A DNA stretch of 64,000 nucleotides from Rhodoplanes serenus (GTDB lineage Bacteria; Pseudomonadota; Alphaproteobacteria; Rhizobiales; Xanthobacteraceae). A program made the translations under genes and the position numbers. The notes beneath the pieces were generated by a model. The model made no database searches and was not told the origin of the DNA. It worked only from the letters and a program-made list of their open reading frames with translations. This document shows, one piece after another, positions 1 to 64,000 of the stretch. Position 1 is the stretch's first letter; each line of letters begins with the position of its first letter. The stretch is from NCBI GenBank assembly GCA_945893145.1, contig CAMDDZ010000014.1, positions 1-64,000 of the forward strand, in the 5' to 3' direction.

Positions 1-141
1 TACGCGACTTGCGCCCAATTCGCCGATGCGACGCTTGGGTTCCTGCGTGAAAGAGTTCCCCGGAATTGGCCGCGATTCCGCGATTCGGTCACCGACAACT
101 TCCGCATCATCAATCCAAAGGATTTTCGGGTTGTGACGTGA
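1..141 (+). mobile_element. IS630-family transposase, C-terminal fragment (cut by window edge)
   Basis: Reading frame 1 from the first base gives 46 residues ending VTDNFRIINPKDFRVVT before TGA at 139-141. The ending DNFR(I/V)I-PKDFRV, preceded by LGFLRE, is typical of the C-terminus of IS630-family DDE transposases. Only the tail is visible, so whether the element is intact upstream cannot be judged. I could not define a right inverted repeat or TA target duplication with confidence in the 100 bases that follow. The ORF-track entry starting at 66 overlaps this frame and is spurious over this part. Confidence 0.6.
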
Positions 142-236
142 ACGGGGTAGACATGAAATTTTCTTTCCTTTCCGTTGGCCCCGCCCTGTCGCAGCCTCGC
201 GGCGGGTGCGGCTGGGGTAATGGGGGGATCAGAATC

Positions 237-479
237 ATGGCCGGCGTACAGGATAAGAGTGTCCATGACGTTGCGGACTACATTTCGTCGTTGAGCGCTC
301 AGTTGGCGCATATGGCGGCTGCCGTGCAGTGTACGGCTCTGGCGAACTTTCTCGAGTTGGCCCGTCTTGAAGCCGATCAACTGTGCGGCCGCGGGGCGGA
401 TATGCCGGAAGAGCCGGCTCAAGACGCGACCGACGAACCGCCCAGCGAGAAGCCCGTTCGTGTGCGCTATCGCAATTAG
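237..479 (+). CDS. Small hypothetical protein (80 aa)
   Basis: The ORF track starts at 66, but the first 57 codons overlap the transposase tail and look non-coding. The ATG at 237 (MAGVQDKSVHDVADYI) gives a compact 80-residue protein. It is helical and uncharged-rich in the first half (SLSAQLAHMAAAVQCTALANFLELARLEADQLC), with an acidic/proline tail ending VRVRYRN. No signal peptide, membrane segment or known motif is seen. I do not recognise a family. It lies directly beside the IS remnant and convergent to the large membrane gene on the other strand. Confidence 0.5.
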   Translation: MAGVQDKSVHDVADYISSLSAQLAHMAAAVQCTALANFLELARLEADQLCGRGADMPEEPAQDATDEPPSEKPVRVRYRN

Positions 480-557
480 TCGATAGCCCTTTGGTTACCG
501 CGCTGAAGCTGCCGGATAAATCTCCGGCCGTGCTTCTGCGCGCCGGCCATGCGTCGC

Positions 558-2153
558 CTACGCGGCCTCGCGCGCGGCGAGCCCCCACTTGGATCGCAGG
601 AACGCTCGCACCTCGATCAGGAAAGCGAGCTGCGAAAATGTTGTCGAGACCGAGATACGAACGGTCTCGCCGGGCGCGATGAACGCGCCGAGGACGTTTG
701 GTCCTTGCGGGCCGGCCTTATTCTCTTTGTGATCGAGCGCGCTCAACAACGCGCCGCTGCGCGGATCGGCCGACATCCGCTCCACAACGTGCCGGACCAT
801 CCGCTCATTGGCGGGCGATCCGAGGTGCCGTGGATGGACGAGGAGAAGCGTCTTGTCGAAGTGTTTGGCGGCGACGTTTTCGATTTCCCACCAGATGCCA
901 TCGAAATCGTCGATGCAGATGACGATGGCCTTGGATTTCTCCGCCAGGTCCAGCACGGCCTGCTGCCAGGTCTTGTCGTTGAAATATCCGCGCGCCGCGC
1001 CGTAGGGCGGCAGCTTGTCGCGCGGATTGCCGATCGCGACGACCGGGCCGTAAGGCGTGCCTTCGTCGAGCAGCACGCTGTCGAGATTGCGGATGGATGC
1101 GAGCCAATTCCCCACTCGGCCCAGGAACGCAAGCCGCGCCGGATTGAGCTGCACCTGGTCATCGGCAAACGACCGCAGGAACAGGATCGGGGCGCGGTGA
1201 TCGCGCTCCAACAACTCATCGACTGACAGCCGGATTTGCCGTTGTCCCGCCATGTTGAGACGGCCGGCCACGATCGGTGCGACGTACAGCGCAACCAGGA
1301 CGCCGGTGAGCGACAGGCCGAGATAGGCATACGCCTTTTCGGCGAGACACGGTTGCGCTTGGAGACCACAGGTGTCGAAAGCGTGGGCCCAATGCACGAC
1401 AACAATGAGCGTGCCGACCATCAGGAACAGCGTGGACATCGCATAAAACGTATTGGCCAGCACGAACAGTGCGGCCGTCTTCCATTGCCGTTTGGGAAGA
1501 AAATCGACGATACGCGGAATACCGAACACGGTTCGCAAGACGCGGTCGAAAAATCCTTGGTCGGGATTGTCCCGAAGATAATAGGCATCGGTTTCGTTGA
1601 GATGGAGAAAGCCTCGGGTCGCGCGGAAGCCGCAGCTGGCTTCGATCAGGATGACGGCGGCGACCAGGATGGCGATTTCCAGGATGCTGGCCCAATGGGC
1701 AAACGGCACCGAGAAGAACGACAGCATGATGCCAAAGAATTCCCCAACCCTGCCGTCGAGCGTGACATAGAAGAACACGCCCATAGCAATCAGCATCGCA
1801 ACTGCGATGAGGCGACCCACCAGAAAAGACTGGCGCGAGATCCGGCTTGAGGCGCGGGCGCCGAGCAGGCCCAGCGCCAGCCCCGACAGCAGCAGGATAT
1901 TGGGCATCAGGATATTGAACGCCAGATACCCGACAGAATGGCCGAGGTAATAGTAGGTTGGCGGGCGGAGATATTGGTTGCGGTGAAGGTAGGTCCAAAG
2001 GTCGGACAGCAGAAACCAGCAATCCGTTGCGATCAGGCCGGCCGAGAGCGTAACCGCGAAGCAGAACAGGTGCGAATAGAGGCGCTCCGGATAGATGATC
2101 TTGCGCTTGATCGCCTCCCGTTCATCCAGGCTGGCGATTTCGAATTTGTGCAT
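558..2153 (-). CDS. Multi-pass membrane protein with C-terminal TIR/SLOG-like cytoplasmic domain
   Basis: The 531-residue protein has an N-terminal half with about six hydrophobic segments (around residues 30-50, 70-98, 112-130, 138-172, 228-254, 278-298) and a soluble C-terminal half from about residue 305. The soluble part opens with a predicted strand APILFLRSFADD (321-332). It continues with GPVVAIGNPRD (369-379), GAARGYF (385-391), W396, the strand AIVICIDD and IWWEIE (420-425), then a strand KTLLLVHP. Alternating strands and helices with a W-E motif after a hydrophobic strand resemble TIR or SLOG-type nucleotide-binding folds. That assignment is inference, and I cannot name the family. 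The gene is monocistronic and flanked by small intergenic regions, with no recognisable partner effector. Confidence 0.7.
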   Translation of the reverse strand: MHKFEIASLDEREAIKRKIIYPERLYSHLFCFAVTLSAGLIATDCWFLLSDLWTYLHRNQYLRPPTYYYLGHSVGYLAFNILMPNILLLSGLALGLLGARASSRISRQSFLVGRLIAVAMLIAMGVFFYVTLDGRVGEFFGIMLSFFSVPFAHWASILEIAILVAAVILIEASCGFRATRGFLHLNETDAYYLRDNPDQGFFDRVLRTVFGIPRIVDFLPKRQWKTAALFVLANTFYAMSTLFLMVGTLIVVVHWAHAFDTCGLQAQPCLAEKAYAYLGLSLTGVLVALYVAPIVAGRLNMAGQRQIRLSVDELLERDHRAPILFLRSFADDQVQLNPARLAFLGRVGNWLASIRNLDSVLLDEGTPYGPVVAIGNPRDKLPPYGAARGYFNDKTWQQAVLDLAEKSKAIVICIDDFDGIWWEIENVAAKHFDKTLLLVHPRHLGSPANERMVRHVVERMSADPRSGALLSALDHKENKAGPQGPNVLGAFIAPGETVRISVSTTFSQLAFLIEVRAFLRSKWGLAAREAA

Positions 2154-2418
2154 CGGTCAAATATCCGCGCTTCGGCCGCCATGCGCCGGCCATTTGCGAG
2201 AGGAGGCGGGTGCGCAATCGCAATAAGGTCCCCGAATTCGCTCGCCGGCACGCAGGCGCAATCCGCTAGGAGTGTTTCGCGCCCTGGAAAGCCCGGTGAT
2301 TGTATGGAATCTTGCGCTGCCCAACAAAGAACCCAATGGCTGATTTTGCTGGGCCTGGATCGCACGTTCCGGCGTCACATCGGTCGAAAGCCAGTCGAAA
2401 GCCAAGAGCACATTATCC
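2154..2418. other. Intergenic region, no gene supported
   Basis: This 265-bp gap separates the divergent membrane gene and dsbB. Minus-strand ORFs of 87 and 110 codons cross it, but they overlap dsbB or the membrane gene out of frame and show no domain-like composition. It presumably carries promoters for both genes. No dyad or canonical promoter stood out enough to report. Confidence 0.4.
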
Positions 2419-2958
2419 ATGAGCCTGTTGTCGCTGAATCAAGTCCGGTCTCAGCCGATTGCGTCGGCAGCCGTCGTCATCTGCGCCGTCGGCATCGCCG
2501 CCATCCTGGGCGCCTATTTCTTCCAATACGTGCTCAAGCTGCCGCCGTGCCCGCTCTGCTTGGAACAGCGCTACCCCTACTACGTGACGATCCCGCTCGC
2601 CGCCATGATCCTGCTCGGCCACACGGTGGGCTCCTCGCGCCGGGTGATGCTACTGGCGTTGCTCGCGATCGTCGCCGCAATGTTGTGGAACGCAGGTCTT
2701 GGCGCTTATCACTCCGGCGTCGAATGGGGTTGGTGGGCGGGCCCGGAAGGTTGCTCCGGCGCGCAGTCGAGCTTCGGCTCGGCGGAGGATATGCTGAAGC
2801 GGATTCAGGGGCAGCGCTCGGTGCGGTGCGACGAAGCGGCGTGGCGCTTCCTCGGCCTGTCGCTGGCGGGCTACAACGCGCTGATCTCGCTTGGGCTCGC
2901 GGCCGTGGCGCTGTGGGCGCTCGTTACCAGCTGGCCGGCGGCGCGGGCGGCTGAATAG
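2419..2958 (+). CDS. dsbB: Disulfide bond formation protein B
   Basis: DsbB is the inner-membrane quinone reductase that re-oxidises the periplasmic dithiol oxidase DsbA. The 179-residue protein has four hydrophobic segments. The first periplasmic loop carries the CPLC motif (C44-C47), followed by EQRYPYY, a typical DsbB context. The second loop has a Cys pair, C112 (EGCSG) and C137 (VRCDEAAW), matching the second redox pair of the family. Length agrees with the family. It starts at ATG 2419, appears to be a single-gene unit, and is followed directly by a palindromic repeat that separates it from the convergent HNH gene. No dsbA lies in the window. Confidence 0.93.
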   Translation: MSLLSLNQVRSQPIASAAVVICAVGIAAILGAYFFQYVLKLPPCPLCLEQRYPYYVTIPLAAMILLGHTVGSSRRVMLLALLAIVAAMLWNAGLGAYHSGVEWGWWAGPEGCSGAQSSFGSAEDMLKRIQGQRSVRCDEAAWRFLGLSLAGYNALISLGLAAVALWALVTSWPAARAAE

Positions 2959-3030
2959 AGCATGATCCCGAAAAAGCCTGCCCCGGACTTGATCCGGGGT
3001 GGGTACCGGTTTTCGGAAAAGATCATGCTC
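2958..3030. repeat. Alphaproteobacterial palindromic repeat between convergent genes
   Basis: The element begins GAGCATGATCCCGAAAA and ends TTTTCGGAAAAGATCATGCTC, so its ends are near-perfect inverted repeats. The centre holds a perfect 7-bp stem, CCCCGGA-CTTGA-TCCGGGG. This arrangement is common in Bradyrhizobium-type genomes. It overlaps the last base of the dsbB stop codon and lies 15 bp from the end of the HNH gene, so it probably also acts as a two-way transcription stop (inference). Confidence 0.75.
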
Positions 3031-3044
3031 AAACAAAAATAGGC

Positions 3045-3602
3045 TTACGGCTCGAGCTCGGTGTCCCAGTAGAGATAATCGAGCCAGCTCTGATGCAGGT
3101 AGTTCGGCGGGAACAGCCTGCCGTTGCGATGCAGATGGTTGACGCTCGGCTGGAATGGCATCTGCGCCGGCCACATGCGCGCTTCCTCGATCGTCATGTT
3201 GCCCTTGCGCAAATTGCAGCTCGAGCAGGCCGCCACGACGTTGATCCAGGTCGTGTGTCCGCCGCGCGAACGCGGCACCAGATGATCGAAGGTCAAATCG
3301 TCGCGCGAGCCGCAATACTGGCAGGAGAAGCGGTCGCGCAGGAATACGTTGAACCGCGTGAACGCCGGATTGGTCGATGGCTTCACATAGGACTTGAGCG
3401 AGACGACGCTCGGCAGCTTCATTTCCATCGAGGGGCTGCGCACAGCCTGGTCGTATTCCTCGACGATGTTCACGCGATCGAGGAAAACCGCCTTGATCGC
3501 GTCCTGCCACGACCACAGCGACAGCGGGTAATAGCTCAGCGGGCGGAAGTCCGCGTTGAGCACCAGCGCTGGAAAGCCGCCTGGAAACACGTGCACAGTC
3601 AC
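3045..3602 (-). CDS. HNH endonuclease family protein
   Basis: This 185-residue protein has a zinc-knuckle HNH nuclease core. CQYC is at 94-97, the catalytic DH at 106-107 lies in TFDHLVPRSRGG, an Asn follows (N121), and CSSCN is at 126-130. The N-terminal part (VLNADFRPLSYYPLSLWSWQDAIKAVFLDRV) is characteristic of the widespread housekeeping-type HNH proteins of alphaproteobacteria rather than of phage homing enzymes. The start is GTG at 3602; a second GTG two codons in (MHVFPGG) is equally possible. Substrate and role are not known. Nothing nearby suggests a restriction system. Confidence 0.85.
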   Translation of the reverse strand: MTVHVFPGGFPALVLNADFRPLSYYPLSLWSWQDAIKAVFLDRVNIVEEYDQAVRSPSMEMKLPSVVSLKSYVKPSTNPAFTRFNVFLRDRFSCQYCGSRDDLTFDHLVPRSRGGHTTWINVVAACSSCNLRKGNMTIEEARMWPAQMPFQPSVNHLHRNGRLFPPNYLHQSWLDYLYWDTELEP

Positions 3603-3744
3603 GCGTGGCTCCTCCTAGCCAAGCCGCGCGCCGCAGCGGCGGCAACGCATAGTCTATAGGGGAGAGTGACGGGATTGTGAAGGATGTCCCGGGGCTTGGC
3701 TGTGCGCGAATCGGGTACGCCAGATGCCGAATTGGGGCGGCTTG

Positions 3745-4419
3745 TCAGCCCCGCAAGCCAAAGCGCTTTGCCAGGAATTCACCGCCGTGGCGCAGGCCCT
3801 CCTGGTCGATGCCGTGGCCGACGCCCTCCGACAGGTGCCACTCGACCGGCACTTCGAGCGCGGCCAGGTTTTGCGCCCCCTCGAACAGCGCCTGCACGGG
3901 AATCAGTTCGTCCTGGTCGCCGTGAACGAGCAACACCGGCGGCTTGCAGCGGACTTCGTGGGCGACCACCTCAGGCGTCGCCTCGTGCGGCAGCACGAAA
4001 ATTCCGGAAAAGCCGACGATCGCCGCGGGCGCGACTTGCCGCCGCAGCCCGACATGCAGCGCCATCATGGTGCCTTGGCTGAAGCCGACCAGCGCCAGCG
4101 CCGACGGCGGCAGCTTGCGGCGCGCAAGCTCGGCATCGAGGAAGCGTTCGAGCACCGGCCCTGCCTTGTTCACCCCGTTCCAGCGCTCATCGAGACTGCG
4201 AAAGGTGAGCGGAAACCATTGCCGCCCCACCGGCGCCTGACCACATGGCTCTGGCGCGTGCGGCGAGACGAACGCCGTGTCGGGCAACAGCGCTTGCCAA
4301 GCGCGGCCGATCTCGATCAGGTCGTTGCCGTCGGCGCCGTAGCCGTGGAGAAATATGACGAGACGTTTGGCCGTGCCACCGCGCGGCTCGATGCGCGGGC
4401 CGTCGAGTTCAGTCGCCAC
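3745..4419 (-). CDS. Alpha/beta hydrolase, phospholipase/carboxylesterase family
   Basis: The 224-residue protein matches the YpfH/acyl-protein-thioesterase-like carboxylesterases. It has an oxyanion region HGYGADGND (25-33), nucleophile elbow GFSQG (S114), an acid in HGDQDELIP and a catalytic His in GVGHGID near the C-terminus. No signal peptide is seen, so it is cytoplasmic. The start is GTG 4419, inside the 3' end of the upstream glycosylase gene (11-bp overlap), which suggests one transcript and coupled translation. The natural ester substrate is unknown. Confidence 0.88.
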   Translation of the reverse strand: MATELDGPRIEPRGGTAKRLVIFLHGYGADGNDLIEIGRAWQALLPDTAFVSPHAPEPCGQAPVGRQWFPLTFRSLDERWNGVNKAGPVLERFLDAELARRKLPPSALALVGFSQGTMMALHVGLRRQVAPAAIVGFSGIFVLPHEATPEVVAHEVRCKPPVLLVHGDQDELIPVQALFEGAQNLAALEVPVEWHLSEGVGHGIDQEGLRHGGEFLAKRFGLRG

Positions 4420-5173
4420 GGCCGCCTCCGCTTTTCTTCGTTTGTTTTTTGGATTTTTTCTTGGTTTTTTTCTTGGATTCTTTGTTGGATTTCATGACGG
4501 GCTGTTTCGGAGATTCCGAATTCTTCTTGATCTCGACCGGCGCGCCTTCGCGGCGTTTGACCGCGTGATAGTAAGCCCACAGCAGATGCGCCGCCACCCC
4601 GCGCCACGGCCGCCAGACCTCTGCGAGCTTGATCATCTGTTTGGCGTCAGGCCGGCGCTTGAGGCCGAAGGCGATCCGTGCCGCCTCTTGCAATGCCAGG
4701 TCGCCAGCCGGCCAGGCGTCGGCGTTGCCGAGACAAAACAACAGATAAATATCGGCGGTCCACGGACCGACACCGTGCAGCGCGGTGAGCGCCGCGTGCG
4801 CCTGATCGGCTTCCATCTGGCCGACCACTTCGAGGTCGATCCGTCCCTTGGCGATGGCGTGCCCGATTTCCTTGATCGACTTGATTTTCGGCCGCGACAG
4901 ACCGAGCCGCGCGAGCTTGGCGGGACGCGCCAGCCGCACGGCATCGTGATGAAACGGATCGAACGCCGCAAACAGCCGCTGCCGGATTGAGGCTGCGCTC
5001 GCGGTCGAAAGCTGCTGCCCGCATACGATGTGGCAAAGTCCGGCGAAGCCCGCTTCGCGCCGGCGCAGGCCGGGCATGCCGGATTTCTCCAGCACGGGAG
5101 CGAGCCGGGGGTCCTGGGCCACCAGCGCCGCCATGCCGGCGGCGAGATCGTTTTCCGAGTGAATGAAGCGCAT
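4409..5173 (-). CDS. DNA-3-methyladenine glycosylase II (AlkA-like) with lysine-rich tail
   Basis: This is a base-excision repair glycosylase that removes alkylated bases. The ORF track begins at a TTG; the ATG at 5173 (MRFIHSEND) is the better start, giving 254 residues. The helix-hairpin-helix is LHGVGPWTADIYLL (132-145) and the catalytic Asp lies in WPAGDLAL (D158), as in AlkA-type enzymes. Residues 215-254 are an unusual low-complexity basic tail (KKTKKKSKKQTKKSGGGRGD) visible as a T-rich run on the plus strand. The tail extends into the start of the esterase gene. It could add non-specific DNA binding (inference). Confidence 0.88.
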   Translation of the reverse strand: MRFIHSENDLAAGMAALVAQDPRLAPVLEKSGMPGLRRREAGFAGLCHIVCGQQLSTASAASIRQRLFAAFDPFHHDAVRLARPAKLARLGLSRPKIKSIKEIGHAIAKGRIDLEVVGQMEADQAHAALTALHGVGPWTADIYLLFCLGNADAWPAGDLALQEAARIAFGLKRRPDAKQMIKLAEVWRPWRGVAAHLLWAYYHAVKRREGAPVEIKKNSESPKQPVMKSNKESKKKTKKKSKKQTKKSGGGRGD

Positions 5174-5220
5174 CAAATGATCTTAGCCGAACTTGCCGAT
5201 CTGTGCTGTCATCCCGCGCG

Positions 5221-6090
5221 ATGACGCAACCCGTTTTCCGTTTTGCCCCGAGCCCGAATGGGTATCTGCACCTGGGCCACGCCTATTCGGCGCTGTCGAA
5301 CTTCGACATGGCGCGGGCATCGGGCGGGCGTTTTCTGCTACGCATCGAGGACATCGACACGGCGCGCTGCCAGCCGGAGTACGAGGCCGCAATCTACCAA
5401 GACCTCGCGTGGCTTGGGCTGACGTGGGAAGAGCCGGTGCGGCGGCAGTCCGAGCATCTCGATGGCTATCGTGCCGCGCTTGCCAAGCTCGAAGCGCAGC
5501 GTCTCACATTCCCAAGTTTCGAAAGCCGGTCCGAGATCGCGCGCATGATTGCGGATCGCGATGTCCGTGAACGCTGGCCGCGCGATCCCGATGGCACGCC
5601 GCTCTATCCGGGCGCGGCGCGTATGATGGCTGAGGAGGAGCGCACAGTCCGCATCGTCCGCGGCGAGCCCTATGCAATCCGCCTCGACGTTGAGCGCGCG
5701 ATGGAATGGGCCGGCCCATTGCGATGGACCGAGACCGGCGAGGGTCCCTCCGGTGAGCGCGGCGAGGTCGCGGCCGATCCGGCCGCATGGGGCGACGTCG
5801 TGCTGGCGCGCAAGGAGACGCCGACCAGCTATCACCTCTCCGTGGTGATCGACGATGCGCGGCAGGGCATCACCGACGTCATCCGTGGACAGGACTTGTT
5901 CTGGTCCACCAGCGTGCACCGGCTGCTGCAAGCGCTGCTCGGCCTGCCGGCGCCGAATTATCGCCACCACCGGCTCATTCTCGATACGGAGGGCCGCAAG
6001 CTCGCGAAATCGACGCAGGCCACGGGCCTGCGTGAGCTCCGCGCACAGGGCGTCACAGCGGGGGATATCCGCAAGCTGGTGGGATTGTAG
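5221..6090 (+). CDS. gluQ: Glutamyl-Q tRNA(Asp) synthetase
   Basis: GluQRS is a truncated GluRS-like enzyme that activates glutamate and attaches it to queuosine in tRNA(Asp). ATG 5221 (MTQPVFRFAPSPNGYLHLGHAYSA) is chosen over the track start because the class I signature should begin near the N-terminus. The HIGH-like motif is HLGH (17-20), RIEDIDTAR binds ATP/amino acid, and the KMSKS-like loop is RKLAKS. The anticodon-binding domain is absent, as expected at 289 residues. At the position where many homologues have zinc-binding cysteines, the sequence reads FPSFESRSE, so the zinc site appears lost. Queuosine biosynthesis genes are not in the window. Confidence 0.92.
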   Translation: MTQPVFRFAPSPNGYLHLGHAYSALSNFDMARASGGRFLLRIEDIDTARCQPEYEAAIYQDLAWLGLTWEEPVRRQSEHLDGYRAALAKLEAQRLTFPSFESRSEIARMIADRDVRERWPRDPDGTPLYPGAARMMAEEERTVRIVRGEPYAIRLDVERAMEWAGPLRWTETGEGPSGERGEVAADPAAWGDVVLARKETPTSYHLSVVIDDARQGITDVIRGQDLFWSTSVHRLLQALLGLPAPNYRHHRLILDTEGRKLAKSTQATGLRELRAQGVTAGDIRKLVGL

Positions 6091-6150
6091 GGGACGGCCG
6101 CAGTCAGCCAACATGCTGCGTTGATTCGGGCGCAGGCCTTCAGGTGTCTC

Positions 6151-7326
6151 GTGCCGAAAACCAAACGCCGCAGGACGACGAAATCTGAGCGCAAGCCGCG
6201 CCCGCGCGCCATCGAGGTGGCGCTGGCGGGGCTCGCGCATGATATCCGCACGCCGCTGACTGGCATTCTGGCGCTGGCCGACCTGCTGAGTGCGTCGGAT
6301 CTCCCGGAGCGCGAGCGTGGCTGGGCGGAAGCCATGAAAGGCGCGGCCGAGCATCTGGCGCGGCTGACCACGCTGGTGGTGGACGCCGCCAAAGCCGACA
6401 CCACGGGCTTGGTGCTCCGCAACGAACCGTTTTCGCCCCGCGATCTGGCGGCCGCCATTGCGGGTTCGCTCAAGGGACGCGCCGAAACCAAGGGGCTGGG
6501 CTGTGACATCGCGGTCGCCCGCAACCTGCCGGATCGCGTCATCGGCGATCTGGTCCGCTTGCGCGGCGCGCTCGAGAATCTGATCGACAATGCGGTGAAG
6601 TTCACCGAGCGCGGCAGCATTCGCTTTGCAGTCACCTCTGCTGAGGCGCAGCCGGGACGCGTGCAGCTCATATTTTCGGTGAGCGACAGCGGCATCGGCA
6701 TCGTGGCGCGCGATCTCAAGCGGCTGTTCCGTCCGTTCGCTCAAGCGAGCGAGGAGGTGGCCCGTCGCTATGGCGGCGCGGGCCTTGGGCTGGTGTCCGT
6801 CAAACGCATCGTAACCGCGATGGGCGGGACGCTTGCGGTCACCAGCGAGCCGGGGCGCGGCAGCACGTTTCGTCTCACCGTTACGGTGGCACGGGCGCAA
6901 CGGCCAGCGCGTAGCGCGGCTCGCAAACCGAAATCCGCGCCGCCAAGTCTGCGGATTCTCTGCGTCGAGGATAATCCTTACGGCCGCATCGTGCTCAGTG
7001 CCGTGCTCGGGGAGCTTGGCCATCGCGTGAGCTTTGCGGGGAGCGGCGAGGCGGCGGTCGCCGCAGTCAAGCGCGGCGGATACGATGTCGTGCTGATGGA
7101 TGTCGCGCTGTCCGGGATGGATGGCATCGAGGCCACGCGCCGCATCCGCAAGCTCGCAGCGCCGGCCGGCCGTATCCCGATCATCGGCGTCTCAGGCCGC
7201 ACCGAAGCTGGCGATGCCGCCAATGCTCGCGCGGCCGGGATGGATGGCTATCTGCGCAAGCCGCCATCGCCCGCAGTGCTGAACGATACGCTGGCGGACG
7301 TGGCTGTGCGATTGGGCAAGAAATAA
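6151..7326 (+). CDS. Soluble hybrid sensor histidine kinase with receiver domain
   Basis: The protein starts at GTG 6151 (MPKTKRRRTT; TTG 6121 is possible) and has about 391 residues. After a short basic N-terminus comes the dimerisation/H-box LAHDIRTPLTG (His about 30). It is followed by the ATPase domain with N-box ENLIDNAVKF, G1 SDSGIGI, F-box RLFRPF and G2 GGAGLGL. A C-terminal receiver domain begins at LRILCVEDNP, with the phospho-acceptor Asp in VLMDVALSG and a Lys in YLRKP. There is no membrane segment or recognisable sensory domain, so the input signal must come from a partner or the cytoplasm. No cognate regulator lies adjacent. Confidence 0.9.
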   Translation: MPKTKRRRTTKSERKPRPRAIEVALAGLAHDIRTPLTGILALADLLSASDLPERERGWAEAMKGAAEHLARLTTLVVDAAKADTTGLVLRNEPFSPRDLAAAIAGSLKGRAETKGLGCDIAVARNLPDRVIGDLVRLRGALENLIDNAVKFTERGSIRFAVTSAEAQPGRVQLIFSVSDSGIGIVARDLKRLFRPFAQASEEVARRYGGAGLGLVSVKRIVTAMGGTLAVTSEPGRGSTFRLTVTVARAQRPARSAARKPKSAPPSLRILCVEDNPYGRIVLSAVLGELGHRVSFAGSGEAAVAAVKRGGYDVVLMDVALSGMDGIEATRRIRKLAAPAGRIPIIGVSGRTEAGDAANARAAGMDGYLRKPPSPAVLNDTLADVAVRLGKK

Positions 7327-7464
7327 GAATGACGAAATGAGAATTGAGAATGATGAGTGTTCAGCGCACATATCAAATTGTGCCGCCGGCGGGAGCTGGC
7401 CTGCCGGCCAACAACCGCGGCGGCACGAAGTGTAGCGCGAAGTTTGTTAAATCGTGGTGGCGCG

Positions 7465-7719
7465 CTAGGCGCGTTTGATCAAGCCGAGGATCACCAGCAG
7501 GATCACCGCGCCGATAGTGGCGTTGATGATTGCAGCGATGATGCCGCCGCCGATCGCAATGCCCAGTCTCGGCAGCAGCCAGCCGGCAATGAGGGCGCCG
7601 ACGATGCCGACGATGATGTTGCCGATCAGGCCGAAGCCGATGCCCTTCACGATCAGTCCGGCGAGCCAGCCGGCGACCGCGCCGATCACGAGAATGATGA
7701 TAATGGATTCTACTGTCAT
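7465..7719 (-). CDS. GlsB/YeaQ/YmgE-family small membrane protein
   Basis: The ATG at 7719 (MTVESIIIILVIGAVAGWLAGLIVKG) gives 84 residues made almost wholly of three glycine-rich hydrophobic segments. The pattern AGWLAGLIVKGIGFGLIGNIIVGIVGALIAGWLLP is diagnostic of the transglycosylase-associated/YeaQ family, linked to stress responses. The ORF-track start 13 codons upstream adds no family sequence. It is a single gene convergent to the histidine kinase and just downstream of ecm on the same strand. The molecular role of the family is not established. Confidence 0.9.
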   Translation of the reverse strand: MTVESIIIILVIGAVAGWLAGLIVKGIGFGLIGNIIVGIVGALIAGWLLPRLGIAIGGGIIAAIINATIGAVILLVILGLIKRA

Positions 7720-7801
7720 GGTTTGCCTCCCCATTGCCGCAGGACACATGAGCACCACAGCCTGCTTGGCAAGCCTAGCTTAGGGCGGAGCAGGGTGGCT
7801 G

Positions 7802-9778
7802 TCAGCCGCCTTCCGGAGTGTTTTCAATGGCACGGTCCACGATCCGCACGATGTCGGCCATGATGCGGTTGATGTCGAAATCCTTGGGCGTGTAGACGGC
7901 GGCAACACCGGCCGCTTCCAGGAGCCTGGCGTCCTCCGGCGGCACGATGCCACCGACCACGACCGGGATGTCATTGAGGCCGGCATCGCGCATCCGCGCC
8001 ACCACGTCCCGGACCAGCGGCACATGCGAGCCCGACAGGATCGACAGCCCAACAACATGGACATCCTGCTGGCGCGCCGCTTCGACGATCTCCGCCGGTG
8101 ACAGCCGGATGCCGTCATAGACCACGTCCATGCCGGCATCGCGGGCGCGCACTGCGATCTGCTCCGCTCCGTTGGAGTGCCCATCGAGGCCGGGTTTGCC
8201 GACCAGGAATTTCATGCGGCGGCCGAGCTTGCGCGAGACCCGGTCGACGTCGTCGCGAATGCCATCGAGACGGCCCGGTTCATTGCGGGCCGCGCGGCCG
8301 ACGCCGGTCGGCGCGCGATATTGGCCGAACGCGTCGCGCAACGCCTCGCCCCATTCGCCGGTGGTGACGCCGGCTTTGGCGCACGCGATCGAGGCCGGCA
8401 TGATGTTGCGCCCTGAAGCCGCGGCACGGCGCAGCTCCCTGATCGCGGCGGCGACCGCCTGCGCATCGCGCTGTTCGCGCCACGCACGCAAACGTGCGAG
8501 CTGTTCGGTCTCGGCCTCCGGCGATATGGTCTGGATGGCGTCGGCCGCATCGGCGAGCGGCGACGCCTCGCTTTCGGTGTATTTGTTGACGCCGATCACG
8601 GTTTGCTCGCCGCTTTCGATCGCCTCGACGCGCCGCATATTGGATTCGACGAGCTGGTGCTTCATGTAGCCCTGATCGACGGCCGCGACCGCGCCGCCCA
8701 TCTGCTCGATGCGGGAAAGCTCGTCCAGGGCGTCGCGCTTGAGCTCGGCGACCTTGCGGGCGATCTCGCCGGAGCCGTCGAAAATATCGCCGTATTCGAG
8801 CAGGTCGGTTTCGAAGGCCAGGATCTGCTGCATGCGCAGCGACCATTGCTGATCCCAGGGCCGCGGCAGGCCGAGCGCCTCGTTCCAGGCCGGCAGCTGC
8901 ACCGCGCGGGCGCGTGCCGATTTCGACAGCGTGACCGCGAGCATCTCAATCAGGATGCGGGCGACGTTGTTTTCCGGTTGCTGTTCGGTCAACCCAAGTG
9001 AGTTGACCTGCACGCCGTAGCGAAACAGCCGCTGTTTCGGGTCGGTAACGCCATAGCGTTGCGCGGTGATTTCATCCCACAGCTCCGCGAAGGCGCGCAT
9101 CTTGCAGATTTCGGTGACGAAGCGCAGCCCGGCGTTGACGAAGAACGAGATGTGCCCCACCACCTCGCCGAACGCAGCATCGTCGATCTCGCCGGAGGCT
9201 TTCACCGAGTCGAGCACCGCAATCGCGGTCGCGAGTGCGAATGCGAGCTCCTGCACCGGCGTCGCGCCAGCCTCCTGCAGATGGTAGGAGCAGACGTTGA
9301 TCGGATTCCACTTCGGCATCGCGCCGGTGGTGAACAGGATGGTGTCCTTGATCAGCCGCATCGACGGCGCCGGCGGAAACACGTAAGTGCCGCGCGACAG
9401 ATATTCTTTGATGATGTCGTTCTGCGTGGTGCCCTGCAGCGTTGCACGCGGCACGCCCTGTTCGTCGGCGAGCGCGACGTAAAGCGCCAGCAGCCATGCG
9501 GCGGTGGCGTTGATCGTCATCGAGGTGTTCATCGCGCCGAGCGGGATGCCCTCGAACAGCGTGCGCATGTCGCCGAGGTGGCAGACCGGCACACCGACTT
9601 TGCCGACCTCGCCGCGCGCCAACGGATGGTCCGAGTCGTAGCCGGTCTGCGTCGGCAGATCGAAAGCGATGGAAAGCCCGGTCTGCCCCTTGGCGAGATT
9701 CTTGCGATAGAGCGCGTTCGAATCGCGGGCGCTCGAATGCCCCGCGTAAGTGCGGAAGATCCAGGGCTTGTCGCGCAT
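7802..9778 (-). CDS. ecm: Ethylmalonyl-CoA mutase (adenosylcobalamin-dependent)
   Basis: Ecm (MeaA) interconverts (2R)-ethylmalonyl-CoA and (2S)-methylsuccinyl-CoA in the ethylmalonyl-CoA pathway. The chosen start is ATG 9778 (MRDKPWIFRTYAGHSSA), giving 658 residues; the track ORF adds 64 unlikely codons. The TIM-barrel part has TYAGHSSARDSNALYRKNLAKGQTGLSIAFDLPTQTGYDSDH, typical of acyl-CoA mutases and closest to MeaA. The C-terminal B12-binding domain carries GLDGHSNGAEQIA (the DxHxxG cobalt-ligand motif), with the later SILSGSH and GGIVP loops. It is divergent from ccr across a 176-bp control region. A cobalamin adenosyltransferase gene at 19 kb could supply cofactor. Methylmalonyl-CoA mutase is the alternative, but the ccr neighbour argues for Ecm. 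Confidence 0.92.
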   Translation of the reverse strand: MRDKPWIFRTYAGHSSARDSNALYRKNLAKGQTGLSIAFDLPTQTGYDSDHPLARGEVGKVGVPVCHLGDMRTLFEGIPLGAMNTSMTINATAAWLLALYVALADEQGVPRATLQGTTQNDIIKEYLSRGTYVFPPAPSMRLIKDTILFTTGAMPKWNPINVCSYHLQEAGATPVQELAFALATAIAVLDSVKASGEIDDAAFGEVVGHISFFVNAGLRFVTEICKMRAFAELWDEITAQRYGVTDPKQRLFRYGVQVNSLGLTEQQPENNVARILIEMLAVTLSKSARARAVQLPAWNEALGLPRPWDQQWSLRMQQILAFETDLLEYGDIFDGSGEIARKVAELKRDALDELSRIEQMGGAVAAVDQGYMKHQLVESNMRRVEAIESGEQTVIGVNKYTESEASPLADAADAIQTISPEAETEQLARLRAWREQRDAQAVAAAIRELRRAAASGRNIMPASIACAKAGVTTGEWGEALRDAFGQYRAPTGVGRAARNEPGRLDGIRDDVDRVSRKLGRRMKFLVGKPGLDGHSNGAEQIAVRARDAGMDVVYDGIRLSPAEIVEAARQQDVHVVGLSILSGSHVPLVRDVVARMRDAGLNDIPVVVGGIVPPEDARLLEAAGVAAVYTPKDFDINRIMADIVRIVDRAIENTPEGG

Positions 9779-9816
9779 CCTGTCCCGCCTGTTTCGGGCC
9801 GTGTGGGCCCGCATAT

Positions 9817-9829
9817 TTTGCAACGCAAA
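9817..9829. promoter_or_regulatory. Palindrome TTTGC-AAC-GCAAA in the ecm/ccr control region
   Basis: A perfect 5-bp inverted repeat with a 3-bp spacer lies 39 bp upstream of the ecm start. It contains TTTGCAA, the core bound by RamB/PccR-type (ScfR family) regulators of acyl-CoA metabolism genes in other bacteria. That parallel is established knowledge; use of this site here is inference. No such regulator is encoded in the window. Confidence 0.4.
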
Positions 9830-9892
9830 CAGAATAATAGCAGGAAATAAGCCTGTCCAATGCATCCTTTTCGCAGATGCGGCATTAGTATT

Positions 9893-9900
9893 ATTGCAAT
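9893..9900. promoter_or_regulatory. Second TTGCAA palindrome (ATTGCAAT) in the ecm/ccr control region
   Basis: ATTGCAAT is self-complementary and lies about 55 bp upstream of the ccr ATG. It shares the TTGCAA core with the palindrome at 9817, so each divergent gene has one such core on its side. A binding role is inferred from position and similarity only. Confidence 0.3.
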
Positions 9901-9954
9901 GCAGCAACGAATGACGCAGACTTGCCGAGACCACATGCGCGGGTGATCCAGACC

Positions 9955-11232
9955 ATGTCCGCCGTCGCACAGCTCAAGTCGCCGAAGCCGGCTCTGAAGG
10001 ATCTTTACGACCTCGGTGAAATGCCGCCGCTGGGGCATGTCCCGGCGCAGATGCACGCCTGGACGATCCGCAAGGAGCGCCACGGTCCGCCGGAAAGCTC
10101 GATGCAGATCGAGGTGGTGCCGACTTGGCCGGTCGGCGAGAACGATGTGTTGGTCTACGTCATGGCCGGCGGCGTCAACTACAACGGCGTTTGGGCGGCG
10201 CTGGGCCAGCCGATCTCGCCGCTCGACGTGCACAAGAATCCGTTCCACGTCGCCGGCTCCGATGCGGCCGGCGTGGTCTGGGCGGTCGGCTCCAAGGTGC
10301 GGCGCTGGAAGGTCGGCGACGAAGTCATCGTCCACTGCAATCAGGACGACGGCGACGACGAAGACTGCAACGGTGGCGATCCGATGCTGTCACCATCGCA
10401 GCGCATTTGGGGCTACGAGACTCCCGATGGCTCGTTCGCGCAATTCTGCCGCGTGCAGTCGCGCCAGCTCATGCCCAAGCCCAAGCATCTGCCGTGGGAA
10501 GAGGCGGGCTGCTACATGCTGACGCTCGCCACCGCCTACCGCATGCTGTTTGGCCATGCGCCGCACATCCTCAAGCCCGGCGATTATGTGCTGGTGTGGG
10601 GCGGCTCGGGCGGGCTCGGCGTGTTCGGCGTGCAACTCGCGGCGGCGTCCGGCGCGAAAGCGATCGGTGTGATCTCCGACGCCTCCAAACGCGATTACGT
10701 GATGGACCTCGGCGCGTTCGGCGTGATCAATCGCAAGGACTTCAAGTGCTGGGGTCAGATGCCGACCGTCAACACGCCCGAATACAACGAATGGCTGAAA
10801 GAGGCGCGCCGGTTCGGCAAGGCAATCTGGGACATCACCGGCAAGCGCGACGTCGATATCGTGTTCGAGCATCCGGGCGAGCAGACGTTCCCGGTGTCGT
10901 GCCTGGTGGTGAAGCGCGGCGGCATGGTGGTGTTTTGCGCCGGCACCTCGGGCTACAACATCACGTTCGACGCGCGTTACGTCTGGATGCGGCAGAAGCG
11001 CGTGCAGGGTTCGCACTTCGCACATTTGAAGCAGGCCTCGGCCGCCAATCAGTTCGTGCTCGACCGCCGCATCTATCCCTGCATGAGCGAAGTGCTGCCG
11101 TGGAGCGAGATTCCCCGCGCGCACCAGATGATGTGGAAGAACCAGCACAAGCCCGGCAACATGGCGGTGCTGGTGAATGCGCCGCGGCCCGGACTGAAGA
11201 ACCTCGATGATGTGCTCGAAGCGAGCCGGTAA
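9955..11232 (+). CDS. ccr: Crotonyl-CoA carboxylase/reductase
   Basis: Ccr performs NADPH-dependent reductive carboxylation of crotonyl-CoA to (2S)-ethylmalonyl-CoA, the signature step of the ethylmalonyl-CoA pathway. ATG 9955 (MSAVAQLKSPKPALKDLYDLGEMPPLGHVP) gives 425 residues, the usual length. Family-typical stretches include MHAWTIRKERHGPP, VNYNGVWAALGQPIS and the acidic loop HCNQDDGDDEDCNGGDPM. The Rossmann motif is GGSGGLGVFGVQLA, and FEHPGEQTFPVSCLVVKRGGMVVFCAGTSGY also matches carboxylating ECR enzymes of the MDR superfamily. The acidic loop separates it from ordinary quinone reductases. It is divergent from ecm. Confidence 0.95.
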   Translation: MSAVAQLKSPKPALKDLYDLGEMPPLGHVPAQMHAWTIRKERHGPPESSMQIEVVPTWPVGENDVLVYVMAGGVNYNGVWAALGQPISPLDVHKNPFHVAGSDAAGVVWAVGSKVRRWKVGDEVIVHCNQDDGDDEDCNGGDPMLSPSQRIWGYETPDGSFAQFCRVQSRQLMPKPKHLPWEEAGCYMLTLATAYRMLFGHAPHILKPGDYVLVWGGSGGLGVFGVQLAAASGAKAIGVISDASKRDYVMDLGAFGVINRKDFKCWGQMPTVNTPEYNEWLKEARRFGKAIWDITGKRDVDIVFEHPGEQTFPVSCLVVKRGGMVVFCAGTSGYNITFDARYVWMRQKRVQGSHFAHLKQASAANQFVLDRRIYPCMSEVLPWSEIPRAHQMMWKNQHKPGNMAVLVNAPRPGLKNLDDVLEASR

Positions 11233-11260
11233 GCGCCCGCTTTTTGCTTGAGCCCGATGC

Positions 11261-12214
11261 TCAGCCGGACTTGAGCTTCGCCTCTACGCGTTCCTCGCGC
11301 AGCCGCCGGATCGAGGCATTGAATTCGCCGCCATAGATGAAGATCGAGGCGGTGAGGTAGAGGAACACGAGCGCGACCATCACCGAGGCAAGGCCGGCGT
11401 AATAGCTGACGTAGGTGTAAGCAAAGTCCGCGAGATAGCGGCCGAAGGCTTCGCCGGCGACCAGCCAAAGCAGCAGCGTGACCACGATCCCGGGCGCAAT
11501 CTCACCAAGGCGGCGGGTTCCTGCCGGCAGCCACATGTGCACGATCACGAGCGCGATGATCAGCACCGTGGAGGCCACCGCAAAGCGCAGGAAATTCAGC
11601 ATCGGCCAGAGCGGCTGCAGCCAGGTCATGTAGCGCGCCGCGGTCGCGAAAATCAGCGGCGTCAGCACCACCAGGAACGCCAGCACCAGCAGCGCAATGG
11701 CGCCAACCAGCACGTAGGCGATCGACTCGATGCGCATCAGCCACCAGGTGCGCGGCTCTGCCACGCCATAAGCACGATTGAGCCCGATGCGGACGCTCTC
11801 GATGCCGCTCGACGAGAAATAGATTGCCAGCGCAACGCCGATGGTCAGCACGCCGCCGCGTGCGGTCGTCAGCACGTTGTGGATTTCGGCCGCGATCGGA
11901 GCTGCCACCTGCGTCGGCCATGCCTCCAGCAAGATGCGCGCGACCTCGTCGGCGAGCTCGCGCGAGCCGAAAGCGAAGCTCGCGAGTGCGGTCACGAAGA
12001 TCAGAAATGGGAACAGCGACATCAACGCGGAGAGTGCGATGTGGCTTGCGATCGCCCAGCCGTCATCGGCGTTGAAGCGATAGAACGCATCGATCGGGAT
12101 GCGGTAGCAGAGCTGCAAAAATCGCAGAAATCGCACTTCGCTCTCCAGGCGCGAGGGCCGAGTGCTGAAATCGCGGATTATCGGATTTTTGGCAAGTGGT
12201 AAGGCGTGCGTCAT
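11261..12214 (-). CDS. YihY/BrkB-family inner-membrane protein
   Basis: The protein of 317 residues from ATG 12214 (MTHALPLAKNPIIRDF) has six hydrophobic segments. It shows family features DGWAIASHIALSALMSLFPFLIF near the N-terminus, SSGIESVRIGLNRAYGV, and the C-terminal ASVMVALVFLYLTASIFIYGGEFNA. Despite historic names (ribonuclease BN, serum-resistance BrkB), the family function is unsettled. The gene ends with a basic tail RLREERVEAKLKSG. It is convergent to ccr and lies downstream of the chemoreceptor gene on the same strand. Confidence 0.9.
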   Translation of the reverse strand: MTHALPLAKNPIIRDFSTRPSRLESEVRFLRFLQLCYRIPIDAFYRFNADDGWAIASHIALSALMSLFPFLIFVTALASFAFGSRELADEVARILLEAWPTQVAAPIAAEIHNVLTTARGGVLTIGVALAIYFSSSGIESVRIGLNRAYGVAEPRTWWLMRIESIAYVLVGAIALLVLAFLVVLTPLIFATAARYMTWLQPLWPMLNFLRFAVASTVLIIALVIVHMWLPAGTRRLGEIAPGIVVTLLLWLVAGEAFGRYLADFAYTYVSYYAGLASVMVALVFLYLTASIFIYGGEFNASIRRLREERVEAKLKSG

Positions 12215-12298
12215 GTGGGGACACCGTTCACACAACGAGCCAACCGGCGGGGTCGTTCCAGCCCGCGTGCCGCCGTCACAAAGAAAGCGTTAATCGCC

Positions 12299-14290
12299 TT
12301 AGGCGGCTTGCACGTCGGCGAGGAAGCGTTGCACCTCGGCCTCGAGATTTTCCGCTTCGGAAGACAGCGCGTCGGCCAGCGATTTCACGTCGCCTGCGGT
12401 CGAGCGCGCCTCGGAACTGGTGCCGGCGACGCGGCTCATCGCCTCGGCGCCGCCGCGCGCCTCCATCGAGGCGCGGTTGACGCCGTCGGCGATGGTCGAG
12501 ACCGCGGCGTTTTGCTCTTCCACCGTGGCCGCGACCGTCGAGGCAATCGCCGACATGTCGGCGATGATCGCGTTCACCAGGTCGATGGCCTGTGCGGCGT
12601 CGGCCGCGGCGGATTGGATCGAGCCGATCTGCTCGGCGATTTCCTCGGTCGCCTTCGCGGTCTGGCCCGCGAGCGATTTCACCTCGGACGCGACGACCGC
12701 GAAGCCGCGGCCGGCTTCGCCCGCGCGTGCGGCTTCGATCGTTGCATTCAGCGCAAGCAGGTTGGTCTGGCCGGCGATCGCCTGGATCAGCCCGATCACC
12801 TCGCCGATACGGGTGGCGGCGCTGCCCAGGTCGGTCATGGTCTGCGCGGTGCGGCGGGCTTCGGAGACGGCGCGGCCGGCGACGTCGGTCGATTTGGCAG
12901 CTTGGCTCGCGATCTCGCCGATGGAAGCGGCCAATTCTTCGACCGAGCTTGCGGCGGCGGTGACGTTTTGCGAGGCCGCGCCGACCCGGCCCTCGGCGGT
13001 GCGCGCTTCCGCCGACACCGCATCCGCTGCGCCATTGAGCTTGGTCGCAGACAATTCGAGTTGGGCGGCTGCGCCGCGCAGCTTGCCGAGCGCCTGCTGC
13101 ACCGAATTGCGAAACGTCGCGATGGTGGAGGCGATGCTGTCGCCGCGCTTCTCGCGCGCCAGATTGGCGTCGGCCTGCGCGGCGGCCAGGCGCTCGCGCT
13201 CGATCATGTTGTCGCGGAACACGATCACGGTCCGTGCCATGGCGCCGATCTCATCCGTTGCGCGGGTGGCGGGAATGCGCGCCGACGTGTCGCCGTCAGC
13301 GAGCCGCTTCATGACGTCAGCGAGGCCATGGAGCGGTCGCGTGATGCTGCGGCCGATCAGCCAGCTCAAGCCCAATCCAATCAAAATGGCCGCAAAGCCA
13401 ACCCAGGTAATGATGTTCCGTGTGCGTGTTTGCGACCAAGCCAGTGCCGCCGACGCCGCTTTCTCGCGCGTACGCCCGGCCTCGATGATTTTGCCGGCCG
13501 CCGGCACCATGTCTTGCGTGTCCATATCGATCAGGGCCACCAGCGGCTTGATGCGCTCCAAGCTGGCGACCCATTGGTTGAAGGCCTCGGCGTAGGCTTT
13601 GACCTGTTCGCTGAGCTGTCCCTTCATGACGTCTGCCGCGACGACGGCCTTCAAAATGTTGACGAACTTATCGACCTCGGCGGCGAACGCCTGCTTGATC
13701 ATGTGGGTTTGGTTGAGACGGAATTCGCTCTCGTATCGGCGCAGGATGTGGACTGAGATCAACAGTTTGCTGGAATCGGCCTGGGTGAGCCAGGACATGT
13801 CGTTGATGCTGCGCTCGACGTCCAGCGCGACATCATGCAGGCGGTCACGCAATCCTTGGTCGTCCGAGAACCCGAGGATCTCCTGTTCCTTCATCAGCTT
13901 TTCGAAATTGGCCATGACCGCCGCGAGACGGGCGTTCAAAGTCTGAATGTAAGGCCTGTCCTCTGCGCTGACGGCTGCCTGGATCATCGCCAGGCTGCGC
14001 ACCGCCTGGGCATAGCTTCCGTCGAATGCCGCGATCGCGGTCCGGGTCGGCTGCGCCGAGAAATCGCGGGCGTTGATCCGCATCGACGACAGCGCGGCTT
14101 TGAACTCCTGGTTGCTCTCGCTCAGCCCCGCCGCGTGCTTCACGCTATCGAACGCCTGGGCGACCTCGGTCTCGCCGACCGTGTAAGCGATTCCGTTCGC
14201 TAGGAAACCGACGACCGGGATCAGCGCCAGCAGGATGATGCGCACGCGCACCGAGAGCCGAAAGAAGGAGCGGGACAGGGCTAGCGTCAT
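12299..14290 (-). CDS. Methyl-accepting chemotaxis protein with HAMP and long periplasmic sensor
   Basis: The start is ATG 14290 ([25 protein letters not shown]), giving 663 residues. TM1 spans about 17-37, then a helical periplasmic sensor of about 240 residues with repeated Asp/Gln/Ser-rich helices, compatible with a helical bimodular or 4HB-type ligand domain. TM2 is about 288-308, with HAMP ([20 protein letters not shown]...) next. The cytoplasmic coiled coil ends in the hairpin tip [42 protein letters not shown], the conserved CheA/CheW contact. The C-terminus lacks a CheR-docking NWETF-like pentapeptide. No che genes lie adjacent. Its start context GTCATGTGGGG equals that of the BrkB gene. 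Confidence 0.93.
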
Positions 14291-14451
14291 GTGGGGTCGG
14301 CGCCTCGCGCAGGACGTTGGCCAAAGGCCGGGGAATTGGCGGAATCGCATGTAAAAAGAGCCTGAAAATGGTTAATAATGTCGAAAATTCTGGGTCTTGC
14401 GGCTTCGATTTGTGCGCTGCACAATGACTTGGCCACAATTGGAGATCGGTT

Positions 14452-16125
14452 ATGCCGCAAGGCGCCGCCCAAGCCGCCGCACACAATATCGTCGGCACCA
14501 CCCAGAAGGCTGTGACCGCCGTCGAGGCGCTGCTCGCCGATGCCAGGCAGAACGTCAGCGCCCGGGTCTGCGTCGAGGGCCGGCTGGTGGGCCGGATGCT
14601 CGACCGTGAACAGCGCGCAGCCCACGGCCTTGCGTGGCTCGCTACCTATGTCGAAGCGGTGCGCCAGCTGGCCGCTTATGCGGAGCGGCTGGAGGTCGGC
14701 GGCAGCCTGACGGAGATCGAGGAACTGCTGCTCCGCATCGGGGTCGGCGAATATCTCGCGCAGATTTTTTGGGGCATTCCGATCAGCCAGGGCGAGATCG
14801 TGCGGCCCTCCGATCTGGGACTGTCGGCGCAGGCGGTGGCGTCACGCTTCACGCGCGATGTCGAATTGCTGATCGCAACCGGCAACACCGCGCAATGCCG
14901 CGCGCGCCTCGTCGAATTGATGCGCGCCGGGCGCAATACCACGGCTGGCGCGAGCGGCCTCGACGAAACGCTTGAAACCGTCCGTGAGGAAATGCGCAAG
15001 TTCGCCGAGAGCGAAGTCGCCGAGCAAGCGCAGGGCTGGCACCGCACCAACAGTTATATTCCGCTCGACGTGATCGAGCAGATGGCGGAGCTCGGCGTGT
15101 TCGGCCTCACCATTCCGGACCAGTTCGGCGGGCTCGGCCTCGGCAAGGAGGCCATGTGCGTGGTCTCCGAGGAGTTGTCGCGCGGTTATATCGGCGTCGG
15201 CTCCCTGGGCACGCGTTCGGAGATTGCCGCCGAGTTGATCCTCGGCAGTGGTACCGACGAGCAGAAGCGCAAATGGTTGCCGAAGCTCGCCACCGGCAAG
15301 GTGCTGCCGACCGCGGTATTCACCGAGCCGAACACCGGCTCGGACCTTGCCTCGATCAAGACCCGTGCGGTGCGCGAGGGCGACGTCTATCGGGTCTACG
15401 GCAATAAAACGTGGATCACGCATCCGGTGCGTGCCGATCTGATGACGCTGCTGGTCCGTACCAATCCGAAGGAGCCTGGTTATCGCGGCTTGTCGATGCT
15501 GCTCGCCGAGAAGCCGCGCGGCACCGATCAAGATCCATTCCCCGTCGCAGGCATGACCGGCACTGAGATCGAGGTGATCGGCTATCGCGGCATGAAGGAA
15601 TACGAAATCGCTTTCGATGGCTTCGAGGTCAAGGCCGAGAACCTGCTGGGCGGCGTCGAGGGCATGGGCTTCAAGCAGCTGATGAGCACGTTCGAGAGCG
15701 CGCGCATCCAGACCGCGGCGCGCGCCATCGGCGTGGCGCAATCGGCGATGGACCGGGCGCTGGAATACGCCAACATGCGCGTGCAATTCGGCGAGCCGAT
15801 CATCAGTTTCCCGCGCGTCGCCGACAAGATCGCTGCTATGGCTGCGGAAATCCTGATTGCGCGCCAGCTCACCTATCATGCGGCGCGGCAGAAGGATTCC
15901 GGCCGGCGCTGCGACCTGGAAGCCGGCATGGCGAAGCTGCTCGCGGCCCGTGTCGCCTGGGCTGCGGCCGACAACGCGGTGCAGATCCACGGCGGCAACG
16001 GTTTTGCCCTGGAGTTTCCGATTTCGCGCATCCTGTGCGACGCGCGGATTCTTTCGATCTTCGAGGGCGCGGCCGAAATTCAGGCCCAGGTCATTGCGCG
16101 GCGGCTGCTCGACGGCAGCAACTAA
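14452..16125 (+). CDS. mcd: (2S)-Methylsuccinyl-CoA dehydrogenase
   Basis: Mcd oxidises methylsuccinyl-CoA to mesaconyl-CoA in the ethylmalonyl-CoA pathway, passing electrons to ETF. It has 557 residues, longer than ordinary acyl-CoA dehydrogenases. The N-terminal 150 residues form an extra helical domain (AVEALLADARQNVSARVCVEGRLVGRMLDREQRAAHGLAWLATYVEA) that is typical of Mcd. The dehydrogenase part follows with FGLTIPDQFGGLGLGKEAMCVVSEELSRG, AVFTEPNTGSDLASIKTRA, ARIQTAARAIGVAQSAMDRALEYANMRVQFG and QIHGGNGFALEFPISRILCDARI. The nearby ecm/ccr pair and etfBA make the assignment strong. It stands alone on its strand, with a 15-bp duplication at its stop codon. Confidence 0.93.
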   Translation: MPQGAAQAAAHNIVGTTQKAVTAVEALLADARQNVSARVCVEGRLVGRMLDREQRAAHGLAWLATYVEAVRQLAAYAERLEVGGSLTEIEELLLRIGVGEYLAQIFWGIPISQGEIVRPSDLGLSAQAVASRFTRDVELLIATGNTAQCRARLVELMRAGRNTTAGASGLDETLETVREEMRKFAESEVAEQAQGWHRTNSYIPLDVIEQMAELGVFGLTIPDQFGGLGLGKEAMCVVSEELSRGYIGVGSLGTRSEIAAELILGSGTDEQKRKWLPKLATGKVLPTAVFTEPNTGSDLASIKTRAVREGDVYRVYGNKTWITHPVRADLMTLLVRTNPKEPGYRGLSMLLAEKPRGTDQDPFPVAGMTGTEIEVIGYRGMKEYEIAFDGFEVKAENLLGGVEGMGFKQLMSTFESARIQTAARAIGVAQSAMDRALEYANMRVQFGEPIISFPRVADKIAAMAAEILIARQLTYHAARQKDSGRRCDLEAGMAKLLAARVAWAAADNAVQIHGGNGFALEFPISRILCDARILSIFEGAAEIQAQVIARRLLDGSN

Positions 16126-16153
16126 AATTCAGCGCGCCAAAATTCAGCGCGCC
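16124..16153. repeat. Perfect 15-bp tandem duplication at a convergent gene junction
   Basis: AAAATTCAGCGCGCC occurs twice head-to-tail. Copy one includes the last two bases of the mcd TAA stop; copy two contains the TGA stop (reverse strand) of the convergent DctP-like gene. It looks like a local slippage or duplication event with no coding effect. Confidence 0.8.
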
Positions 16154-17055
16154 AAGTGGGCGTCCAATATTTGGCACGCCTCGGTGCCTGCGCCGGCGCG
16201 CCAGTCCGCGATGGTTTGCGTCGCGGCCGCGCGCAACGCCGCCATCACGCTGGCGGCGGGCTGCTCGTTGACGGCGACACCATCGGCGCGAAACGCCGCA
16301 TAATTCCTGGCGACGCGGCCGGTCAAGGCGCTCCACTGCCGTTCGGTGGTGTCGCGGCCAGCGGCTTCGACCAATGTGCGGTCGCGCGTGTCGAGCTTGT
16401 CCCAGGCATCGAGCGAAACCGTGCCGAAGCTCACTGGAATCGCATAGGCGATCGCGGCGTAGTGCTTGAGCCATGTCTTAAGCCTACGGCCGGCGTCGCC
16501 ATCGCCGGACGACACCACGGCATCGATTTCGCCGGACAGCAGTTTGGGCGGCAGGTCGGAAAACGAAATGACGCAGCCCACGGTGGCGGCGCGGGCGAAC
16601 ACTTCGGCGCTGGCCTTGTCGTAGGTGCGCACCTTGAGTGCGTGCAACGCCGCGGTGTCGCTCACTGCGCGCGCCGACCACAGACCGGTCGGCGGCCACG
16701 GCGAGACATAGAGCACCTTCTGTCTGCGCTCCGCGAACAATCGCTCGTACAGCGGCATCGCCGCTGCCGTGAGCGCGCGTGCGCGATCGGCCGATGGCGT
16801 GATGAACGGCAGCGAGGACAGCAGGAACGCCGGACTTTCATCGGCGAGCGCGCCGGCAAAGCTTGACGCCATCGCGAAGCGGCCTTCGCTCACTGCGTTG
16901 ATCTGGTCGCGCGTGCGCACGCCGGATTTGGCGTCGGGCAGCGCACGCACGACGACACGGCCTTCGGTCCGCTGCGTTGCCGTTTCGGCGAAATAGGCAT
17001 CGCCTTCGCCGGCCAGCACCGCGGCCGGATATTCGTTGATCAGCTCCCAGATCAT
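16144..17055 (-). CDS. DctP-like TRAP solute-binding protein without signal peptide
   Basis: From ATG 17055 (MIWELINEYPAAVLAGEGDAYFAETATQRTEGRVVVRALPD) the product has 303 residues. The opening closely matches the mature N-terminus of DctP-family binding proteins, and later stretches such as FAMASSFAGALADESPAFLLSSLPFI and VSPWPPTGLWSARAVSDTAALHALKVRTYDKASAEVF fit the family. No secretion signal precedes it, because the start overlaps the stop of the upstream gene (ATGA). The longer track ORF reads the wrong frame of that gene. It may therefore act in the cytoplasm or have lost export. No TRAP permease genes (DctQ/DctM) lie nearby. Confidence 0.75.
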   Translation of the reverse strand: MIWELINEYPAAVLAGEGDAYFAETATQRTEGRVVVRALPDAKSGVRTRDQINAVSEGRFAMASSFAGALADESPAFLLSSLPFITPSADRARALTAAAMPLYERLFAERRQKVLYVSPWPPTGLWSARAVSDTAALHALKVRTYDKASAEVFARAATVGCVISFSDLPPKLLSGEIDAVVSSGDGDAGRRLKTWLKHYAAIAYAIPVSFGTVSLDAWDKLDTRDRTLVEAAGRDTTERQWSALTGRVARNYAAFRADGVAVNEQPAASVMAALRAAATQTIADWRAGAGTEACQILDAHLAR

Positions 17056-18014
17056 GGCCGGTGGCCGAGATCGCGCAGCGCCGCGGATAGCGCACGTGGC
17101 AGCGGGGTGTGCGGCACGTTGCCGATAGCAGCTCGCAGCTTGTCGCCGGAGATGCGGTGCGGCACGCGCCACAGATATTCCAGCTCGGACATTTCGCGGC
17201 CGATCGCCAGCAATCGCAAGAAGGTCTTGAGCATCCACCAGCTCATGCGCCGGGCGTTGTACTTCTGCCGCGTGACGTCCTCGATGCCGCTGATGAGCTG
17301 GCGTCCGGTCACCGCGTGGCCGGAGAAGCCAAAGGTCTCGAACGGCGCGAAATCCGCGCGCATGGCGGCGAGCCGCACCAGCGCCGTGGTGAAGTCGGGC
17401 AGGTAGGCCCATTCGTGCACGACCTCCTCGGGGCCCGGATATGTGATGCGGCCACGCTCCAGGTCTTTCAGGATCACCAGGTCGAGCCAGGAGCCACGGC
17501 CGGCTCCGAAGAAGTCGCCGGCGCGCAGCACGATGGCGCGCATGCCGCGGTCGCAGGCCTCCTGGATGCGCTGCTCCATCTCGACGCGCATTTTTCCCTT
17601 GCGGGTGGTGGGCTGCATCGGCGTGCTTTCGTCGAGCACCGGCGGCATGCCCTTGCCGAAATTCCAGACGCTGCCGGGAAACATCAGGGTGGCGCCATTG
17701 CTCTCGGCCACCGCAATGGCGCCGTAGGTGAGCGACAGGGCGTTGCGCCGCCACTCGGTGATGACCGGATTGAAGGCGTTGAGCACGACATCGCAGCCTT
17801 GCCCCGCGGCGACCGCCTCGTCCCGCGTCACCGCCTCGACGGGCTCGACGCCTTTAGGGACAAAGCTCGACCGGCCGGGCCGCACCAGGCCCTTCACGGT
17901 CCAGCCGGCATCGCGAAACGCCTCCGCCGCCGCAAAGCCGAGCCGTCCGCGGGCCCCCAGCACCAGGATGCGGCCGGTGCTATTCTTCTGCGCCACGTTT
18001 TCGATCTCCCCCAT
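17052..18014 (-). CDS. NAD(P)-binding epimerase/NmrA-like protein
   Basis: The protein of 320 residues has an N-terminal Rossmann motif ILVLGARGRLGFAAAEAF. It also has a sugar-epimerase-like middle section (TLMFPGSVWNFG, where a Tyr/Lys catalytic pair is not evident) and AIVLRAGDFFGAGRGSWLDLVILKDLERGRITYPG. This fits atypical short-chain reductases of the NmrA/extended SDR group. The missing YxxxK suggests a binding or sensing role or an unusual catalyst (inference). It is translationally coupled (ATGA, 4-bp overlap) to the DctP-like gene, so the two products probably act together. Confidence 0.78.
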   Translation of the reverse strand: MGEIENVAQKNSTGRILVLGARGRLGFAAAEAFRDAGWTVKGLVRPGRSSFVPKGVEPVEAVTRDEAVAAGQGCDVVLNAFNPVITEWRRNALSLTYGAIAVAESNGATLMFPGSVWNFGKGMPPVLDESTPMQPTTRKGKMRVEMEQRIQEACDRGMRAIVLRAGDFFGAGRGSWLDLVILKDLERGRITYPGPEEVVHEWAYLPDFTTALVRLAAMRADFAPFETFGFSGHAVTGRQLISGIEDVTRQKYNARRMSWWMLKTFLRLLAIGREMSELEYLWRVPHRISGDKLRAAIGNVPHTPLPRALSAALRDLGHRP

Positions 18015-18029
18015 AGGATTTAAGCACCT

Positions 18030-18650
18030 ATGCCGCCGATGCCCGAACTCGACAAGTCCGCCCTCGCGCGCCTCGCCTTCTGGTCTGGCAACATGACCAT
18101 GATCAACGAATCCAAGATGTCCTGGCCCGGCTTCTCCTACACCGAACCGGAGTTCGCGCGCATGGCCGTTCTCGCCGAAGCGGTCACGCCCGGCGCCTTT
18201 GCGCGCTATCTCGCCATCAACACCGTTGTGTTCATTGCGCTAGCGGGCCTCGCGATCGTGGGATTTTTTTTGCCGCTCATCATCGTGCTGTTCCCCAACC
18301 CGGCCGAAATGACGCCGCTGCCGTTCGTGCTGATCCTGGCGGCGACCTGCTTGCTGGCCATCGGGATCGGCCTGCCGATCTCGATGCGAGTTGCCGCTTG
18401 GGGTTCGACCAGCGACGAGATGCGCGCGCAGCTCACCGCCCGTCCGGGCGATGCCGAACTCGCCGCCAAGGCCGCGCATCAGATCACGCGCATGACGGTG
18501 ATCATGTGCGGCTTGCTGGTCCCCGGCGTACTGTTGTGGATCGCGTTCGACATCAAAGGCGGCCCGATCATCACGGCGCTGAAATGGGTCGCGGCCGGGC
18601 TGATGGGCGCTTCGATGGCGCACACCGCTCTCACCCGGCGCAAGGGCTGA
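18030..18650 (+). CDS. Hypothetical membrane protein (206 aa)
   Basis: A cytoplasmic N-terminus of about 55 residues is followed by hydrophobic segments near 60-85 (TVVFIALAGLAIVGFFLPLIIVLF), 98-120 (PFVLILAATCLLAIGIGLPISM), 155-175 (MTVIMCGLLVPGVLLWIAF) and 183-200. A short soluble loop, STSDEMRAQLTARPGDAELAAKAAHQITRM, joins the two hairpins. I do not recognise the family. It is divergent from the NAD-binding protein gene, with only 15 bp between the starts. Confidence 0.7.
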   Translation: MPPMPELDKSALARLAFWSGNMTMINESKMSWPGFSYTEPEFARMAVLAEAVTPGAFARYLAINTVVFIALAGLAIVGFFLPLIIVLFPNPAEMTPLPFVLILAATCLLAIGIGLPISMRVAAWGSTSDEMRAQLTARPGDAELAAKAAHQITRMTVIMCGLLVPGVLLWIAFDIKGGPIITALKWVAAGLMGASMAHTALTRRKG

Positions 18651-18734
18651 TGGCGCATCGCCGACGGGCGTTGCAAAATTAATACCCGCTGCTAGCTAAC
18701 AACGGGGCGCCGCAGACAATTCCGAGGACTGCCG

Positions 18735-18929
18735 ATGGGCGAATTCATGTCGCATTATGCCGTTCCGATCGCCATCGGCGCGGTTGCCATAGTCCTGGTG
18801 CTGGGCCTGATCAACATGATGCGCGGCGGCTCGCCCAACACGTCGCAGAAGCTGATGCGGCTGCGCGTGCTGCTGCAATTCGTGGCCATCATCGTCATCA
18901 TGGCGACGATCTGGCTGATGCGGGGCTAG
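18735..18929 (+). CDS. Twin-transmembrane HIG1-domain protein
   Basis: This 64-residue protein has two hydrophobic helices joined by a loop with NMMRGGSPNTSQKLMRLRVLLQF, the conserved core of the HIG1 (hypoxia-induced gene 1) domain. In mitochondria such proteins associate with cytochrome oxidase and respiratory supercomplexes; in alphaproteobacteria the role is less clear but probably similar. The gene precedes the cobalamin adenosyltransferase on the same strand with a 96-bp gap, a small run of plus-strand genes continuing into the rhomboids. Confidence 0.85.
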   Translation: MGEFMSHYAVPIAIGAVAIVLVLGLINMMRGGSPNTSQKLMRLRVLLQFVAIIVIMATIWLMRG

Positions 18930-19025
18930 GGCTCGGACGGGGCTTCTCCGTCAATCGGTTCCGGGCCACAATCGACTCGCATAGATTGCCGATTTGGCAG
19001 CCGGCTCTCGGCGCCCGGAGACGCC

Positions 19026-19598
19026 ATGGTCGTATTGAACCGCATCTACACGCGCACCGGCGATGACGGCACCACCTCGCTCGGCTCGGGCGCGCGGCGC
19101 AAGAAATACGACCTTCGGGTTTCGGCCTACGGCACGCTCGACGAAGTCAACGCGGTGATCGGGATGGCGCGCTTGCACGCGGCTGGTGACGCCGCGCTCG
19201 ACTTAGCTCTCGCACGCATCCAGAACGATCTGTTCGACGTCGAGGCCGATCTGTGTCTGTCCGAGAAAGGCCCGGGCGGCGCGCGGCTGACCGTCACCGA
19301 CGCGCAAGTCGAGTGGATCGAAAGCGAGATCGACCGCTTCAACGCGGAGCTTGCGCCGTTGCGGTCGTTCGTGTTGCCGGGCGGAAGCGCCGCCGCGGCC
19401 TATTTGCATCTGGCGCGCACGGTCTGCCGTCGCGCCGAGCGCATCATGGTCGAGTTGCGGGACCAACCGGACGAGACCGTCACCGACGCCTCGCTCAGAT
19501 ATGTCAATCGGCTGTCGGATTTCTTGTTCGTCGCGAGCCGGCACGCCAACGACAAAGGCAAACGCGACGTGCTCTGGGCGCCGGGGCAAAATCGCTGA
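19026..19598 (+). CDS. pduO: ATP:cob(I)alamin adenosyltransferase (PduO type)
   Basis: The enzyme makes adenosylcobalamin, the cofactor of Ecm encoded 10 kb upstream. The 190-residue length fits the PduO/MMAB type. Conserved features are the N-terminal RIYTRTGDDGTTSLGSGARRKKYDLRVSAYGTLDEVNAVIG (ATP-binding P-loop-like segment), FVLPGGSAAAAYLHLARTVCRRAER and YVNRLSDFLFVASRHAN. The start at ATG 19026 gives the motif at the very N-terminus as usual. It is followed 24 bp later by the first rhomboid gene. Other cobalamin biosynthesis genes are not in the window. Confidence 0.95.
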   Translation: MVVLNRIYTRTGDDGTTSLGSGARRKKYDLRVSAYGTLDEVNAVIGMARLHAAGDAALDLALARIQNDLFDVEADLCLSEKGPGGARLTVTDAQVEWIESEIDRFNAELAPLRSFVLPGGSAAAAYLHLARTVCRRAERIMVELRDQPDETVTDASLRYVNRLSDFLFVASRHANDKGKRDVLWAPGQNR

Positions 19599-19622
19599 TA
19601 CGGGTGGGGTTGGGGGGAGTCG

Positions 19623-20327
19623 ATGGTCTTTCCGATGTTCGACGAGAATCCGTTCAAGAAGCCGAAGTGGCCCTACGTGACTTGGGCGATCATCGTGCTC
19701 AACGTCGTGATCTTCGTGTTTCAGGCGAGCGCGCCTGACGAAACCCAACGCGCCATCTTGGCGTCGTTCGCGGCGGTGCCGGCGGCGGTGAGCCGCGACG
19801 TTTCTTCAAGCGTGCTGCCGGAGCTGACGCTGGTCACCAGCATGTTTCTGCACGGCGGCTGGGAACACCTGCTCGGCAACATGGTCTATCTGTGGGTGTT
19901 CGGCGATGACATCGAGGAGGCGCTCGGGCCGCTGCGCTACATCGTGTTCTATCTCGGCTGCGGCATCATGGCGGCGCTGGCATTCATCGCGTTCAATGCC
20001 CATTCGACCGTGCCGCTGGTCGGCGCGTCGGGCGCGATCTCCGGTGTGCTCGCCGCCTATATGATGATCCGTCCCTGCGCCAAGGTTTCGGTGTTCGTGC
20101 TGCGCGTGGTGCTACGTGTCCGCGCCTATTGGGTGATCGGTCTCTGGGTGCTGTTGCAGGTTTTCTTTTTCGCCAGCGCCGACGATAGCGACAACGTCGC
20201 CTACCTCGCGCACCTCGGCGGACTGGTTGCCGGCGTCGTCCTGCTGTTCGGGCTGAAGCCGGACGGGTTGCGCCTGTTCCAGTGCATCGGCGAGGGCGAT
20301 ACATTCAGCAGCGTTTTTGGACGCTGA
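19623..20327 (+). CDS. Rhomboid family intramembrane serine protease (copy 1)
   Basis: The 234-residue membrane protein has the rhomboid catalytic Ser in PLVGASGAISGVLAAYM (GASG) and the catalytic His in VAYLAHLGGLVAGVVLLFG. The conserved helix-2 motif is MFLHGGWEHLLGNMVYLWVFGDDIE, where the His-Asn pair stabilises the active site. N-terminal FPMFDENPFKK resembles the start of the next gene. It is one of two adjacent rhomboids separated by 33 bp, probably a tandem duplication, with diverged loops. Substrates are unknown. Confidence 0.93.
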   Translation: MVFPMFDENPFKKPKWPYVTWAIIVLNVVIFVFQASAPDETQRAILASFAAVPAAVSRDVSSSVLPELTLVTSMFLHGGWEHLLGNMVYLWVFGDDIEEALGPLRYIVFYLGCGIMAALAFIAFNAHSTVPLVGASGAISGVLAAYMMIRPCAKVSVFVLRVVLRVRAYWVIGLWVLLQVFFFASADDSDNVAYLAHLGGLVAGVVLLFGLKPDGLRLFQCIGEGDTFSSVFGR

Positions 20328-20360
20328 CGTTTAGAATTCGCAAGGCGCGAGGCCCATTCC

Positions 20361-21104
20361 ATGGTGATGCCGCTGTTCGACGAGGGCCCGACCGAGCGGT
20401 CGATGCGGCCGTACGCGACCTACGGGCTGATGGCTGCCAACATCTTGGTTTTTCTTTACCAATGCGCGCTCGATACGCAGAGCAATAACATCTTCGAATA
20501 CACTTTTGGCGCGACGCCCGCCGCGCTGAGCGGCAACAACATCGACATTCCGCTGTTCGCGCCGCTGCTGACGCTGATCACCTATCAGTTCCTGCACGCC
20601 GACTTTTTCCACATCGGCTCCAACATGCTGTTCCTCTGGGTCTTCGGCGACAATGTCGAGGACACGATGGGGCCGGGGCGGTACCTCGCATTTTATTTCA
20701 TGTGCGGCATTGCGGGCGGGCTCGCACAGACCGCAATCGATCCGCGCTCGCTGATTCCGCTGGTTGGCGCCTCGGGGGCGATCTCGGGCGTGGTTGCGGC
20801 CTACCTGATGGTGCGGCCCTGCGCCAAAGTCGGCGTCTTCATTTTCATCTATGTGTGGAGGATCAGCGCCTATTGGGTGCTGGGCAGCTTCGTGGCGACG
20901 CAGCTTCTCCACCTCGGCCGCACCGATGCCTCGGACAACGTCGCCTATTGGTGTCACATCGGCGGGCTATTGGCCGGTGCCGTGTTGTACCCGCTGCTGC
21001 GTCACCGGCACGTCGAGCTGTTCCAGTGTGTCCGGCGGCGGGATGATGAAGCGCCACCGCCGTTGCCCGGTACGACGCCGCTTCCAGGGGCGCCGCCGTC
21101 CTGA
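20361..21104 (+). CDS. Rhomboid family intramembrane serine protease (copy 2)
   Basis: This 247-residue paralogue of the preceding gene has catalytic Ser in PLVGASGAISGVVAAYLMVRPCAKVGVF and His in VAYWCHIGGLLAGAVLYPLL. The helix-2 element is QFLHADFFHIGSNMLFLWVFGDNVEDTMGP. Both copies share the unusual GASGAISGV.AAY.M.RPCAKV block, supporting recent common ancestry. It differs by a proline-rich C-terminal tail (APPPLPGTTPLPGAPPS). It is presumably cotranscribed with copy 1. Confidence 0.93.
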   Translation: MVMPLFDEGPTERSMRPYATYGLMAANILVFLYQCALDTQSNNIFEYTFGATPAALSGNNIDIPLFAPLLTLITYQFLHADFFHIGSNMLFLWVFGDNVEDTMGPGRYLAFYFMCGIAGGLAQTAIDPRSLIPLVGASGAISGVVAAYLMVRPCAKVGVFIFIYVWRISAYWVLGSFVATQLLHLGRTDASDNVAYWCHIGGLLAGAVLYPLLRHRHVELFQCVRRRDDEAPPPLPGTTPLPGAPPS

Positions 21105-21202
21105 GCGTCGTTGACCCCGGAGGGGTCGGCCATTAGGGTGCGCCGCACCAAATTCCAGGCCCAAATACTGGGGCGGGCCGGCCTGCGGAGCAGTTCCAGC
21201 AC

Positions 21203-21952
21203 ATGAAAATTCTCGTGCCCGTCAAGCGGGTGGTCGATAAGGACATCAAGATACGCGTCAAAGCGGACGGCTCGGGCGTCGAGCTCGCCAACGTCAAGAT
21301 GTCGATGAATCCGTTTGACGAGATCGCGGTCGAAGAGGCGATCCGGCTGAAAGAGGCCGGCAAGGCGACCGAGATCATCGCGATTTCGGTCGGGCCGCAG
21401 CAAGCCGCGGAAACGATCCGCACCGCGCTCGCCATGGGCGCCGACCGCGGCATCCTGGTGAAGGTCGAAGGCGCGGTCGAGCCGCTGGCGGTGGCGAAAA
21501 TCCTCAAAGCCGTGGTCGATGCCGAGAAGCCGGGCCTCGTTATCCTGGGCAAGCAGGCGATCGACGACGACTGCAATCAGACCGGCCAGATGCTCGCCGC
21601 TCTCACCGGCTGGCCGCAGGGCACCTTCGCCTCCAAGCTCGCGGTCGATGGCGACAGCATCCAGGTCACGCGTGAGGTCGATGGCGGCCTGCAAACCGTG
21701 AAGCTGAAAGGCCCGGCGATCGTGACCACCGATCTGCGATTGAACGAGCCGCGTTACGCCAGCCTGCCGAACATCATGAAGGCGAAGAAGAAGCCGATCG
21801 ATGAAAAGACGCCGGACGCCTATGGGGTCGATGTGAAGCCGCGGCTCGAAGTGGTGAAGACCCTCGAGCCGCCGAGCCGCAAGGCCGGCGTCAAGGTCGG
21901 TTCGCCTGCCGAGCTGGTCGGCAAACTGAAAGACGCGGGAGTGCTGGGATGA
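21203..21952 (+). CDS. etfB: Electron transfer flavoprotein beta subunit
   Basis: EtfB with EtfA shuttles electrons from acyl-CoA dehydrogenases (including Mcd here) to ETF-ubiquinone oxidoreductase. It has 249 residues starting [20 protein letters not shown]. It contains the family blocks [63 protein letters not shown] (AMP-site region) and the EtfB signature [26 protein letters not shown]. It overlaps etfA by 4 bp (ATGA). Confidence 0.97.
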
Positions 21953-22893
21953 CCGCGCTGCTGATTGCCGAGCACGACAACAAGTCGCTGAAGGATTCCA
22001 CCAACAAGGCGCTGACCGCCGCGAAGGCGCTCGGCGGCGACGTGCATATTCTGGTCGCTGGCGCCGGTGCGAAGGCCGTGGCCGATGCCGCAGCCAAACT
22101 CGACGGCGTGAAGAAGGTGCTGCTGGCCGACGCTCCGGCCTACCAGCATGGGCTGGCGGAGCCGCTGGCCGCGCTGATCGTATCGCTCGCGGGCGCTTAT
22201 GACGCGATCGTGGCGCCTGCCACGACCGGCGGAAAAAACGTCATGCCGCGGGTCGCAGCCCTGCTCGACGTCATGCAAATCTCTGATGTCAGCAAGGTCC
22301 TCGGCCCCGACACATTCGAGCGTCCGGTCTATGCCGGCAACGCGATCCAGGTCGTGAAGTCGAAGGACGCCAAGAAGGTGCTCACGGTGCGCACTTCGAC
22401 CTTCCCGGCGGCGGGGGAGGGTGGCTCGGCGCCGGTCGAGACCGTGACGCCGGTGGCGGACCCTGGCATTTCGTCCTTTGTCGGTGAGGCGCTGTCGAAG
22501 AGCGACCGGCCGGAGCTGACCTCCGCCAGGATCATCATCTCGGGCGGCCGCGCCATGCAGAGCCGCGACAACTTCACCAAGTACATCGAGCCGGTTGCCG
22601 ACAAACTCGGCGCCGCGGTCGGCGCGTCGCGCGCCGCCGTCGATGCCGGCTACGCGCCGAACGACTGGCAGGTCGGGCAGACCGGCAAGGTGGTGGCGCC
22701 GGAGCTCTACATCGCGGTTGGGATTTCCGGCGCGATCCAGCATCTCGCCGGTATGAAGGACTCCAAGGTGATCGTTGCCATCAACAAGGACGAAGAGGCG
22801 CCGATCTTCCAGGTCGCCGACTACGGGCTGGTGGCGGACCTCTATCAGGCGCTGCCGGAACTCGGCGCCGAACTGGACAAGATCAAGCGCTGA
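21949..22893 (+). CDS. etfA: Electron transfer flavoprotein alpha subunit
   Basis: EtfA has 314 residues. The N-terminal part ([36 protein letters not shown]) and the FAD-binding C-terminal domain with [75 protein letters not shown] are diagnostic. It is coupled to etfB and followed 38 bp later by the 3-hydroxybutyryl-CoA dehydrogenase gene. The three form an electron-transfer and beta-oxidation operon often seen in Rhizobiales. Confidence 0.97.
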
Positions 22894-22931
22894 AAATCCG
22901 CTAATCTGGGCGGCAGGGGATTTCGGGCATC

Positions 22932-23813
22932 ATGGCGCAGAGCATTCGCAAGGTTGGCGTGGTCGGTGCGGGACAGATGGGCAACGGCATTGCCCATGTC
23001 TGCGCGCTCGCGGGCTTTCCGGTGCTGCTGAACGACACCAGCCCGGCCCGCATCAAGGAGGCGCTTGCGACCATCAACGGCAACATGACGCGCCAGGTCA
23101 GCAAGAACATCATCACCGAAGACCAGCGCAAAGCCGCGTTGAAGAACATCGGCGCGGCGGAAAAGTTCGAGGCCTTCGCCGACTGCGATCTGGTGATCGA
23201 GACCGCGACCGAGAAGGAAGAGGTCAAACGCAAGATCCTGGCCGAGCTTTGCCCGGTGCTGCGGCCCGAGGCGATCCTCGCCACCAACACCTCGTCGATC
23301 TCGATTACGCGGCTCGCCGCTTCGACCGACCGGCCGGAAAAGTTCATCGGTATTCATTTCATGAATCCGGTGCCGTTGATGGAGCTGGTCGAGCTGATCC
23401 GCGGCATCGCCACCGCGGACGGGACCTTCGAGGCATCCAAGGAATTCGTCAAAAAGCTCGGCAAGACCATCGCGGTGGCCGAGGACTTCCCGGCCTTCAT
23501 CGTCAACCGCATTCTGCTGCCGATGATCAACGAGGCGATCTACACGCTCTACGAAGGCGTCGGCAACGTCGAGGGGATCGACACCGCGATGCGGCTTGGC
23601 GCGCACCATCCGATGGGACCGCTGGAGCTTGCCGATTTCATCGGCCTCGATACGTGTTTGTCGGTGATGCAGGTGCTGCACGAGGGCCTCGCCGATTCCA
23701 AATACCGGCCGTGCCCGCTGTTGGTGAAATACGTCGAGGCCGGCTGGCTCGGCCGCAAGGCGCAGCGCGGCTTCTACGATTATCGCGGCGAGAAGCCGGT
23801 GCCGACGCGGTAA
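22932..23813 (+). CDS. hbd: 3-Hydroxybutyryl-CoA dehydrogenase
   Basis: This NAD(P)-dependent enzyme interconverts acetoacetyl-CoA and 3-hydroxybutyryl-CoA. Its 293 residues begin with a Rossmann motif VGVVGAGQMGNGIAHVCALAGF. Conserved catalytic segments include ILATNTSSISITRLA (Ser/Asn), FIGIHFMNPVPLMELVELI (the catalytic His-containing signature) and the C-terminal GAHHPMGPLELADFIGLDT. It fits the FadB/Hbd 3HCDH family in stand-alone form. Together with ccr, it could link the PHB/acetyl-CoA pool to crotonyl-CoA. It is cotranscribed with etfBA on spacing. Confidence 0.95.
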   Translation: MAQSIRKVGVVGAGQMGNGIAHVCALAGFPVLLNDTSPARIKEALATINGNMTRQVSKNIITEDQRKAALKNIGAAEKFEAFADCDLVIETATEKEEVKRKILAELCPVLRPEAILATNTSSISITRLAASTDRPEKFIGIHFMNPVPLMELVELIRGIATADGTFEASKEFVKKLGKTIAVAEDFPAFIVNRILLPMINEAIYTLYEGVGNVEGIDTAMRLGAHHPMGPLELADFIGLDTCLSVMQVLHEGLADSKYRPCPLLVKYVEAGWLGRKAQRGFYDYRGEKPVPTR

Positions 23814-23847
23814 TTACACCGCCACGGAACGCAATCGCGACGCAGCC

Positions 23848-24660
23848 ATGAGCAACGCGCCTTTGACACCGCAAGAGCAAGAACAGGCCGGCCATCCGGT
23901 GACAGCCGCGCCCAAGCTCGTCTGCTACGCGCTGAACGAGTATGCGCCGAAGATCGTGGCAGCACGGCCCGATCGTCAATGGATGGATGCGCAGCCGAAC
24001 CGGCATCCGTACCGTTGCCTGCCGTTGGCAATCGCCAACTCTTATGGCTGGCATCTGTTGTGTCCGACGCCGATCGAGATCGAGTGGAACGGCGGTCCCG
24101 GCCTCGGCGACCTCAAGGTGCGGGCGCTGAAGCCGCTGCAGCCGCCGGGCCGATTGATCGAGACGTTCTGCCGTTCGACCTTCGCGTTCGGCATCGCGAC
24201 CATGTTCATCAATTATATCTTCCAGACCGATCCGGGCTGGGACCTGATGGCGACCGGCCCCGCGAACGAGCCGAAGGACAACGCCTATCCGCTGACCGGC
24301 GTGATCGAGACGTCGTGGCTGCCTTATCCGTTCACGATGAATTGGCAGGTCTTGCGTCCCGGCAAGGTGAGGTTCGAACAGGACGAGCCGTTTTGCTCGA
24401 TCTTTCCGGTCCGGACCAACGCGCTGGTCGACTGCCAGCCGGAGATTCGGAATATCTCGTCCAACGCGGAGCTTGCGGAGCAGGCCAACGCGTTTCGGCT
24501 CAACCGCTTTGACTTTCACTCGCGGTTTTATAGCGGCAACGCCGAGGCAGTGAAGCAGGGTTGGTCCAAACAATACTTCCAGGGCACGCTCCCGGATGGC
24601 ACGCGTGCCGAGGAGCACATCAACAAGCTCCGCCTTAACGAGCCGGAGGACCGGCGGTAA
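23848..24660 (+). CDS. DUF6065-like hypothetical protein
   Basis: This 270-residue soluble protein has no signal peptide. Conspicuous segments are PYRCLPLAIANSYGWHLLCPTPIEIEWNGG, FGIATMFINYIFQTDPGWDLMATGPANEPKDNAYPLTGVIETSWLPYPFTMNWQVLRPG and QDEPFCSIFPV. This aromatic- and proline-rich pattern matches what I know as the DUF6065 family; function is unknown. It follows hbd by 34 bp and may share its transcript, ending at a hairpin terminator. Confidence 0.72.
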   Translation: MSNAPLTPQEQEQAGHPVTAAPKLVCYALNEYAPKIVAARPDRQWMDAQPNRHPYRCLPLAIANSYGWHLLCPTPIEIEWNGGPGLGDLKVRALKPLQPPGRLIETFCRSTFAFGIATMFINYIFQTDPGWDLMATGPANEPKDNAYPLTGVIETSWLPYPFTMNWQVLRPGKVRFEQDEPFCSIFPVRTNALVDCQPEIRNISSNAELAEQANAFRLNRFDFHSRFYSGNAEAVKQGWSKQYFQGTLPDGTRAEEHINKLRLNEPEDRR

Positions 24661-24679
24661 CGCCCGCACAGTCGGCAAC

Positions 24680-24707
24680 AAAAAAGGACGGCTCGCGCCG
24701 CCCTTTT
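24680..24707. terminator. Bidirectional intrinsic terminator
   Basis: The sequence AAAAAAGGACGGC-TCGC-GCCGCCCTTTT forms a GC stem flanked by A and T runs on both sides, so it can stop transcription in either direction. It lies between the convergent DUF6065 and glutathione S-transferase genes. Confidence 0.75.
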
Positions 24708-24727
24708 CGATTCGTATCTGCGTGATG

Positions 24728-25363
24728 TTAGGCCGCAGCGGCCGGCGCTTGGGGCGCGGTCTGGCCCCAGCACGGCAGCGCCGAGACGCGGCCGAACCAT
24801 TCCTGGATGCGCCCGTAAGGGCCGAGCGGGAAGTCCGCCGCCTTGGCGTGGAACAGCGGCGCCGCGATTGAGAAGTCGGCAATTGTGATGTCCTTGCCGA
24901 CTAGGTAGGGCTGCTTCGCCAGATGCGCGTCGAGCACCTTGGCTTCCTTGTTGAAGCATTCGACGCCCTTGGCCACCACCGCCTCATCGGGCGGACCCAT
25001 GTTCAGGAGCTTCTTCACCAGCCGCTGGAACAACAGCGGCTCGCAACCCTCCTTGCCCCAATGCATGAGCGACCAGCTCTGCCAGCGCACGATATCGGCG
25101 CGCGTGCGCGGGTCGTTCGGGAACAGCGAGCTCGGCGTCTTGCTCGCCAGATATTGCAGGATGGCGGTCGACTCCCAGAGCTTGAAGTCGCCGTCGACCA
25201 GCACCGGCGTACGGCCGGTGGGATTGAGCGCAAGGAAGGCCGGCGTGTGCGAGCCGCCCTTGGTCAGATCGACGAATTCGTATTCGAGCGGAATGCCGAG
25301 ATGGGCAGCGACCGCCCGCACTTTCCAGGTGTTCGGTGACGGTGCAAAGCCATAGAGCTTCAT
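24728..25363 (-). CDS. Glutathione S-transferase
   Basis: The 211-residue protein has the thioredoxin-fold N-terminal domain MKLYGFAPSPNTWKVRAVAAHLGIPLEYEFVDLTKGG, the cis-proline region NPTGRTPVLVDGDFKLWESTAILQYLASK (glutathione-binding P-V and E-S motifs) and an all-helical C-terminal domain with DITIADFSIAAPLF. A Ser at about position 9 may be the catalytic residue. It is the last gene of the minus-strand run starting at the ArsR gene, but separated from DUF899 by 50 bp. Confidence 0.92.
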   Translation of the reverse strand: MKLYGFAPSPNTWKVRAVAAHLGIPLEYEFVDLTKGGSHTPAFLALNPTGRTPVLVDGDFKLWESTAILQYLASKTPSSLFPNDPRTRADIVRWQSWSLMHWGKEGCEPLLFQRLVKKLLNMGPPDEAVVAKGVECFNKEAKVLDAHLAKQPYLVGKDITIADFSIAAPLFHAKAADFPLGPYGRIQEWFGRVSALPCWGQTAPQAPAAAA

Positions 25364-25413
25364 AGTTTGACTCCCACGTTGGTTGGATAATTTTCAAGGT
25401 CTCAGTCGTTCGA

Positions 25414-26154
25414 CTACTCGCAGCACGAATGCGAGGCGACCGGTTTGTCGTCATAGCGATCGTGGTGGCGCACCCAGGCCATCGTAAAAGGCAACGCCGC
25501 TTCGTCGCGGCCCTTTGGCACCAGATCGAGGAAATGGTAGGTGCCGACCAGCATGTCGAGGCCGCGCGCGTAGGTCGAATAGGTGTGGAACACTGCGCCG
25601 GCCGCGTCCTTGCTGAACACGCTGAGCCCGGGCGCTTCCTCGCTCGGAAATTCGCGGAGCTTTTCGTAATTGTAGTCGAGCTTGCCTTGCTGTTTCTCCT
25701 CGGACGTGAACGACACGTGATAGTCGAAGTTGAAGTCGTTGCCGTAGGACGACACCCATTTGAAGCGCCAACCCATGCGCTTCTGGAACGCCGTGATCTC
25801 TTTGTATGGCGCGCGCGACACCACGACGAAGGTGACGTCGCGCTGCGCCAGATGGATCACCGCGCAGTCGAAATGGTCGGCGAGGAACGAGCAGCTTGGG
25901 CAACCCTGCTCCCAACCCGGCCCGAACATGAAGTGATAGACGAGGAGCTGCCCGCGTCCGCCGAACAGATCGGCGAGCGTTTCTTTGCCGTTCGGACCGT
26001 TGAACTCGTAGGCCTTCTCGACCTTGACCCAGGGCAGCTCCTGGCGCTGCCGGCTCAATTCGTCGCGCGCCTTGGTGAAGGCCTTTTCGCGGGCCAGCAG
26101 CGACTTGCGTGCCGCGAGCCATTCGGACTCTGAGACGACTTTGTGCGGTTGCAT
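25414..26154 (-). CDS. DUF899 thioredoxin-like protein
   Basis: The 246-residue protein has hallmarks of the DUF899 family: EWLAARKSLLAREKAFTKARDELSRQRQELPWVKVEKAYEF, then GRGQLLVYHFMFGPGWEQGCPSCSFLADHFD with a CPSC pair resembling a peroxiredoxin/thioredoxin active site. WVSSYGNDFNFDYHVSF and VFHTYSTYARGLDMLVGTYHFLDLVPKGRDE follow. The family is often encoded with ArsR-SRPBCC-VOC genes, as here. A redox role is likely; substrate unknown. Confidence 0.9.
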   Translation of the reverse strand: MQPHKVVSESEWLAARKSLLAREKAFTKARDELSRQRQELPWVKVEKAYEFNGPNGKETLADLFGGRGQLLVYHFMFGPGWEQGCPSCSFLADHFDCAVIHLAQRDVTFVVVSRAPYKEITAFQKRMGWRFKWVSSYGNDFNFDYHVSFTSEEKQQGKLDYNYEKLREFPSEEAPGLSVFSKDAAGAVFHTYSTYARGLDMLVGTYHFLDLVPKGRDEAALPFTMAWVRHHDRYDDKPVASHSCCE

Positions 26155-26164
26155 GACGGGCCTC

Positions 26165-26548
26165 CTAGGATTTGACCGGCGTCATCCAGCCGACTCCAGC
26201 GCCGCCCGGCTCGGTCAGGATCGCGATGCGGCCGACGTTCGGCACGTCGAAGATCGGGCGCATCAGCTTGGCGCCAGCCGCCGTCGCCTTCTTCACCCGC
26301 GCATCGACGTCATCGACCGCGAGATAGGACATCCAGGCTTCGGGAAGCTTTTCGAAGCCCGGCCGGTCGGTCGGAAACAATCCGCCAACCGGTTTGCCGC
26401 CCATCATTGCAACCCAATAGGTGGCGCCGTCGTCCATCGGCATCTTGTCGAAGGTCCAGCCGATGGTGTCGCCGTAGAATCGCTTGGCGCGCTCCACGTC
26501 TTTGGTCAGCAACTCGTTCCAGTAGAAATTTCCATGCGTCCACGCCAT
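26165..26548 (-). CDS. VOC-family (glyoxalase/bleomycin-resistance fold) protein
   Basis: The 127-residue protein has paired beta-alpha-beta-beta-beta units: GNFYWNELLTKDVERAKRFYGDTIGWTFDKMPM...YWVAMMGGKPVGGLF, then the second half SYLAVDDVDARVKKATAAGAKLMRPIFDVPNVGRIAILTEPGGAGVGWM. This fits single-domain VOC proteins. Metal ligands are not obvious, so enzymatic activity is uncertain. It lies between DUF899 and SRPBCC genes in the same unit. Confidence 0.9.
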   Translation of the reverse strand: MAWTHGNFYWNELLTKDVERAKRFYGDTIGWTFDKMPMDDGATYWVAMMGGKPVGGLFPTDRPGFEKLPEAWMSYLAVDDVDARVKKATAAGAKLMRPIFDVPNVGRIAILTEPGGAGVGWMTPVKS

Positions 26549-26584
26549 GACTCACTCCTTATTTCAGGCAACGCCTTGTTGCTT

Positions 26585-27028
26585 TCAGGCAAACGTCTTT
26601 TCGAGCTTGTCGAGCGAGCTGGTCCAGCCGTGCTGGTGACGGTCGCGCGCCGGTTCGTCGAAGAACTGCTCGTGCAGCAGCGTCAGCATGGTGCCCGCGC
26701 CATCGGGCCTTAGTGTGACGGTGACCAGCGACTGGCGTTCCGGCGTGCTCTTCCAAGCCCAGGTGAAGACGAGCTTCTGGTTCGGCACCACCTCGCGATA
26801 GGTGCCCAATACTTCGTGGGTGTCGCTCGCCGAGCGCCCAACGATCCGATAGGCGCCGCCGACGCGGACGTCCATTTCGGCGTCGACGCTGATGATTTCC
26901 ATTCCGCCAAACCAGCGCGCTAGTTTTTGCGGGTCGGTCCACGCGGCGTAGACCTTTTCGGGCGGCGCATTGAGGTGACGTTTGAGGGTGAGGCTTGGCT
27001 TGACGTTGGTGCTGGCGGCGACGGACAT
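26585..27028 (-). CDS. SRPBCC/AHSA1-domain protein
   Basis: This 147-residue protein of the START/Bet v1-like fold has the family opening LTLKRHLNAPPEKVYAAWTDPQKLARWFGG, with GAYRIVGRSASDTHEVLGTYREVVPNQKLVFTWAW and a closing GWTSSLDKLEKTF. A good ribosome site (GGAGGAAGAA) precedes ATG 27028. The first 109 bases overlap the 3' part of the arsR gene in another frame, so translation is probably coupled. Such proteins are thought to bind hydrophobic ligands. Confidence 0.92.
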   Translation of the reverse strand: MSVAASTNVKPSLTLKRHLNAPPEKVYAAWTDPQKLARWFGGMEIISVDAEMDVRVGGAYRIVGRSASDTHEVLGTYREVVPNQKLVFTWAWKSTPERQSLVTVTLRPDGAGTMLTLLHEQFFDEPARDRHQHGWTSSLDKLEKTFA

Positions 27029-27357
27029 GTTTCTTCCTCCACGAAAGCGGCAAGACGATCGAGTTGCTGTGACCAGAAGCGCTGGTAGCGGTTGAGCCAG
27101 TTCATGGCGTCTTCCATCGGCGCAGCCTTGAGCCGGCAGCTCACGGTACGCCCGGTCTTTTCACGCGTGACGAGGCCTGCGTCCGACAGCACGTCGAGGT
27201 GCTTCATGACGGCCGGCAATGACATCGCAAAGGGCTGCGCCAGTTCGCTGATCGACAGGCCTTCGGTGTCGCCCAGACGGGCCAGCAAGGCCCGCCGGGT
27301 CGGATCCGAAAGCGCCGCAAATGTGCGGTCCAGCGTGGCTTCTTGAAACTTAACCAT
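26920..27357 (-). CDS. ArsR-family transcriptional regulator
   Basis: The winged-helix region spans RTFAALSDPTRRALLARLGDTEGLSISELAQPFAMSLPAVMKHLDVLSDAGLVTREKTGRTVSCRL. It lacks the ArsR cysteine metal site and belongs to the SRPBCC-linked group. About 105 residues match the usual length (ending RLAAFVEEE). The frame then continues for about 38 residues (CPSPPAPTSSQASPSNVTSMRRPKRS...) through the start of the SRPBCC gene, an unusual extension that may reflect loss of the original stop. An inverted repeat sits over its start codon, indicating self-repression. Confidence 0.9.
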   Translation of the reverse strand: MVKFQEATLDRTFAALSDPTRRALLARLGDTEGLSISELAQPFAMSLPAVMKHLDVLSDAGLVTREKTGRTVSCRLKAAPMEDAMNWLNRYQRFWSQQLDRLAAFVEEETCPSPPAPTSSQASPSNVTSMRRPKRSTPRGPTRKN

Positions 27358-27366
27358 GTGGTTAAG
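27349..27366. promoter_or_regulatory. Palindromic operator over the arsR start codon
   Basis: CTTAACCA-TG-TGGTTAAG is a perfect 8-bp inverted repeat with a 2-bp spacer, and the ATG of the ArsR gene (reverse strand, 27355-27357) lies within it. Position and symmetry suit an autoregulatory ArsR-family operator controlling the SRPBCC-VOC-DUF899 genes. Confidence 0.75.
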
Positions 27367-27575
27367 TGTAGGCCCGTCGCAGGAGCGCTGTCAACCGCGC
27401 GCACAGCAACCGGATCACAATTTCGTGGGCCGACATTTTTGCACGAGCGCCGGTGCGGCGTGCAGCCACCGCCGTTACCGCGCTGGCGGGGCGGCGGCGT
27501 TTAACCGTTCGTTAACTGTCAGGGTTTGTTAACGCAAATTGCCTAGTCTCGCAGCCGGATAGTGGATGAGTGCCA

Positions 27576-28136
27576 ATGACCACGGCTGCCGTCAGTCCCA
27601 TTGCATCGAGTACCGCGCAGAACTGGCTGAAGGAAGCTCAGGAGTCGCTCGCCGCTTCGGAAAATCCGGGCGGCATGATGGGCGCCCTGCAAAACGCCAG
27701 GGGCAATGGCAGCGTCAAATCGTTCCTGGCCACCAGCCAGACCATTTCCAATGCCTTCTCCTTGATTTCGTCCAGCACCGCGGAAGCTGCGTTCAATTTG
27801 GCAGCCCAGATGGGTTCGCAGGCGGCGCATCAGCGCGCGTCCGATCGTCTCGCCGCTGTGCTTGCGCAAAATCGGCAGCAAACCAATTACACGCCCTCGG
27901 AAGGGCTCGCTCCGGTGATCTATTTTGAAGACGGCTCGTCGCTCGATACCGTCGGCAACATCTTCACCATGGCTGATGGAAAGAAGATCGATAGCACCAC
28001 CGGTCAGAAATATATCGCGCCGGGCTCGCTGATCCAGATGGCCAATGGCTCCTACCTCGACACCGTGAACAACATCCTGACGATGAGCGACGGCACCAAA
28101 ATTGATACCGTGACGGGACTGACGGTCACGGCTTGA
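27576..28136 (+). CDS. Hypothetical protein with two C-terminal D-G-x-x-x-D-T repeats
   Basis: ATG 27576 (GTG 27570 is the track start) gives 186 residues. The N-terminal 100 residues are Ala/Ser/Gln-rich and helical (TAQNWLKEAQESLAAS...SQTISNAFSLISSSTAEAAFNLAAQ). The C-terminus has two copies of a roughly 29-residue unit, DGSSLDTVGNIFTMADGKKIDSTTG and NGSYLDTVNNILTMSDGTKIDTVTG, which look like short beta-hairpin repeats. No signal peptide. I do not recognise the family. The helical Ser/Gln-rich part and the adjacent YjfB-like gene suggest a flagellar or secreted-structure connection, which is inference only. Confidence 0.65.
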   Translation: MTTAAVSPIASSTAQNWLKEAQESLAASENPGGMMGALQNARGNGSVKSFLATSQTISNAFSLISSSTAEAAFNLAAQMGSQAAHQRASDRLAAVLAQNRQQTNYTPSEGLAPVIYFEDGSSLDTVGNIFTMADGKKIDSTTGQKYIAPGSLIQMANGSYLDTVNNILTMSDGTKIDTVTGLTVTA

Positions 28137-28183
28137 GTTCACTCTCCCGATGGCTGCGCAACTTCGCGTAACGAGTTTCGAGC

Positions 28184-28384
28184 ATGGACGTCGCTTCCAT
28201 CGCAGCCGCCTTCATCGCTCAGCAGACCGCGCAATTGCAGACCGCGGTCGCCGCCAAGATGCTGCGCATGAATGCGGATCAGGCGAACAACGCCGAGCAG
28301 CTGTTGCAGGCCGCGCAGCAGAATTTCAAAAGCCTCGCCAACGTGGCGGCCGGCGTCGGCCAAAACCTCGACATCTCGGTTTGA
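28184..28384 (+). CDS. YjfB-like putative motility protein
   Basis: This 66-residue protein is almost all alpha-helical and Ala/Gln-rich: MDVASIAAAFIAQQTAQLQTAVAAKMLRMNADQANNAEQLLQAAQQNF...VGQNLDISV. The opening MD-x-x-x-I, the central K-x-x-x-M and the end G-x-N-x-D-I-x-V correspond to the YjfB family, described as putative motility proteins. It follows the previous hypothetical gene by 47 bp on the same strand. Flagellar genes are not in the window. Confidence 0.75.
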   Translation: MDVASIAAAFIAQQTAQLQTAVAAKMLRMNADQANNAEQLLQAAQQNFKSLANVAAGVGQNLDISV

Positions 28385-28999
28385 CGGCGAGTCGATAGAG
28401 ATTTTCGCCCGCGCCATCCCCAACCGCTGGGGACGCGGATTTTCCAGTTTACAAATCGAACGAATAAGCCCACTAGGTATACCGTCCTATCCAACCGAGG
28501 GCGTCATCATGAGACGTCGTGCTGGCGGGGTGGGATGCGGCGCCTGCGGATTGGCCTCGTAAACCAATCCCCGGGAGGCCTCGGGTAACTGTCCCCCCTA
28601 CTACGAGGGGCGCCCAGCTTTGGGTGACACGGGGACCGGATGAACGGCGGCGTAAGCCGCCGGGATCAGGGCGAGCGCGAGTTCGCTGCCGGTTCTTGTC
28701 AGTCACGGTTCCGAGACGCCCAAAATCGCCGCGATGGAGCGTCGGCCGGCGCGCGCCCACGAATTTGGGCGCCACGCCGGTTAGTCCCCGGTGGAGTAAT
28801 CCATCGGCGGACGAGGCGTGATCGAGATGTGGCGTCGACCGGCGCTCCATCCCCTCGGATTTTCCGAGGACCAACAAGACGGCGCCCGGGCGCCCAACAA
28901 ATCCCGGCGATGGCGCACGTCTGCATCACAAGAAACCACAAGGAGCAGGGAGAGCAGATGAACACACGCCGTGCCGCGCGTTCCTTCTCTCGGCTCGCG
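28385..28999. other. 615-bp gene-free region with many hairpins
   Basis: No protein gene is supported here. The long plus-strand ORF starting at 28640 is a shadow of the TPP-enzyme gene. Instead the stretch has a 17-codon ORF and at least five strong stem-loops (listed as a separate ncRNA candidate). At 28941-28960 there is an SD-like AGGAGCAGGG-AGAGCAG-ATGAAC start that leads into no credible protein, possibly the remnant of a lost gene's leader. Confidence 0.6.
28509..28895 (+). ncRNA. Candidate structured RNA/leader element
   Basis: In order: a 17-codon ORF (28509-28562, MRRRAGGVGCGACGLAS), whose stop lies in the loop of stem GGCCTC(28553-58)/GAGGCC(28574-79). Next is a 7-bp stem with a GTAA tetraloop, CGGCGGC-GTAA-GCCGCCG (28645-28662). 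Then comes a long two-part hairpin CCGGCG-c-GCGCCCA-CGAATT-TGGGCGC-ca-CGCCGG (28746-28780). CCTCGGA-TTT-TCCGAGG (28853-28869) and the palindrome GGCGCC-CG-GGCGCC (28881-28894) follow. Such density with a GNRA-type loop suggests RNA structure. I cannot tie it to a known riboswitch class, and strand is uncertain because the stems are symmetrical. Confidence 0.35.
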
Positions 29000-30799
29000 T
29001 CAGTCCGGTTGATAGCGCCCGCCGATCGCCACTTTGCTGACGCCGAGGCCGGGCAGCTCCCAGACGCCGGCGCCGCCGGGATTCTGGTCGGCGTTGATGT
29101 TGACGTCGATCAGGTACGGCTTGTTGGCGGCGATGGCCATGCGGATGGCGTTGCCGATGTCGCCAGCGCGATCGACGCGCACGCCCTCGACGCCGGCCGA
29201 GCGCGCCATGGCGGCGAAGTCGGGATTGTACGGCTTGTTGCTGTCGGGATAGCGGAAGTCGGTGGCGAGTTCGCGGCCGTCGAGATAGCCGCGCTGCAAA
29301 CCGCGGATCGACGCATAGGCGTAATTGTTCCAGATCACCCAGACGACCGGCAGATTGTATTCGACCGCGGTGCCGAGCACGTTGGCGTGCATGAAGAAGG
29401 CGCCGTCGCCGCACACCGAGACGCAAGGCCGGTCAGGCGCCGCGAACTTGGCGCCGAGCACGCCGGCAACGCCGAAGCCCATCGCGCCGAAACCCATGCA
29501 ACCGATGAAGCTGTCCGGCCGCTTCGGTTTGCAGAATTGCAAAAGCCAGTTGTGGTGCACGCCGATGTCGCTGACCATGATGGCGTCGTCGGGCAGCGCC
29601 TTGTCGATCTCGGCCGCGGCGCGCTGCGGATGGATCGGGGTCGAGTCGTCGGCGAAGCCCGGCGCGATGAACCTCTCCCATTCCTTGCGCATGACGTCGA
29701 TGGTTGCGAGCCATTTCCGGCGCGAGGCGGCCGCATCGGCGACGCCTTTGCGCGTGTCCAGCTCGGCCAACACCTGACGCAGGAACGTCCGCACGTCCGC
29801 CATCAGCCCGAGCGCGACCGGATAGTTGCGGCCGATCTCCTCGGGGTCGATGTCGACGTGGATCAATTTGGTCGGCGGGATGGTGAAGGAATAGCCGGGG
29901 ATCCACGACGACGAGGTGCGGTCGTCGAAACGCACGCCGATCGCGAGCAGCACATCGGCCTGCCGCGCCGCGCCATTGGCCTGAAGCGCGCCGCCGCGCG
30001 ACAGCAGGCCGAGCGACAGCGGATGGTGCGTGTCGATGGCGCCAATGCCGCTCATCGAATGCGCCACCGGGATTTGCAGCTTCTCGGCGAGCGCCCGCAG
30101 GTCGTCGGTCGCGCCGCCGTATTTCACGCCCTGGCCGACCAGGATCACCGGCCGCTCGGCCGCGAGCAGCATGTCGACGGTCTTTTTCACGCCCTCGGGA
30201 TCGGCGCCGCAGCGGCTGGAAATGTTGGCGCACCAGTCTTCGGGCCTTGGCGTTTCCTCGGCGGCGGCTTCCTTAAAGACGTCGAACGGCACGTCCAGCA
30301 CGACCGGCCCCGGACGGCCGGTCACCATGGTCTTCCAGGCCTGCCGCACCATCATCGGCACCTGCTCACCGCGGGTCGGCTGGAACACTCTCTTGCAAAT
30401 GCCGCGAACCGTGGACGGGAAGTCGGCCTGGTGCTGGCGATACAGCTCCTGGAACGCGCCGCGACCGAATTGCGTGGTCGGCACGTTGCCGGTCACGGCG
30501 AGGAACGGCACGGAATCGAGATAAGCGGTCGCGAGTGCGATCGGCATGTTCAGCGAGCCCGGCCCGCACGACGTGAACGTCGCCACCGGCTTTCCCTTCA
30601 CGCGGTAATAGGCGTCTGCCATGAAACCGCAGACGCTCTCGTGGTGCACCGAGATGGTCTTGATGTCGTCGCGGCGTTCGTAAAGCGCGTCGATGAACTG
30701 GATGTTGCCGTGGCCGCAAAGGCCGAAGGCGTAGGGCACCTTTTCCCGGATCAGGTAATCGACGATGACCTGGCCGCCATCGAGCATGTTCTTTGGCAT
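29000..30799 (-). CDS. Thiamine-diphosphate-dependent enzyme, acetolactate-synthase-like
   Basis: The 599-residue protein has the three-domain TPP layout. The catalytic Glu is E54 (ISVHHESVCGFMADAY), the central domain follows, and the TPP/Mg motif is CVSVCGDGAFF...WVIWNNYAY (GDG to NN, about 27 residues). FxxGxFQE is present as RGAFQELYRQ. It belongs with the AHAS/glyoxylate carboligase/benzoylformate-type group, but the substrate cannot be fixed. A biosynthetic AHAS is unlikely, because no small subunit or ilvC follows. It lies 33 bp downstream of an ABC-type substrate receptor, suggesting a catabolic alpha-keto acid or related substrate. Confidence 0.88.
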   Translation of the reverse strand: MPKNMLDGGQVIVDYLIREKVPYAFGLCGHGNIQFIDALYERRDDIKTISVHHESVCGFMADAYYRVKGKPVATFTSCGPGSLNMPIALATAYLDSVPFLAVTGNVPTTQFGRGAFQELYRQHQADFPSTVRGICKRVFQPTRGEQVPMMVRQAWKTMVTGRPGPVVLDVPFDVFKEAAAEETPRPEDWCANISSRCGADPEGVKKTVDMLLAAERPVILVGQGVKYGGATDDLRALAEKLQIPVAHSMSGIGAIDTHHPLSLGLLSRGGALQANGAARQADVLLAIGVRFDDRTSSSWIPGYSFTIPPTKLIHVDIDPEEIGRNYPVALGLMADVRTFLRQVLAELDTRKGVADAAASRRKWLATIDVMRKEWERFIAPGFADDSTPIHPQRAAAEIDKALPDDAIMVSDIGVHHNWLLQFCKPKRPDSFIGCMGFGAMGFGVAGVLGAKFAAPDRPCVSVCGDGAFFMHANVLGTAVEYNLPVVWVIWNNYAYASIRGLQRGYLDGRELATDFRYPDSNKPYNPDFAAMARSAGVEGVRVDRAGDIGNAIRMAIAANKPYLIDVNINADQNPGGAGVWELPGLGVSKVAIGGRYQPD

Positions 30800-30832
30800 C
30801 GCCGCAGATACTCCGCTACGTTTGTGGGACGA

Positions 30833-31816
30833 TCAGCGCGTCAGGCTTTTCAGCGCGCGGTCAAAGTACGACAGATCGAGATAGCGTTCGGGCGACGGTT
30901 GCGGCCCACCCTCGATTTCGCTGCGCAGCGTCAGCATGTTCTTGAAGCCCGTCATGTCGAGCTTGGCATCGGGGTTGAAACCGAAACCGGGCGTGGCAAT
31001 CAGCTGATAGGTCCGCTCCGCGAGGTCTGGCGGCGTTTTCAGGTTCTGCACCAGCATGGTGATCGCTTCGGCCTTGTTGCGCGGATTGAGCGACCAGCGC
31101 AGCGCCTCGATATAGGCGGCGAGATAGCGTTCGAGCGTGGCGGCGTGGTCGCGCGCCCAGGCGCGCATCACGAATGCGCCGCCGGCTTGGTACGGGCCGA
31201 GCAGGTCGCTGGTGCGGCCAAGGCTGCGCAGGCCCATTTTTTGCGCTTGCAGCGAGTAGGGCAGGTTGAGCACGGCCGCGGCGTTGTCCTTGTCGTCCGC
31301 CATCGCTTGCAGCCGCATGCTGCCGCGGCCGATCGGCTTGATGGTGTAGTCGGTGCCTTCCTTCAGCCCGTGGTTGAGCAGGATTTTCTTGGCCAGCAGC
31401 GCGTAGGCGGTGTCCGGCGCATCGACCACGACGGTGTGGCCGCGCAGGTCGGCGAAGGTCTTGATGTTCTGTTGCACGTAGAATTCGTTGGTGCCGGCGT
31501 CGCCGCCCATCACGATGATGACATCCAGCTTCGCGACCTCGATCATGGCGACCGCGTTGTCGAGCGCCGAATGCACCACGTCGGCCTTGCCGGCGGCCAG
31601 GTCCAGCCGCTGCTGCTTGGAATTCTCCGTGAAGGCAAGTTCGAGCTTAATGCCATGCTTGGCGAAGATGCCCTTGGCCTGACCGGCCACGAAGGGCAGC
31701 GAGCGGGCGGTCGGGAAGGTGTTGACCCGCACTAGATCGGGGTCGGCGGCGAACGCCGGAACTCCGCACAGCACCGCAAACAGCGCGGAAATGGCGGCAA
31801 ACTGCATACGTCTCAT
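30833..31816 (-). CDS. ABC transporter substrate-binding protein (SsuA/NMT1-like)
   Basis: ATG 31816 (MRRMQFAAISALFAVLCGVPAFAADPD) gives 327 residues with a clear signal peptide cleaved after AFA. The mature part follows the SsuA/TauA/THI5-like fold: VNTFPTARSLPFVAGQAKGIFAKHGIKLELAFTENSKQQRLDLAAGKADVVHSALDNAVAM, then LRGHTVVVDAPDTAYALLAKKILLNHGL. These receptors bind sulfonates, nitrate or pyrimidine precursors. No permease or ATPase gene is adjacent, so it must borrow them or be encoded apart. It is upstream of and cotranscribed with the TPP enzyme. Confidence 0.88.
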   Translation of the reverse strand: MRRMQFAAISALFAVLCGVPAFAADPDLVRVNTFPTARSLPFVAGQAKGIFAKHGIKLELAFTENSKQQRLDLAAGKADVVHSALDNAVAMIEVAKLDVIIVMGGDAGTNEFYVQQNIKTFADLRGHTVVVDAPDTAYALLAKKILLNHGLKEGTDYTIKPIGRGSMRLQAMADDKDNAAAVLNLPYSLQAQKMGLRSLGRTSDLLGPYQAGGAFVMRAWARDHAATLERYLAAYIEALRWSLNPRNKAEAITMLVQNLKTPPDLAERTYQLIATPGFGFNPDAKLDMTGFKNMLTLRSEIEGGPQPSPERYLDLSYFDRALKSLTR

Positions 31817-31915
31817 GTCGAAACTTGCTGGCACCGGCCGGCCCTGATCTTACACAATGGCTGCGTTGAACGTTTCCCTGAGATAGCCTAGCGGACGAAT
31901 GAGCGGAGATCGAGG

Positions 31916-33025
31916 ATGAGATTAGGCTACTTCACAATGCCGGTTCACCCGGTCGAGCGCGACTGGGCCGAGACGCTGCAAGAAGACCGGCAGGCGGTGA
32001 TCCTCGCCGACAAGCTTGGCTTCTATGACGCCTTCATGGGCGAGCACCTGACCGACCGCTGCGAGAACATCACCAACGCGCTGATGTTCAACGCCATGCT
32101 GATCAACGACACCAAGACCATCAAGCTCGCCACTGGCACCACCAATCTCTCGCATATGCACCCGGTGCTGATCGCCCAGCAGGCGGCGATGTTCGACCAC
32201 ATGTCGCAGGGCCGTTTCATCTTCGGCGTGAGCCCCGGCGCGCTGACCTCCGACGCCGAGGCGCTCGGCATCCTGGAGCAGGACCGCAACAAGATGTTCG
32301 CCGAGGCGATCGACGTCATCCTGGCGATCTGGGAGCGCGATCCGCCCTACGACATCGACCTGCCCGACAACCGCTTCAAAGTTTCGACCTCGCGCACGCA
32401 GGCGCTACCGATCGGCGTCGGCTATATGGGCAAGCCGTATCAGAAGCCGCGGCCGGAGATTGTTGGCACCGTGGTGGCGCCGTTTTCGCCCGGCGTGGTG
32501 CTGATGGGCAAGCGCGACTTTCATCCGCTGTCGGCGAACTTCCTGCTCTCGAAGCACCTGAAGTCGCATTGGGAGAATTACTGCAAGGGCAAGGCCGAGG
32601 CCGGCGTCGAGCCCAAGGTCGCCGACTGGCGTGTCGCGCGCGCGATCTGCGTGCTCGACGACGACAAGGCCGCGGCGCGCTACGGCCGCACCGATCCCAA
32701 CAGTCCCTACGCGTTCTATTGGTCGCAGATGTGGACCAAGATGAAGCGCGGCAAGCGGCTCTACGTGTTCAAGAGTCACAAGGACCAGCCGGACGACGAG
32801 ATCACGCTCGATTACGTGCTCGACCACTGCATGATCCATGGCAGCGTCAACAAGGTTGTGGATCAGGTGCTGGCGCTGCGCGAGGAGATCGGCGATTTCG
32901 GCGAGCTGGTCTATGCCGGCATGGACTGGGTCGATCCGGCGCTGTCGAAGCGCTCCATGCAGCTGATGGCCGAACAGGTCATGCCGCGGGTCAATGCGGC
33001 GATCGGCAAATCTGCGGCGGCCTAG
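31916..33025 (+). CDS. LLM-class flavin-dependent oxidoreductase
   Basis: The 369-residue protein has the bacterial-luciferase-like TIM barrel: MRLGYFTMPVHPVERDWAETLQEDRQAVILADKLGFYDAFMGEHLTDRCENITNALMFNAML, then IKLATGTTNLSHMHPVLIAQQAAMFDHMSQGRFIFGVSPGALTSDAEALGI. These are typical of two-component FMNH2-dependent monooxygenases such as alkane-, nitrilotriacetate- or sulfonate-type enzymes. No flavin reductase lies next to it. It is divergent from the ABC receptor gene and overlaps the convergent SDR gene by 4 bp. Confidence 0.92.
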   Translation: MRLGYFTMPVHPVERDWAETLQEDRQAVILADKLGFYDAFMGEHLTDRCENITNALMFNAMLINDTKTIKLATGTTNLSHMHPVLIAQQAAMFDHMSQGRFIFGVSPGALTSDAEALGILEQDRNKMFAEAIDVILAIWERDPPYDIDLPDNRFKVSTSRTQALPIGVGYMGKPYQKPRPEIVGTVVAPFSPGVVLMGKRDFHPLSANFLLSKHLKSHWENYCKGKAEAGVEPKVADWRVARAICVLDDDKAAARYGRTDPNSPYAFYWSQMWTKMKRGKRLYVFKSHKDQPDDEITLDYVLDHCMIHGSVNKVVDQVLALREEIGDFGELVYAGMDWVDPALSKRSMQLMAEQVMPRVNAAIGKSAAA

Positions 33026-33771
33026 ACCGCCGTCAACCCGCCATCGACCGGCAACGTGTGGCCAGTCACTGACACGGCGCCCGGGCTTGCGAGATAGACC
33101 ACGGCGGCGGCGATCTCCTCGGGCGTCGCGAAGCGCCCCGACGGGATGCGCGACAGCGCCGCGGCCCGCGCCTTCGGGTCGCTCAGCAGTTGCTGACGCG
33201 ATTCCGTCATCACGGTGGTTGGCGCAATCGCGTTGACGCGGATGTTCTTGTCCGCCCATTCGATTGCCAGCATCCGCGTCATCTGGATCAGGCCGGCTTT
33301 GGAAATGCCGTAGACCGAGCGGCCCGCGATGCCGGTCATGCCGTGGGTCGAGGCCATGCTGACGATGACGCCAGGCCGGCCGCGCGCGACACAATGGCGG
33401 CCGAACAGCTGCGAGAGAAAGAACGCGCCTTTGAGATTGGTGTCGATGACGTCGTCCCACTCGGCTTCCGTGACGTCGACCACCGGCTTGAGCAGCGCCC
33501 GGCCGGCGTTGTTCACCAGCAGGTCGATGTCGCCCAATTCCTTGGCGGCGCGCTCGAACGCGGCCTTGATGCTGTCCTGCGAGCGCAGGTCGAGCGCGAC
33601 CGGCACGGCCTTGCGCTTGGCGATGTCGGGCTGTGCCAGGGTGTCCTTGAGGGCTGAGGTGTCGAGCTCGGTCAGCGCGAGGTCATAGCCTTCCTGCGCG
33701 AGCGCAATCGCAATGGCGCGGCCGAGCCCCGCCGAGGTGCCGGTTACGAGTGCGGTTCGAGACTGACCCAT
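33022..33771 (-). CDS. Short-chain dehydrogenase/reductase
   Basis: Start ATG 33771 (MGQSRTALVTGTSAGLGRAIAIALAQEGYDLALTELD), 249 residues; the longer track ORF is out of context. Motifs: TGTSAGLG cofactor loop, NNAGRA, catalytic Ser in SMASTHG, YGISK (Tyr-Lys) and the C-terminal PVDGGLTAV common to FabG-like SDRs. An Asp/Glu after the second strand (LTELD) points to NAD preference. It overlaps the 3' end of the Gfo/Idh gene by 28 bp, so the two are one transcription unit. Confidence 0.94.
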   Translation of the reverse strand: MGQSRTALVTGTSAGLGRAIAIALAQEGYDLALTELDTSALKDTLAQPDIAKRKAVPVALDLRSQDSIKAAFERAAKELGDIDLLVNNAGRALLKPVVDVTEAEWDDVIDTNLKGAFFLSQLFGRHCVARGRPGVIVSMASTHGMTGIAGRSVYGISKAGLIQMTRMLAIEWADKNIRVNAIAPTTVMTESRQQLLSDPKARAAALSRIPSGRFATPEEIAAAVVYLASPGAVSVTGHTLPVDGGLTAV

Positions 33772-34889
33772 TTTCCGTCTTTCATGCTCGCGTAGCAGGC
33801 TTCGGCGAATTGCACGTCGCGCAGGCCGGCGGCGAGATCGGCCTTGAGCGGCGCGTCCGCCACCACATGGCGAAGATAATCTTCCCAGCCGACCCGATAC
33901 GGGTTCTTGAAGGGCCCGGCGTCCTGTATCTCGGTCCAGTGGCTGCGATAGTCGATGTTGGCGTCGGTCGTGATGCTGAAATGCGCGGTGCGCGGGATCT
34001 GCGCGTTGGTCGTGGTCCAGCACTTGTGCAGGCCCGCGATGGCTGAGCCCTTGGTGCCGTCGATCTGGAAGGTGAGGAGATCGTCGCGCCGCACGCGCGT
34101 TGCCCATGAGCTGAGGATCGTGCCGACGGCGCCGCTTTGCATCTCGACCAGCGTAGAAGCGGTGTCTTCCACGTCGACCGTGTAACGCTGGCCGCGCTCG
34201 TCGACGCGCTCAGGCGTCGCGGTCGAGAGCAGCGTCGCGACGCGGCGGATCGTGCCGAGCGTGTTCTCGATCACGTATCGCCAGTGCGGATACATGTCGA
34301 GAATGAGTCCGCCGCCCTCCTTGCGCTTGTAATTCCAGCTCGGCCGCTGGCCCGGCACCTCGGTGCCGTCGAAAATCCACCAGCCGAACTCGATGCGGAA
34401 GCCGACCACGCGGCCGAAGAAGTCGGATTGCGCCAGCCGATAAAGCTTCTGCAGGCCCGGCAGGTAGAGCTTGTCCTCGACCGCGCCATGCTTGACGCCG
34501 TGGCTCTGCGCCGATCCGAGCAGCGCCAGCCCATGCACCACGCTCGGTGCGACGGGCTTCTCCGAATAGATGTGCTTGCCGGCGGCGATCGCCTGCACCA
34601 GCGACGCAAGGCGCTGCGACGTGGCTGCGGCGTCGAAAAAGATCGCGTAGTCCGGATCGGCCAGCGCCTGTGCGAGGTCGGTGGTCCATTCGGCGTTGAA
34701 TTTTTTCGCCACAGCCTCGGTGCGCGCGGCGTCGCGGCCGACGAGCTTGAGCCGCGGCACGATGCGGTCCGCGCCCACCGCCAAGCCGCCCTCGTCGCGG
34801 ATCGGCACCAGCGCATTGGCAAGGTGCTGCGTCGAACAGATGCGCCCGGTGGCGCCGTTGAGGATGATGCCGATGGTTCGAGTGGCCAC
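33744..34889 (-). CDS. Gfo/Idh/MocA-family oxidoreductase (copy 1)
   Basis: The real start is GTG 34889 (MATRTIGIILNGATGRICSTQHLANAL). The 18 codons before it in the track are derived from the palindromic repeat at 34902-35020. About 381 residues: N-terminal Rossmann fold (GIILNGATGRI, an atypical glycine loop) followed by FFDAAATSQR, the EKPVAP motif typical of the family (IYSEKPVAPSVVHG) and a substrate domain with GGGLILDMYPHWRYVIENTLG. Substrate is probably a sugar or polyol derivative. It is coupled to the SDR gene. Confidence 0.88.
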   Translation of the reverse strand: MATRTIGIILNGATGRICSTQHLANALVPIRDEGGLAVGADRIVPRLKLVGRDAARTEAVAKKFNAEWTTDLAQALADPDYAIFFDAAATSQRLASLVQAIAAGKHIYSEKPVAPSVVHGLALLGSAQSHGVKHGAVEDKLYLPGLQKLYRLAQSDFFGRVVGFRIEFGWWIFDGTEVPGQRPSWNYKRKEGGGLILDMYPHWRYVIENTLGTIRRVATLLSTATPERVDERGQRYTVDVEDTASTLVEMQSGAVGTILSSWATRVRRDDLLTFQIDGTKGSAIAGLHKCWTTTNAQIPRTAHFSITTDANIDYRSHWTEIQDAGPFKNPYRVGWEDYLRHVVADAPLKADLAAGLRDVQFAEACYASMKDGKWVSLEPHS

Positions 34890-34901
34890 TAAACTCTCCG
34901 C

Positions 34902-35020
34902 GTCATGGCCGGGTTTAGACCGGCCATCCACGTCTTCGGACAAGAAGTAAGACGTGGATGCCCGGCACCATAGCCGAGCGAAGCGACGGCGTCCTTTGGA
35001 CGCCTATGGCCGGGCATGAC
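34902..35020. repeat. Palindromic repeat GTCATGGCCGGG...CCGGGCATGAC
   Basis: The unit starts GTCATGGCCGGG and ends CCGGGCATGAC, with a second nested arm ATCCACGTCTT...AAGACGTGGAT. It is a Rhizobiales-type interspersed palindrome between divergent genes. It gave false N-terminal extensions to both flanking ORFs in the track. Confidence 0.8.
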
Positions 35021-35069
35021 GGAGTATGATGCGCCTCCGTGCTTTAATGCAATCAAACACAGGCCGAGA

Positions 35070-35906
35070 ATGCCCCGCCACATCGTCTGCCTCACTTTCG
35101 ACTTCGACACCCAATCGGGTTTCATTGCGCGCGGCATGACCACGCCAACGCCGCTGTCGCGCGGCGAGTTCGGCGCAACGGTGGCATGCGGTCGTCTCCT
35201 GACATTCCTCAAGGAGCGCGGCATCAAGTCGACCTGGTTCACGCCAGGCTTCACCATCGAGAGCTGGCCGAAGGAGAGCGCCGCCGTGGTCGAGGGCGGC
35301 CACGAGATCGGCCATCACTCCTGGGCGCATATTCCGAACGCCAACCAGACCCGCGACGAGGAAGAGGCCGACCTCGTCCGCGCCAACGAGAATATCCGCA
35401 AACTCACCGGCCACACCGCGCGCGGCTACCGCTCGCCGTCTTGGGACTTAAGCCCGCACACCATCGACCTCTTGCTCAAGCACGGCTTCCTCTACGACTC
35501 GAGCCTGATGGGCGCCGATTACATTCCGTACCGGGCGCGACGCGGCGACACAGTCGAGCTCGGCAAGCCTTACGGGTTCGGTGAGGAAACCGCGCTGATC
35601 GAAATGCCGATCTCCTGGTCGCTCGACGACCATCCGCATTTCGAATTCATCCGCACGCCGCAAACCGTCGCGCCGGGCCTGAAGCCAGCGCGCGACATGA
35701 TGCAGGCCTGGTACGACGAGTTCACCTACATGAAGAAGACGGCGGACTGGGGCGTGCTGACCTACACGATGCATCCTTACGTCATCGGACGCGGCTATCG
35801 GATGCTGGCGCTGGAGGACTTGTGCGACAAGCTCGCCCGCGACGGCGTCGTGTTCATGACCATGGAGCAGGCGGCCGAGGAGGCGAAGAAGCGCTTGTTT
35901 CCATAA
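35070..35906 (+). CDS. NodB-fold deacetylase-like hydrolase, group 1
   Basis: ATG 35070 (MPRHIVCLTFDFDTQSG) gives 278 residues. Features of the polysaccharide deacetylase (CE4) fold: an Asp-containing first strand LTFDFD, HEIGHHSWAHI for metal ligation, the GYRSPSWDLSPHTIDLLLKHGFLYDSSLMGADYIPY motif, and a C-terminal LTYTMHPYVIGRGYRMLALEDL with a further His. This resembles HpPgdA/PuuE-like members that act on small amides or imides rather than polysaccharide. The catabolic neighbours support a small-molecule substrate, which is inference. Confidence 0.85.
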   Translation: MPRHIVCLTFDFDTQSGFIARGMTTPTPLSRGEFGATVACGRLLTFLKERGIKSTWFTPGFTIESWPKESAAVVEGGHEIGHHSWAHIPNANQTRDEEEADLVRANENIRKLTGHTARGYRSPSWDLSPHTIDLLLKHGFLYDSSLMGADYIPYRARRGDTVELGKPYGFGEETALIEMPISWSLDDHPHFEFIRTPQTVAPGLKPARDMMQAWYDEFTYMKKTADWGVLTYTMHPYVIGRGYRMLALEDLCDKLARDGVVFMTMEQAAEEAKKRLFP

Positions 35907-35915
35907 CGCCGCACT

Positions 35916-35950
35916 ACCGGCACTTCAGACCGGTATCTGTTATTTTTTGG
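35916..35950. terminator. Possible terminator between convergent genes
   Basis: TACCGG-CACTTCAGA-CCGGTA is a 6-bp stem with a 9-base loop, followed by ATCTGTTATTTTTT on the plus strand. It sits between the deacetylase-like gene and the convergent Bug receptor. The T run is interrupted, so termination strength is uncertain. Confidence 0.4.
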
Positions 35951-36938
35951 GCGTGTCGGCGTTGAGTTGCTCCAGGATCGGTCGCCAGGTCTTTTGCTCG
36001 CTCTGCACGAACGTGACGACCTCCTCCGGCGTCGAGTGACGCACGAAGCCGCCGTTGGCTGCGAGCTTGGTGCCGACCTCCGGATCGGCGAGCGCGACGC
36101 GCATGTCGGCGTTGACCTTCTTGATGATGGCGTCCGGCGTGCCGAGCGGCGCCAGCATCACGTTCCAGGCGCCGACGAAGAAGTTGGGGATCGTCTCGGC
36201 GATGGTCGGCAGGTTCTCAAATCCCGGTGGCCGCTTCAGCGCGGTGGACGCGAGTCCCTTGATCAAATCGCCCTTGATGGCGGGCGCGAGGCCCGCATAG
36301 CCGTCGAGCACCAGCGGCACGCGGCCGCTCATCACGTCATTCATCGCCTGCGCCGGACCGCCCGCATAGGGGATGAGCTGAAGCTTGATGCCGGCGCGCT
36401 GCTCCAGCAGCAGCATGGTCAGGTGGGTCAGCCGGCCACGGCCGGTCGCCGCATAGGACACCTCGCCGGGCTTCTGCTTCGCCATGCGGATGACGTCGGC
36501 AATGGTGTTGATGCCCGACTTGTGCGAGGCGCCGATGTAGAGCGGCTGCTCGAGAACGACGCTGATCGAGGCGAAATCGCGCGGCAGTTCGATCGGTAGG
36601 TTGGGCGCGACGCCTGGCGCGCCACGCAACGATAGGAATGGCGAGGTTGCCGGCATGTACAGCGTGTAGCCGTCTGGTGGTGCCTCGGATGCGACCTTGG
36701 CGGAAATACCGCCGCCGGCGCCCGGCTGGTTGAGCGTGACGACCTGCTGGTTCCAGAGCCTGCTGAGCCTGTCGCCGAGGATGCGCAGCGCCGCGTCGTT
36801 GGCGCTGCCGGCCGCCGAGTCGATCACGATGCGCACCGGCTTGTTCGGGTAGTCGGACTGGGCGAAGGCGGGGCGTGCGGCAATGCTTGCGGCAAATCCG
36901 AGCGATCCGATCGAGAATTGACGCCGATTGAGTTTCAT
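35940..36938 (-). CDS. Bug-family solute receptor (TTT transport system), 1
   Basis: ATG 36938 (MKLNRRQFSIGSLGFAASIAARPAFAQSDYPNKPVRIVIDSAAGSANDAALRILGDRLS) gives 332 residues. The N-terminal KLNRRQFSIGSLG resembles a Tat signal, although the second Arg is followed by Gln-Phe rather than a full twin-arginine consensus. Mature features YPNKPVRIVI and GGISAKVASEAPPDGYTLYMPA, together with the C-terminal half, fit the tripartite tricarboxylate transporter receptor family. No TctA/TctB membrane genes are adjacent. It lies downstream of the next deacetylase-like gene in the reverse direction. Confidence 0.9.
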   Translation of the reverse strand: MKLNRRQFSIGSLGFAASIAARPAFAQSDYPNKPVRIVIDSAAGSANDAALRILGDRLSRLWNQQVVTLNQPGAGGGISAKVASEAPPDGYTLYMPATSPFLSLRGAPGVAPNLPIELPRDFASISVVLEQPLYIGASHKSGINTIADVIRMAKQKPGEVSYAATGRGRLTHLTMLLLEQRAGIKLQLIPYAGGPAQAMNDVMSGRVPLVLDGYAGLAPAIKGDLIKGLASTALKRPPGFENLPTIAETIPNFFVGAWNVMLAPLGTPDAIIKKVNADMRVALADPEVGTKLAANGGFVRHSTPEEVVTFVQSEQKTWRPILEQLNADTPKK

Positions 36939-37065
36939 GACGATCCCCTCTGAAGCAGGCCAACGCAAAGCGCCGTGCTGTCGTGATCCGGATTTTTAGC
37001 GCGCCATGCTCGCCCGGACAGGCTGACTGAGGCAAGCCCGGCCATGACGGCTGCGATGCCGCACC

Positions 37066-37956
37066 TTAGCCCTTCGGCTTCGGCACCTGCTTCGCGTACC
37101 AATCGTAAATCTGCTGGCCGGTCCAATGCACCACGCCCGGGTGCTTGTTGATGTAGGCGTAGAGCTGCTCGAAATATTTGATGCGGTGCGCCTGGCCGGT
37201 GACGTAGGGGTGCACGCCGATGGCGAGGATGCGCGGGGACTCCTTGCTTTCCAGATAGAGCCGGTCGAAGGCGTCGCGCGTGCGGTTCAGCAGCACGTCG
37301 GACTCGTGGTGGTGCGACACCATCATGGTGATGTCGTTGATCTCGGCTGAGTAGGGGATCGCCAGCACCGGCCCGTGCGCGGTCTTCACCCAGATTGGCT
37401 GATCGTCGAGCACCCAGTCGCCAAACCACGTAAAGCCCGCCTTGGCGACGTAATCGAGCGTGTCGAACATTTGTCCACGGCCCGGCCCGAGCCAGCCGGT
37501 CGGGAACTTGCCGGTGAACTTCTGGAGAATGTCGATCGACTGCTGCATCACCTCGGCCTGCCGGTCGGCGATCTGCTGGATCGGCATCTGCACGTAGGAG
37601 TGCGCCATGAACTCCCAGCCGGCGTCGCGCGCCGCAGCCGTCGCTTCGGGATAGGTTTCGCAGACCCGCGCGTTAAGCGACATGGTCGGCGTGACCTTGG
37701 CTTTCTTCAGCGCGCGCATCAGCCGCCAGAAGCCGACCCGCATGCCGTACTCGTACCAGGTCCAGTTCGGCATATCGGGGATCACGCTCTGACCCTGCGG
37801 CGCGATCGAAAGCTGCCGCGCCATCGGCCGGGTGATCTCCCATTCCTCGATGTTGACCACCGACCACACGATCATGCGGCCCTTGCCGGGCAGTTTTAGC
37901 TTCGGCCGTGTGAAAGGTGACGAATAGCTGAAGCGGTCGCGCGGATAGGTGGTCAT
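37066..37956 (-). CDS. NodB-fold deacetylase-like hydrolase, group 2 (copy A)
   Basis: ATG 37956 (MTTYPRDRFSYSSPFTRPKLKLPGKGRMIVWSVVNIEEWEITRPMARQLS) gives 296 residues. It shares extended sequence with the gene at 63018 (LKLPG.GR..VW..VN.E.W....PMARQ; PDMPNW.WYEYGMRVG.WR; VMAHSY/FMGHAY; IHPY..GQ.HRIKY). The fold is polysaccharide deacetylase-like, resembling PuuE-type allantoinases and related amidohydrolases. The usual HxxxH metal pair is seen as AHSYVQ and HHHESD regions. Substrate unknown. Confidence 0.85.
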   Translation of the reverse strand: MTTYPRDRFSYSSPFTRPKLKLPGKGRMIVWSVVNIEEWEITRPMARQLSIAPQGQSVIPDMPNWTWYEYGMRVGFWRLMRALKKAKVTPTMSLNARVCETYPEATAAARDAGWEFMAHSYVQMPIQQIADRQAEVMQQSIDILQKFTGKFPTGWLGPGRGQMFDTLDYVAKAGFTWFGDWVLDDQPIWVKTAHGPVLAIPYSAEINDITMMVSHHHESDVLLNRTRDAFDRLYLESKESPRILAIGVHPYVTGQAHRIKYFEQLYAYINKHPGVVHWTGQQIYDWYAKQVPKPKG

Positions 37957-37969
37957 GCAAACTCCGGCT

Positions 37970-38072
37970 GTCATGCCCGCGTAAGCGGGCATCCAGTAAA
38001 CACCGTCTTATCGATTGTGCACAGAACGAATGGCCCCGGATACTGGATCGCCCGCCTTCGCGGGCGATGACA
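37970..38072. repeat. Palindromic repeat GTCATGCCCGCGTAAGCGGGCAT...
   Basis: The left part, GTCATGCCCGC-GTAA-GCGGGCATCCAGTA, is itself a hairpin. The right part, TACTGGATCGCCCGCCTTCGCGGGCGATGACA, is the matching second hairpin, and CCAGTA/TACTGG pair across the centre. It is a widespread alphaproteobacterial intergenic palindrome located between two minus-strand genes. Confidence 0.85.
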
Positions 38073-38080
38073 GCCGAGGG

Positions 38081-39502
38081 TTAAGCAGGCTCCCGAGCCC
38101 GCTGCGCGGAGAGGATCGGCGGACGCCGGTCGGCAAATCCGGTGGCGTCGCAATAGGCGTGGGCGATGCGATAGACCATCGGCTCGGCGAAGGCATGGCC
38201 GGCGATCTGCATGGCGAGCGGCACGCCGCTGTCGGTAAAACCGGTCGGCACCGAGATGCACGGCGTTCCGGTGACATTGAACACAAGCCGGGCCTGCTGG
38301 TCGTAGGTGCGCGCGATAGCTGCCGGATCGTCGATCCGGCAGGGCAACAGCAGGCTCGACAGTGACACCACCGCGTCGAGATCGCGCATCGCATTGGCCA
38401 TCTCGGTGCACAGCGCGGCGCGGAGTTGCTGCGCCTTGATGTATTTCGCCGCCGACACGAAGGCTCCCGGCATTAGCCGGTTTCGGGTCAGCGCTGCGTA
38501 GTCCTGCGGCCGCTCCTGGATGTCGCGCTCGTGGATGGCGTAGGCCTCGGCCTGGTGGATGGTGCGGTTGCAGTCGGTCCACAGCGGCAGCGGCGAGACG
38601 CGGATGGTGCGCACCTCGGCGCCGAGCTGGCGCAGCACATTGCAGGCCTGCCCGATGGCGCGCACCTGGTCCGGATCGGCCTCGGCATCCTCGGTGTGGA
38701 AGTGTTCGATCAGGCCGATGCGCAAGCCCTTCACGCCAGCTTTCAGATCTTTGAGGCAATCGGCCGCCGCGCGCTTGCTGCTGGTCGGGTCGTTGGCGTC
38801 GTGGCCCTCGATGGTGTGGAACAGGATGGCGTTGTCCTCGACCGTGCGCGTCATCGGGCCGACGTGATCGAGTGAATAGGTCAGCGGAAACACGCCGGAG
38901 AGCGAAACCGCGCCGTAGGTGGGTTTCAGCCCGATGATGCCGCAGCAGGTCGCGGGATTGCGCACCGAGCCGCCGGTGTCGGTGCCCAGCGCAGCCGGCG
39001 CCATGCCGGCCGCAAGCGCGGCCGCCGAGCCGCTCGATGAGCCGCCCGGATGCAGGTCGCGGTTCCAGGGATTGCGCGCCGGCGGCCAGGGCAGATCGAA
39101 CGCCGGACCGCCGGTCGCGAACTCATGCAGCGCCACCTTGCCGAGCAGGATGGCGCCGGCGTCGTGCAGCTTCTTCACCACGAAAGAATCCGACGCCGCG
39201 CGATGGTCCTTGCGAATCTTGGAGTGGCAAGTGGTCGGCAGTCCTTCGATGTCGAAAATGTCTTTCGCCGCATAAGGCACACCGTGCATCGGGCCGCGGG
39301 CCTTGCCGCTGGCGATCTCGGCCTCGGCGGTCTTGGCCTGGGCCAGGGCCTTGTCGGCCGTCACCGCGATGAAGGCGTTGTAGTGCGCATCGATCGCGGC
39401 GATGCGGTCGAGCAGCGCCTTGGTCCATTCGACCGGGGACAGCGCGCGCGTACGCAGCAGCCGCGCGCCTTCGGCGACGGAGAGATAGGCGAGATCGGTC
39501 AT
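38081..39502 (-). CDS. Amidase signature family protein
   Basis: The 473-residue protein has the Ser-cisSer-Lys triad: K80 in YAAKDIFDIEG, cis-Ser S155 in HPGGSSSGSAAALAAGMAP and the nucleophile S179 in TDTGGSVRNPA. It resembles GatA-like amidases, but the context (Rieske oxygenase upstream) shows it is catabolic and not the tRNA amidotransferase subunit, which normally sits with gatC/gatB. Start ATG 39502 overlaps the stop of the 68-residue gene by 4 bp (ATGA). Substrate is an unidentified amide. Confidence 0.93.
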   Translation of the reverse strand: MTDLAYLSVAEGARLLRTRALSPVEWTKALLDRIAAIDAHYNAFIAVTADKALAQAKTAEAEIASGKARGPMHGVPYAAKDIFDIEGLPTTCHSKIRKDHRAASDSFVVKKLHDAGAILLGKVALHEFATGGPAFDLPWPPARNPWNRDLHPGGSSSGSAAALAAGMAPAALGTDTGGSVRNPATCCGIIGLKPTYGAVSLSGVFPLTYSLDHVGPMTRTVEDNAILFHTIEGHDANDPTSSKRAAADCLKDLKAGVKGLRIGLIEHFHTEDAEADPDQVRAIGQACNVLRQLGAEVRTIRVSPLPLWTDCNRTIHQAEAYAIHERDIQERPQDYAALTRNRLMPGAFVSAAKYIKAQQLRAALCTEMANAMRDLDAVVSLSSLLLPCRIDDPAAIARTYDQQARLVFNVTGTPCISVPTGFTDSGVPLAMQIAGHAFAEPMVYRIAHAYCDATGFADRRPPILSAQRAREPA

Positions 39503-39705
39503 GCGTCGGGCTCGAAGCGGGCGGGATTGAACACGTGCGCGGGCGTGACGATCGGCGACGTGCCCTTGGGCGGCGCGCCAAGCGGGCGCGTGCCACGCTC
39601 GTAGGCAGCCTTCACGCCTTCGGGAAAGAGCTGCAGCGCTTTGCCGAGACCTTGCTGCTCGGCAGCCAGCCGGGTTTGCTCGGGCACTTTCGCAACGTCA
39701 CTCAT
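39499..39705 (-). CDS. Small protein (68 aa) between Rieske oxygenase and amidase
   Basis: ATG 39705 gives MSDVAKVPEQTRLAAEQQGLGKALQLFPEGVKAAYERGTRPLGAPPKGTSPIVTPAHVFNPARFEPDA. It lies 8 bp downstream of the Rieske gene and its stop overlaps the amidase start (ATGA), so it is almost certainly translated. It has a helical first half and a Pro-rich second half, with no metal-binding motif. I do not recognise it. Its tight packing suggests a chaperone or subunit role for one neighbour. Confidence 0.7.
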   Translation of the reverse strand: MSDVAKVPEQTRLAAEQQGLGKALQLFPEGVKAAYERGTRPLGAPPKGTSPIVTPAHVFNPARFEPDA

Positions 39706-39713
39706 GGCTGCGG

Positions 39714-41006
39714 CTAACCAACGGCGCGCAGCGGCTTGGGCGCCGGCTTGTGCGCCTCGTAGATGCGGCACACCTCGTCGGTGATCGGCGAATGCGCGGC
39801 GTGGATGCGCATCATCCAACTCCGCATGCCTTCCGCATTGTGGTGCTTGTCGCCCTCGTTCGGCAGGTCGATGCACTCGTTCTGCGCCGGATTGCGGAAG
39901 GTGAACATCGGGTCCTTGCCTTCCTCGACCTTCTTGATCTCACGGCGGAGCACGCGGCGATAAAGCGCGATGCCATTGTCGGAGGCGCCGAGGTTCTCGT
40001 GAGTGCGGTCGGCGATCGGCCCTTGCGTGATCCACGCCATGATGTCCTGGGCGTCGACGTTGTCGAGGATGAACTCGCCGTTCTGGTCTTTGAACGGCAC
40101 GTGGTAGGTGTGCACTTTGTCGAGCAGATGCGCCGGCACCTTGGCGGCCTTCGGTGGCACGTAAGCGGTGAACCAAAGATGCATGGTGTGCGTGTCGTCC
40201 ATCGGCACGCGGATCTGGAACGCGTAGTAGCGCGAGTCGACCCGCTCGTCGCCAGCGCCGACCGACAGGATGTTCGGGAACACGATCGGGTGGCCGACCT
40301 TCCAGTCGTCGCAGTCCTCCGACTGGCCGGTCAGCAGGCGATGCTTGGTGATGCCGTGATCGAATTCGCGAAACGCGATCTTCTCGTGGTGCGAGCTGAT
40401 CGCGACCTTCTGCGCCTGGCCCTTTTGCTCCTTGATGAACTCCCACGTGTGGCCGTGCAGCCATTCGGTGTGCACCGGATCGAGCGAGTTCTCCATGATC
40501 TGCAGCCAGTTGCACGGCACCACGGTGTGGCCGAGCATTCGGATGGTGCCTTCGCGGACGAAGCCGTCGATGCGCGGCACCAGCGGCTTGGATTCGGCGG
40601 GACCGAGATAGGCCCAGATCACGCCGGCCTGTTCCTCGACCGCATAGGCCGGGGTCTTCACCTTGTTGCGGAACTGGCTCTTCTCCGGCTCGTTCGGCTG
40701 CGCCAGGCACTCGCCGCCGCGGCCGAACTCCCAGCCGTGATAGGGGCAGCGGATGCCGTCCTTGGTCGGGATGCCGTAGGCGAGCGAAGCGTGGCGGTGC
40801 GGGCAGGCCTCGGTGATCAGGCCGAGCCGGCCTTGCCGGTCGCGGAACAGCACCAGGTCCTCGCCCAGGATGCGGACGCGCTTGTTCCACTTCTTGTCGA
40901 GCTCCGACAGCGCCGCGATCGGATGCCAGTAGCGGCGCATCAGGTCGCCGCACGGCGTGCCGGGTCCGATCCGCGTGAGCAGGTCGTTTTGCTCGGCTGT
41001 CAGCAT
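39714..41006 (-). CDS. Rieske [2Fe-2S] aromatic-ring-hydroxylating-type oxygenase
   Basis: The 430-residue protein has a Rieske centre CPHRH-x16-CPYHGW (C68, H70, C87, H90) and the mononuclear iron site in ENSLDPVHTEWLHGH (D176, H179, H184). It belongs to the phthalate/vanillate-demethylase-like single-component type (N-terminal Rieske; C-terminal catalytic domain with FPNILSVGAGD). A ferredoxin/reductase partner is not adjacent. It is the first gene of an operon with the 68-residue gene and the amidase, which may act on an amide-containing aromatic or N-methyl compound (inference). Confidence 0.92.
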   Translation of the reverse strand: MLTAEQNDLLTRIGPGTPCGDLMRRYWHPIAALSELDKKWNKRVRILGEDLVLFRDRQGRLGLITEACPHRHASLAYGIPTKDGIRCPYHGWEFGRGGECLAQPNEPEKSQFRNKVKTPAYAVEEQAGVIWAYLGPAESKPLVPRIDGFVREGTIRMLGHTVVPCNWLQIMENSLDPVHTEWLHGHTWEFIKEQKGQAQKVAISSHHEKIAFREFDHGITKHRLLTGQSEDCDDWKVGHPIVFPNILSVGAGDERVDSRYYAFQIRVPMDDTHTMHLWFTAYVPPKAAKVPAHLLDKVHTYHVPFKDQNGEFILDNVDAQDIMAWITQGPIADRTHENLGASDNGIALYRRVLRREIKKVEEGKDPMFTFRNPAQNECIDLPNEGDKHHNAEGMRSWMMRIHAAHSPITDEVCRIYEAHKPAPKPLRAVG

Positions 41007-41088
41007 GGCTGGCTCTCCTGTTCAGGGGCTTTCCCTCAGTTTACCCTTGCGCCGCAACGGTGACCAGACGAGCGGCGGTAGCCCAGAT

Positions 41089-42243
41089 ATGCCATCCAGA
41101 ATTCGCATCGGGATCGTGGGGATGGGGGCGGCCGGCTGGGCTTTCGTTCCCGCGATTCGCGGCAATTTGGCATTCGAATTGGCGGCCATCGCCGAGCCCG
41201 ATCCGGCTATGCGCGAGACGGCGGTGACCGAAACCGGCGCCGTGCCCTACTCGGATTTGCCGTCGATGCTGCGCGACGCCAAGCTCGACGCCATCTATGT
41301 CGCGACGCCCACGGAGCTCCATCCCGATCACGTTGCGCAGGTTTGCGCCGCGAAGAAGCACGTGCTGACCGAAAAGCCGATGGCGATTCGAGTGGAGCAG
41401 GCGCAGCAGATGGTCGAGGCCGCGGAGCGCGCCGGTGTCGTGCTGCAGGTCGGCCATTCGCATTCCTACGATCTGCCGATCGCGAGGATGCGGGAGATCG
41501 TTGCCTCCGGCGCGCTCGGCCGCGTCCGCATGATCCACACCTGGAATTTTACCGACTGGATGGCGCGGCCGCGCCGCGCCGCCGAGCTCGACATCGGACA
41601 GGGCGGCGGCGTCACCTACCGCCAGGGCGCGCACCAGATCGATATTCTGCGATTGCTCGGCGGCGGGCTGGTGAAGAGCGTGCGCGCCACGACGTTCGAC
41701 TGGGACGCGAGCCGGCGCTCGATCGGCGCGCACACGATCTTCCTGAATTTCACCGACGGCACAGCGGCGACCGCCATCTACAACGGCTACGGCCGTTTGT
41801 CCGCCGCCGAATTGACCGGCGGCGTCGGCGAATGGGGTCTGGAGGAAAAGCCGCGCGGGGAAACGAAACCTGCTGCGGCACTTTCTCCGGAGCAAGAGCT
41901 TGCCGTGAAGCGCAAGCGGGCGCGCACCGCTATTCCGGCAAACGCGCCGCATCAGCCGCATTTCGGCCTGACGCTGGTGAGCTGCGAGCGCGGCGACATC
42001 CGGCAATCGCCGGACGGTTTGCTGGTCTATTCGGACCAGGGCCGCGAAAAGATCGCGCTGCCAAAGGACAAGTCGCCACGCGATCTGGTGATCGCGGAAT
42101 TCGCCGATGCGGTGAGCGGCATGGCCACGACCCACACCGGCCGTTGGGGCGTGGCCAATCTCGAAGTCTGCACCGCGGCGATCGAATCCTCGCGCACCGG
42201 CCGGGAAATCGAATTGAAGCATCAGGTCGCGGTGGCGAAATAG
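41089..42243 (+). CDS. Gfo/Idh/MocA-family oxidoreductase (copy 2)
   Basis: The product is 384 residues from ATG 41089 (MPSRIRIGIVGMGAAGWAFVPAIRGNLAFELAAIAEPDP). Features: GIVGMGAAG dinucleotide loop, VATPTELHPDHV, EKPMAI motif (VLTEKPMAIRVEQAQQMVEAAERAGVVLQVGHSHSY) and catalytic-region GGGVTYRQGAHQIDILRLLGG. It is divergent from the Rieske oxygenase and leads a small plus-strand operon with an unknown small protein and a Bug receptor, coupled by short spacing. Substrate is not predictable. Confidence 0.92.
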   Translation: MPSRIRIGIVGMGAAGWAFVPAIRGNLAFELAAIAEPDPAMRETAVTETGAVPYSDLPSMLRDAKLDAIYVATPTELHPDHVAQVCAAKKHVLTEKPMAIRVEQAQQMVEAAERAGVVLQVGHSHSYDLPIARMREIVASGALGRVRMIHTWNFTDWMARPRRAAELDIGQGGGVTYRQGAHQIDILRLLGGGLVKSVRATTFDWDASRRSIGAHTIFLNFTDGTAATAIYNGYGRLSAAELTGGVGEWGLEEKPRGETKPAAALSPEQELAVKRKRARTAIPANAPHQPHFGLTLVSCERGDIRQSPDGLLVYSDQGREKIALPKDKSPRDLVIAEFADAVSGMATTHTGRWGVANLEVCTAAIESSRTGREIELKHQVAVAK

Positions 42244-42254
42244 GCGGAGCGTTC

Positions 42255-42611
42255 ATGCAGCCGATCAAGCTGAAAATTTCGTCCGATGGCGCGCACGCGA
42301 CGCTCGCGCTTGCGGGCGCGACCGCGGACCTGTCTGCACCGGACATCGACCATCTGATCCGCGATCTCGCCGCCATGCGCGCTAAGATGACGCCGGTGCA
42401 TCCGGCCGAGCCGCCCGCCGATCCGGCCAAGGTTCATCACAGCGACAATCTGCTCTGGAGCGTGAAAGCCGCGCCGCAGAAATCCACGATACAATTCGCC
42501 ACCCAGCATCCCGGTCTCGGCTGGATCGTGATGTGGCTATCGCGGGCGCAGGTCGAGGATTTGCAGACCAGCTTCGAATTCGAACTGGTGAAGATTCCAG
42601 AGGGCCGATGA
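42255..42611 (+). CDS. Hypothetical protein (118 aa)
   Basis: ATG 42255 gives MQPIKLKISSDGAHATLALAGATADLSAPDIDHLIRDLAAMRAKMTPVHPAEPPADPAKVHHSDNLLWSVKAAPQKSTIQFATQHPGLGWIVMWL... There are mostly beta-forming stretches and no signal peptide. Its stop overlaps the Bug receptor start (ATGA), giving a coupled trio with the Gfo/Idh gene. I recognise no family. A role tied to the oxidoreductase or to uptake is suggested only by its position. Confidence 0.75.
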   Translation: MQPIKLKISSDGAHATLALAGATADLSAPDIDHLIRDLAAMRAKMTPVHPAEPPADPAKVHHSDNLLWSVKAAPQKSTIQFATQHPGLGWIVMWLSRAQVEDLQTSFEFELVKIPEGR

Positions 42612-43615
42612 AACGCATTCTCCCCATCGCGGCGTCGCTCGTTGCAACGCTTGCGCTCTCGGCAACGGCCCGCGCACAGACCGTCGAGGAATTCTATCGG
42701 GGTCGCACCGTCAACATCATCGTCGGTTTCTCGGCTGGCGGCGGCTATGACCTCTACGCGCGGCTGTTCGGCCGCCACATCGGCCGGCACATTCCGGGCA
42801 ATCCGACGATTGCGGTGCAGAACATGCCCGGCGCGGGAAGCCTGAAGGCCACGCAATACGTTTACAACGTCGCCAACAAAGACGGTCTGACGCTCGGCTC
42901 GGTCAGCCGCGGCATGCTCGCCGAGCCGCTGCTCTCCGGCGCCAACTTCGATCCAAATAAATTCTCCTGGCTCGGCAGCATCACCAGCGAGACCTCGGTC
43001 TGCGCCACCTGGAAAACGTCGCCGGTGAAAACCTGGGACGACATGTTTAAGCGCGAGTTCAGCCTCGGTAGCAACTCGGTCGGCGACGACACAGCGTCGT
43101 TTGCGCTGATCATGCGCAACGTGTTCGGCGCCAAGGTGAAGCTCGTCACCGGCTATCCGGGCGGCAACGACGTCAATCTGGCGATGGAGCGCGGCGAGGT
43201 CGACGGCCGCTGCGGCTGGTCGTGGTCGAGCCTGAAGAGCCAGAAGCAGTGGCTGCCGAACATCAGCGTGCTGGTGCAGTTCAATCTGGAAAAGAATCCA
43301 GACCTGCCCAACGTGCCGATGGCGCTCGAGAAGGCCTCGAACGATGAGCAGCGTCAGGTGCTGCGGCTTTTGATCGCGGGGCAATACGTCGGGCGGCCGT
43401 TCTTCAGCTCGCCGGACATCCCCGCTGACCGCAAGGCTGCCTTGCGCGCCGCATTCGACGCGACCATGAAGGACCCGCAGTTCCTGGCGGACGCTGCGAA
43501 AGTCGATATGGAGATCACGCCGGTTTCCGCAGGAACGATCGAGGCCTTCCTCGCCGAACTCTACAAGACCCCGAAGGAGATCGCGGCCAAGGCCGGAGCG
43601 GCGATCCGGAACTGA
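42608..43615 (+). CDS. Bug-family solute receptor (TTT transport system), 2
   Basis: ATG 42608 (MKRILPIAASLVATLALSATARAQTVEEFYRGRTVNIIVGFSAGGGYDLYARLFGRHIGRHIPG) gives 335 residues with a Sec signal cleaved after ARA. The periplasmic binding fold with GYDLYARL, QNMPGAGSLKATQYVYNVANKDG and the C-terminal PDIPADRKAALRAAFDATMKDPQFLADA match TctC/Bug members. A divergent N-terminal 'EEFYRGRTV' distinguishes this subgroup. Translation is coupled to the upstream hypothetical gene. No permease subunits follow. Confidence 0.9.
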   Translation: MKRILPIAASLVATLALSATARAQTVEEFYRGRTVNIIVGFSAGGGYDLYARLFGRHIGRHIPGNPTIAVQNMPGAGSLKATQYVYNVANKDGLTLGSVSRGMLAEPLLSGANFDPNKFSWLGSITSETSVCATWKTSPVKTWDDMFKREFSLGSNSVGDDTASFALIMRNVFGAKVKLVTGYPGGNDVNLAMERGEVDGRCGWSWSSLKSQKQWLPNISVLVQFNLEKNPDLPNVPMALEKASNDEQRQVLRLLIAGQYVGRPFFSSPDIPADRKAALRAAFDATMKDPQFLADAAKVDMEITPVSAGTIEAFLAELYKTPKEIAAKAGAAIRN

Positions 43616-43648
43616 CGACCCGAAAGGTTTGCAAGTCCGCTCGTCTCG

Positions 43649-45013
43649 ATGCGACTTTTGAGCTATTCTAATCTCATGCAAAACGCCGGTTTCGAACAAG
43701 CCCTCACTTCGCGTGTCGACGAGATGGTCGACGCTTGCACCAAATGCGGGGCCTGCTTCGAGGTCTGCCCGATTGCCGCGCCGGCCGGGCTCGGCAGCGC
43801 CGATTCGAAGGCGGTGGTGTCCGGCGTGCTCGACATCCTGCGGTTTGGCAAAGGCCCGGAGGAATCGCAGAAGTGGGCCAAGGCCTGCATGGCGAGCGGC
43901 GAGTGCATCAAGGCTTGCAACTACGGCGTCAACCCGCGCTTTCTTTTGACGATGGCGCGACTTGCCATGATGCGGAACGAGAAGGAGCCGGTGGATCGCC
44001 GCAAGCAGGGCGTCACCGTGTTCCGCAAGATCGGCGAGGACGTCAGCGTTTTGTCGCGGCTGCAGCTCTCCGAGGAGTCGCTGATTCGGCTCGGCCAGAA
44101 GCCGTCGAAGGAGCCGTCGCGCACTGAGCTGCCCGATGTGGTGTTCTACACCGGCTGCAACGTGCTGAAGACGCCGCACATCGCGCTGCTATGCCTCGAT
44201 ATCATGGACATGATCGGCACCGATTATCGGGTGATGGGCGGGCCGACCCATTGCTGCGGCACCGCGCAGCTTCGCGCCGGCGACATCGACACGCTCGGCC
44301 GCTTCGCCAACAACACCATCCAGAAGCTTACGCAATCGAAGACCAAGCAGGTGCTGGCGTGGTGCCCGAGCTGCGTCATGCAGTTCGGCGAGACCGTGCT
44401 GCCGACCGTGCAACGCGCGACCGGCGAGATGCCATTCGACATGACGCCGTTCATGCCCTTCCTGCATGCCAAGCTCGACGCGCTGCGGCCGTTGCTGAAG
44501 AACCGCGTTGAGATGACGGTGGCGCTGCATCGGCATCCGGGCATCGCTGGCGTCATGGAAGCGGCCGAAGAGCTGTTGCGCGCCGTGCCTGGTATCACAA
44601 TCGTCAAGCTCGACGTGCCGGCGGTCGGCCTGCAGAGCGTCAATCTCGCGACCTTGCCGAAGTTCAAAGCCGAGCTTCAGCTCAAGGAACTGGAAGCTGC
44701 GCGTAAGGCCGGCATCGATGCGCTGGTCGCAGTTTATCATTCCGATCACCGCGAGCTGTGCGCGCACGAGCGCGATTGGCCGTTCAAGATCATGAACATT
44801 CTTGAGGTCATCGGCGAAAGCATGGGCTTGCGTCAGGACGACCACTACAAGAGCCTGAAGATCAAGCAGGACGTCGATGCGATCATCACCGACGCGTCCG
44901 ACCTGATGAAGCGTCACGGTGTCGATCTCGACACCGCCCGCAAGGTGATCGTGAACGGCATGCTGGGCGACCAGCCGTTGCCGTTGCAGGGCAAGCAGGC
45001 GGCTGCAGGTTAA
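43649..45013 (+). CDS. HdrD/GlpC-like Fe-S protein with CCG domains
   Basis: The protein has 454 residues (or 445 from ATG 43676). A first cluster site is CTKCGACFEVCP (C30-C40, canonical 4Fe-4S). The second is degenerate, CMASGECIKACNYGVNP, lacking one of the usual cysteines. Two CCG domains follow: FYTGCNVLKTPHIALLCLDIMDMIGTDYRVMGGPTHCCG, then AWCPSCVMQFGE and a later His-rich region where the second CCG would normally lie (ALHRHPGIAGVMEAAEELLRAVPG). It resembles heterodisulfide-reductase or glycolate/lactate-oxidase Fe-S subunits. It may take electrons from one of the local flavin dehydrogenases. Its end overlaps the convergent Ldh gene by 4 bp. Confidence 0.82.
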   Translation: MRLLSYSNLMQNAGFEQALTSRVDEMVDACTKCGACFEVCPIAAPAGLGSADSKAVVSGVLDILRFGKGPEESQKWAKACMASGECIKACNYGVNPRFLLTMARLAMMRNEKEPVDRRKQGVTVFRKIGEDVSVLSRLQLSEESLIRLGQKPSKEPSRTELPDVVFYTGCNVLKTPHIALLCLDIMDMIGTDYRVMGGPTHCCGTAQLRAGDIDTLGRFANNTIQKLTQSKTKQVLAWCPSCVMQFGETVLPTVQRATGEMPFDMTPFMPFLHAKLDALRPLLKNRVEMTVALHRHPGIAGVMEAAEELLRAVPGITIVKLDVPAVGLQSVNLATLPKFKAELQLKELEAARKAGIDALVAVYHSDHRELCAHERDWPFKIMNILEVIGESMGLRQDDHYKSLKIKQDVDAIITDASDLMKRHGVDLDTARKVIVNGMLGDQPLPLQGKQAAAG

Positions 45014-45999
45014 GCGGCAGCGATCTCCTTCATCAGCGTTTCGCTGATTGAAATGCCTTCGGCCTGGGCCTTTTCCCGCGTCTTAAGCCGCCGCGCGCCC
45101 GGCAGCCTTGCGCCGGCCTGGGCTTCGATCGAAGCAGCCAGCACGCCAAAGCGAGCGACGGCATCGCCACCAAACGCCGCCGCATCGAATGCCACAATCA
45201 ACTGGCCGGTGCCGGGCGGCGGGCCTTTGGCATCAAGATAGGACGATGCCTCCGCGGCAAAGTTCGAGCCGGTGAGGCCTGCGGCCAGCAGTTCGACCAT
45301 TAGCGCCAGCGCGACGCCCTTGGCGTCGCCCGCAGGGAACATCGTGCCGCCGAGCGCGGCGTCTGGATCGGTGGTCGGCTGGCCATTCGCGTCGAGCGCC
45401 CAGCCTTCGGGGATTTTCTCGCCGCGCTGCTTCGCCGCCATGATGTTGCCGCGCGCGACCTTCGATAGCGACAGGTCGATGACAAGCGGCGCGCGGCCCG
45501 GCAGCGGGCAGGCGAACGCGACCGGGTTGGTGCCGAACACCGGCTTCGAGCCGCCCCACGGCGCCATCGCGGATGGGGTGTTCACGAACATGATCGCGAC
45601 CAAGCCTGCTTGCGCGAGCCGTTCCACCGGCTGGCCGGCCGCGCCGCAATGGTGCGAGCGCCGGATCGCCCCCGTAGCGACACCCTGGTCGCGCGCCAGC
45701 ATGGGCAATGCGGCTTCCGCAGCCTCAAGGGCCGGAAACGCAAAGCCGTGCGCTGCATCGATGGCGATCAGGCCCGGCTTCGGCCGGGTCAGCACCGGCT
45801 TGGCAATCCCATCGACCTTGCCGATTTTCGCTTGGGCCGCGTACATCGGCACCCGCGAGAGCCCGTGACCTTTCAGTCCGTCGGCTTCGGCGGCGACCAG
45901 CGCGCGGGCAACGCTCTGTGCGTTCTCCGCAGCGGTGCGGCAGCGGGTCAGTGTGGTGACGACAAGATCGTGCGCTTGGGCCAGCGTCAGATTCGGCAT
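45010..45999 (-). CDS. Ldh-family 2-hydroxyacid dehydrogenase (candidate (R)-sulfolactate dehydrogenase)
   Basis: The 329-residue protein is of the malate/L-lactate dehydrogenase type (Ldh_2): ARALVAAEADGLKGHGLSRVPMYA, GVATGAIRRSHHCGAAGQPVERLA (His-containing loop), MAPWGGSKPVFGTNPVAFACPLPG, LSLSKVARGNIMAAKQRGE. The family includes ComC, (R)-3-sulfolactate dehydrogenase, as well as ureidoglycolate and delta1-piperideine reductases. It starts 3 bp after the end of the YeiH-type gene and belongs to the suyA-suyB-suyZ operon, which favours the sulfolactate role. Sequence alone cannot prove that. Confidence 0.85.
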   Translation of the reverse strand: MPNLTLAQAHDLVVTTLTRCRTAAENAQSVARALVAAEADGLKGHGLSRVPMYAAQAKIGKVDGIAKPVLTRPKPGLIAIDAAHGFAFPALEAAEAALPMLARDQGVATGAIRRSHHCGAAGQPVERLAQAGLVAIMFVNTPSAMAPWGGSKPVFGTNPVAFACPLPGRAPLVIDLSLSKVARGNIMAAKQRGEKIPEGWALDANGQPTTDPDAALGGTMFPAGDAKGVALALMVELLAAGLTGSNFAAEASSYLDAKGPPPGTGQLIVAFDAAAFGGDAVARFGVLAASIEAQAGARLPGARRLKTREKAQAEGISISETLMKEIAAA

Positions 46000-46002
46000 G
46001 GC

Positions 46003-47055
46003 TCAGCCGACCACGAGCAGCCCGCCTATGACAAGCACGAGGATGACGATCGTTGTGCCGGTGACCGTGGCGACATGCCGCCAGCCCAGGCTCGCGATTG
46101 CCGTGATCGAGGTGCCGAGCCCAAGCGCGCCGATCGCGATCAGCAAGCCCCAGGTCGACACTTCAATGAGCACCGACTTGACCGGCGCGTAGATCGCGGC
46201 GAGCCCGAATGACGGAATGATGCTGTTGAGGATGCAGAGCGCGAGGAACACGAAGGCGAACACCGGGATCGGCACCTTCGCGGCATGCGTACCGCCGCCG
46301 GCGCGCGCGAACCAGGCGCCGATGCCGATTACCATCGGCAGCAGCAGGAAAACCCTGAACAATTTCACGATCACGGCGCTGTTGCCGACCGGCTCCGACA
46401 CCGCGTAGCCCGCGCCGACCACTTGCGCCACGTCGTGGATGGTCGCACCCAGCATCACGCCGGTCTTGGTCTCTGAGAAGCCGAGCCAGATGCAGAACAG
46501 CGGATAGACCACCATGGCGAGCGTCGAAAGCGCGTTCACCGCCACGACGACAAACGCGGTGTCCGCTTCTTTGCCCTTGTAGTCGGGCAGCACGGTCGTG
46601 GTGGCAAGCGTCGCCGAGGCGCCGCACACGGCAGTGCCGGCGCCGGCGAGCGCACCATAGGCATCGGTCTGCCCAAGCGCGCGGGCCAGCGCAAAGCCCG
46701 CGACCACGGTGAGGATCATCGACAGGATCACGATCAGCGCTGTGGCAAAGCCGAGCGCCACAATGTCGCCGAGCGCGATCCGCAGGCCGAGCAGCGCCAC
46801 CGCCCAGCGCAGCAGCGTCTTCACGCAGAACACGATACCGGGCTGGAACACCGGCCGCTGTGCCACCCCGTTAAGCGCAATACCGATGATCAGTGCGATC
46901 ACCATGGCGGGGATCGGCAGCGCCCGCGCCACCAGCGGTGCCGCCAGCACCGCCGCGATGGCGACCGCGGCCGAGAACGCAACGCCAGGCGCGAGACGGC
47001 GCAATGTTTCGGTCATCCGGGGCAATGCGGCGTCGGAGACGAGGTGATCAGCCAT
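46003..47055 (-). CDS. suyZ: YeiH-family (UPF0324) membrane protein, candidate sulfate/sulfite exporter
   Basis: The protein has 350 residues and about ten hydrophobic segments. Diagnostic stretches are ALPIPAMVIALIIGIALNGV, FCVKTLLRWAVALLGLRIALGD, AVCGASATLATTTVLPDYKGKEADTAFVVVAVNALSTLAMVVYPLF, and GATIHDVAQVVGAGYAVSEPVG. This is the COG2855 family that contains SuyZ/TauZ, exporters encoded with sulfonate-degrading enzymes. Located directly between suyB-like and Ldh genes, it most likely removes sulfite or sulfate released by SuyAB. Confidence 0.8.
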   Translation of the reverse strand: MADHLVSDAALPRMTETLRRLAPGVAFSAAVAIAAVLAAPLVARALPIPAMVIALIIGIALNGVAQRPVFQPGIVFCVKTLLRWAVALLGLRIALGDIVALGFATALIVILSMILTVVAGFALARALGQTDAYGALAGAGTAVCGASATLATTTVLPDYKGKEADTAFVVVAVNALSTLAMVVYPLFCIWLGFSETKTGVMLGATIHDVAQVVGAGYAVSEPVGNSAVIVKLFRVFLLLPMVIGIGAWFARAGGGTHAAKVPIPVFAFVFLALCILNSIIPSFGLAAIYAPVKSVLIEVSTWGLLIAIGALGLGTSITAIASLGWRHVATVTGTTIVILVLVIGGLLVVG

Positions 47056-47114
47056 CGGACTTCAATGAACCGCGCGGTCCCGAAAGAGGAGCAATGAATT
47101 GCCTGGAACGTGGC

Positions 47115-48332
47115 TCACGCGCTCCGATAAAGCTTCGTCATCACGAATTCCCGGTGGCCGAGTGCTTCGGCGGCCGTGAGCCGGCCATTGGCGGTACGCA
47201 CGATCATCTCGATCAGCGCATCGCCGGCCTGCGGGATGGTCATGTCGCGGCGCAGGATGCCGGACACGTCCACGTCGATATGCTCGCCCATGGTGCGGAT
47301 GGTTTTCGGATTGCCGCTGATCTTAATCACCGGCACGATCGGATTGCCGATCACGTTGCCCTGACCGGTCGGGAAGGTGTGCACGGCGTAGCCGCCGGCC
47401 GCCATCAAGGTCACGCATTCGGCCGCGGCCGATGACGTGTCCATGTAATAGAGGCCGGCGCCCTTCTTCGGCGTCTCGGCCGGCAGCAGCACGTCGATAT
47501 AGGTGCACTCGCGGCCGATCTTTTCGAGATTGCCGAGTGCCTTCTCCTCGATGGTGGAGAGGCCGCCCGCAATGTTGCCCTTGGTCGGCTGCGAGTCCGA
47601 CAGGTCGTTGGTCTTGTGCGCCTGGATCACTTCGTCCTCGTAAGCTTGCCAGGTCTTCATCCACTTTTCGCCGACCTTCTTGTTGACGGCGCGCGCCTTG
47701 GCGAGGTGCTCGCCGCCGGTGATCTCGGAGGTTTCGCCGAACACACCGTGAATGCCGCGCGGGATCAGCTTGTCGTACATGTTGCCGACGGTCGGGCAGG
47801 AGGCGAGACCCGTGGTGGTGTCGCTCTCACCGCACTTGGTCGAAACCCAGAGATCGGAGATGTCGCACTCTTCGCGTTGCAGCTCCGACGCCATCTGCAC
47901 GTATTGCTTGGCGACGTAGGAGGCTTTGGCGATGGTCGCGATGTCGCCGTGGCCTTCGATGCCGAAGCCGGTCACCGGCTTGCCGGTCTTGGCGATGCCA
48001 TCGACCACGCGCTTGGTCCACTGGTCCTCGATGCCGATGACGACCACCGCCGCGACGTTCGGGTTGGCGCCGGTGCCGATCAGCGTGCGGAAATGCAGGT
48101 CGAGGTCCTCGCCGAATTGCAGCCGCCCGTAGGCGTGCGGCAGCGCCATGGTGCCCTTGATGTTGTTGGCGACCGCCTCACAGGCCGCGTTCGACAGATC
48201 GTCGAGCGGCAGGATGATGACGTGATTGCGTACGCCGACGCGGCCATTTTTGCGCCGCCAGCCCCAGAATGTGAGGTCTTGGTGGCCGTTCTTTTTCGCG
48301 ACCGCTTTGCCGTTCTTTTTCGCCTTCGCCAT
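47115..48332 (-). CDS. suyB: UxaA-family dehydratase/lyase large subunit, candidate (R)-sulfolactate sulfo-lyase
   Basis: ATG 48332 ([57 protein letters not shown]) gives 405 residues; the track ORF adds repeat-derived codons. Conserved family motifs are [11 protein letters not shown], the metal site [20 protein letters not shown] and [13 protein letters not shown]. The SAF domain that is fused in single-chain altronate dehydratase is a separate gene upstream, as in SuyAB (about 8-10 kDa and 42 kDa). Iron-dependent enzymes of this family eliminate a group beta to a carboxylate. The exporter neighbour supports a sulfo-lyase producing pyruvate and sulfite; an altronate or galactarate-type dehydratase remains possible. 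Confidence 0.78.
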
Positions 48333-48350
48333 GGGGCTCACCTTTCCTCT

Positions 48351-48386
48351 GTCATTGGGGCACTCGCTTCGCTCGGCCGGGATGAC
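48351..48386. repeat. Short palindrome GTCATTGGGG...CCGGGATGAC
   Basis: The element GTCATTGGGGCACTCGCTTCGCTCGGCCGGGATGAC has GTCAT/ATGAC ends, a CGCTTCGCTCGG core and lies in the 70-bp gap between the two UxaA-type subunit genes. It belongs with the other GTCAT...ATGAC repeats of the window. Confidence 0.6.
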
Positions 48387-48402
48387 GGCCGAGCCGAGGG
48401 GC

Positions 48403-48690
48403 TCACCACCGCTTGGTCTTGATATTGTGGACGTGGACGTGCTCGCCCTTGGCGATCTTGGCCTTGGCGATGCCGACGTCCTGGCCGTACTTCCAGATCG
48501 TGTCGCCCTTCTTGATATCCACAAGAGCGACCTTGTGGCCGATCGGCACGTCCATCTTGGCTTTCAGCTTGAACGACGAATTGTCGTGCGTGACGACGCA
48601 CAGCATGTCGGTGCCCTTTTTCAGGCCTTCGATCACGACGACCCCGACGGTGTCTTTGTTGTCGTGAACGAGAAGTTGTGGGATGGCCAT
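48403..48690 (-). CDS. suyA: SAF-domain small subunit of UxaA-type enzyme, candidate SuyA
   Basis: The 95-residue protein contains only the SAF (beta-clip) domain found at the N-terminus of altronate dehydratases: [31 protein letters not shown]...[48 protein letters not shown]. The motif 'GHKVAL-I--G--I-KYG--IG-A---I--G-HVHVHN' is the standard one. It sits 70 bp upstream of the large subunit, first in a minus-strand operon with suyB, suyZ and an Ldh-type gene. It is separated by 126 bp from the divergent NHL-repeat gene. Confidence 0.8.
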
Positions 48691-48816
48691 CGCAGTCCTC
48701 GGCTCGAAATGGAGAGATTTCTTCTATAGGACAGCCTGCGGGGGAGTCGAGCGCCCTGTCCCAAGCTGGTGGGCTTGGCATATGTTGTCTGTGGGCGGCT
48801 GAGCGGAGAATCGGAA

Positions 48817-49707
48817 ATGAATCCACATATGTCCGTGCCGATAGCCCCGCCGCTCGATTACGTCCTGGTGCCTGACGCCTTCAAACTCCCGCCAGGCCTG
48901 AACTTCGGCGGCACCTCCGGCATCGCGCTCAACTCCAAAGGCCATATTTTTGTGCTGCACCGCGGCCCGCAGCCGCTGATGGAATTCGATGCCGACGGCA
49001 ATTTCATTCGCGGCTGGGGCGACGGCATGTTCGAGCGCCCGCATGGGCTGCGGATCGACGCGCAAGACAACATCTGGACCACCGATGTGGCGGCGCATGT
49101 CGTTTACAAGTTCAACCCCGCTGGACGGATCGTGATGGTGCTCGGGGTGAAGGGCCGCGCTGGCGAGGTGCACGAGTTCGGTCATCTGCGGCTGTTCCAC
49201 GAACCGAGCGACGCGGCGGTCGGACCGAGCGGCGACCTTTATGTGTTGCAAGGTCACGGCAAGGCCGAGTCGCGCGTGCTGAAATTCGACCGCGACGGCA
49301 ACTTTGTCAAAACGTGGGGCAAGACTGGCAAGGAGTCCGGCGAGTTCAACGTGCCCCATTCGATCGTGTTCGACGCCAAGGGGCTGCTGTACATCGCCGA
49401 CCGCAGCAACGGCCGTATTCAGGTGTTCGACCACGACGGCAATTATGTCCGCGAGTCGAAGCACCCCGGTCCGCCCTGCGGGCTATTCATGACCGACGAT
49501 CAATTCATCTGGCTGGCGCACGGTCACATGGGCCGCATCATGAAGCTCGATCTCGCCGGCAACGTGCTGGGCGAAATCCCCGGCACCGGGCCGGGCAAGG
49601 GCACCGGCCAGTACGGCGAAGCGCACTACATCGCGGTCAGCAAACGCGGCGAGATTTTCGTCGCCGACACGCTGAACTGGCGGGTGTTGAAGTATGTGCG
49701 GCGATAA
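48817..49707 (+). CDS. NHL-repeat beta-propeller protein (peptidylglycine lyase-like)
   Basis: ATG 48817 gives 296 residues. It has five to six NHL-type repeats such as NFGGTSGIALNSKGHIFVLHRGPQPLMEFDADGNFIRGWGDGMF, GEFNVPHSIVFDAKGLLYIADRSNGRIQVFDHDGNYVRE and GEAHYIAVSKRGEIFVADTLNWRVLKYVRR. The arrangement resembles peptidyl-alpha-hydroxyglycine alpha-amidating lyases. No secretion signal is clear. It is divergent from suyA; its role there is unknown and a lyase activity is only inferred. Confidence 0.82.
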   Translation: MNPHMSVPIAPPLDYVLVPDAFKLPPGLNFGGTSGIALNSKGHIFVLHRGPQPLMEFDADGNFIRGWGDGMFERPHGLRIDAQDNIWTTDVAAHVVYKFNPAGRIVMVLGVKGRAGEVHEFGHLRLFHEPSDAAVGPSGDLYVLQGHGKAESRVLKFDRDGNFVKTWGKTGKESGEFNVPHSIVFDAKGLLYIADRSNGRIQVFDHDGNYVRESKHPGPPCGLFMTDDQFIWLAHGHMGRIMKLDLAGNVLGEIPGTGPGKGTGQYGEAHYIAVSKRGEIFVADTLNWRVLKYVRR

Positions 49708-49716
49708 CGGTCTCGT

Positions 49717-50688
49717 TTATTTGCGCCGCACTCCGGCCATGTCGACCATCTGCGCGTAGACCGGCATGTCCTTGCGTATGCTCGCGATGGCTTCATCCTG
49801 CGTGGTGCCAACGGAATCGATGCCGAGATTCGCGAAAATCTTGATGATGTCCGGGTCGCGGGCGATGACCCGCAAGGCTGCGGCGAGACGGTCGATGACC
49901 TCCTTCGGCACACCGCTGCCCACCGCATACCCGTTCCACGCGATGTATTCGAAGCCCGGAATGGTTTCCGCCACCGTCGGGACATTGGGAAGTTGCGGCA
50001 TGCGCTGCGGCGTCGACACCGCCAGCGCCTTCACGGTGCCGGCTCGCGTGGGCTCGATCAGGTCGGACGAATTGCCGAAGTGCATCTGCACCGACTTCGA
50101 CAGCACGGCTGTCAGCGCCGCCTGGCCGCCGCCAAACGGAACATGCACCATGTCGAGCTTTTCCTTGCCCGCCAGATAGGCCGTCGACAGGTGGTTGTTG
50201 GTGGCCGGACCGCCGCTCGAATAGGTGATCTTGCCGGGGTTGGCCCGCGCGTAATCGATGAACTCGCGCAGCGTGGAGTAGGGCGCATCCTTGTCGACCA
50301 CCATCACCATGCCGTTGGTGCCGGTGATGCTGAGGGGCACGAGGTCCTTCAAAGGTTCGTAGTTCACCTTCTGCGCCAGCGGCAGGACGGTGAAGATGGT
50401 GCTGCCGAGAAACAGCAGCGTGTAGCCGTCACGCGGCGCGTTCAGCGCATAATCGACGCCGATCGCGCCGCCGGCGCCAAGCTTGTTCTCGATGACAAAG
50501 GTCTGCCCAAGCATCTTGCTGAGCCGATCGGCGGTCATGCGTGCCATCGTGTCCGTGACGCCTCCGACGCCGTAGGGCACCACCACCTTGACGGTGCGGC
50601 TCGGCCATTGCTGAGCAGCGGAAGGCTGCGCCGATAGCGCAAACGCCACGCATGCGCTCATCGCTGCGAGCCATTGTTTGAATTTCAT
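49717..50688 (-). CDS. Bug-family solute receptor (TTT transport system), 3
   Basis: ATG 50688 (MKFKQWLAAMSACVAFALSAQPSAAQQWPSRTVKVVVPYGVGGVTDTMARMTADRLSKMLGQTFVIENKLGAGGAIGVDYALNAPRDGYTLLF) gives 323 residues with a Sec signal. It is a canonical Bug member with PNVPTVAETIPGFEYIAWNGYAVGSGVPKEVIDRL at the C-terminus. The track ORF extends into the RidA-like gene's frame and is wrong. It is 38 bp downstream of the RidA-like gene on the same strand, so they probably share a transcript. No membrane subunits adjoin. Confidence 0.92.
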   Translation of the reverse strand: MKFKQWLAAMSACVAFALSAQPSAAQQWPSRTVKVVVPYGVGGVTDTMARMTADRLSKMLGQTFVIENKLGAGGAIGVDYALNAPRDGYTLLFLGSTIFTVLPLAQKVNYEPLKDLVPLSITGTNGMVMVVDKDAPYSTLREFIDYARANPGKITYSSGGPATNNHLSTAYLAGKEKLDMVHVPFGGGQAALTAVLSKSVQMHFGNSSDLIEPTRAGTVKALAVSTPQRMPQLPNVPTVAETIPGFEYIAWNGYAVGSGVPKEVIDRLAAALRVIARDPDIIKIFANLGIDSVGTTQDEAIASIRKDMPVYAQMVDMAGVRRK

Positions 50689-50726
50689 TGTCGTCTCCAT
50701 CGTTTTGATCGCGGCGCGGCGGATGC

Positions 50727-52037
50727 TCAAGGAACGTAAACCCACAAATCGACCTGCAGCTGTGCGTCCGGCACCGGAAGCCACGGCACCTCGATGGGCG
50801 AGAGCGGCAGCGGCATGCCGCCGGTCGCCTCCGACCAGACTTCGAGTGTCGCCGGAAGGTCTGCGAGATCGGCGTGATACTGCTGAATGCGGACCGCGTT
50901 TTTGAGGCTGGTGCCGGCGGCCCGGCAGATCGTTTCCGCTTGCGCCAGGATTTCTTGCAACTCGGCTTTCACCGGCATCGCATAGAACGGCTGCGCCGGA
51001 TCGGCTTTGGCCTCCGGTACCAGCGCGCCATCGCGCACCGCCATCAGGCCGGAGATGAGCAGCAGGTCGCCGGCGCGGATCGCGGTAGAGCCGCCTTGAA
51101 ACAGCGGCGGGATCGGCGCGACCACCTGCTTTTTGGTTTTGCCGTCCTTGGCGAGCGCGATGGTGTTGATCTCGATGCGCAGCTCGGCCTGGATGAATCC
51201 GGGTGTCGCGGTTGCGATGATCGTCGTCGCGGGCTCCACCGGAAAGTGCTGGGCCCAGACCTGGCGGAAGCCCGGAATGTCCTCCTGGTCGCGCAGATAA
51301 ACTTGCGCCTTCACCACCGTATCCAAACCGGCGTTGACGGCTTCCAGCGTCGGCTTGAGCTTTCTTTTGATGATGAAATCGGTCTCGAGCATGATCGGCG
51401 TGCCCTTCCAAAGGCCGTGGGCACGCCGCGCTTCGGGATCGACCGGCAGATCTTTTTCGTCGCGCGCCTCGGCGGTCTGGCCCGGCACGAAGCGGAAATC
51501 GCCGGCGCTCAGCGCCGGGCTGTATCCGGAGCTGGCGTGGATCTTATAAGCGCCAGCTTTCGTCTCGTGTTGGACGTCGAAGCCCTTGCCCGGAATGGCC
51601 GCCATCACCTGCACTTCCATGGTCTGTCCGGTGCGGGCAAAGCGGCGATGAATATTGGACGTCGAAGGCGGGATTTTGCCTTTGAAGAATTCGCGCCGGG
51701 TCTGGTGGTAGCCGTCCACGACATTCGGCGAGGTGTAATATTGATCGATTCGGACCACATGGCTCGGGCTCGATCCGCCTGCGGCGAGCACCTCGGCGAC
51801 GTTCTGAAAGATGCGCCGTGCTTCGCGGTGCGACTTCGACGGACCGTCGAATGGATGTCCGAACCGCAGCACATCCGGCGCCATGGCGTGAACGTAGTCC
51901 GTGCCGCATTGCCCAGTTGCGAACAGCCATCGTCCGGCCCGAACGCCGCGCGCCCAGCGGTGTGGGGTGCCCGGAACCGCGGCCGGCAGGATGGCCTCGA
52001 TCGCGGCTGATGCGGGTACTTTTTTCTTGGAGCTCAT
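50727..52037 (-). CDS. Triple RidA/YjgF-domain protein
   Basis: The 436-residue protein contains three consecutive RidA-like units. They are about residues 25-150 (RAGRWLFATGQCGTDY...EARRIFQNVAEVLAAGGSSPSHVVRIDQYYTSPN), 165-305 (FRFVPGQTAEARDE...LKPTLEAVNAGLDTVVKAQVYLRDQEDIPGFRQVWAQHFPVEPATTIIATATPGFIQAELRIEI) and 310-436 (IRAGDLLLISGLMAVRDG...ETICRAAGTSLKNAVRIQQYHADLADLPATLEVW). RidA proteins normally form trimers of about 130-residue chains and hydrolyse 2-aminoacrylate-type enamines or imines. Here one chain supplies three lobes, so an internal pseudo-trimer is likely (inference). Confidence 0.85.
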   Translation of the reverse strand: MSSKKKVPASAAIEAILPAAVPGTPHRWARGVRAGRWLFATGQCGTDYVHAMAPDVLRFGHPFDGPSKSHREARRIFQNVAEVLAAGGSSPSHVVRIDQYYTSPNVVDGYHQTRREFFKGKIPPSTSNIHRRFARTGQTMEVQVMAAIPGKGFDVQHETKAGAYKIHASSGYSPALSAGDFRFVPGQTAEARDEKDLPVDPEARRAHGLWKGTPIMLETDFIIKRKLKPTLEAVNAGLDTVVKAQVYLRDQEDIPGFRQVWAQHFPVEPATTIIATATPGFIQAELRIEINTIALAKDGKTKKQVVAPIPPLFQGGSTAIRAGDLLLISGLMAVRDGALVPEAKADPAQPFYAMPVKAELQEILAQAETICRAAGTSLKNAVRIQQYHADLADLPATLEVWSEATGGMPLPLSPIEVPWLPVPDAQLQVDLWVYVP

Positions 52038-52108
52038 GATCCAGTCAGGATGGCCGCGATCCAGGCCGTGAACAAGACATCACGCAAGATGCAGGCCATG
52101 CGTTTGGG

Positions 52109-52960
52109 CTAATCGAGATTGAAGCCCTTCTTCCTGACGAACGCCCCGAAGTCCGGCCGCTGCGGCACGCCGTATTGCCGAGCCTTGTCCTCCGACCAGC
52201 CGTAGAACGCGACGTCGCCCCAGCGCGCCGGATCGCGCGGCTTGTAGGGATGGATGGCGGCGCGGCGCTTGTCATAGGCGTCGATGCGCGCCGCGAGATC
52301 GCCTTCGTCATAACGGCCTTGATGCAGCGTACTTTCGAGGCCGAGCCGTGCGCTGGCGTGGCCCGCGTCCGAGGGCCAGCCCACGCATAGGCCGGCAACC
52401 GGGATCACCCGCTGCGGCAGCTTCAGCATGTCGCTGACCTTCTGCGAGTGGTCGCGGATCACGCTGATCGGGCAGGTGCCGAGGCCGACCGCATCGGCGG
52501 CGGCGATGAACGTGGCCAGCACGATCCCGGCATCGACCGCGGCGTTGAAGAACTGGTCGAGATGATCGTTGGGGAACGGCTTGCCGCGCATCCGCGCGAT
52601 CTCCGGCAGGCGGCGGCCGTTGGCGAGGAACACCAGGAAGGCCGGCGCCGAGCGGATGAACGGCTGATCCGGGATCAGATCGGCAATGACGTTCTGCTCG
52701 GGTTTTTCCAGAATCACGATGTCGGCTTGCTGCAAGTCGCTCTTGCTGGGCGCGGAGAGTGCACAGGCGCACAACAGGCGCAGCAGCGCCGGATCGACCG
52801 TGCGATCGGCGTAGCGCCGCTGCACCCGCCGTCCCGCCATGCGGGCGAGCGCGTCGAGGCCCGGGAGGTTCTCGTCGACGGGCAACGTCTCGCCGAAGCG
52901 CCGGCTGAGCGCATCGCGGAGGGCTTTGGCATGTTCAGGGCTTGGCTCGGGGCTTGGCAT
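52109..52960 (-). CDS. Nitroreductase-family protein
   Basis: The 283-residue flavoprotein has the FMN-binding start VQRRYADRTVDPALLRLLCACALSAPSKSDLQQADIVIL and the later DAGIVLATFIAAADAVGLGTCPISVIRDHSQKVSDMLKLPQRVIPVAGLCVGWP. It has an extra C-terminal region ending FVRKKGFNLD typical of NfsA/FRP-like NADPH-dependent members. It is divergent from the complex-II-like iron-sulfur gene. Physiological substrate unknown. Confidence 0.92.
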   Translation of the reverse strand: MPSPEPSPEHAKALRDALSRRFGETLPVDENLPGLDALARMAGRRVQRRYADRTVDPALLRLLCACALSAPSKSDLQQADIVILEKPEQNVIADLIPDQPFIRSAPAFLVFLANGRRLPEIARMRGKPFPNDHLDQFFNAAVDAGIVLATFIAAADAVGLGTCPISVIRDHSQKVSDMLKLPQRVIPVAGLCVGWPSDAGHASARLGLESTLHQGRYDEGDLAARIDAYDKRRAAIHPYKPRDPARWGDVAFYGWSEDKARQYGVPQRPDFGAFVRKKGFNLD

Positions 52961-53003
52961 GGGCGGGCGTTCCGGTATTCATGGGGCGGGGAAGCATTCT
53001 GTC

Positions 53004-53732
53004 ATGGCCGAAGGTTCCGAAGCGATGCTCTCGGTGGAGGTCTGGCGCGGCACGGAAGCGGGCGCGTTCCAGACCTTTCGCGTGCCGCAGCGCGCGCACC
53101 AGACCATCCTCGACGTGGTGACCGAGATCCAGCGCGATCTCGACGCGACGTTGTCCTACCGCTTCGCCTGCCGGGTCGGCATGTGCGGCTCCTGCGCCAT
53201 GGTGGTGAACGGCCGCCCGCGCTGGACCTGCCGCACGCGCGTCAGTGAGGTGGTGAGCCCCGACGGCGCGTTGCGGCTCGAGCCGCTGCGCAACTTCACG
53301 GTGGTGAAGGACTTGGCCGTCGAGATGACCACGTTCTTCGACAAATGGCGCGACGCCAAAGGCTCCTTCGACCCGGGTGACGCCAGGGCGGACTTCCACG
53401 TCGTGCCGCCCGCTAGCACGGAGCGGCAGGCGGCCGACGCCGGCATCGAATGCATCGGCTGCGGCGTCTGCTATTCGGCTTGCGACGTGGTGGCTTGGGA
53501 CAAGGATTATCTCGGCCCCGCCGCGCTCAACCGAGCCTGGACCTTGGTCAATGACGTGCGCGACGGCGGCAACGACGCGCGGATCGCCGCGGTGTCGGGC
53601 AGCGCCGGCTGCCACGCCTGTCACGCTCACATGAACTGCACGGAATTCTGCCCGCGCGGCATCGCACCGACCTATTCGATTGCAGGGCTGAAGCGCGCCA
53701 TGATGACGCGTGCGCTGCGGAGACGGCCGTGA
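53004..53732 (+). CDS. Succinate dehydrogenase/fumarate reductase-type iron-sulfur subunit
   Basis: ATG 53004 (MAEGSEAMLSVEVWRG) gives 242 residues. The [2Fe-2S] ligands are in CRVGMCGSCAMVVNGRPRWTC, the [4Fe-4S] in CIGCGVCYSAC and the [3Fe-4S]-type in CHAHMNCTEFCPRGIAPT, the standard SdhB order. It is the first gene of a coupled trio with two short membrane subunits. A matching flavoprotein is found 7 kb away at 61226. Its role is likely a second complex-II-like oxidoreductase, with the normal sdhCDAB expected elsewhere in the genome. Confidence 0.92.
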   Translation: MAEGSEAMLSVEVWRGTEAGAFQTFRVPQRAHQTILDVVTEIQRDLDATLSYRFACRVGMCGSCAMVVNGRPRWTCRTRVSEVVSPDGALRLEPLRNFTVVKDLAVEMTTFFDKWRDAKGSFDPGDARADFHVVPPASTERQAADAGIECIGCGVCYSACDVVAWDKDYLGPAALNRAWTLVNDVRDGGNDARIAAVSGSAGCHACHAHMNCTEFCPRGIAPTYSIAGLKRAMMTRALRRRP

Positions 53733-54058
53733 CCGCCTGGATGTTCCTGTTGCAGCGCGCGTCGGCCGCGGTGCTGGCGTTCGCGGTGTCGGTGCATCTC
53801 GCCACCATCCTCTACGCGGTGCGCGGCGGGCTGACGGCGGGCGAAGTGCTGGCACGCACGCGCGGCAACGGCTGGTTCCTCGCTTTCTATCTGCTGTTCG
53901 TCGTCGCCGTGACGCTGCACGCGCCGATCGGGCTGCGCAACATCCTGCGCGAATGGACGCCCTGGCGCGGCCGCTCGCTCGACGTGGCGCTGGCGCTGTT
54001 CGCGCTCGTGCTGCTGGGGTTCGGCACGCGTGCGGCGTTCGCCGTGTACCTGACATGA
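53729..54058 (+). CDS. Complex-II-like membrane anchor, SdhC/FrdC-type
   Basis: The 109-residue protein has three hydrophobic helices: ASAAVLAFAVSVHLATILYAV, WFLAFYLLFVVAVTLHAPIGLRNIL and VALALFALVLLGFGTRAAFAV. Histidines in SVHLATI and TLHAPIGLRN are placed to bind heme b and contact quinone, as in SdhC. The start GTG 53729 overlaps the Fe-S gene stop by 4 bp. It is coupled downstream to the second anchor by ATGA. Confidence 0.82.
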   Translation: MTAWMFLLQRASAAVLAFAVSVHLATILYAVRGGLTAGEVLARTRGNGWFLAFYLLFVVAVTLHAPIGLRNILREWTPWRGRSLDVALALFALVLLGFGTRAAFAVYLT

Positions 54059-54396
54059 TCCGCGCCTCGCACAAGCAGCCTGGCTTTCTCGCGGCGCTCC
54101 TGCACCGACTCGCCGGCATCGCTCTCGCGGTGTTCCTGCCTATTCATTTTCTGGCGCTGGCGACCGCACTCAATGGCGCCGATGCGCTCGATTCTTTCCT
54201 TAAGGCCACGGCGCATCCGCTGCTGAAATTCTCCGAAGGCGCCATCGTGGTCGCGCTGGCGCTCCACATGGCGCTCGGGCTGCGCGTGCTGGCGGTTGAA
54301 TTTCTGCCGCTGCGCGAGCGCACCCGCGTCGTGGTCTCGCTCTGCCTGGCGGCGGGCTTTGCGGTCGGATTACTTTTTCTGCTCAACGCCGGCTGA
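54055..54396 (+). CDS. Complex-II-like membrane anchor, SdhD/FrdD-type
   Basis: The 113-residue protein has three helices: FLAALLHRLAGIALAVFLPIHFLALATAL with two histidines (LLHRLAG and PIHF), AIVVALALHMALGLRVLAVEFL with another, and VVVSLCLAAGFAVGLLFLLNAG. The pattern HRLxG...H is typical of SdhC/D heme-ligand helices. It starts with ATG overlapping the preceding stop (ATGA). It ends the trio just before the convergent aconitase X genes. Confidence 0.8.
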   Translation: MIRASHKQPGFLAALLHRLAGIALAVFLPIHFLALATALNGADALDSFLKATAHPLLKFSEGAIVVALALHMALGLRVLAVEFLPLRERTRVVVSLCLAAGFAVGLLFLLNAG

Positions 54397-54807
54397 TCAG
54401 AGTACCCGGATGAACGGCCGCTCGGCGGAGGGGTCTATCTCGACCTGCGCGCCGTTTGGGATCGCTTGCGTGATGTCACAATCGAAGCCTGAGATCATGG
54501 TGAAGTCGGCGAGCGCTGCGCCTTGCGCCATGATCGGGTTGACGGCGTTGAGCACCAGCGCCGCCGGCATCACGCCGCGCGACTGCATCTCATAGAGCAT
54601 CCAGGCGGTGGCGACGCCGCCCTTCGCCGCATCCAGCACCAGCACGCGGCCGACGTAGCTCTCGCCCGCGAGCTTGTGCTCCGGCCGCGAGAACGTGCCC
54701 TTGATGCGATCGAGGTCGTAGCGTGCCGAGAAGCCATCCTTGGCGACCAGCGCTTGGCCTTGCAGCTTGCGGCCCATGCCGGCCGTGGCGTGGAAAATCT
54801 TGCTCAT
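54397..54807 (-). CDS. Aconitase X small (swivel) subunit
   Basis: The 136-residue swivel domain (DUF126 type): MSKIFHATAGMGRKLQGQALVAKDGFSARYDLDRIKGTFSRPEHKLAGESYVGRVLVLDAAKGGVATAWMLYEMQSRGVMPAALVLNAVNPIMAQGAALADFTMISGFD. Its start overlaps the large-subunit stop by 4 bp (ATGA), giving a two-subunit AcnX. These enzymes dehydrate cis-3-hydroxy-L-proline or related compounds in bacteria. Convergent to the complex-II-like genes. Confidence 0.87.
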   Translation of the reverse strand: MSKIFHATAGMGRKLQGQALVAKDGFSARYDLDRIKGTFSRPEHKLAGESYVGRVLVLDAAKGGVATAWMLYEMQSRGVMPAALVLNAVNPIMAQGAALADFTMISGFDCDITQAIPNGAQVEIDPSAERPFIRVL

Positions 54808-56048
54808 GCGAGCTTCCCGCCAGCGCAGGCCGCCGTGATGCAGGCCTCCATCGACAGCAGCGCCGGCTTGTAGCCGTAGCCGCCGAGGATGTTGGTGAGC
54901 TTCGCCGAGTTGGTGGCGAGCCGCTTCCAGCCGTTCGCCTCCGCCATCTCGCGCGCGTAGCTCTGGTAGAAGCACATGCCGGACAGCACGGTGCCGCCGG
55001 CGCCCTCGATCCGTTTGGTGATGCCCATACGATCGGCGTCGGGCTTCACCTGCGGGCTGGTGATCACCAACGTCGGGATTGTGGCGCGCCGGCCATCGAG
55101 CAAATCGGCCACCTGCCGCATCTCGATCAGGCTCAATTGCGGGGCCGAGAACACCACCAGGTCGACCGTATCGATCTGCCGTACATAGCTCGCCTGGAAG
55201 GCGCGAACATCGGCTTCGCCGACATCGTGCGTGCGCAAGTCCGCGCCGGTATCGACCACGTCGCCAAGCCGCTGCGCCTCCGGCGTGATGCCGGCCATAT
55301 GAAACATTGCGAGCGAGCCATAGCTCGCCGCGGCCGCGCCGAAGTGTTTCATCTCGTCGGGGCCTGGCACCCGATCGAGCCCGACCACCACCGGCACCTG
55401 CCAGTAATCGCCCGCCAGGCGCCCGACAATGCCGCCGAGCGCGCCCCAGTCGTTGAGTTCGCGCGGTGTCCAGCTCACCTGCACGACCAGCGTCGCGCGC
55501 CGGTGCCGATCGAGATGATAGCCGTAGCGCGGCGTGCGGCCGGTGAGGCCCGCGCTCAGCGCCGAGGGGCCGCCCTCGAAGTTCGAACGCGCCCCGCACA
55601 CGCTGTTGCCGTAGATCGTGACGCCGGTGTCGCCGAAGGCGCAGTGCTCGCGGAGCACCGGCGCCATGATGGTTTGGTAGTTGATGCAGGTGTCGGTCAT
55701 CAGCACGCCGAGCGCCTCGAATGCCGCGATGGCGCGGCGCTCCAGATCGAGCATCCAGGGCTGGTGCTTGAGCTTGTGGGCCGCGGCGAAATCGGTGCCG
55801 CGCGGATCGGTGATGGTGGGGATGCGCACGCGGCGCTGCTTTTCGGGTAGCTTCGCCCAGCGTTCGAGCCATTCGACACCGGCGGCGCCGAGCGACTCGG
55901 TGTCGGCCATGATGTGGGCCTGGGTGACCGGGACGAAATCCTCCGCGCCGAGATAGCTGCCGACCTTGATCTGGTGCTCGATCGCCCATTGCGCGACGGG
56001 GCCGAAATCGCCCGCCCGCATGGCTTGTTCTTCGTCGTTCAGGCGCAT
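54804..56048 (-). CDS. Aconitase X catalytic (large) subunit
   Basis: ATG 56048 (MRLNDEEQAMRAGDFGPVAQWAIEHQIKVGSYLGAEDFVPVTQAHIMADTESLGAAGVEWLE) gives 414 residues; the track ORF's 70-codon extension is not credible. Fe-S/active-site cysteines are seen in LMTDTCINYQT, IYGNSVCGARSNFEGGPSAL and the C-terminal LSGMCFYQSYAREM. The pattern matches DUF521/AcnX. Members act as hydroxyproline dehydratases or mevalonate-5-phosphate dehydratase in archaea. Bacterial context here (Bug receptor, fumarase) suggests hydroxy-acid catabolism rather than isoprenoid synthesis. Confidence 0.87.
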   Translation of the reverse strand: MRLNDEEQAMRAGDFGPVAQWAIEHQIKVGSYLGAEDFVPVTQAHIMADTESLGAAGVEWLERWAKLPEKQRRVRIPTITDPRGTDFAAAHKLKHQPWMLDLERRAIAAFEALGVLMTDTCINYQTIMAPVLREHCAFGDTGVTIYGNSVCGARSNFEGGPSALSAGLTGRTPRYGYHLDRHRRATLVVQVSWTPRELNDWGALGGIVGRLAGDYWQVPVVVGLDRVPGPDEMKHFGAAAASYGSLAMFHMAGITPEAQRLGDVVDTGADLRTHDVGEADVRAFQASYVRQIDTVDLVVFSAPQLSLIEMRQVADLLDGRRATIPTLVITSPQVKPDADRMGITKRIEGAGGTVLSGMCFYQSYAREMAEANGWKRLATNSAKLTNILGGYGYKPALLSMEACITAACAGGKLA

Positions 56049-56206
56049 CGCGGTTTTCTGCTCTGGCGCAGCAGGAATTTGAAACGGCCATTCTTGGATA
56101 GCACCTATGCGGCCTGTGACAAGACCCGGCGGCAATGCGTCACTTGCTTGCGCGATGTCCGAACGCCATGATCGCACCAAACAACGATCGTCTAGGGAGA
56201 AGCACA

Positions 56207-57184
56207 ATGCGGTTTGGTCGTTTCCTGGTTCCGAGCGGCTTGCTGGCGCTCGCGGCATTGAGCACGCCGGCTCTCGCCCAGTATCCGAACAAGCCGGTCA
56301 CCATCATCGTGCCGTTCGCGGCCGGCGGGCCGACCGACGTGGTCGCGCGCCTTGTCGGCCAGCACATGAGCCGCACGCTCGGTCAGACCTTTGTGATCGA
56401 GAACATCGGCGGCGCCGGTGGCAGCCTCGGCATGACCCGCGTCGCGCAAGCCGCGCCTGACGGTTACATCATCGGCGTCGGCAACATGGGCACGCAGTCG
56501 GCGGCGCCCGCGCTCTATCCGAACCTGAAGTACGATCCGGCCAAGAGCTTCGCGCAGGTCGGCATCGTCAACTTCACACCGCAAGCGGTGGTCTCCAAAA
56601 AAGGCTTGCCGCCGGCAACCCTCAAAGAGTTCATCCTTTACGCCCGGGAGCGCGGCTCGGCGCTGACCTACGGCCATGCCGGCGTCGGCTCGATCTCTCA
56701 CGTTTCCGGTCTTGTCTTCAACACCAAGTTCGGGCTGAAGCCAAACCTCATTCCCTATCGCGGCACCGGTCCGGTGTTGCAGGACATGGTGGCGGGCCAG
56801 ATCGACTACACCGTCGATCAGTCGCTCAACGTCATTCCGCAGATCAAGGCCGGCACCATCAAGGTCTATGCGATCGCTGCGCCGGCGCGGCTGAAAAGCT
56901 TGCCCGATGTGCCGACCACAAAGGAGGCCGGCGAGGACTTCATCTTCAGTGCCTGGAACGCCATGGTGGCGCCCCAGGGTACGCCGCCCGATATCGTCGC
57001 CAAGCTGGTGGACGCGCTCAACAAGGCGCTCGACGATCCGGCAATCCAGGCGAGCTACGTGGAACTCGGAAGCTCGGCCCCGATGGGTGCCGATCGCGGT
57101 CCGGCTGGCTTGCAGAAGCTCGTCGAAAGCGAGGTTGCGCGCATCACGCCGGTCATCAAGGCCGCGGGCGTGACAGCCGAATAG
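56207..57184 (+). CDS. Bug-family solute receptor (TTT transport system), 4
   Basis: ATG 56207 (MRFGRFLVPSGLLALAALSTPALAQYPNKPVTIIVPFAAGGPTDVVARLVGQHMSRTLGQTFVIENIGGAGGSLGMTRVAQAAPDGYIIGVGNMG) gives 325 residues with a Sec signal cleaved after ALA. Canonical Bug sequence with SALTYGHAGVGSISHVSGLVF and PDVPTTKEAGEDFIFSAWNAMVAPQGTPPDIVAKLVDALNKAL. It is divergent from AcnX and 17 bp upstream of the fumarase-type genes, implying uptake of a dicarboxylate or hydroxy acid that feeds them. Confidence 0.94.
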   Translation: MRFGRFLVPSGLLALAALSTPALAQYPNKPVTIIVPFAAGGPTDVVARLVGQHMSRTLGQTFVIENIGGAGGSLGMTRVAQAAPDGYIIGVGNMGTQSAAPALYPNLKYDPAKSFAQVGIVNFTPQAVVSKKGLPPATLKEFILYARERGSALTYGHAGVGSISHVSGLVFNTKFGLKPNLIPYRGTGPVLQDMVAGQIDYTVDQSLNVIPQIKAGTIKVYAIAAPARLKSLPDVPTTKEAGEDFIFSAWNAMVAPQGTPPDIVAKLVDALNKALDDPAIQASYVELGSSAPMGADRGPAGLQKLVESEVARITPVIKAAGVTAE

Positions 57185-57201
57185 GTGCTAATATCGTGGC
57201 C

Positions 57202-58074
57202 ATGCAGCTCGATATTAAAGAAGTCGAAGAGGTCGCGAAGACGCTCTACATCCGCGCGCTGAAGCTCCTGCCGCCGGACATCAAGCGGGGCTTCGAGCGG
57301 CTGCAGGCGCAGGAAACCGACGCAACCGGCCGCTCTGTGCTCGGCACCATGGTGGAGAACATCGCGGTCGCCGAGCGCACCAAGAACCTGCTGTGCCAGG
57401 ACACCGGCATCCCGATCTACAACGTCGTCATCGGCAAGAACGTCGAGTTCGACGGCGTTGCGATGAAGGAGGCGATCCGTCGCGGCTGTGCGCGCGCCAC
57501 CACCGAGCATCCGTTGCGCTCGTCGGTGGTGCATCCGGTGACGCGCAAGAACGAGCAGACCTCGTGCGGCATCGGCGTGCCGCTGATCAACGTCGATTTC
57601 GACGGCCGCGACGAGACCGTGGAGATCGAGATGATCCCGAAGGGATCGGGCTCGGAGAATGGCTCATTCCTGCAAATGCTGATTCCAGCGGACGGCGTCA
57701 AAGCCGTGAAGCGCTTCGTCATCGACAAGGTGATCGACTGTGGCGGCCGCGTCTGCCCGCCGACCATCGTCGGCGTCGGCGTTGGCGGCACGTCGGACCT
57801 GTGCATGCATATCGCCAAGGTGGCGGCGACCCGTCCGCTCGGCACCGCTTGCAGCGATCCGGAGGGCGCCAAGCTCGAAGCGGAGCTGTCGGAAGCCGTG
57901 AACCAACTTGGCATCGGCCCGCAAGGGCTGGGCGGCCGTTCAACCTCGTTCCGCGTGCATGTCGAAGTGGCGGCGACCCACATCACGATGAATCCGGTCG
58001 CGGTCAACATTCAGTGCCACTCGGCGCGGCGCGCCAACGCCGTCATCACGCCGGGCGGCATCGATTTCAAGTGA
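57202..58074 (+). CDS. Class I fumarase/tartrate dehydratase alpha subunit
   Basis: ATG 57202 (MQLDIKEVEEVAKTLYIRALKLLPPDIKRGFERLQAQET) is preferred over GTG 57196. It has 290 residues. Conserved Fe-S dehydratase motifs are LLCQDTGIPIY, PKGSGSENGSFL, CPPTIVGVGVGGTSDLC and LGIGPQGLGGRSTSF. The two-subunit layout (alpha about 290, beta about 200 residues) is shared by fumarase and L(+)-tartrate dehydratase, which sequence inspection cannot tell apart. The upstream Bug receptor 4 suggests a substrate taken up from outside. Confidence 0.92.
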   Translation: MQLDIKEVEEVAKTLYIRALKLLPPDIKRGFERLQAQETDATGRSVLGTMVENIAVAERTKNLLCQDTGIPIYNVVIGKNVEFDGVAMKEAIRRGCARATTEHPLRSSVVHPVTRKNEQTSCGIGVPLINVDFDGRDETVEIEMIPKGSGSENGSFLQMLIPADGVKAVKRFVIDKVIDCGGRVCPPTIVGVGVGGTSDLCMHIAKVAATRPLGTACSDPEGAKLEAELSEAVNQLGIGPQGLGGRSTSFRVHVEVAATHITMNPVAVNIQCHSARRANAVITPGGIDFK

Positions 58075-58078
58075 CGTC

Positions 58079-58690
58079 ATGACCCATCATGTTTTCGAAA
58101 CCCCCGTCACCGAGGCGCAGGTGCGCGCGCTGCGCATCAATGACACGGTGACGCTGGAGAAAACACTGTTCGGCATCCGCGACGGCACGTTGATCGCGAT
58201 GTTCGACCGCGACCGGCGCACCACCATGGATCTTCACGGCCACGCGGTGGTTCACACCGCGCCGAACGTGCGCAAAATACCGGTGACCAACGAGTGTCCA
58301 ACCGGCTACGCGCCGCTCTGCATCGGCACCACCACGTCGCAGCGCATGGAGCGCTTCACGCGGCCGCTGATGGAGCGCGAGGGCGTGCGCGTCATCATCG
58401 GCAAGGGCGGCATGGGTCCTTTGACGCAGGCGGCGTTTCGCGATCTCGGCGGCGCTTATCTCGCGGTGATCGGCGGCGCGGCGGCGCTCGAAACCACTTG
58501 GATCGAGGCGATCGACGAGGTGGACATGGACGATCTCCATCCTGAGAGCCTTTGGCGCTTCCGCATCAAGGGATTCGGCCCGCTGCTGGTGACGATGGAT
58601 TCGCACGGCGGCTCGATCTATGACCGCGTGCAGGACGAGGCCAAGGCGCGGCGCGCGAAGATCTTGGCTGACCTCGGCGCCAGCGAGTAG
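58079..58690 (+). CDS. Class I fumarase/tartrate dehydratase beta subunit
   Basis: The 203-residue protein has VLRINDTVTLEKTLFGIRDGTLIAMFDRD in the family swivel domain, then the motif NECPTGYAPLCIGTTTSQRMERFTRPLMEREGVRVIIGKGGMG, AAFRDLGGAYLAVIGGAAAL and FRIKGFGPLLVTMDSHGGSIYD. It starts 4 bp after the alpha subunit stop, so the two are cotranscribed. It completes the heterodimeric Fe-S hydratase. Confidence 0.92.
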   Translation: MTHHVFETPVTEAQVRALRINDTVTLEKTLFGIRDGTLIAMFDRDRRTTMDLHGHAVVHTAPNVRKIPVTNECPTGYAPLCIGTTTSQRMERFTRPLMEREGVRVIIGKGGMGPLTQAAFRDLGGAYLAVIGGAAALETTWIEAIDEVDMDDLHPESLWRFRIKGFGPLLVTMDSHGGSIYDRVQDEAKARRAKILADLGASE

Positions 58691-58722
58691 GGCGCAGGTT
58701 CAGCAGCAGGCCACTCGGCGCC

Positions 58723-59169
58723 TCAGCGGCACTGCGAAACCCACTCGGCCTCGATCAGGGTCTTGTTGTTCATCATCTGCATTCCGCCCATCGAGGCCTT
58801 GTTGGTCACCGTCGCCACGTAGCGGCGGGGATTCTCGAACGCGAAGTTGCCTGTCACTTCCATGTTGAGCTGGCCCTTGCAGACCAGTTTCCAGCTCAGC
58901 GTGTTGCCGGAGAAGTTTTGCTCAAGCGGCGCGCAGTCGGAATTGACCGTGCGTGACACCGGCGAGAACGTCTTGGCGAGATCGCTCGTCTCCTCGACAG
59001 AGAGGCATTTCTGCGAGTACCGCGGTGGGTCGATCGCGCCGTCGTCTTCGACCCAAGTGGTGAGCTTCCACAGCCCCGGCTCGATGCCGTCGGCGTGCGC
59101 CGCGGATGCAAAGAGGAGCAGGGCGGCCGGAAACGCTAGGCTGTAAAGCAAGTTTAAAATTGGTTTCAT
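58723..59169 (-). CDS. DUF3617-like exported protein
   Basis: ATG 59169 (MKPILNLLYSLAFPAALLLFASAAHADGIEPGLWKLTTWVEDDG) gives 148 residues with a signal peptide cleaved after AHA. The rest is a lipocalin-like beta pattern, with two cysteines in KCLS and NSDCAPLEQNFSGN and a terminal SQCR. The 'G-x-W-K-x-T' opening and TxNKxxM repeat are typical of DUF3617. Function unknown. Confidence 0.85.
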   Translation of the reverse strand: MKPILNLLYSLAFPAALLLFASAAHADGIEPGLWKLTTWVEDDGAIDPPRYSQKCLSVEETSDLAKTFSPVSRTVNSDCAPLEQNFSGNTLSWKLVCKGQLNMEVTGNFAFENPRRYVATVTNKASMGGMQMMNNKTLIEAEWVSQCR

Positions 59170-59313
59170 CACGCCCGTCTCGACAATCAATGGCAGTCAA
59201 CCTACCACCGATTTTCCGGGCGTCTCGACAAATCTCGGCAGCGAATGCGCCCGTGCCGTTTCTCCGCTGCCGTGCATAATGCGTGTACTGATCTTGGGTT
59301 TTCGGAGCGAACA

Positions 59314-59928
59314 ATGTCCGTCGAACTTTATCTCGCCTATGTGGTCGCCTGCTTTGTCATCACGATCATTCCCGGCCCGACCGTCACCCTGATCGTCGCC
59401 AACAGCCTGGCGCACGGCGCGCGCGCCGGCTTGCTCAACGTCGCGGGCACCCAGCTCGGCCTTGGCATGATGATGCTGGTGCTGATCGTGGGACTGTCCT
59501 CGATCATCGCCACCATGGGTGTTTGGTTCGACTGGCTGCGGCTCGCGGGCGCGGCTTATCTGATCTGGCTGGGCTGGAAGCTGTTGCGCAGCGAAGGCGC
59601 GTTCGGCCAATCCGGCGACACGCCCAAGCCGCGCGGTGGATTTTTCCTGCAAGGTTTCTTGGTGCTGCTCGGAAATCCCAAGGCGCTGCTTTGGTTCGGC
59701 GCCTTCATCCCGCAGTTCATCGATCCAGCCGGCGACTACATGTGGCAGGTGGTGCTGCTCGGCGTGACCGCGATGGCGACCGCGGCGATTTCCGACGGCG
59801 CCTACGCCATCCTCGCCGGCGGCGCGGGGCGGCTGCTGTCACGGCAGCGCGTACGTCTCGTCTCCCGCATCGGCGGGCTCTGCCTGATCGGCGGCGGCGC
59901 CTGGCTGGCGCTCGCTCGCGTGCGGTGA
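59314..59928 (+). CDS. LysE-family amino-acid exporter
   Basis: ATG 59314 (MSVELYLAYVVACFVITIIPGPTVTLIVANSLAHGARAGLLNVAGTQLGLG) gives 204 residues and five to six hydrophobic segments. The GPTVTLIVAN, GAAYLIWLGWKLLRSEG and FFLQGFLVLLGNPKALLWFGAFIPQFIDP motifs are diagnostic of LysE/RhtB exporters. Exported substrate unknown. It is flanked by the DUF3617 and DUF2778 genes, unrelated in direction. Confidence 0.94.
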   Translation: MSVELYLAYVVACFVITIIPGPTVTLIVANSLAHGARAGLLNVAGTQLGLGMMMLVLIVGLSSIIATMGVWFDWLRLAGAAYLIWLGWKLLRSEGAFGQSGDTPKPRGGFFLQGFLVLLGNPKALLWFGAFIPQFIDPAGDYMWQVVLLGVTAMATAAISDGAYAILAGGAGRLLSRQRVRLVSRIGGLCLIGGGAWLALARVR

Positions 59929-59940
59929 CGGCCGCGATCG

Positions 59941-61008
59941 TTAGTTGGCAGCGCTGCGATTGTCGGTGCGCGACGCAAAGGTCGGCGGCTTGCCGAGACG
60001 ATCCACCACGACGATGCGCTCGATCTCGCCGCGCTGGAATGCGCGCAGGAACCGCGGATAGTCCTTGAACGAGATGCAGCCGTGCGACTGGCCGGTCGGT
60101 CCGAGCAGATAGGAATGCGCCAGGATGCCGTCGCGGCCATACATGGCCTTTTCGTCCACCGGAGTGAGGCGGATGGCCGCCACCCCGTGGAACAGTGTTT
60201 CCCGCATCTTGAGCTCATAGGTGTTAGGCGGGGTTGGACCGCGCATCTTCATCCGGCTGTAGCGCGGATCGTCCATGAACTGCCCCACACCGGAGTGCGC
60301 TTCGAGGCGTTCGCCGTTCGGCAGATACACGGTGCGCGCCGAGATATCGTAGATCGCCGTGCGCGGCGGACGAACCTCCTCGTCGGGTTTCATCCGAAGA
60401 CCGTCCATCGGGATCAGCGATGCGAGCTTGGGTCGCACCCGCGGCACCGGCGTCGCTCGCGGGTCTTCGGGCGACGGCGGGACGTCGACCAGCCGGGCAG
60501 GAGGCGGAACGTCACCGAGTTGCGCCGGCGTGACGGTGCTGTCTGCCGACGCAAGAACGAAGGTGTTGGCGGAGGGAGCACTGATCGAGCCGGTGACTGC
60601 CGGATCGGTCAAGGCGTCCGACGTTGCAGGCGCAGCCCGTATGGACAGCGTGGCCACCTTGACCGGCATCGGCTCGACGACTTCCACGGTCTGCGGGACG
60701 TCGATCAGTGGTGAAACGGCAATGACCGTTCGCCAGGCCTCCGTTCCGCCGTTGAGCGGCCCGATCCACGCGCGCCGGTCAAACGGCTGTGCGAGCACGA
60801 CGGCGGATTTGGCGTCCGTGCGTGCTTGGAACGTGACGGCGAGCGCCCATCCGGCCCCGATCATCGCGGTCGTGACGAACACGAAGCCCAGCACAACGGC
60901 CGCAAGGCCGCGGCTCAAGGCCTTCAGGCCATTGCGCCGGCGGTTGGTTAAAGAGGGGCGGGGTTTTGGGGCTGTGACGCGATGCGAAGGCGGGGCCGCA
61001 AACGCCAT
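59941..61008 (-). CDS. DUF2778 (L,D-transpeptidase-like) membrane-anchored protein
   Basis: The 355-residue protein has a basic N-terminus, one TM segment at about 35-57 (GLAAVVLGFVFVTTAMIGAGWALAV), and a long Pro/Ala/Thr-rich linker. The C-terminal catalytic-type domain is AIYDISARTVYLPNGERLEAHSGVGQFMDDPRYSRMKMRGPTPPNTYELKMRETLFHGVAAIRLTPV...GILAHSYLLGPTGQSHGCISFKDYPRFLRAF. The HSYLLGP...SHGCISF segment carries the His and Cys of the YkuD-like site (HxxxxxxxxSHGCI). It probably modifies peptidoglycan in the periplasm. It is divergent from the flavoprotein gene. Confidence 0.85.
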   Translation of the reverse strand: MAFAAPPSHRVTAPKPRPSLTNRRRNGLKALSRGLAAVVLGFVFVTTAMIGAGWALAVTFQARTDAKSAVVLAQPFDRRAWIGPLNGGTEAWRTVIAVSPLIDVPQTVEVVEPMPVKVATLSIRAAPATSDALTDPAVTGSISAPSANTFVLASADSTVTPAQLGDVPPPARLVDVPPSPEDPRATPVPRVRPKLASLIPMDGLRMKPDEEVRPPRTAIYDISARTVYLPNGERLEAHSGVGQFMDDPRYSRMKMRGPTPPNTYELKMRETLFHGVAAIRLTPVDEKAMYGRDGILAHSYLLGPTGQSHGCISFKDYPRFLRAFQRGEIERIVVVDRLGKPPTFASRTDNRSAAN

Positions 61009-61048
61009 GGAACACGCTACTCGCTACTGTTACAGGGGCTTTATCGCA

Positions 61049-61068
61049 AACCATGGCTGAGCATGGTT
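61049..61068. promoter_or_regulatory. Dyad AACCATG-GCTGAG-CATGGTT in a divergent control region
   Basis: A perfect 7-bp inverted repeat with a 6-bp loop sits 41 bp upstream of the DUF2778 start and 158 bp upstream of the flavoprotein start. A regulator site is plausible but nothing indicates which protein binds it. Confidence 0.3.
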
Positions 61069-61078
61069 AAGCTGACGT

Positions 61079-61109
61079 AAAAAACGGCCAGGAAAGTGCT
61101 GGCGTTTTT
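61079..61109. other. Hairpin with A and T flanks in the divergent control region
   Basis: AAAAAACGGCCAG-GAAAGTG-CTGGCGTTTTT forms a stem with one bulged G, followed by a run of five Ts. It looks like an intrinsic terminator but lies between two diverging genes with no upstream gene to stop. It may be an attenuator in the leader of the flavoprotein gene (inference). Confidence 0.35.
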
Positions 61110-61225
61110 CCTGTCGTGTTTAAGGACAAGGAAAAAGGCCAACACGAGGCACAAGACGAGACAGTGTGAAAACTTGGTTACGCGCGCTTGTCTCTTGTGC
61201 ATCGCCGCCGCGATAATGGGTGTTC

Positions 61226-62950
61226 ATGCAAACTCTCGACACCGACATCCTGATTCTCGGCGCCGGCGGTGCGGGCCTGTTCGCAGCGCTCCATGCAAAA
61301 AAGGCACGCCCGGAACTCGACGTCACGATTGCGGTTAAGGGTCTGCTCGGCAAATGTGGCTGCACCCGCATGGTGCAGGGCGGCTACAACGTAGCGCTGG
61401 CGCCAGATGATTCCGTCGAGCGCCATTTCATGGACACGATCGAGGGCGGCGGCTGGCTCAACGATCAGGAGCTGGCGTGGCTTTTGGTGAGCACCGCTCC
61501 CAAGCGCATCCGCGAACTCGAAAACGAGATCGGTTGCTTCTTCGACCGGAACCCTGATGGAACCGTGCACCAGAAAGCGTTCGCGGGTCAGACCTTCGAC
61601 CGCACCGTGCACAAGGGCGATCTCACCGGCATCGAGATCATCAACCGGCTTGCGGAACAAATCTGGCGGCGCGACGTCCGGCGGCTGGAAGATCACCGCG
61701 CGCTCGACCTGATCCCGGCAGCCGACGGTTCCGGCCTCGCCGGCGTCTACATGCTCGACATGCGCACCGGCGAGCCGCTGATGGTTCGGGCGCGCGCGAC
61801 GCTGCTCGGCACCGGCGGCGGGCCGACCATGTACCTCTATCACACGCCCTCCGGCGACAAGTCGTGCGACGGCATGGCGATGGCGTTGCGCGCAGGTCTC
61901 CCGCTGCGCGACATGGAGATGGTGCAATTTCATCCGACCGGATTGCTGGCGGGCCCCGGCACGCGCATGACCGGCACCGTGCTGGAAGAAGGCCTGCGCG
62001 GCTCGGGCGGCTATCTGCTCGACGAAAGCGGTGCGCGCTTCATGTTCGACTACGACAAGCGCGGCGAGCGCGCCACGCGCGACATCGTGTGCCGCGGCAT
62101 TGCGGATCGCATCCGCAAAGGCTTCGTGTCACCGAACGGCGGCGTCTATATCGCGATGGGCCATCTCGGCGCGGCGAACGTGCGGCGCGAGTTCAAGGGC
62201 ATGGTCGAGCGCTGCGCCGACTGCGGCTTCGATCTCGCGGGCGGCAAGGTCGAGGTGGTCCCGACCGCGCACTACATGATGGGCGGCGTGCAGTTCAAAA
62301 CCGATTGCACCACCGCGATGCCGCGGCTCTATGCGGCGGGCGAGGACACCGGCGGCGTGCACGGCGCGAACCGGCTCGGCGGCAACGGCGTCGCCAACTC
62401 CACAGTGTTCGGCGGCATTGCGGGCGACTGCATCGCGGCGCAGATCAAAACCGCCGGCAAGCTCGCCGATCCCGATCAGGCCGTGATCGAGGTGGCGCAC
62501 GAGCGCGCCTTCGCGCCGCTCGGCAAGCGCCGCGCCGACCTCGAAGGCGTGCGGCGCAGGCTTTACGACATCATGTGGAACGACGTCGGCATCCTGCGCA
62601 CCGCCGAGGGCCTCGCCAAGGCCCGGCACGCGCTGAACAATCTCGCCACCGGACTCTCGGCGATGGGCGTGCCCAATCCGGAGAAGCGATACAACCTGAC
62701 CTGGATGGACCGGCTGAACCTGGAAAACCTCGTGCAGGTCAGCCGCGCGATCTGTGCCGCGGCGCAGGCACGCGCCGACAGCCGCGGCGCGCATTTCCGG
62801 GAAGATTTCCCGGCGGCCTCCGATCTCGACACCTCGCACTACACGGTCGTGCGAGCCAAGGACGAGAGCTTCGCCGTCACCACCGAGCCTGTGGTGTTCA
62901 GCCGCGTGCGGCCGGGCGAATCGCTGCTGACCCCGCAGGCGGCGGAGTGA
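61226..62950 (+). CDS. Succinate dehydrogenase/fumarate reductase-type flavoprotein subunit
   Basis: ATG 61226 (MQTLDTDILILGAGGAGLFAALHAKKA; the track begins at GTG 61220) gives 574 residues. Conserved features: GAGGAGLFAAL for FAD, GTGGGPTMYLYHTPSGDKSCDGMAMALRAGLPLRDMEMVQFHPTG with the HPTG active-site element, LRGSGGYLL, RATRDIV (catalytic Arg) and HGANRLGGNGVANSTVFGG. The segment aligned with the His that carries covalent FAD in SdhA (SHTVSAQGG) reads GCTRMVQGG, so His is replaced by Cys and FAD is probably non-covalent. It may partner the Fe-S/anchor genes at 53-54.4 kb. Confidence 0.92.
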   Translation: MQTLDTDILILGAGGAGLFAALHAKKARPELDVTIAVKGLLGKCGCTRMVQGGYNVALAPDDSVERHFMDTIEGGGWLNDQELAWLLVSTAPKRIRELENEIGCFFDRNPDGTVHQKAFAGQTFDRTVHKGDLTGIEIINRLAEQIWRRDVRRLEDHRALDLIPAADGSGLAGVYMLDMRTGEPLMVRARATLLGTGGGPTMYLYHTPSGDKSCDGMAMALRAGLPLRDMEMVQFHPTGLLAGPGTRMTGTVLEEGLRGSGGYLLDESGARFMFDYDKRGERATRDIVCRGIADRIRKGFVSPNGGVYIAMGHLGAANVRREFKGMVERCADCGFDLAGGKVEVVPTAHYMMGGVQFKTDCTTAMPRLYAAGEDTGGVHGANRLGGNGVANSTVFGGIAGDCIAAQIKTAGKLADPDQAVIEVAHERAFAPLGKRRADLEGVRRRLYDIMWNDVGILRTAEGLAKARHALNNLATGLSAMGVPNPEKRYNLTWMDRLNLENLVQVSRAICAAAQARADSRGAHFREDFPAASDLDTSHYTVVRAKDESFAVTTEPVVFSRVRPGESLLTPQAAE

Positions 62951-63017
62951 ACTCGGGACTCACGCGGAGCCGGTGTGCTACATGGCGACGGTCCGCTGAC
63001 CGAGTGAGGTTTGCTCC

Positions 63018-63914
63018 ATGCCCGACCACATGATCCCGCGCGAGCGCTGCGACTTTTCGGCGATCGTCGATCGCCCGCCGCTCAAGCTGCCGGGCAACGC
63101 GCGGCTGATCTTGTGGACCATCGTCAATTATGAGGTCTGGGACATCAGCAAGCCGATGGCGCGGCAGGTGATCCCGGCGCCGACCGGACAGGCGCTGCTG
63201 CCCGACGTGCCGAACTGGAGCTGGCATGAATACGGCATGCGGGTTGGAGCCTGGCGGTTTTTCGAGTTGTACGAGCGCCTCGGTATCAAGCCGTCGCTCT
63301 CCGCCAATGCCCGCATCTGCGAGGACTACCCGCGGGTCGCCGAGCAGGCCAAGCGCGCAGGTTGGGAGTTCATGGGCCATGCCTACGAGCAGGGTCCGAT
63401 CCACAAGGAGGCCGACCAGGCCGGCATGATCAACCGTTCGATGGATGTCATCGAGAAGTTCACCGGCACGCGGCCGGTGGGTTGGATGGGTCCGGGCCTG
63501 ACGCAGACGCTGGACACGCCGGAGCTGCTGGCCAAAGCCGGCGTCAAATACATTGCCGACTGGGTGTATGACGACGAGCCCACGGTGATCAAAACCGCCA
63601 ATGGCCCGCTGGTGACACTGCCCTATACGGTCGAGCTGAACGACATCCCGATGATGATCGTGCAGCATCACGAAAGCGACTATCTGCTCAAGCGTGCGAT
63701 CGATCAGTTCGACCGGCTTTACACCGAAGGCGCCGACCGCGCGAAAATCATGGCGCTGGCGATCCATCCCTACATCAGCGGTCAGCCGCACCGGATCAAG
63801 TATCTCGAGGCGATCTACGATTACGTGCGGCGCTTCCCCGGCGTGCTGCATTGGAACGGCGTGCAGATCCTCGACTGGTACAAATCGGCCTCGGGCAACA
63901 AGCTCGTCGCGTAG
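63018..63914 (+). CDS. NodB-fold deacetylase-like hydrolase, group 2 (copy B)
   Basis: The 298-residue paralogue of the gene at 37066 has matching segments LKLPGNARLILWTIVNYEVWDISKPMARQVIPAPTGQALLPDVPNWSWHEYGMRVGAWR, ARICEDYPRVAEQAKRAGWEFMGHAYEQ and IHPYISGQPHRIKYLEAIYDYV. The fold is polysaccharide deacetylase-like, but the sequence belongs to amide/imide hydrolases such as PuuE-type enzymes. It lies 67 bp after the flavoprotein gene and immediately before an Ldh-type gene, so it is probably cotranscribed with them. Confidence 0.87.
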   Translation: MPDHMIPRERCDFSAIVDRPPLKLPGNARLILWTIVNYEVWDISKPMARQVIPAPTGQALLPDVPNWSWHEYGMRVGAWRFFELYERLGIKPSLSANARICEDYPRVAEQAKRAGWEFMGHAYEQGPIHKEADQAGMINRSMDVIEKFTGTRPVGWMGPGLTQTLDTPELLAKAGVKYIADWVYDDEPTVIKTANGPLVTLPYTVELNDIPMMIVQHHESDYLLKRAIDQFDRLYTEGADRAKIMALAIHPYISGQPHRIKYLEAIYDYVRRFPGVLHWNGVQILDWYKSASGNKLVA

Positions 63915-63924
63915 CACCTCAACA

Positions 63925-64000
63925 ATGGCCCAAGACAACATCCGCATCGGCAAGGCCGAGCTCGAAGCGTTCGTCGGCGCGATCTTCGTCGCGGTCGGGT
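63925..64000 (+). CDS. Ldh-family dehydrogenase, N-terminal fragment (cut by window edge)
   Basis: ATG 63925 opens MAQDNIRIGKAELEAFVGAIFVAVG and runs off the window. The opening IRI-KAELEAFV-AIF-A-G is typical of the malate/L-lactate/sulfolactate dehydrogenase family (Ldh_2), like the gene at 45010. It follows the deacetylase-like gene by 10 bp, so it belongs to the same transcript. Confidence 0.65.
   Translation, partial: MAQDNIRIGKAELEAFVGAIFVAVG

Follow-up and report, generated by a model that had tools for sequence, protein, structure and literature searches.

The gene P0001 (50727-52037, minus strand) encodes three Rid units in one chain of 436 amino acids, and none of the three carries the arginine that is used to predict imine deaminase activity. 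All positions refer to the window, that is, the whole stretch of 64,000 nucleotides that was analyzed. Our preferred explanation, to which we give a probability of about 0.5, is an ancient fused cytosolic pseudo-trimer, in which one specialised cleft would act on an imported substrate.

Three Rid units in one chain

The gene was delineated by its open reading frame, three PF01042 stretches and an AlphaFold2 model. Positions 50727-52037 form a single ORF with an ATG start on the minus strand, and the plus-strand translation of the same positions holds no start-to-stop gene. Compared with its orthologues, the gene is under purifying selection (dN 0.12-0.17 vs dS 0.76-1.5), and this low dN relative to dS indicates that the three-unit ORF is a real gene. 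A scan for sigma-70 promoters and terminators gave nothing above chance.

The Rid family PF01042 matched in three stretches, with an E-value of 2.5e-32 and 111.8 bits for the whole protein. Each unit also exceeded the curated cut-off of 27.3 bits on its own, as indicated by the scan of the gene's own genome (40.8, 35.3 and 32.6 bits for units 1, 2 and 3). Based on hhalign to RidA and on conservation in the family, unit 1 spans residues 16-150 (51588-51992), unit 2 residues 166-296 (51150-51542), and unit 3 residues 303-436 (50730-51131), all on the minus strand. In profile-profile comparisons (hhalign), the units matched RidA with E-values of 3.7e-17, 1.6e-20, and 6.4e-16, respectively. The Escherichia coli RidA sequence in the comparison profile has Tyr, Asn, Arg, Cys and Glu at positions 17, 88, 105, 107 and 120. 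An earlier note on this DNA had described three successive RidA-type units in the 436 residues, and both the three PF01042 stretches and the RidA profile match of each unit bear this out. Its further remark, which named the first unit as the most diverged, is only partly right. Unit 1 shares 18 and 24% identity with the other two, less than the 26% that units 2 and 3 share with each other. Its Pfam score, on the other hand, is the best of the three, and by profile it is unit 3 which lies furthest from RidA.

The AlphaFold model, calculated from an 82-sequence input, is of high confidence (mean pLDDT 94.3, pTM 0.93) and contains the Rid beta-alpha-beta pattern three times. Single RidA chains were matched by Foldseek with a TMt of about 0.8, one unit per match, and each third of the protein adopts the Rid fold in the prediction. 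The outcome that the earlier note had named as refuting its reading, a third without this fold, thus did not occur. The pseudo-trimer with non-identical clefts, which had been suggested beforehand, follows from three Rid folds in one chain together with their confident relative placement in the model. We thus consider it very likely, as far as a predicted model can tell, that the 436-residue chain is a single-chain pseudo-trimer of Rid units. A sequence search for solved chains with three Rid units found none.

Divergence of the active-site positions

Whether a Rid protein is an imine deaminase is, by accepted practice, predicted from Arg105 of RidA, and an Ala in its place leaves hardly any activity (PMC4433059, PMC5619798). 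In P0001, hhalign to RidA places Ser125 of unit 1, Thr271 of unit 2, and Leu412 of unit 3 at the Arg105 position. The family alignment A2 comprises 82 different proteins from alpha- and betaproteobacteria. At the same position, its members have in unit 1 Ser (78) or Thr (4), in unit 2 Thr (39), Leu (27), Val (9), Ile (3), Arg (3) or Phe (1), and in unit 3 Phe (59), Leu (18), Thr (3), Cys (1) or Tyr (1). The arginine is therefore kept in three of the 82 members, in unit 2 only. These three, which may still be deaminases because of it, are each the second paralogue within an importer operon; a fourth one of this kind, in L112, reads likewise. The earlier note had implied three imine-hydrolysing sites. 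With no predictive Arg in any unit of P0001, and hardly any in the rest of the family, three such sites are unlikely, and the standard deaminase function has likely been lost in P0001, to judge from its sequence.

Other positions are strongly conserved, although not equally in the three units. The Glu120 position in unit 2 is Glu289, which is invariant (82 of 82), while unit 1 has Glu, Asp, Asn or Ser, and unit 3 mostly Met. The Tyr17 position is aromatic in unit 1 (68 of 82) and in unit 2 (82 of 82; Tyr172 in P0001), but not in unit 3, and unit 3 of P0001 has neither the Glu nor the Tyr. The 21 invariant columns of A2 are distributed as ten in unit 1, seven in unit 2, and four in unit 3, those of unit 1 including R96, D98, Y110, R114, T126 and S127. 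This conservation pattern reads as one of divergent clefts, and not of three equal sites.

If P0001 were a true 3x-RidA, an imine/enamine deaminase whose sites are atypical, it would use Glu289, Tyr172 and the loop backbone, on a larger or non-carboxylate imine from the same pathway. In favour of this, unit 2 has kept the equivalents of Tyr17 and Glu120, and in about 10% of RidA proteins Ser replaces the Arg (PMC4433059). Furthermore, in four loci (L107, L109, L112 and L117) two different three-unit genes lie around one NMT1/SsuA-type ABC importer, and the downstream one keeps the Arg, in unit 2 only. The match of P0001 to the RidA-type model TIGR00004 can be read both ways, since it is present, at 62.1 bits, but remains below the cut-off of 106.25. 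Considering how closely the activity follows Arg105, we find such a deaminase doubtful.

The loss of the catalytic Arg from all units would also suit a binding or regulatory protein, as would the genetic link to substrate-binding importers. The clefts of such a protein would bind, but not convert, the metabolite that is imported or an acid related to it, and thereby control the importer or an enzyme of the pathway. This is unlikely, given the strong purifying selection, the invariant polar residues, which include a Glu of the acid/base type, and the fact that the fused Rid-fold proteins retrieved by structure search and from the literature are enzymes. An enzyme with one specialised cleft remains our preferred reading.

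The family and its importer neighbourhood

Homologues occur frequently within the genus and sporadically across the bacterial family, and a full-length paralogue with 43% identity is found on another contig of the same genome. A scan of genome contigs retrieved 80 alpha- and betaproteobacterial loci, most of them in metagenome-assembled genomes. In an even sample of the phylum (299 genomes), the three-unit gene occurred in its own genome only, and plasmid searches found no three-unit Rid record. In a tree of 87 units, calculated from few columns with a quick method, the complete set of first units formed a clade, and so did that of third units (SH-aLRT 99 for both clades). The second units grouped together, except that, with weak resolution, the triplet of L029 fell among them. 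The unit tree is consistent with one old family, which arose by a single ancient fusion and then diverged asymmetrically.

The chain of the L029 triplet (L132:9814-11064, minus strand; also in L029), from the same bacterial family, consists of three Rid units which are 77-81% identical to each other and keep the Arg in all three (PPPRTT). The L029 protein reaches 248.8 bits with TIGR00004 (cut-off 106.25), and the gene is the last one in a branched-chain-type ABC importer operon. That the units are so alike suggests either a separate triplication of recent date or gene conversion, and the link with an importer recurs here. A second three-unit type, of 461 amino acids, precedes a Bug gene and a gene for a 430-residue type in three loci (L101:4824-6206, L106:2786-4168 and L110:5009-6391), and L030 holds a distant relative of it.

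The Bug/TctC periplasmic receptor gene (49717-50700, minus strand; PF03401, E 3e-55) starts 26 bp past the stop of the three-unit gene, and both are probably in the same operon. In six relatives, the Bug orthologue (71-81% identical) lies directly downstream of the orthologous three-unit gene. Counted by direct homology search, a Bug gene is present within 400 bp of 52 of the 86 three-unit genes, in 30 of these cases downstream and on the same strand, as compared with about 0-29% in more distant windows. Some of these genomes contain many Bug genes, so that beyond the near orthologues such a neighbour is weak evidence by itself. Other members adjoin NMT1/SsuA-type ABC importers, a single Rid-like protein (PF14588) or an M20 hydrolase (M20 amidohydrolases). 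The pairing with the Bug receptor had been taken to suggest a catabolic, not a housekeeping, role. Both the Bug counts and the orthologous pair in six relatives uphold the association with importers, and an association with a substrate-binding importer makes the catabolic role probable. Action on an imported compound is plausible. Since all three copies lack the deaminase Arg, P0001 is probably a specialised enzyme for an imported nutrient, and not a housekeeping detoxifier.

The wider window encodes further metabolic enzymes. An aconitase X is split into two genes, for the large and the swivel part (54397-56135, minus strand), and its nearest NCBIfam model, cis-3-hydroxy-L-proline dehydratase, scores far below the cut-off. 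An Ldh_2 dehydrogenase is located at 45010-45999. Iron-sulphur and flavoprotein genes, similar to those of succinate dehydrogenase/fumarate reductase, lie apart from each other (52839-54396 and 61220-62950), with a two-gene class I fumarase between them (57196-58690). We did not read the substrate from AcnX, Ldh_2 or the class I fumarase, because these genes are not among the families recurring beside homologues. The upstream nitroreductase was rejected as a linked gene for the same lack of recurrence. A minus-strand gene family without Pfam match ("c7"), found beside some members, was judged to be the antisense shadow of a Bug gene and was discarded.

A putative specialised cleft and other concatenated Rid-fold proteins

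Our explanation starts with a Rid gene whose triplication and fusion would have been a single, ancient event. The three clefts between the subunits of a homotrimer are forced to stay alike; fusion would have lifted this constraint and allowed the units to diverge. In the lineage of P0001, none of the three clefts would have kept the carboxylate-binding Arg. The polar residues conserved in unit 1 (R96, D98, Q99, Y110, R114, T126 and S127) and Glu289 of unit 2 probably build one specialised cleft, which would be located between units 1 and 2. Going by conservation, we infer that one such cleft is more likely than three imine-hydrolysing sites. Glu289 could serve as acid/base, in a chorismatase-like manner, and the enzyme would hydrolyse, lyse or tautomerise an organic acid or an N-compound. 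This substrate would be bound by the Bug receptor of the same operon and taken up through it. A cytosolic location is suggested by the protein sequence, in which no signal peptide was seen by eye.

The annotation as imine deaminase is widespread among Rid proteins. For this fused family, which lacks the catalytic Arg, has other residues under strong selection and is linked to importers, the annotation is likely wrong. More tentatively, the fusion might have freed one cleft to become a new hydrolase or lyase class, with a site chemistry unrelated to that of RidA deaminases and with substrates imported by Bug or SsuA-type receptors. If true, this would be a third enzyme lineage from concatenated Rid subunits, beside chorismatase and cyanuric acid hydrolase. 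The family also offers a natural series, with three Arg (L029), one (the second genes of L107, L109, L112 and L117) and none (P0001), as a way to study how active sites diverge after the fusion of a homo-oligomer.

RidA, TdcF and UK114 are homotrimers of separate 130-residue subunits, with three equal Arg sites. The 436-residue protein resembles them in the fold and profile of each unit, but joins the units in one fused chain. This architecture is not new, as it was named "3x-RidA" by Niehaus et al. in 2015, with EF_0115 as an example (PMC4433059). In both, a single chain carries three tandem Rid domains and is presumed to be a covalent trimer. Compared by description, 3x-RidA is a subset of the Arg-bearing RidA subfamily, whereas P0001 has no Arg and scores below the RidA-type cut-off.

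Older concatenations of the same fold are cyanuric acid hydrolase and, probably, chorismatase. For cyanuric acid hydrolase, it has been published that a new enzyme arose when three Rid-like units were concatenated (PMC3758960, PMC4051656). Like P0001, the cyanuric acid hydrolases/barbiturases (AtzD, "Toblerone" fold) have three Rid-like units in one chain, with asymmetric catalytic roles. The shared idea of concatenation, as well as the M20 amidohydrolases near some members, could hint at a ring-opening amidase of this type, whose active site would lie along the inner axis. Nevertheless, no Pfam family besides PF01042 matched P0001 at an E-value up to 1, including that of cyanuric acid hydrolase/barbiturase. 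Furthermore, the axial Ser-Lys pairs of these enzymes have no counterpart in P0001, as no Lys is invariant among the 82 proteins of A2. A ring-opening amidase is therefore very improbable.

Chorismatases themselves are single-chain relatives of the Rid trimer. They gave the best Foldseek matches in the PDB (FkbO/Hyg5/XanB2; 5ag3, 5a3k, 4bps), ahead of single-unit RidA chains, over about 386 columns with a TM of 0.47 by query and 0.59 by target, and 14-15% identity. The chorismatase model TIGR04444 scored 11.5 bits with P0001 (E 0.13), below its cut-off of 325. The middle and C-terminal parts of a proteobacterial chorismatase-like profile align weakly to units 1 and 2 (P 5e-4, HHalign probability 33%). 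This alignment puts a PAAT-type motif over PPST, and the Glu of VEI(D/E)G (Hyg5 Glu334), whose catalytic role has been described (PMC7170507), over Glu289. It is suggestive, and could reflect the common fold only. Chorismatases differ from P0001 in their length of about 330 residues, without three clear PF01042 units. They resemble it in that a single chain has a Rid-type fold, and in that the aligned part lacks an Arg at the Arg105 position. By the weak alignment, the Glu which is catalytic in chorismatases would fall at the Glu120 position.
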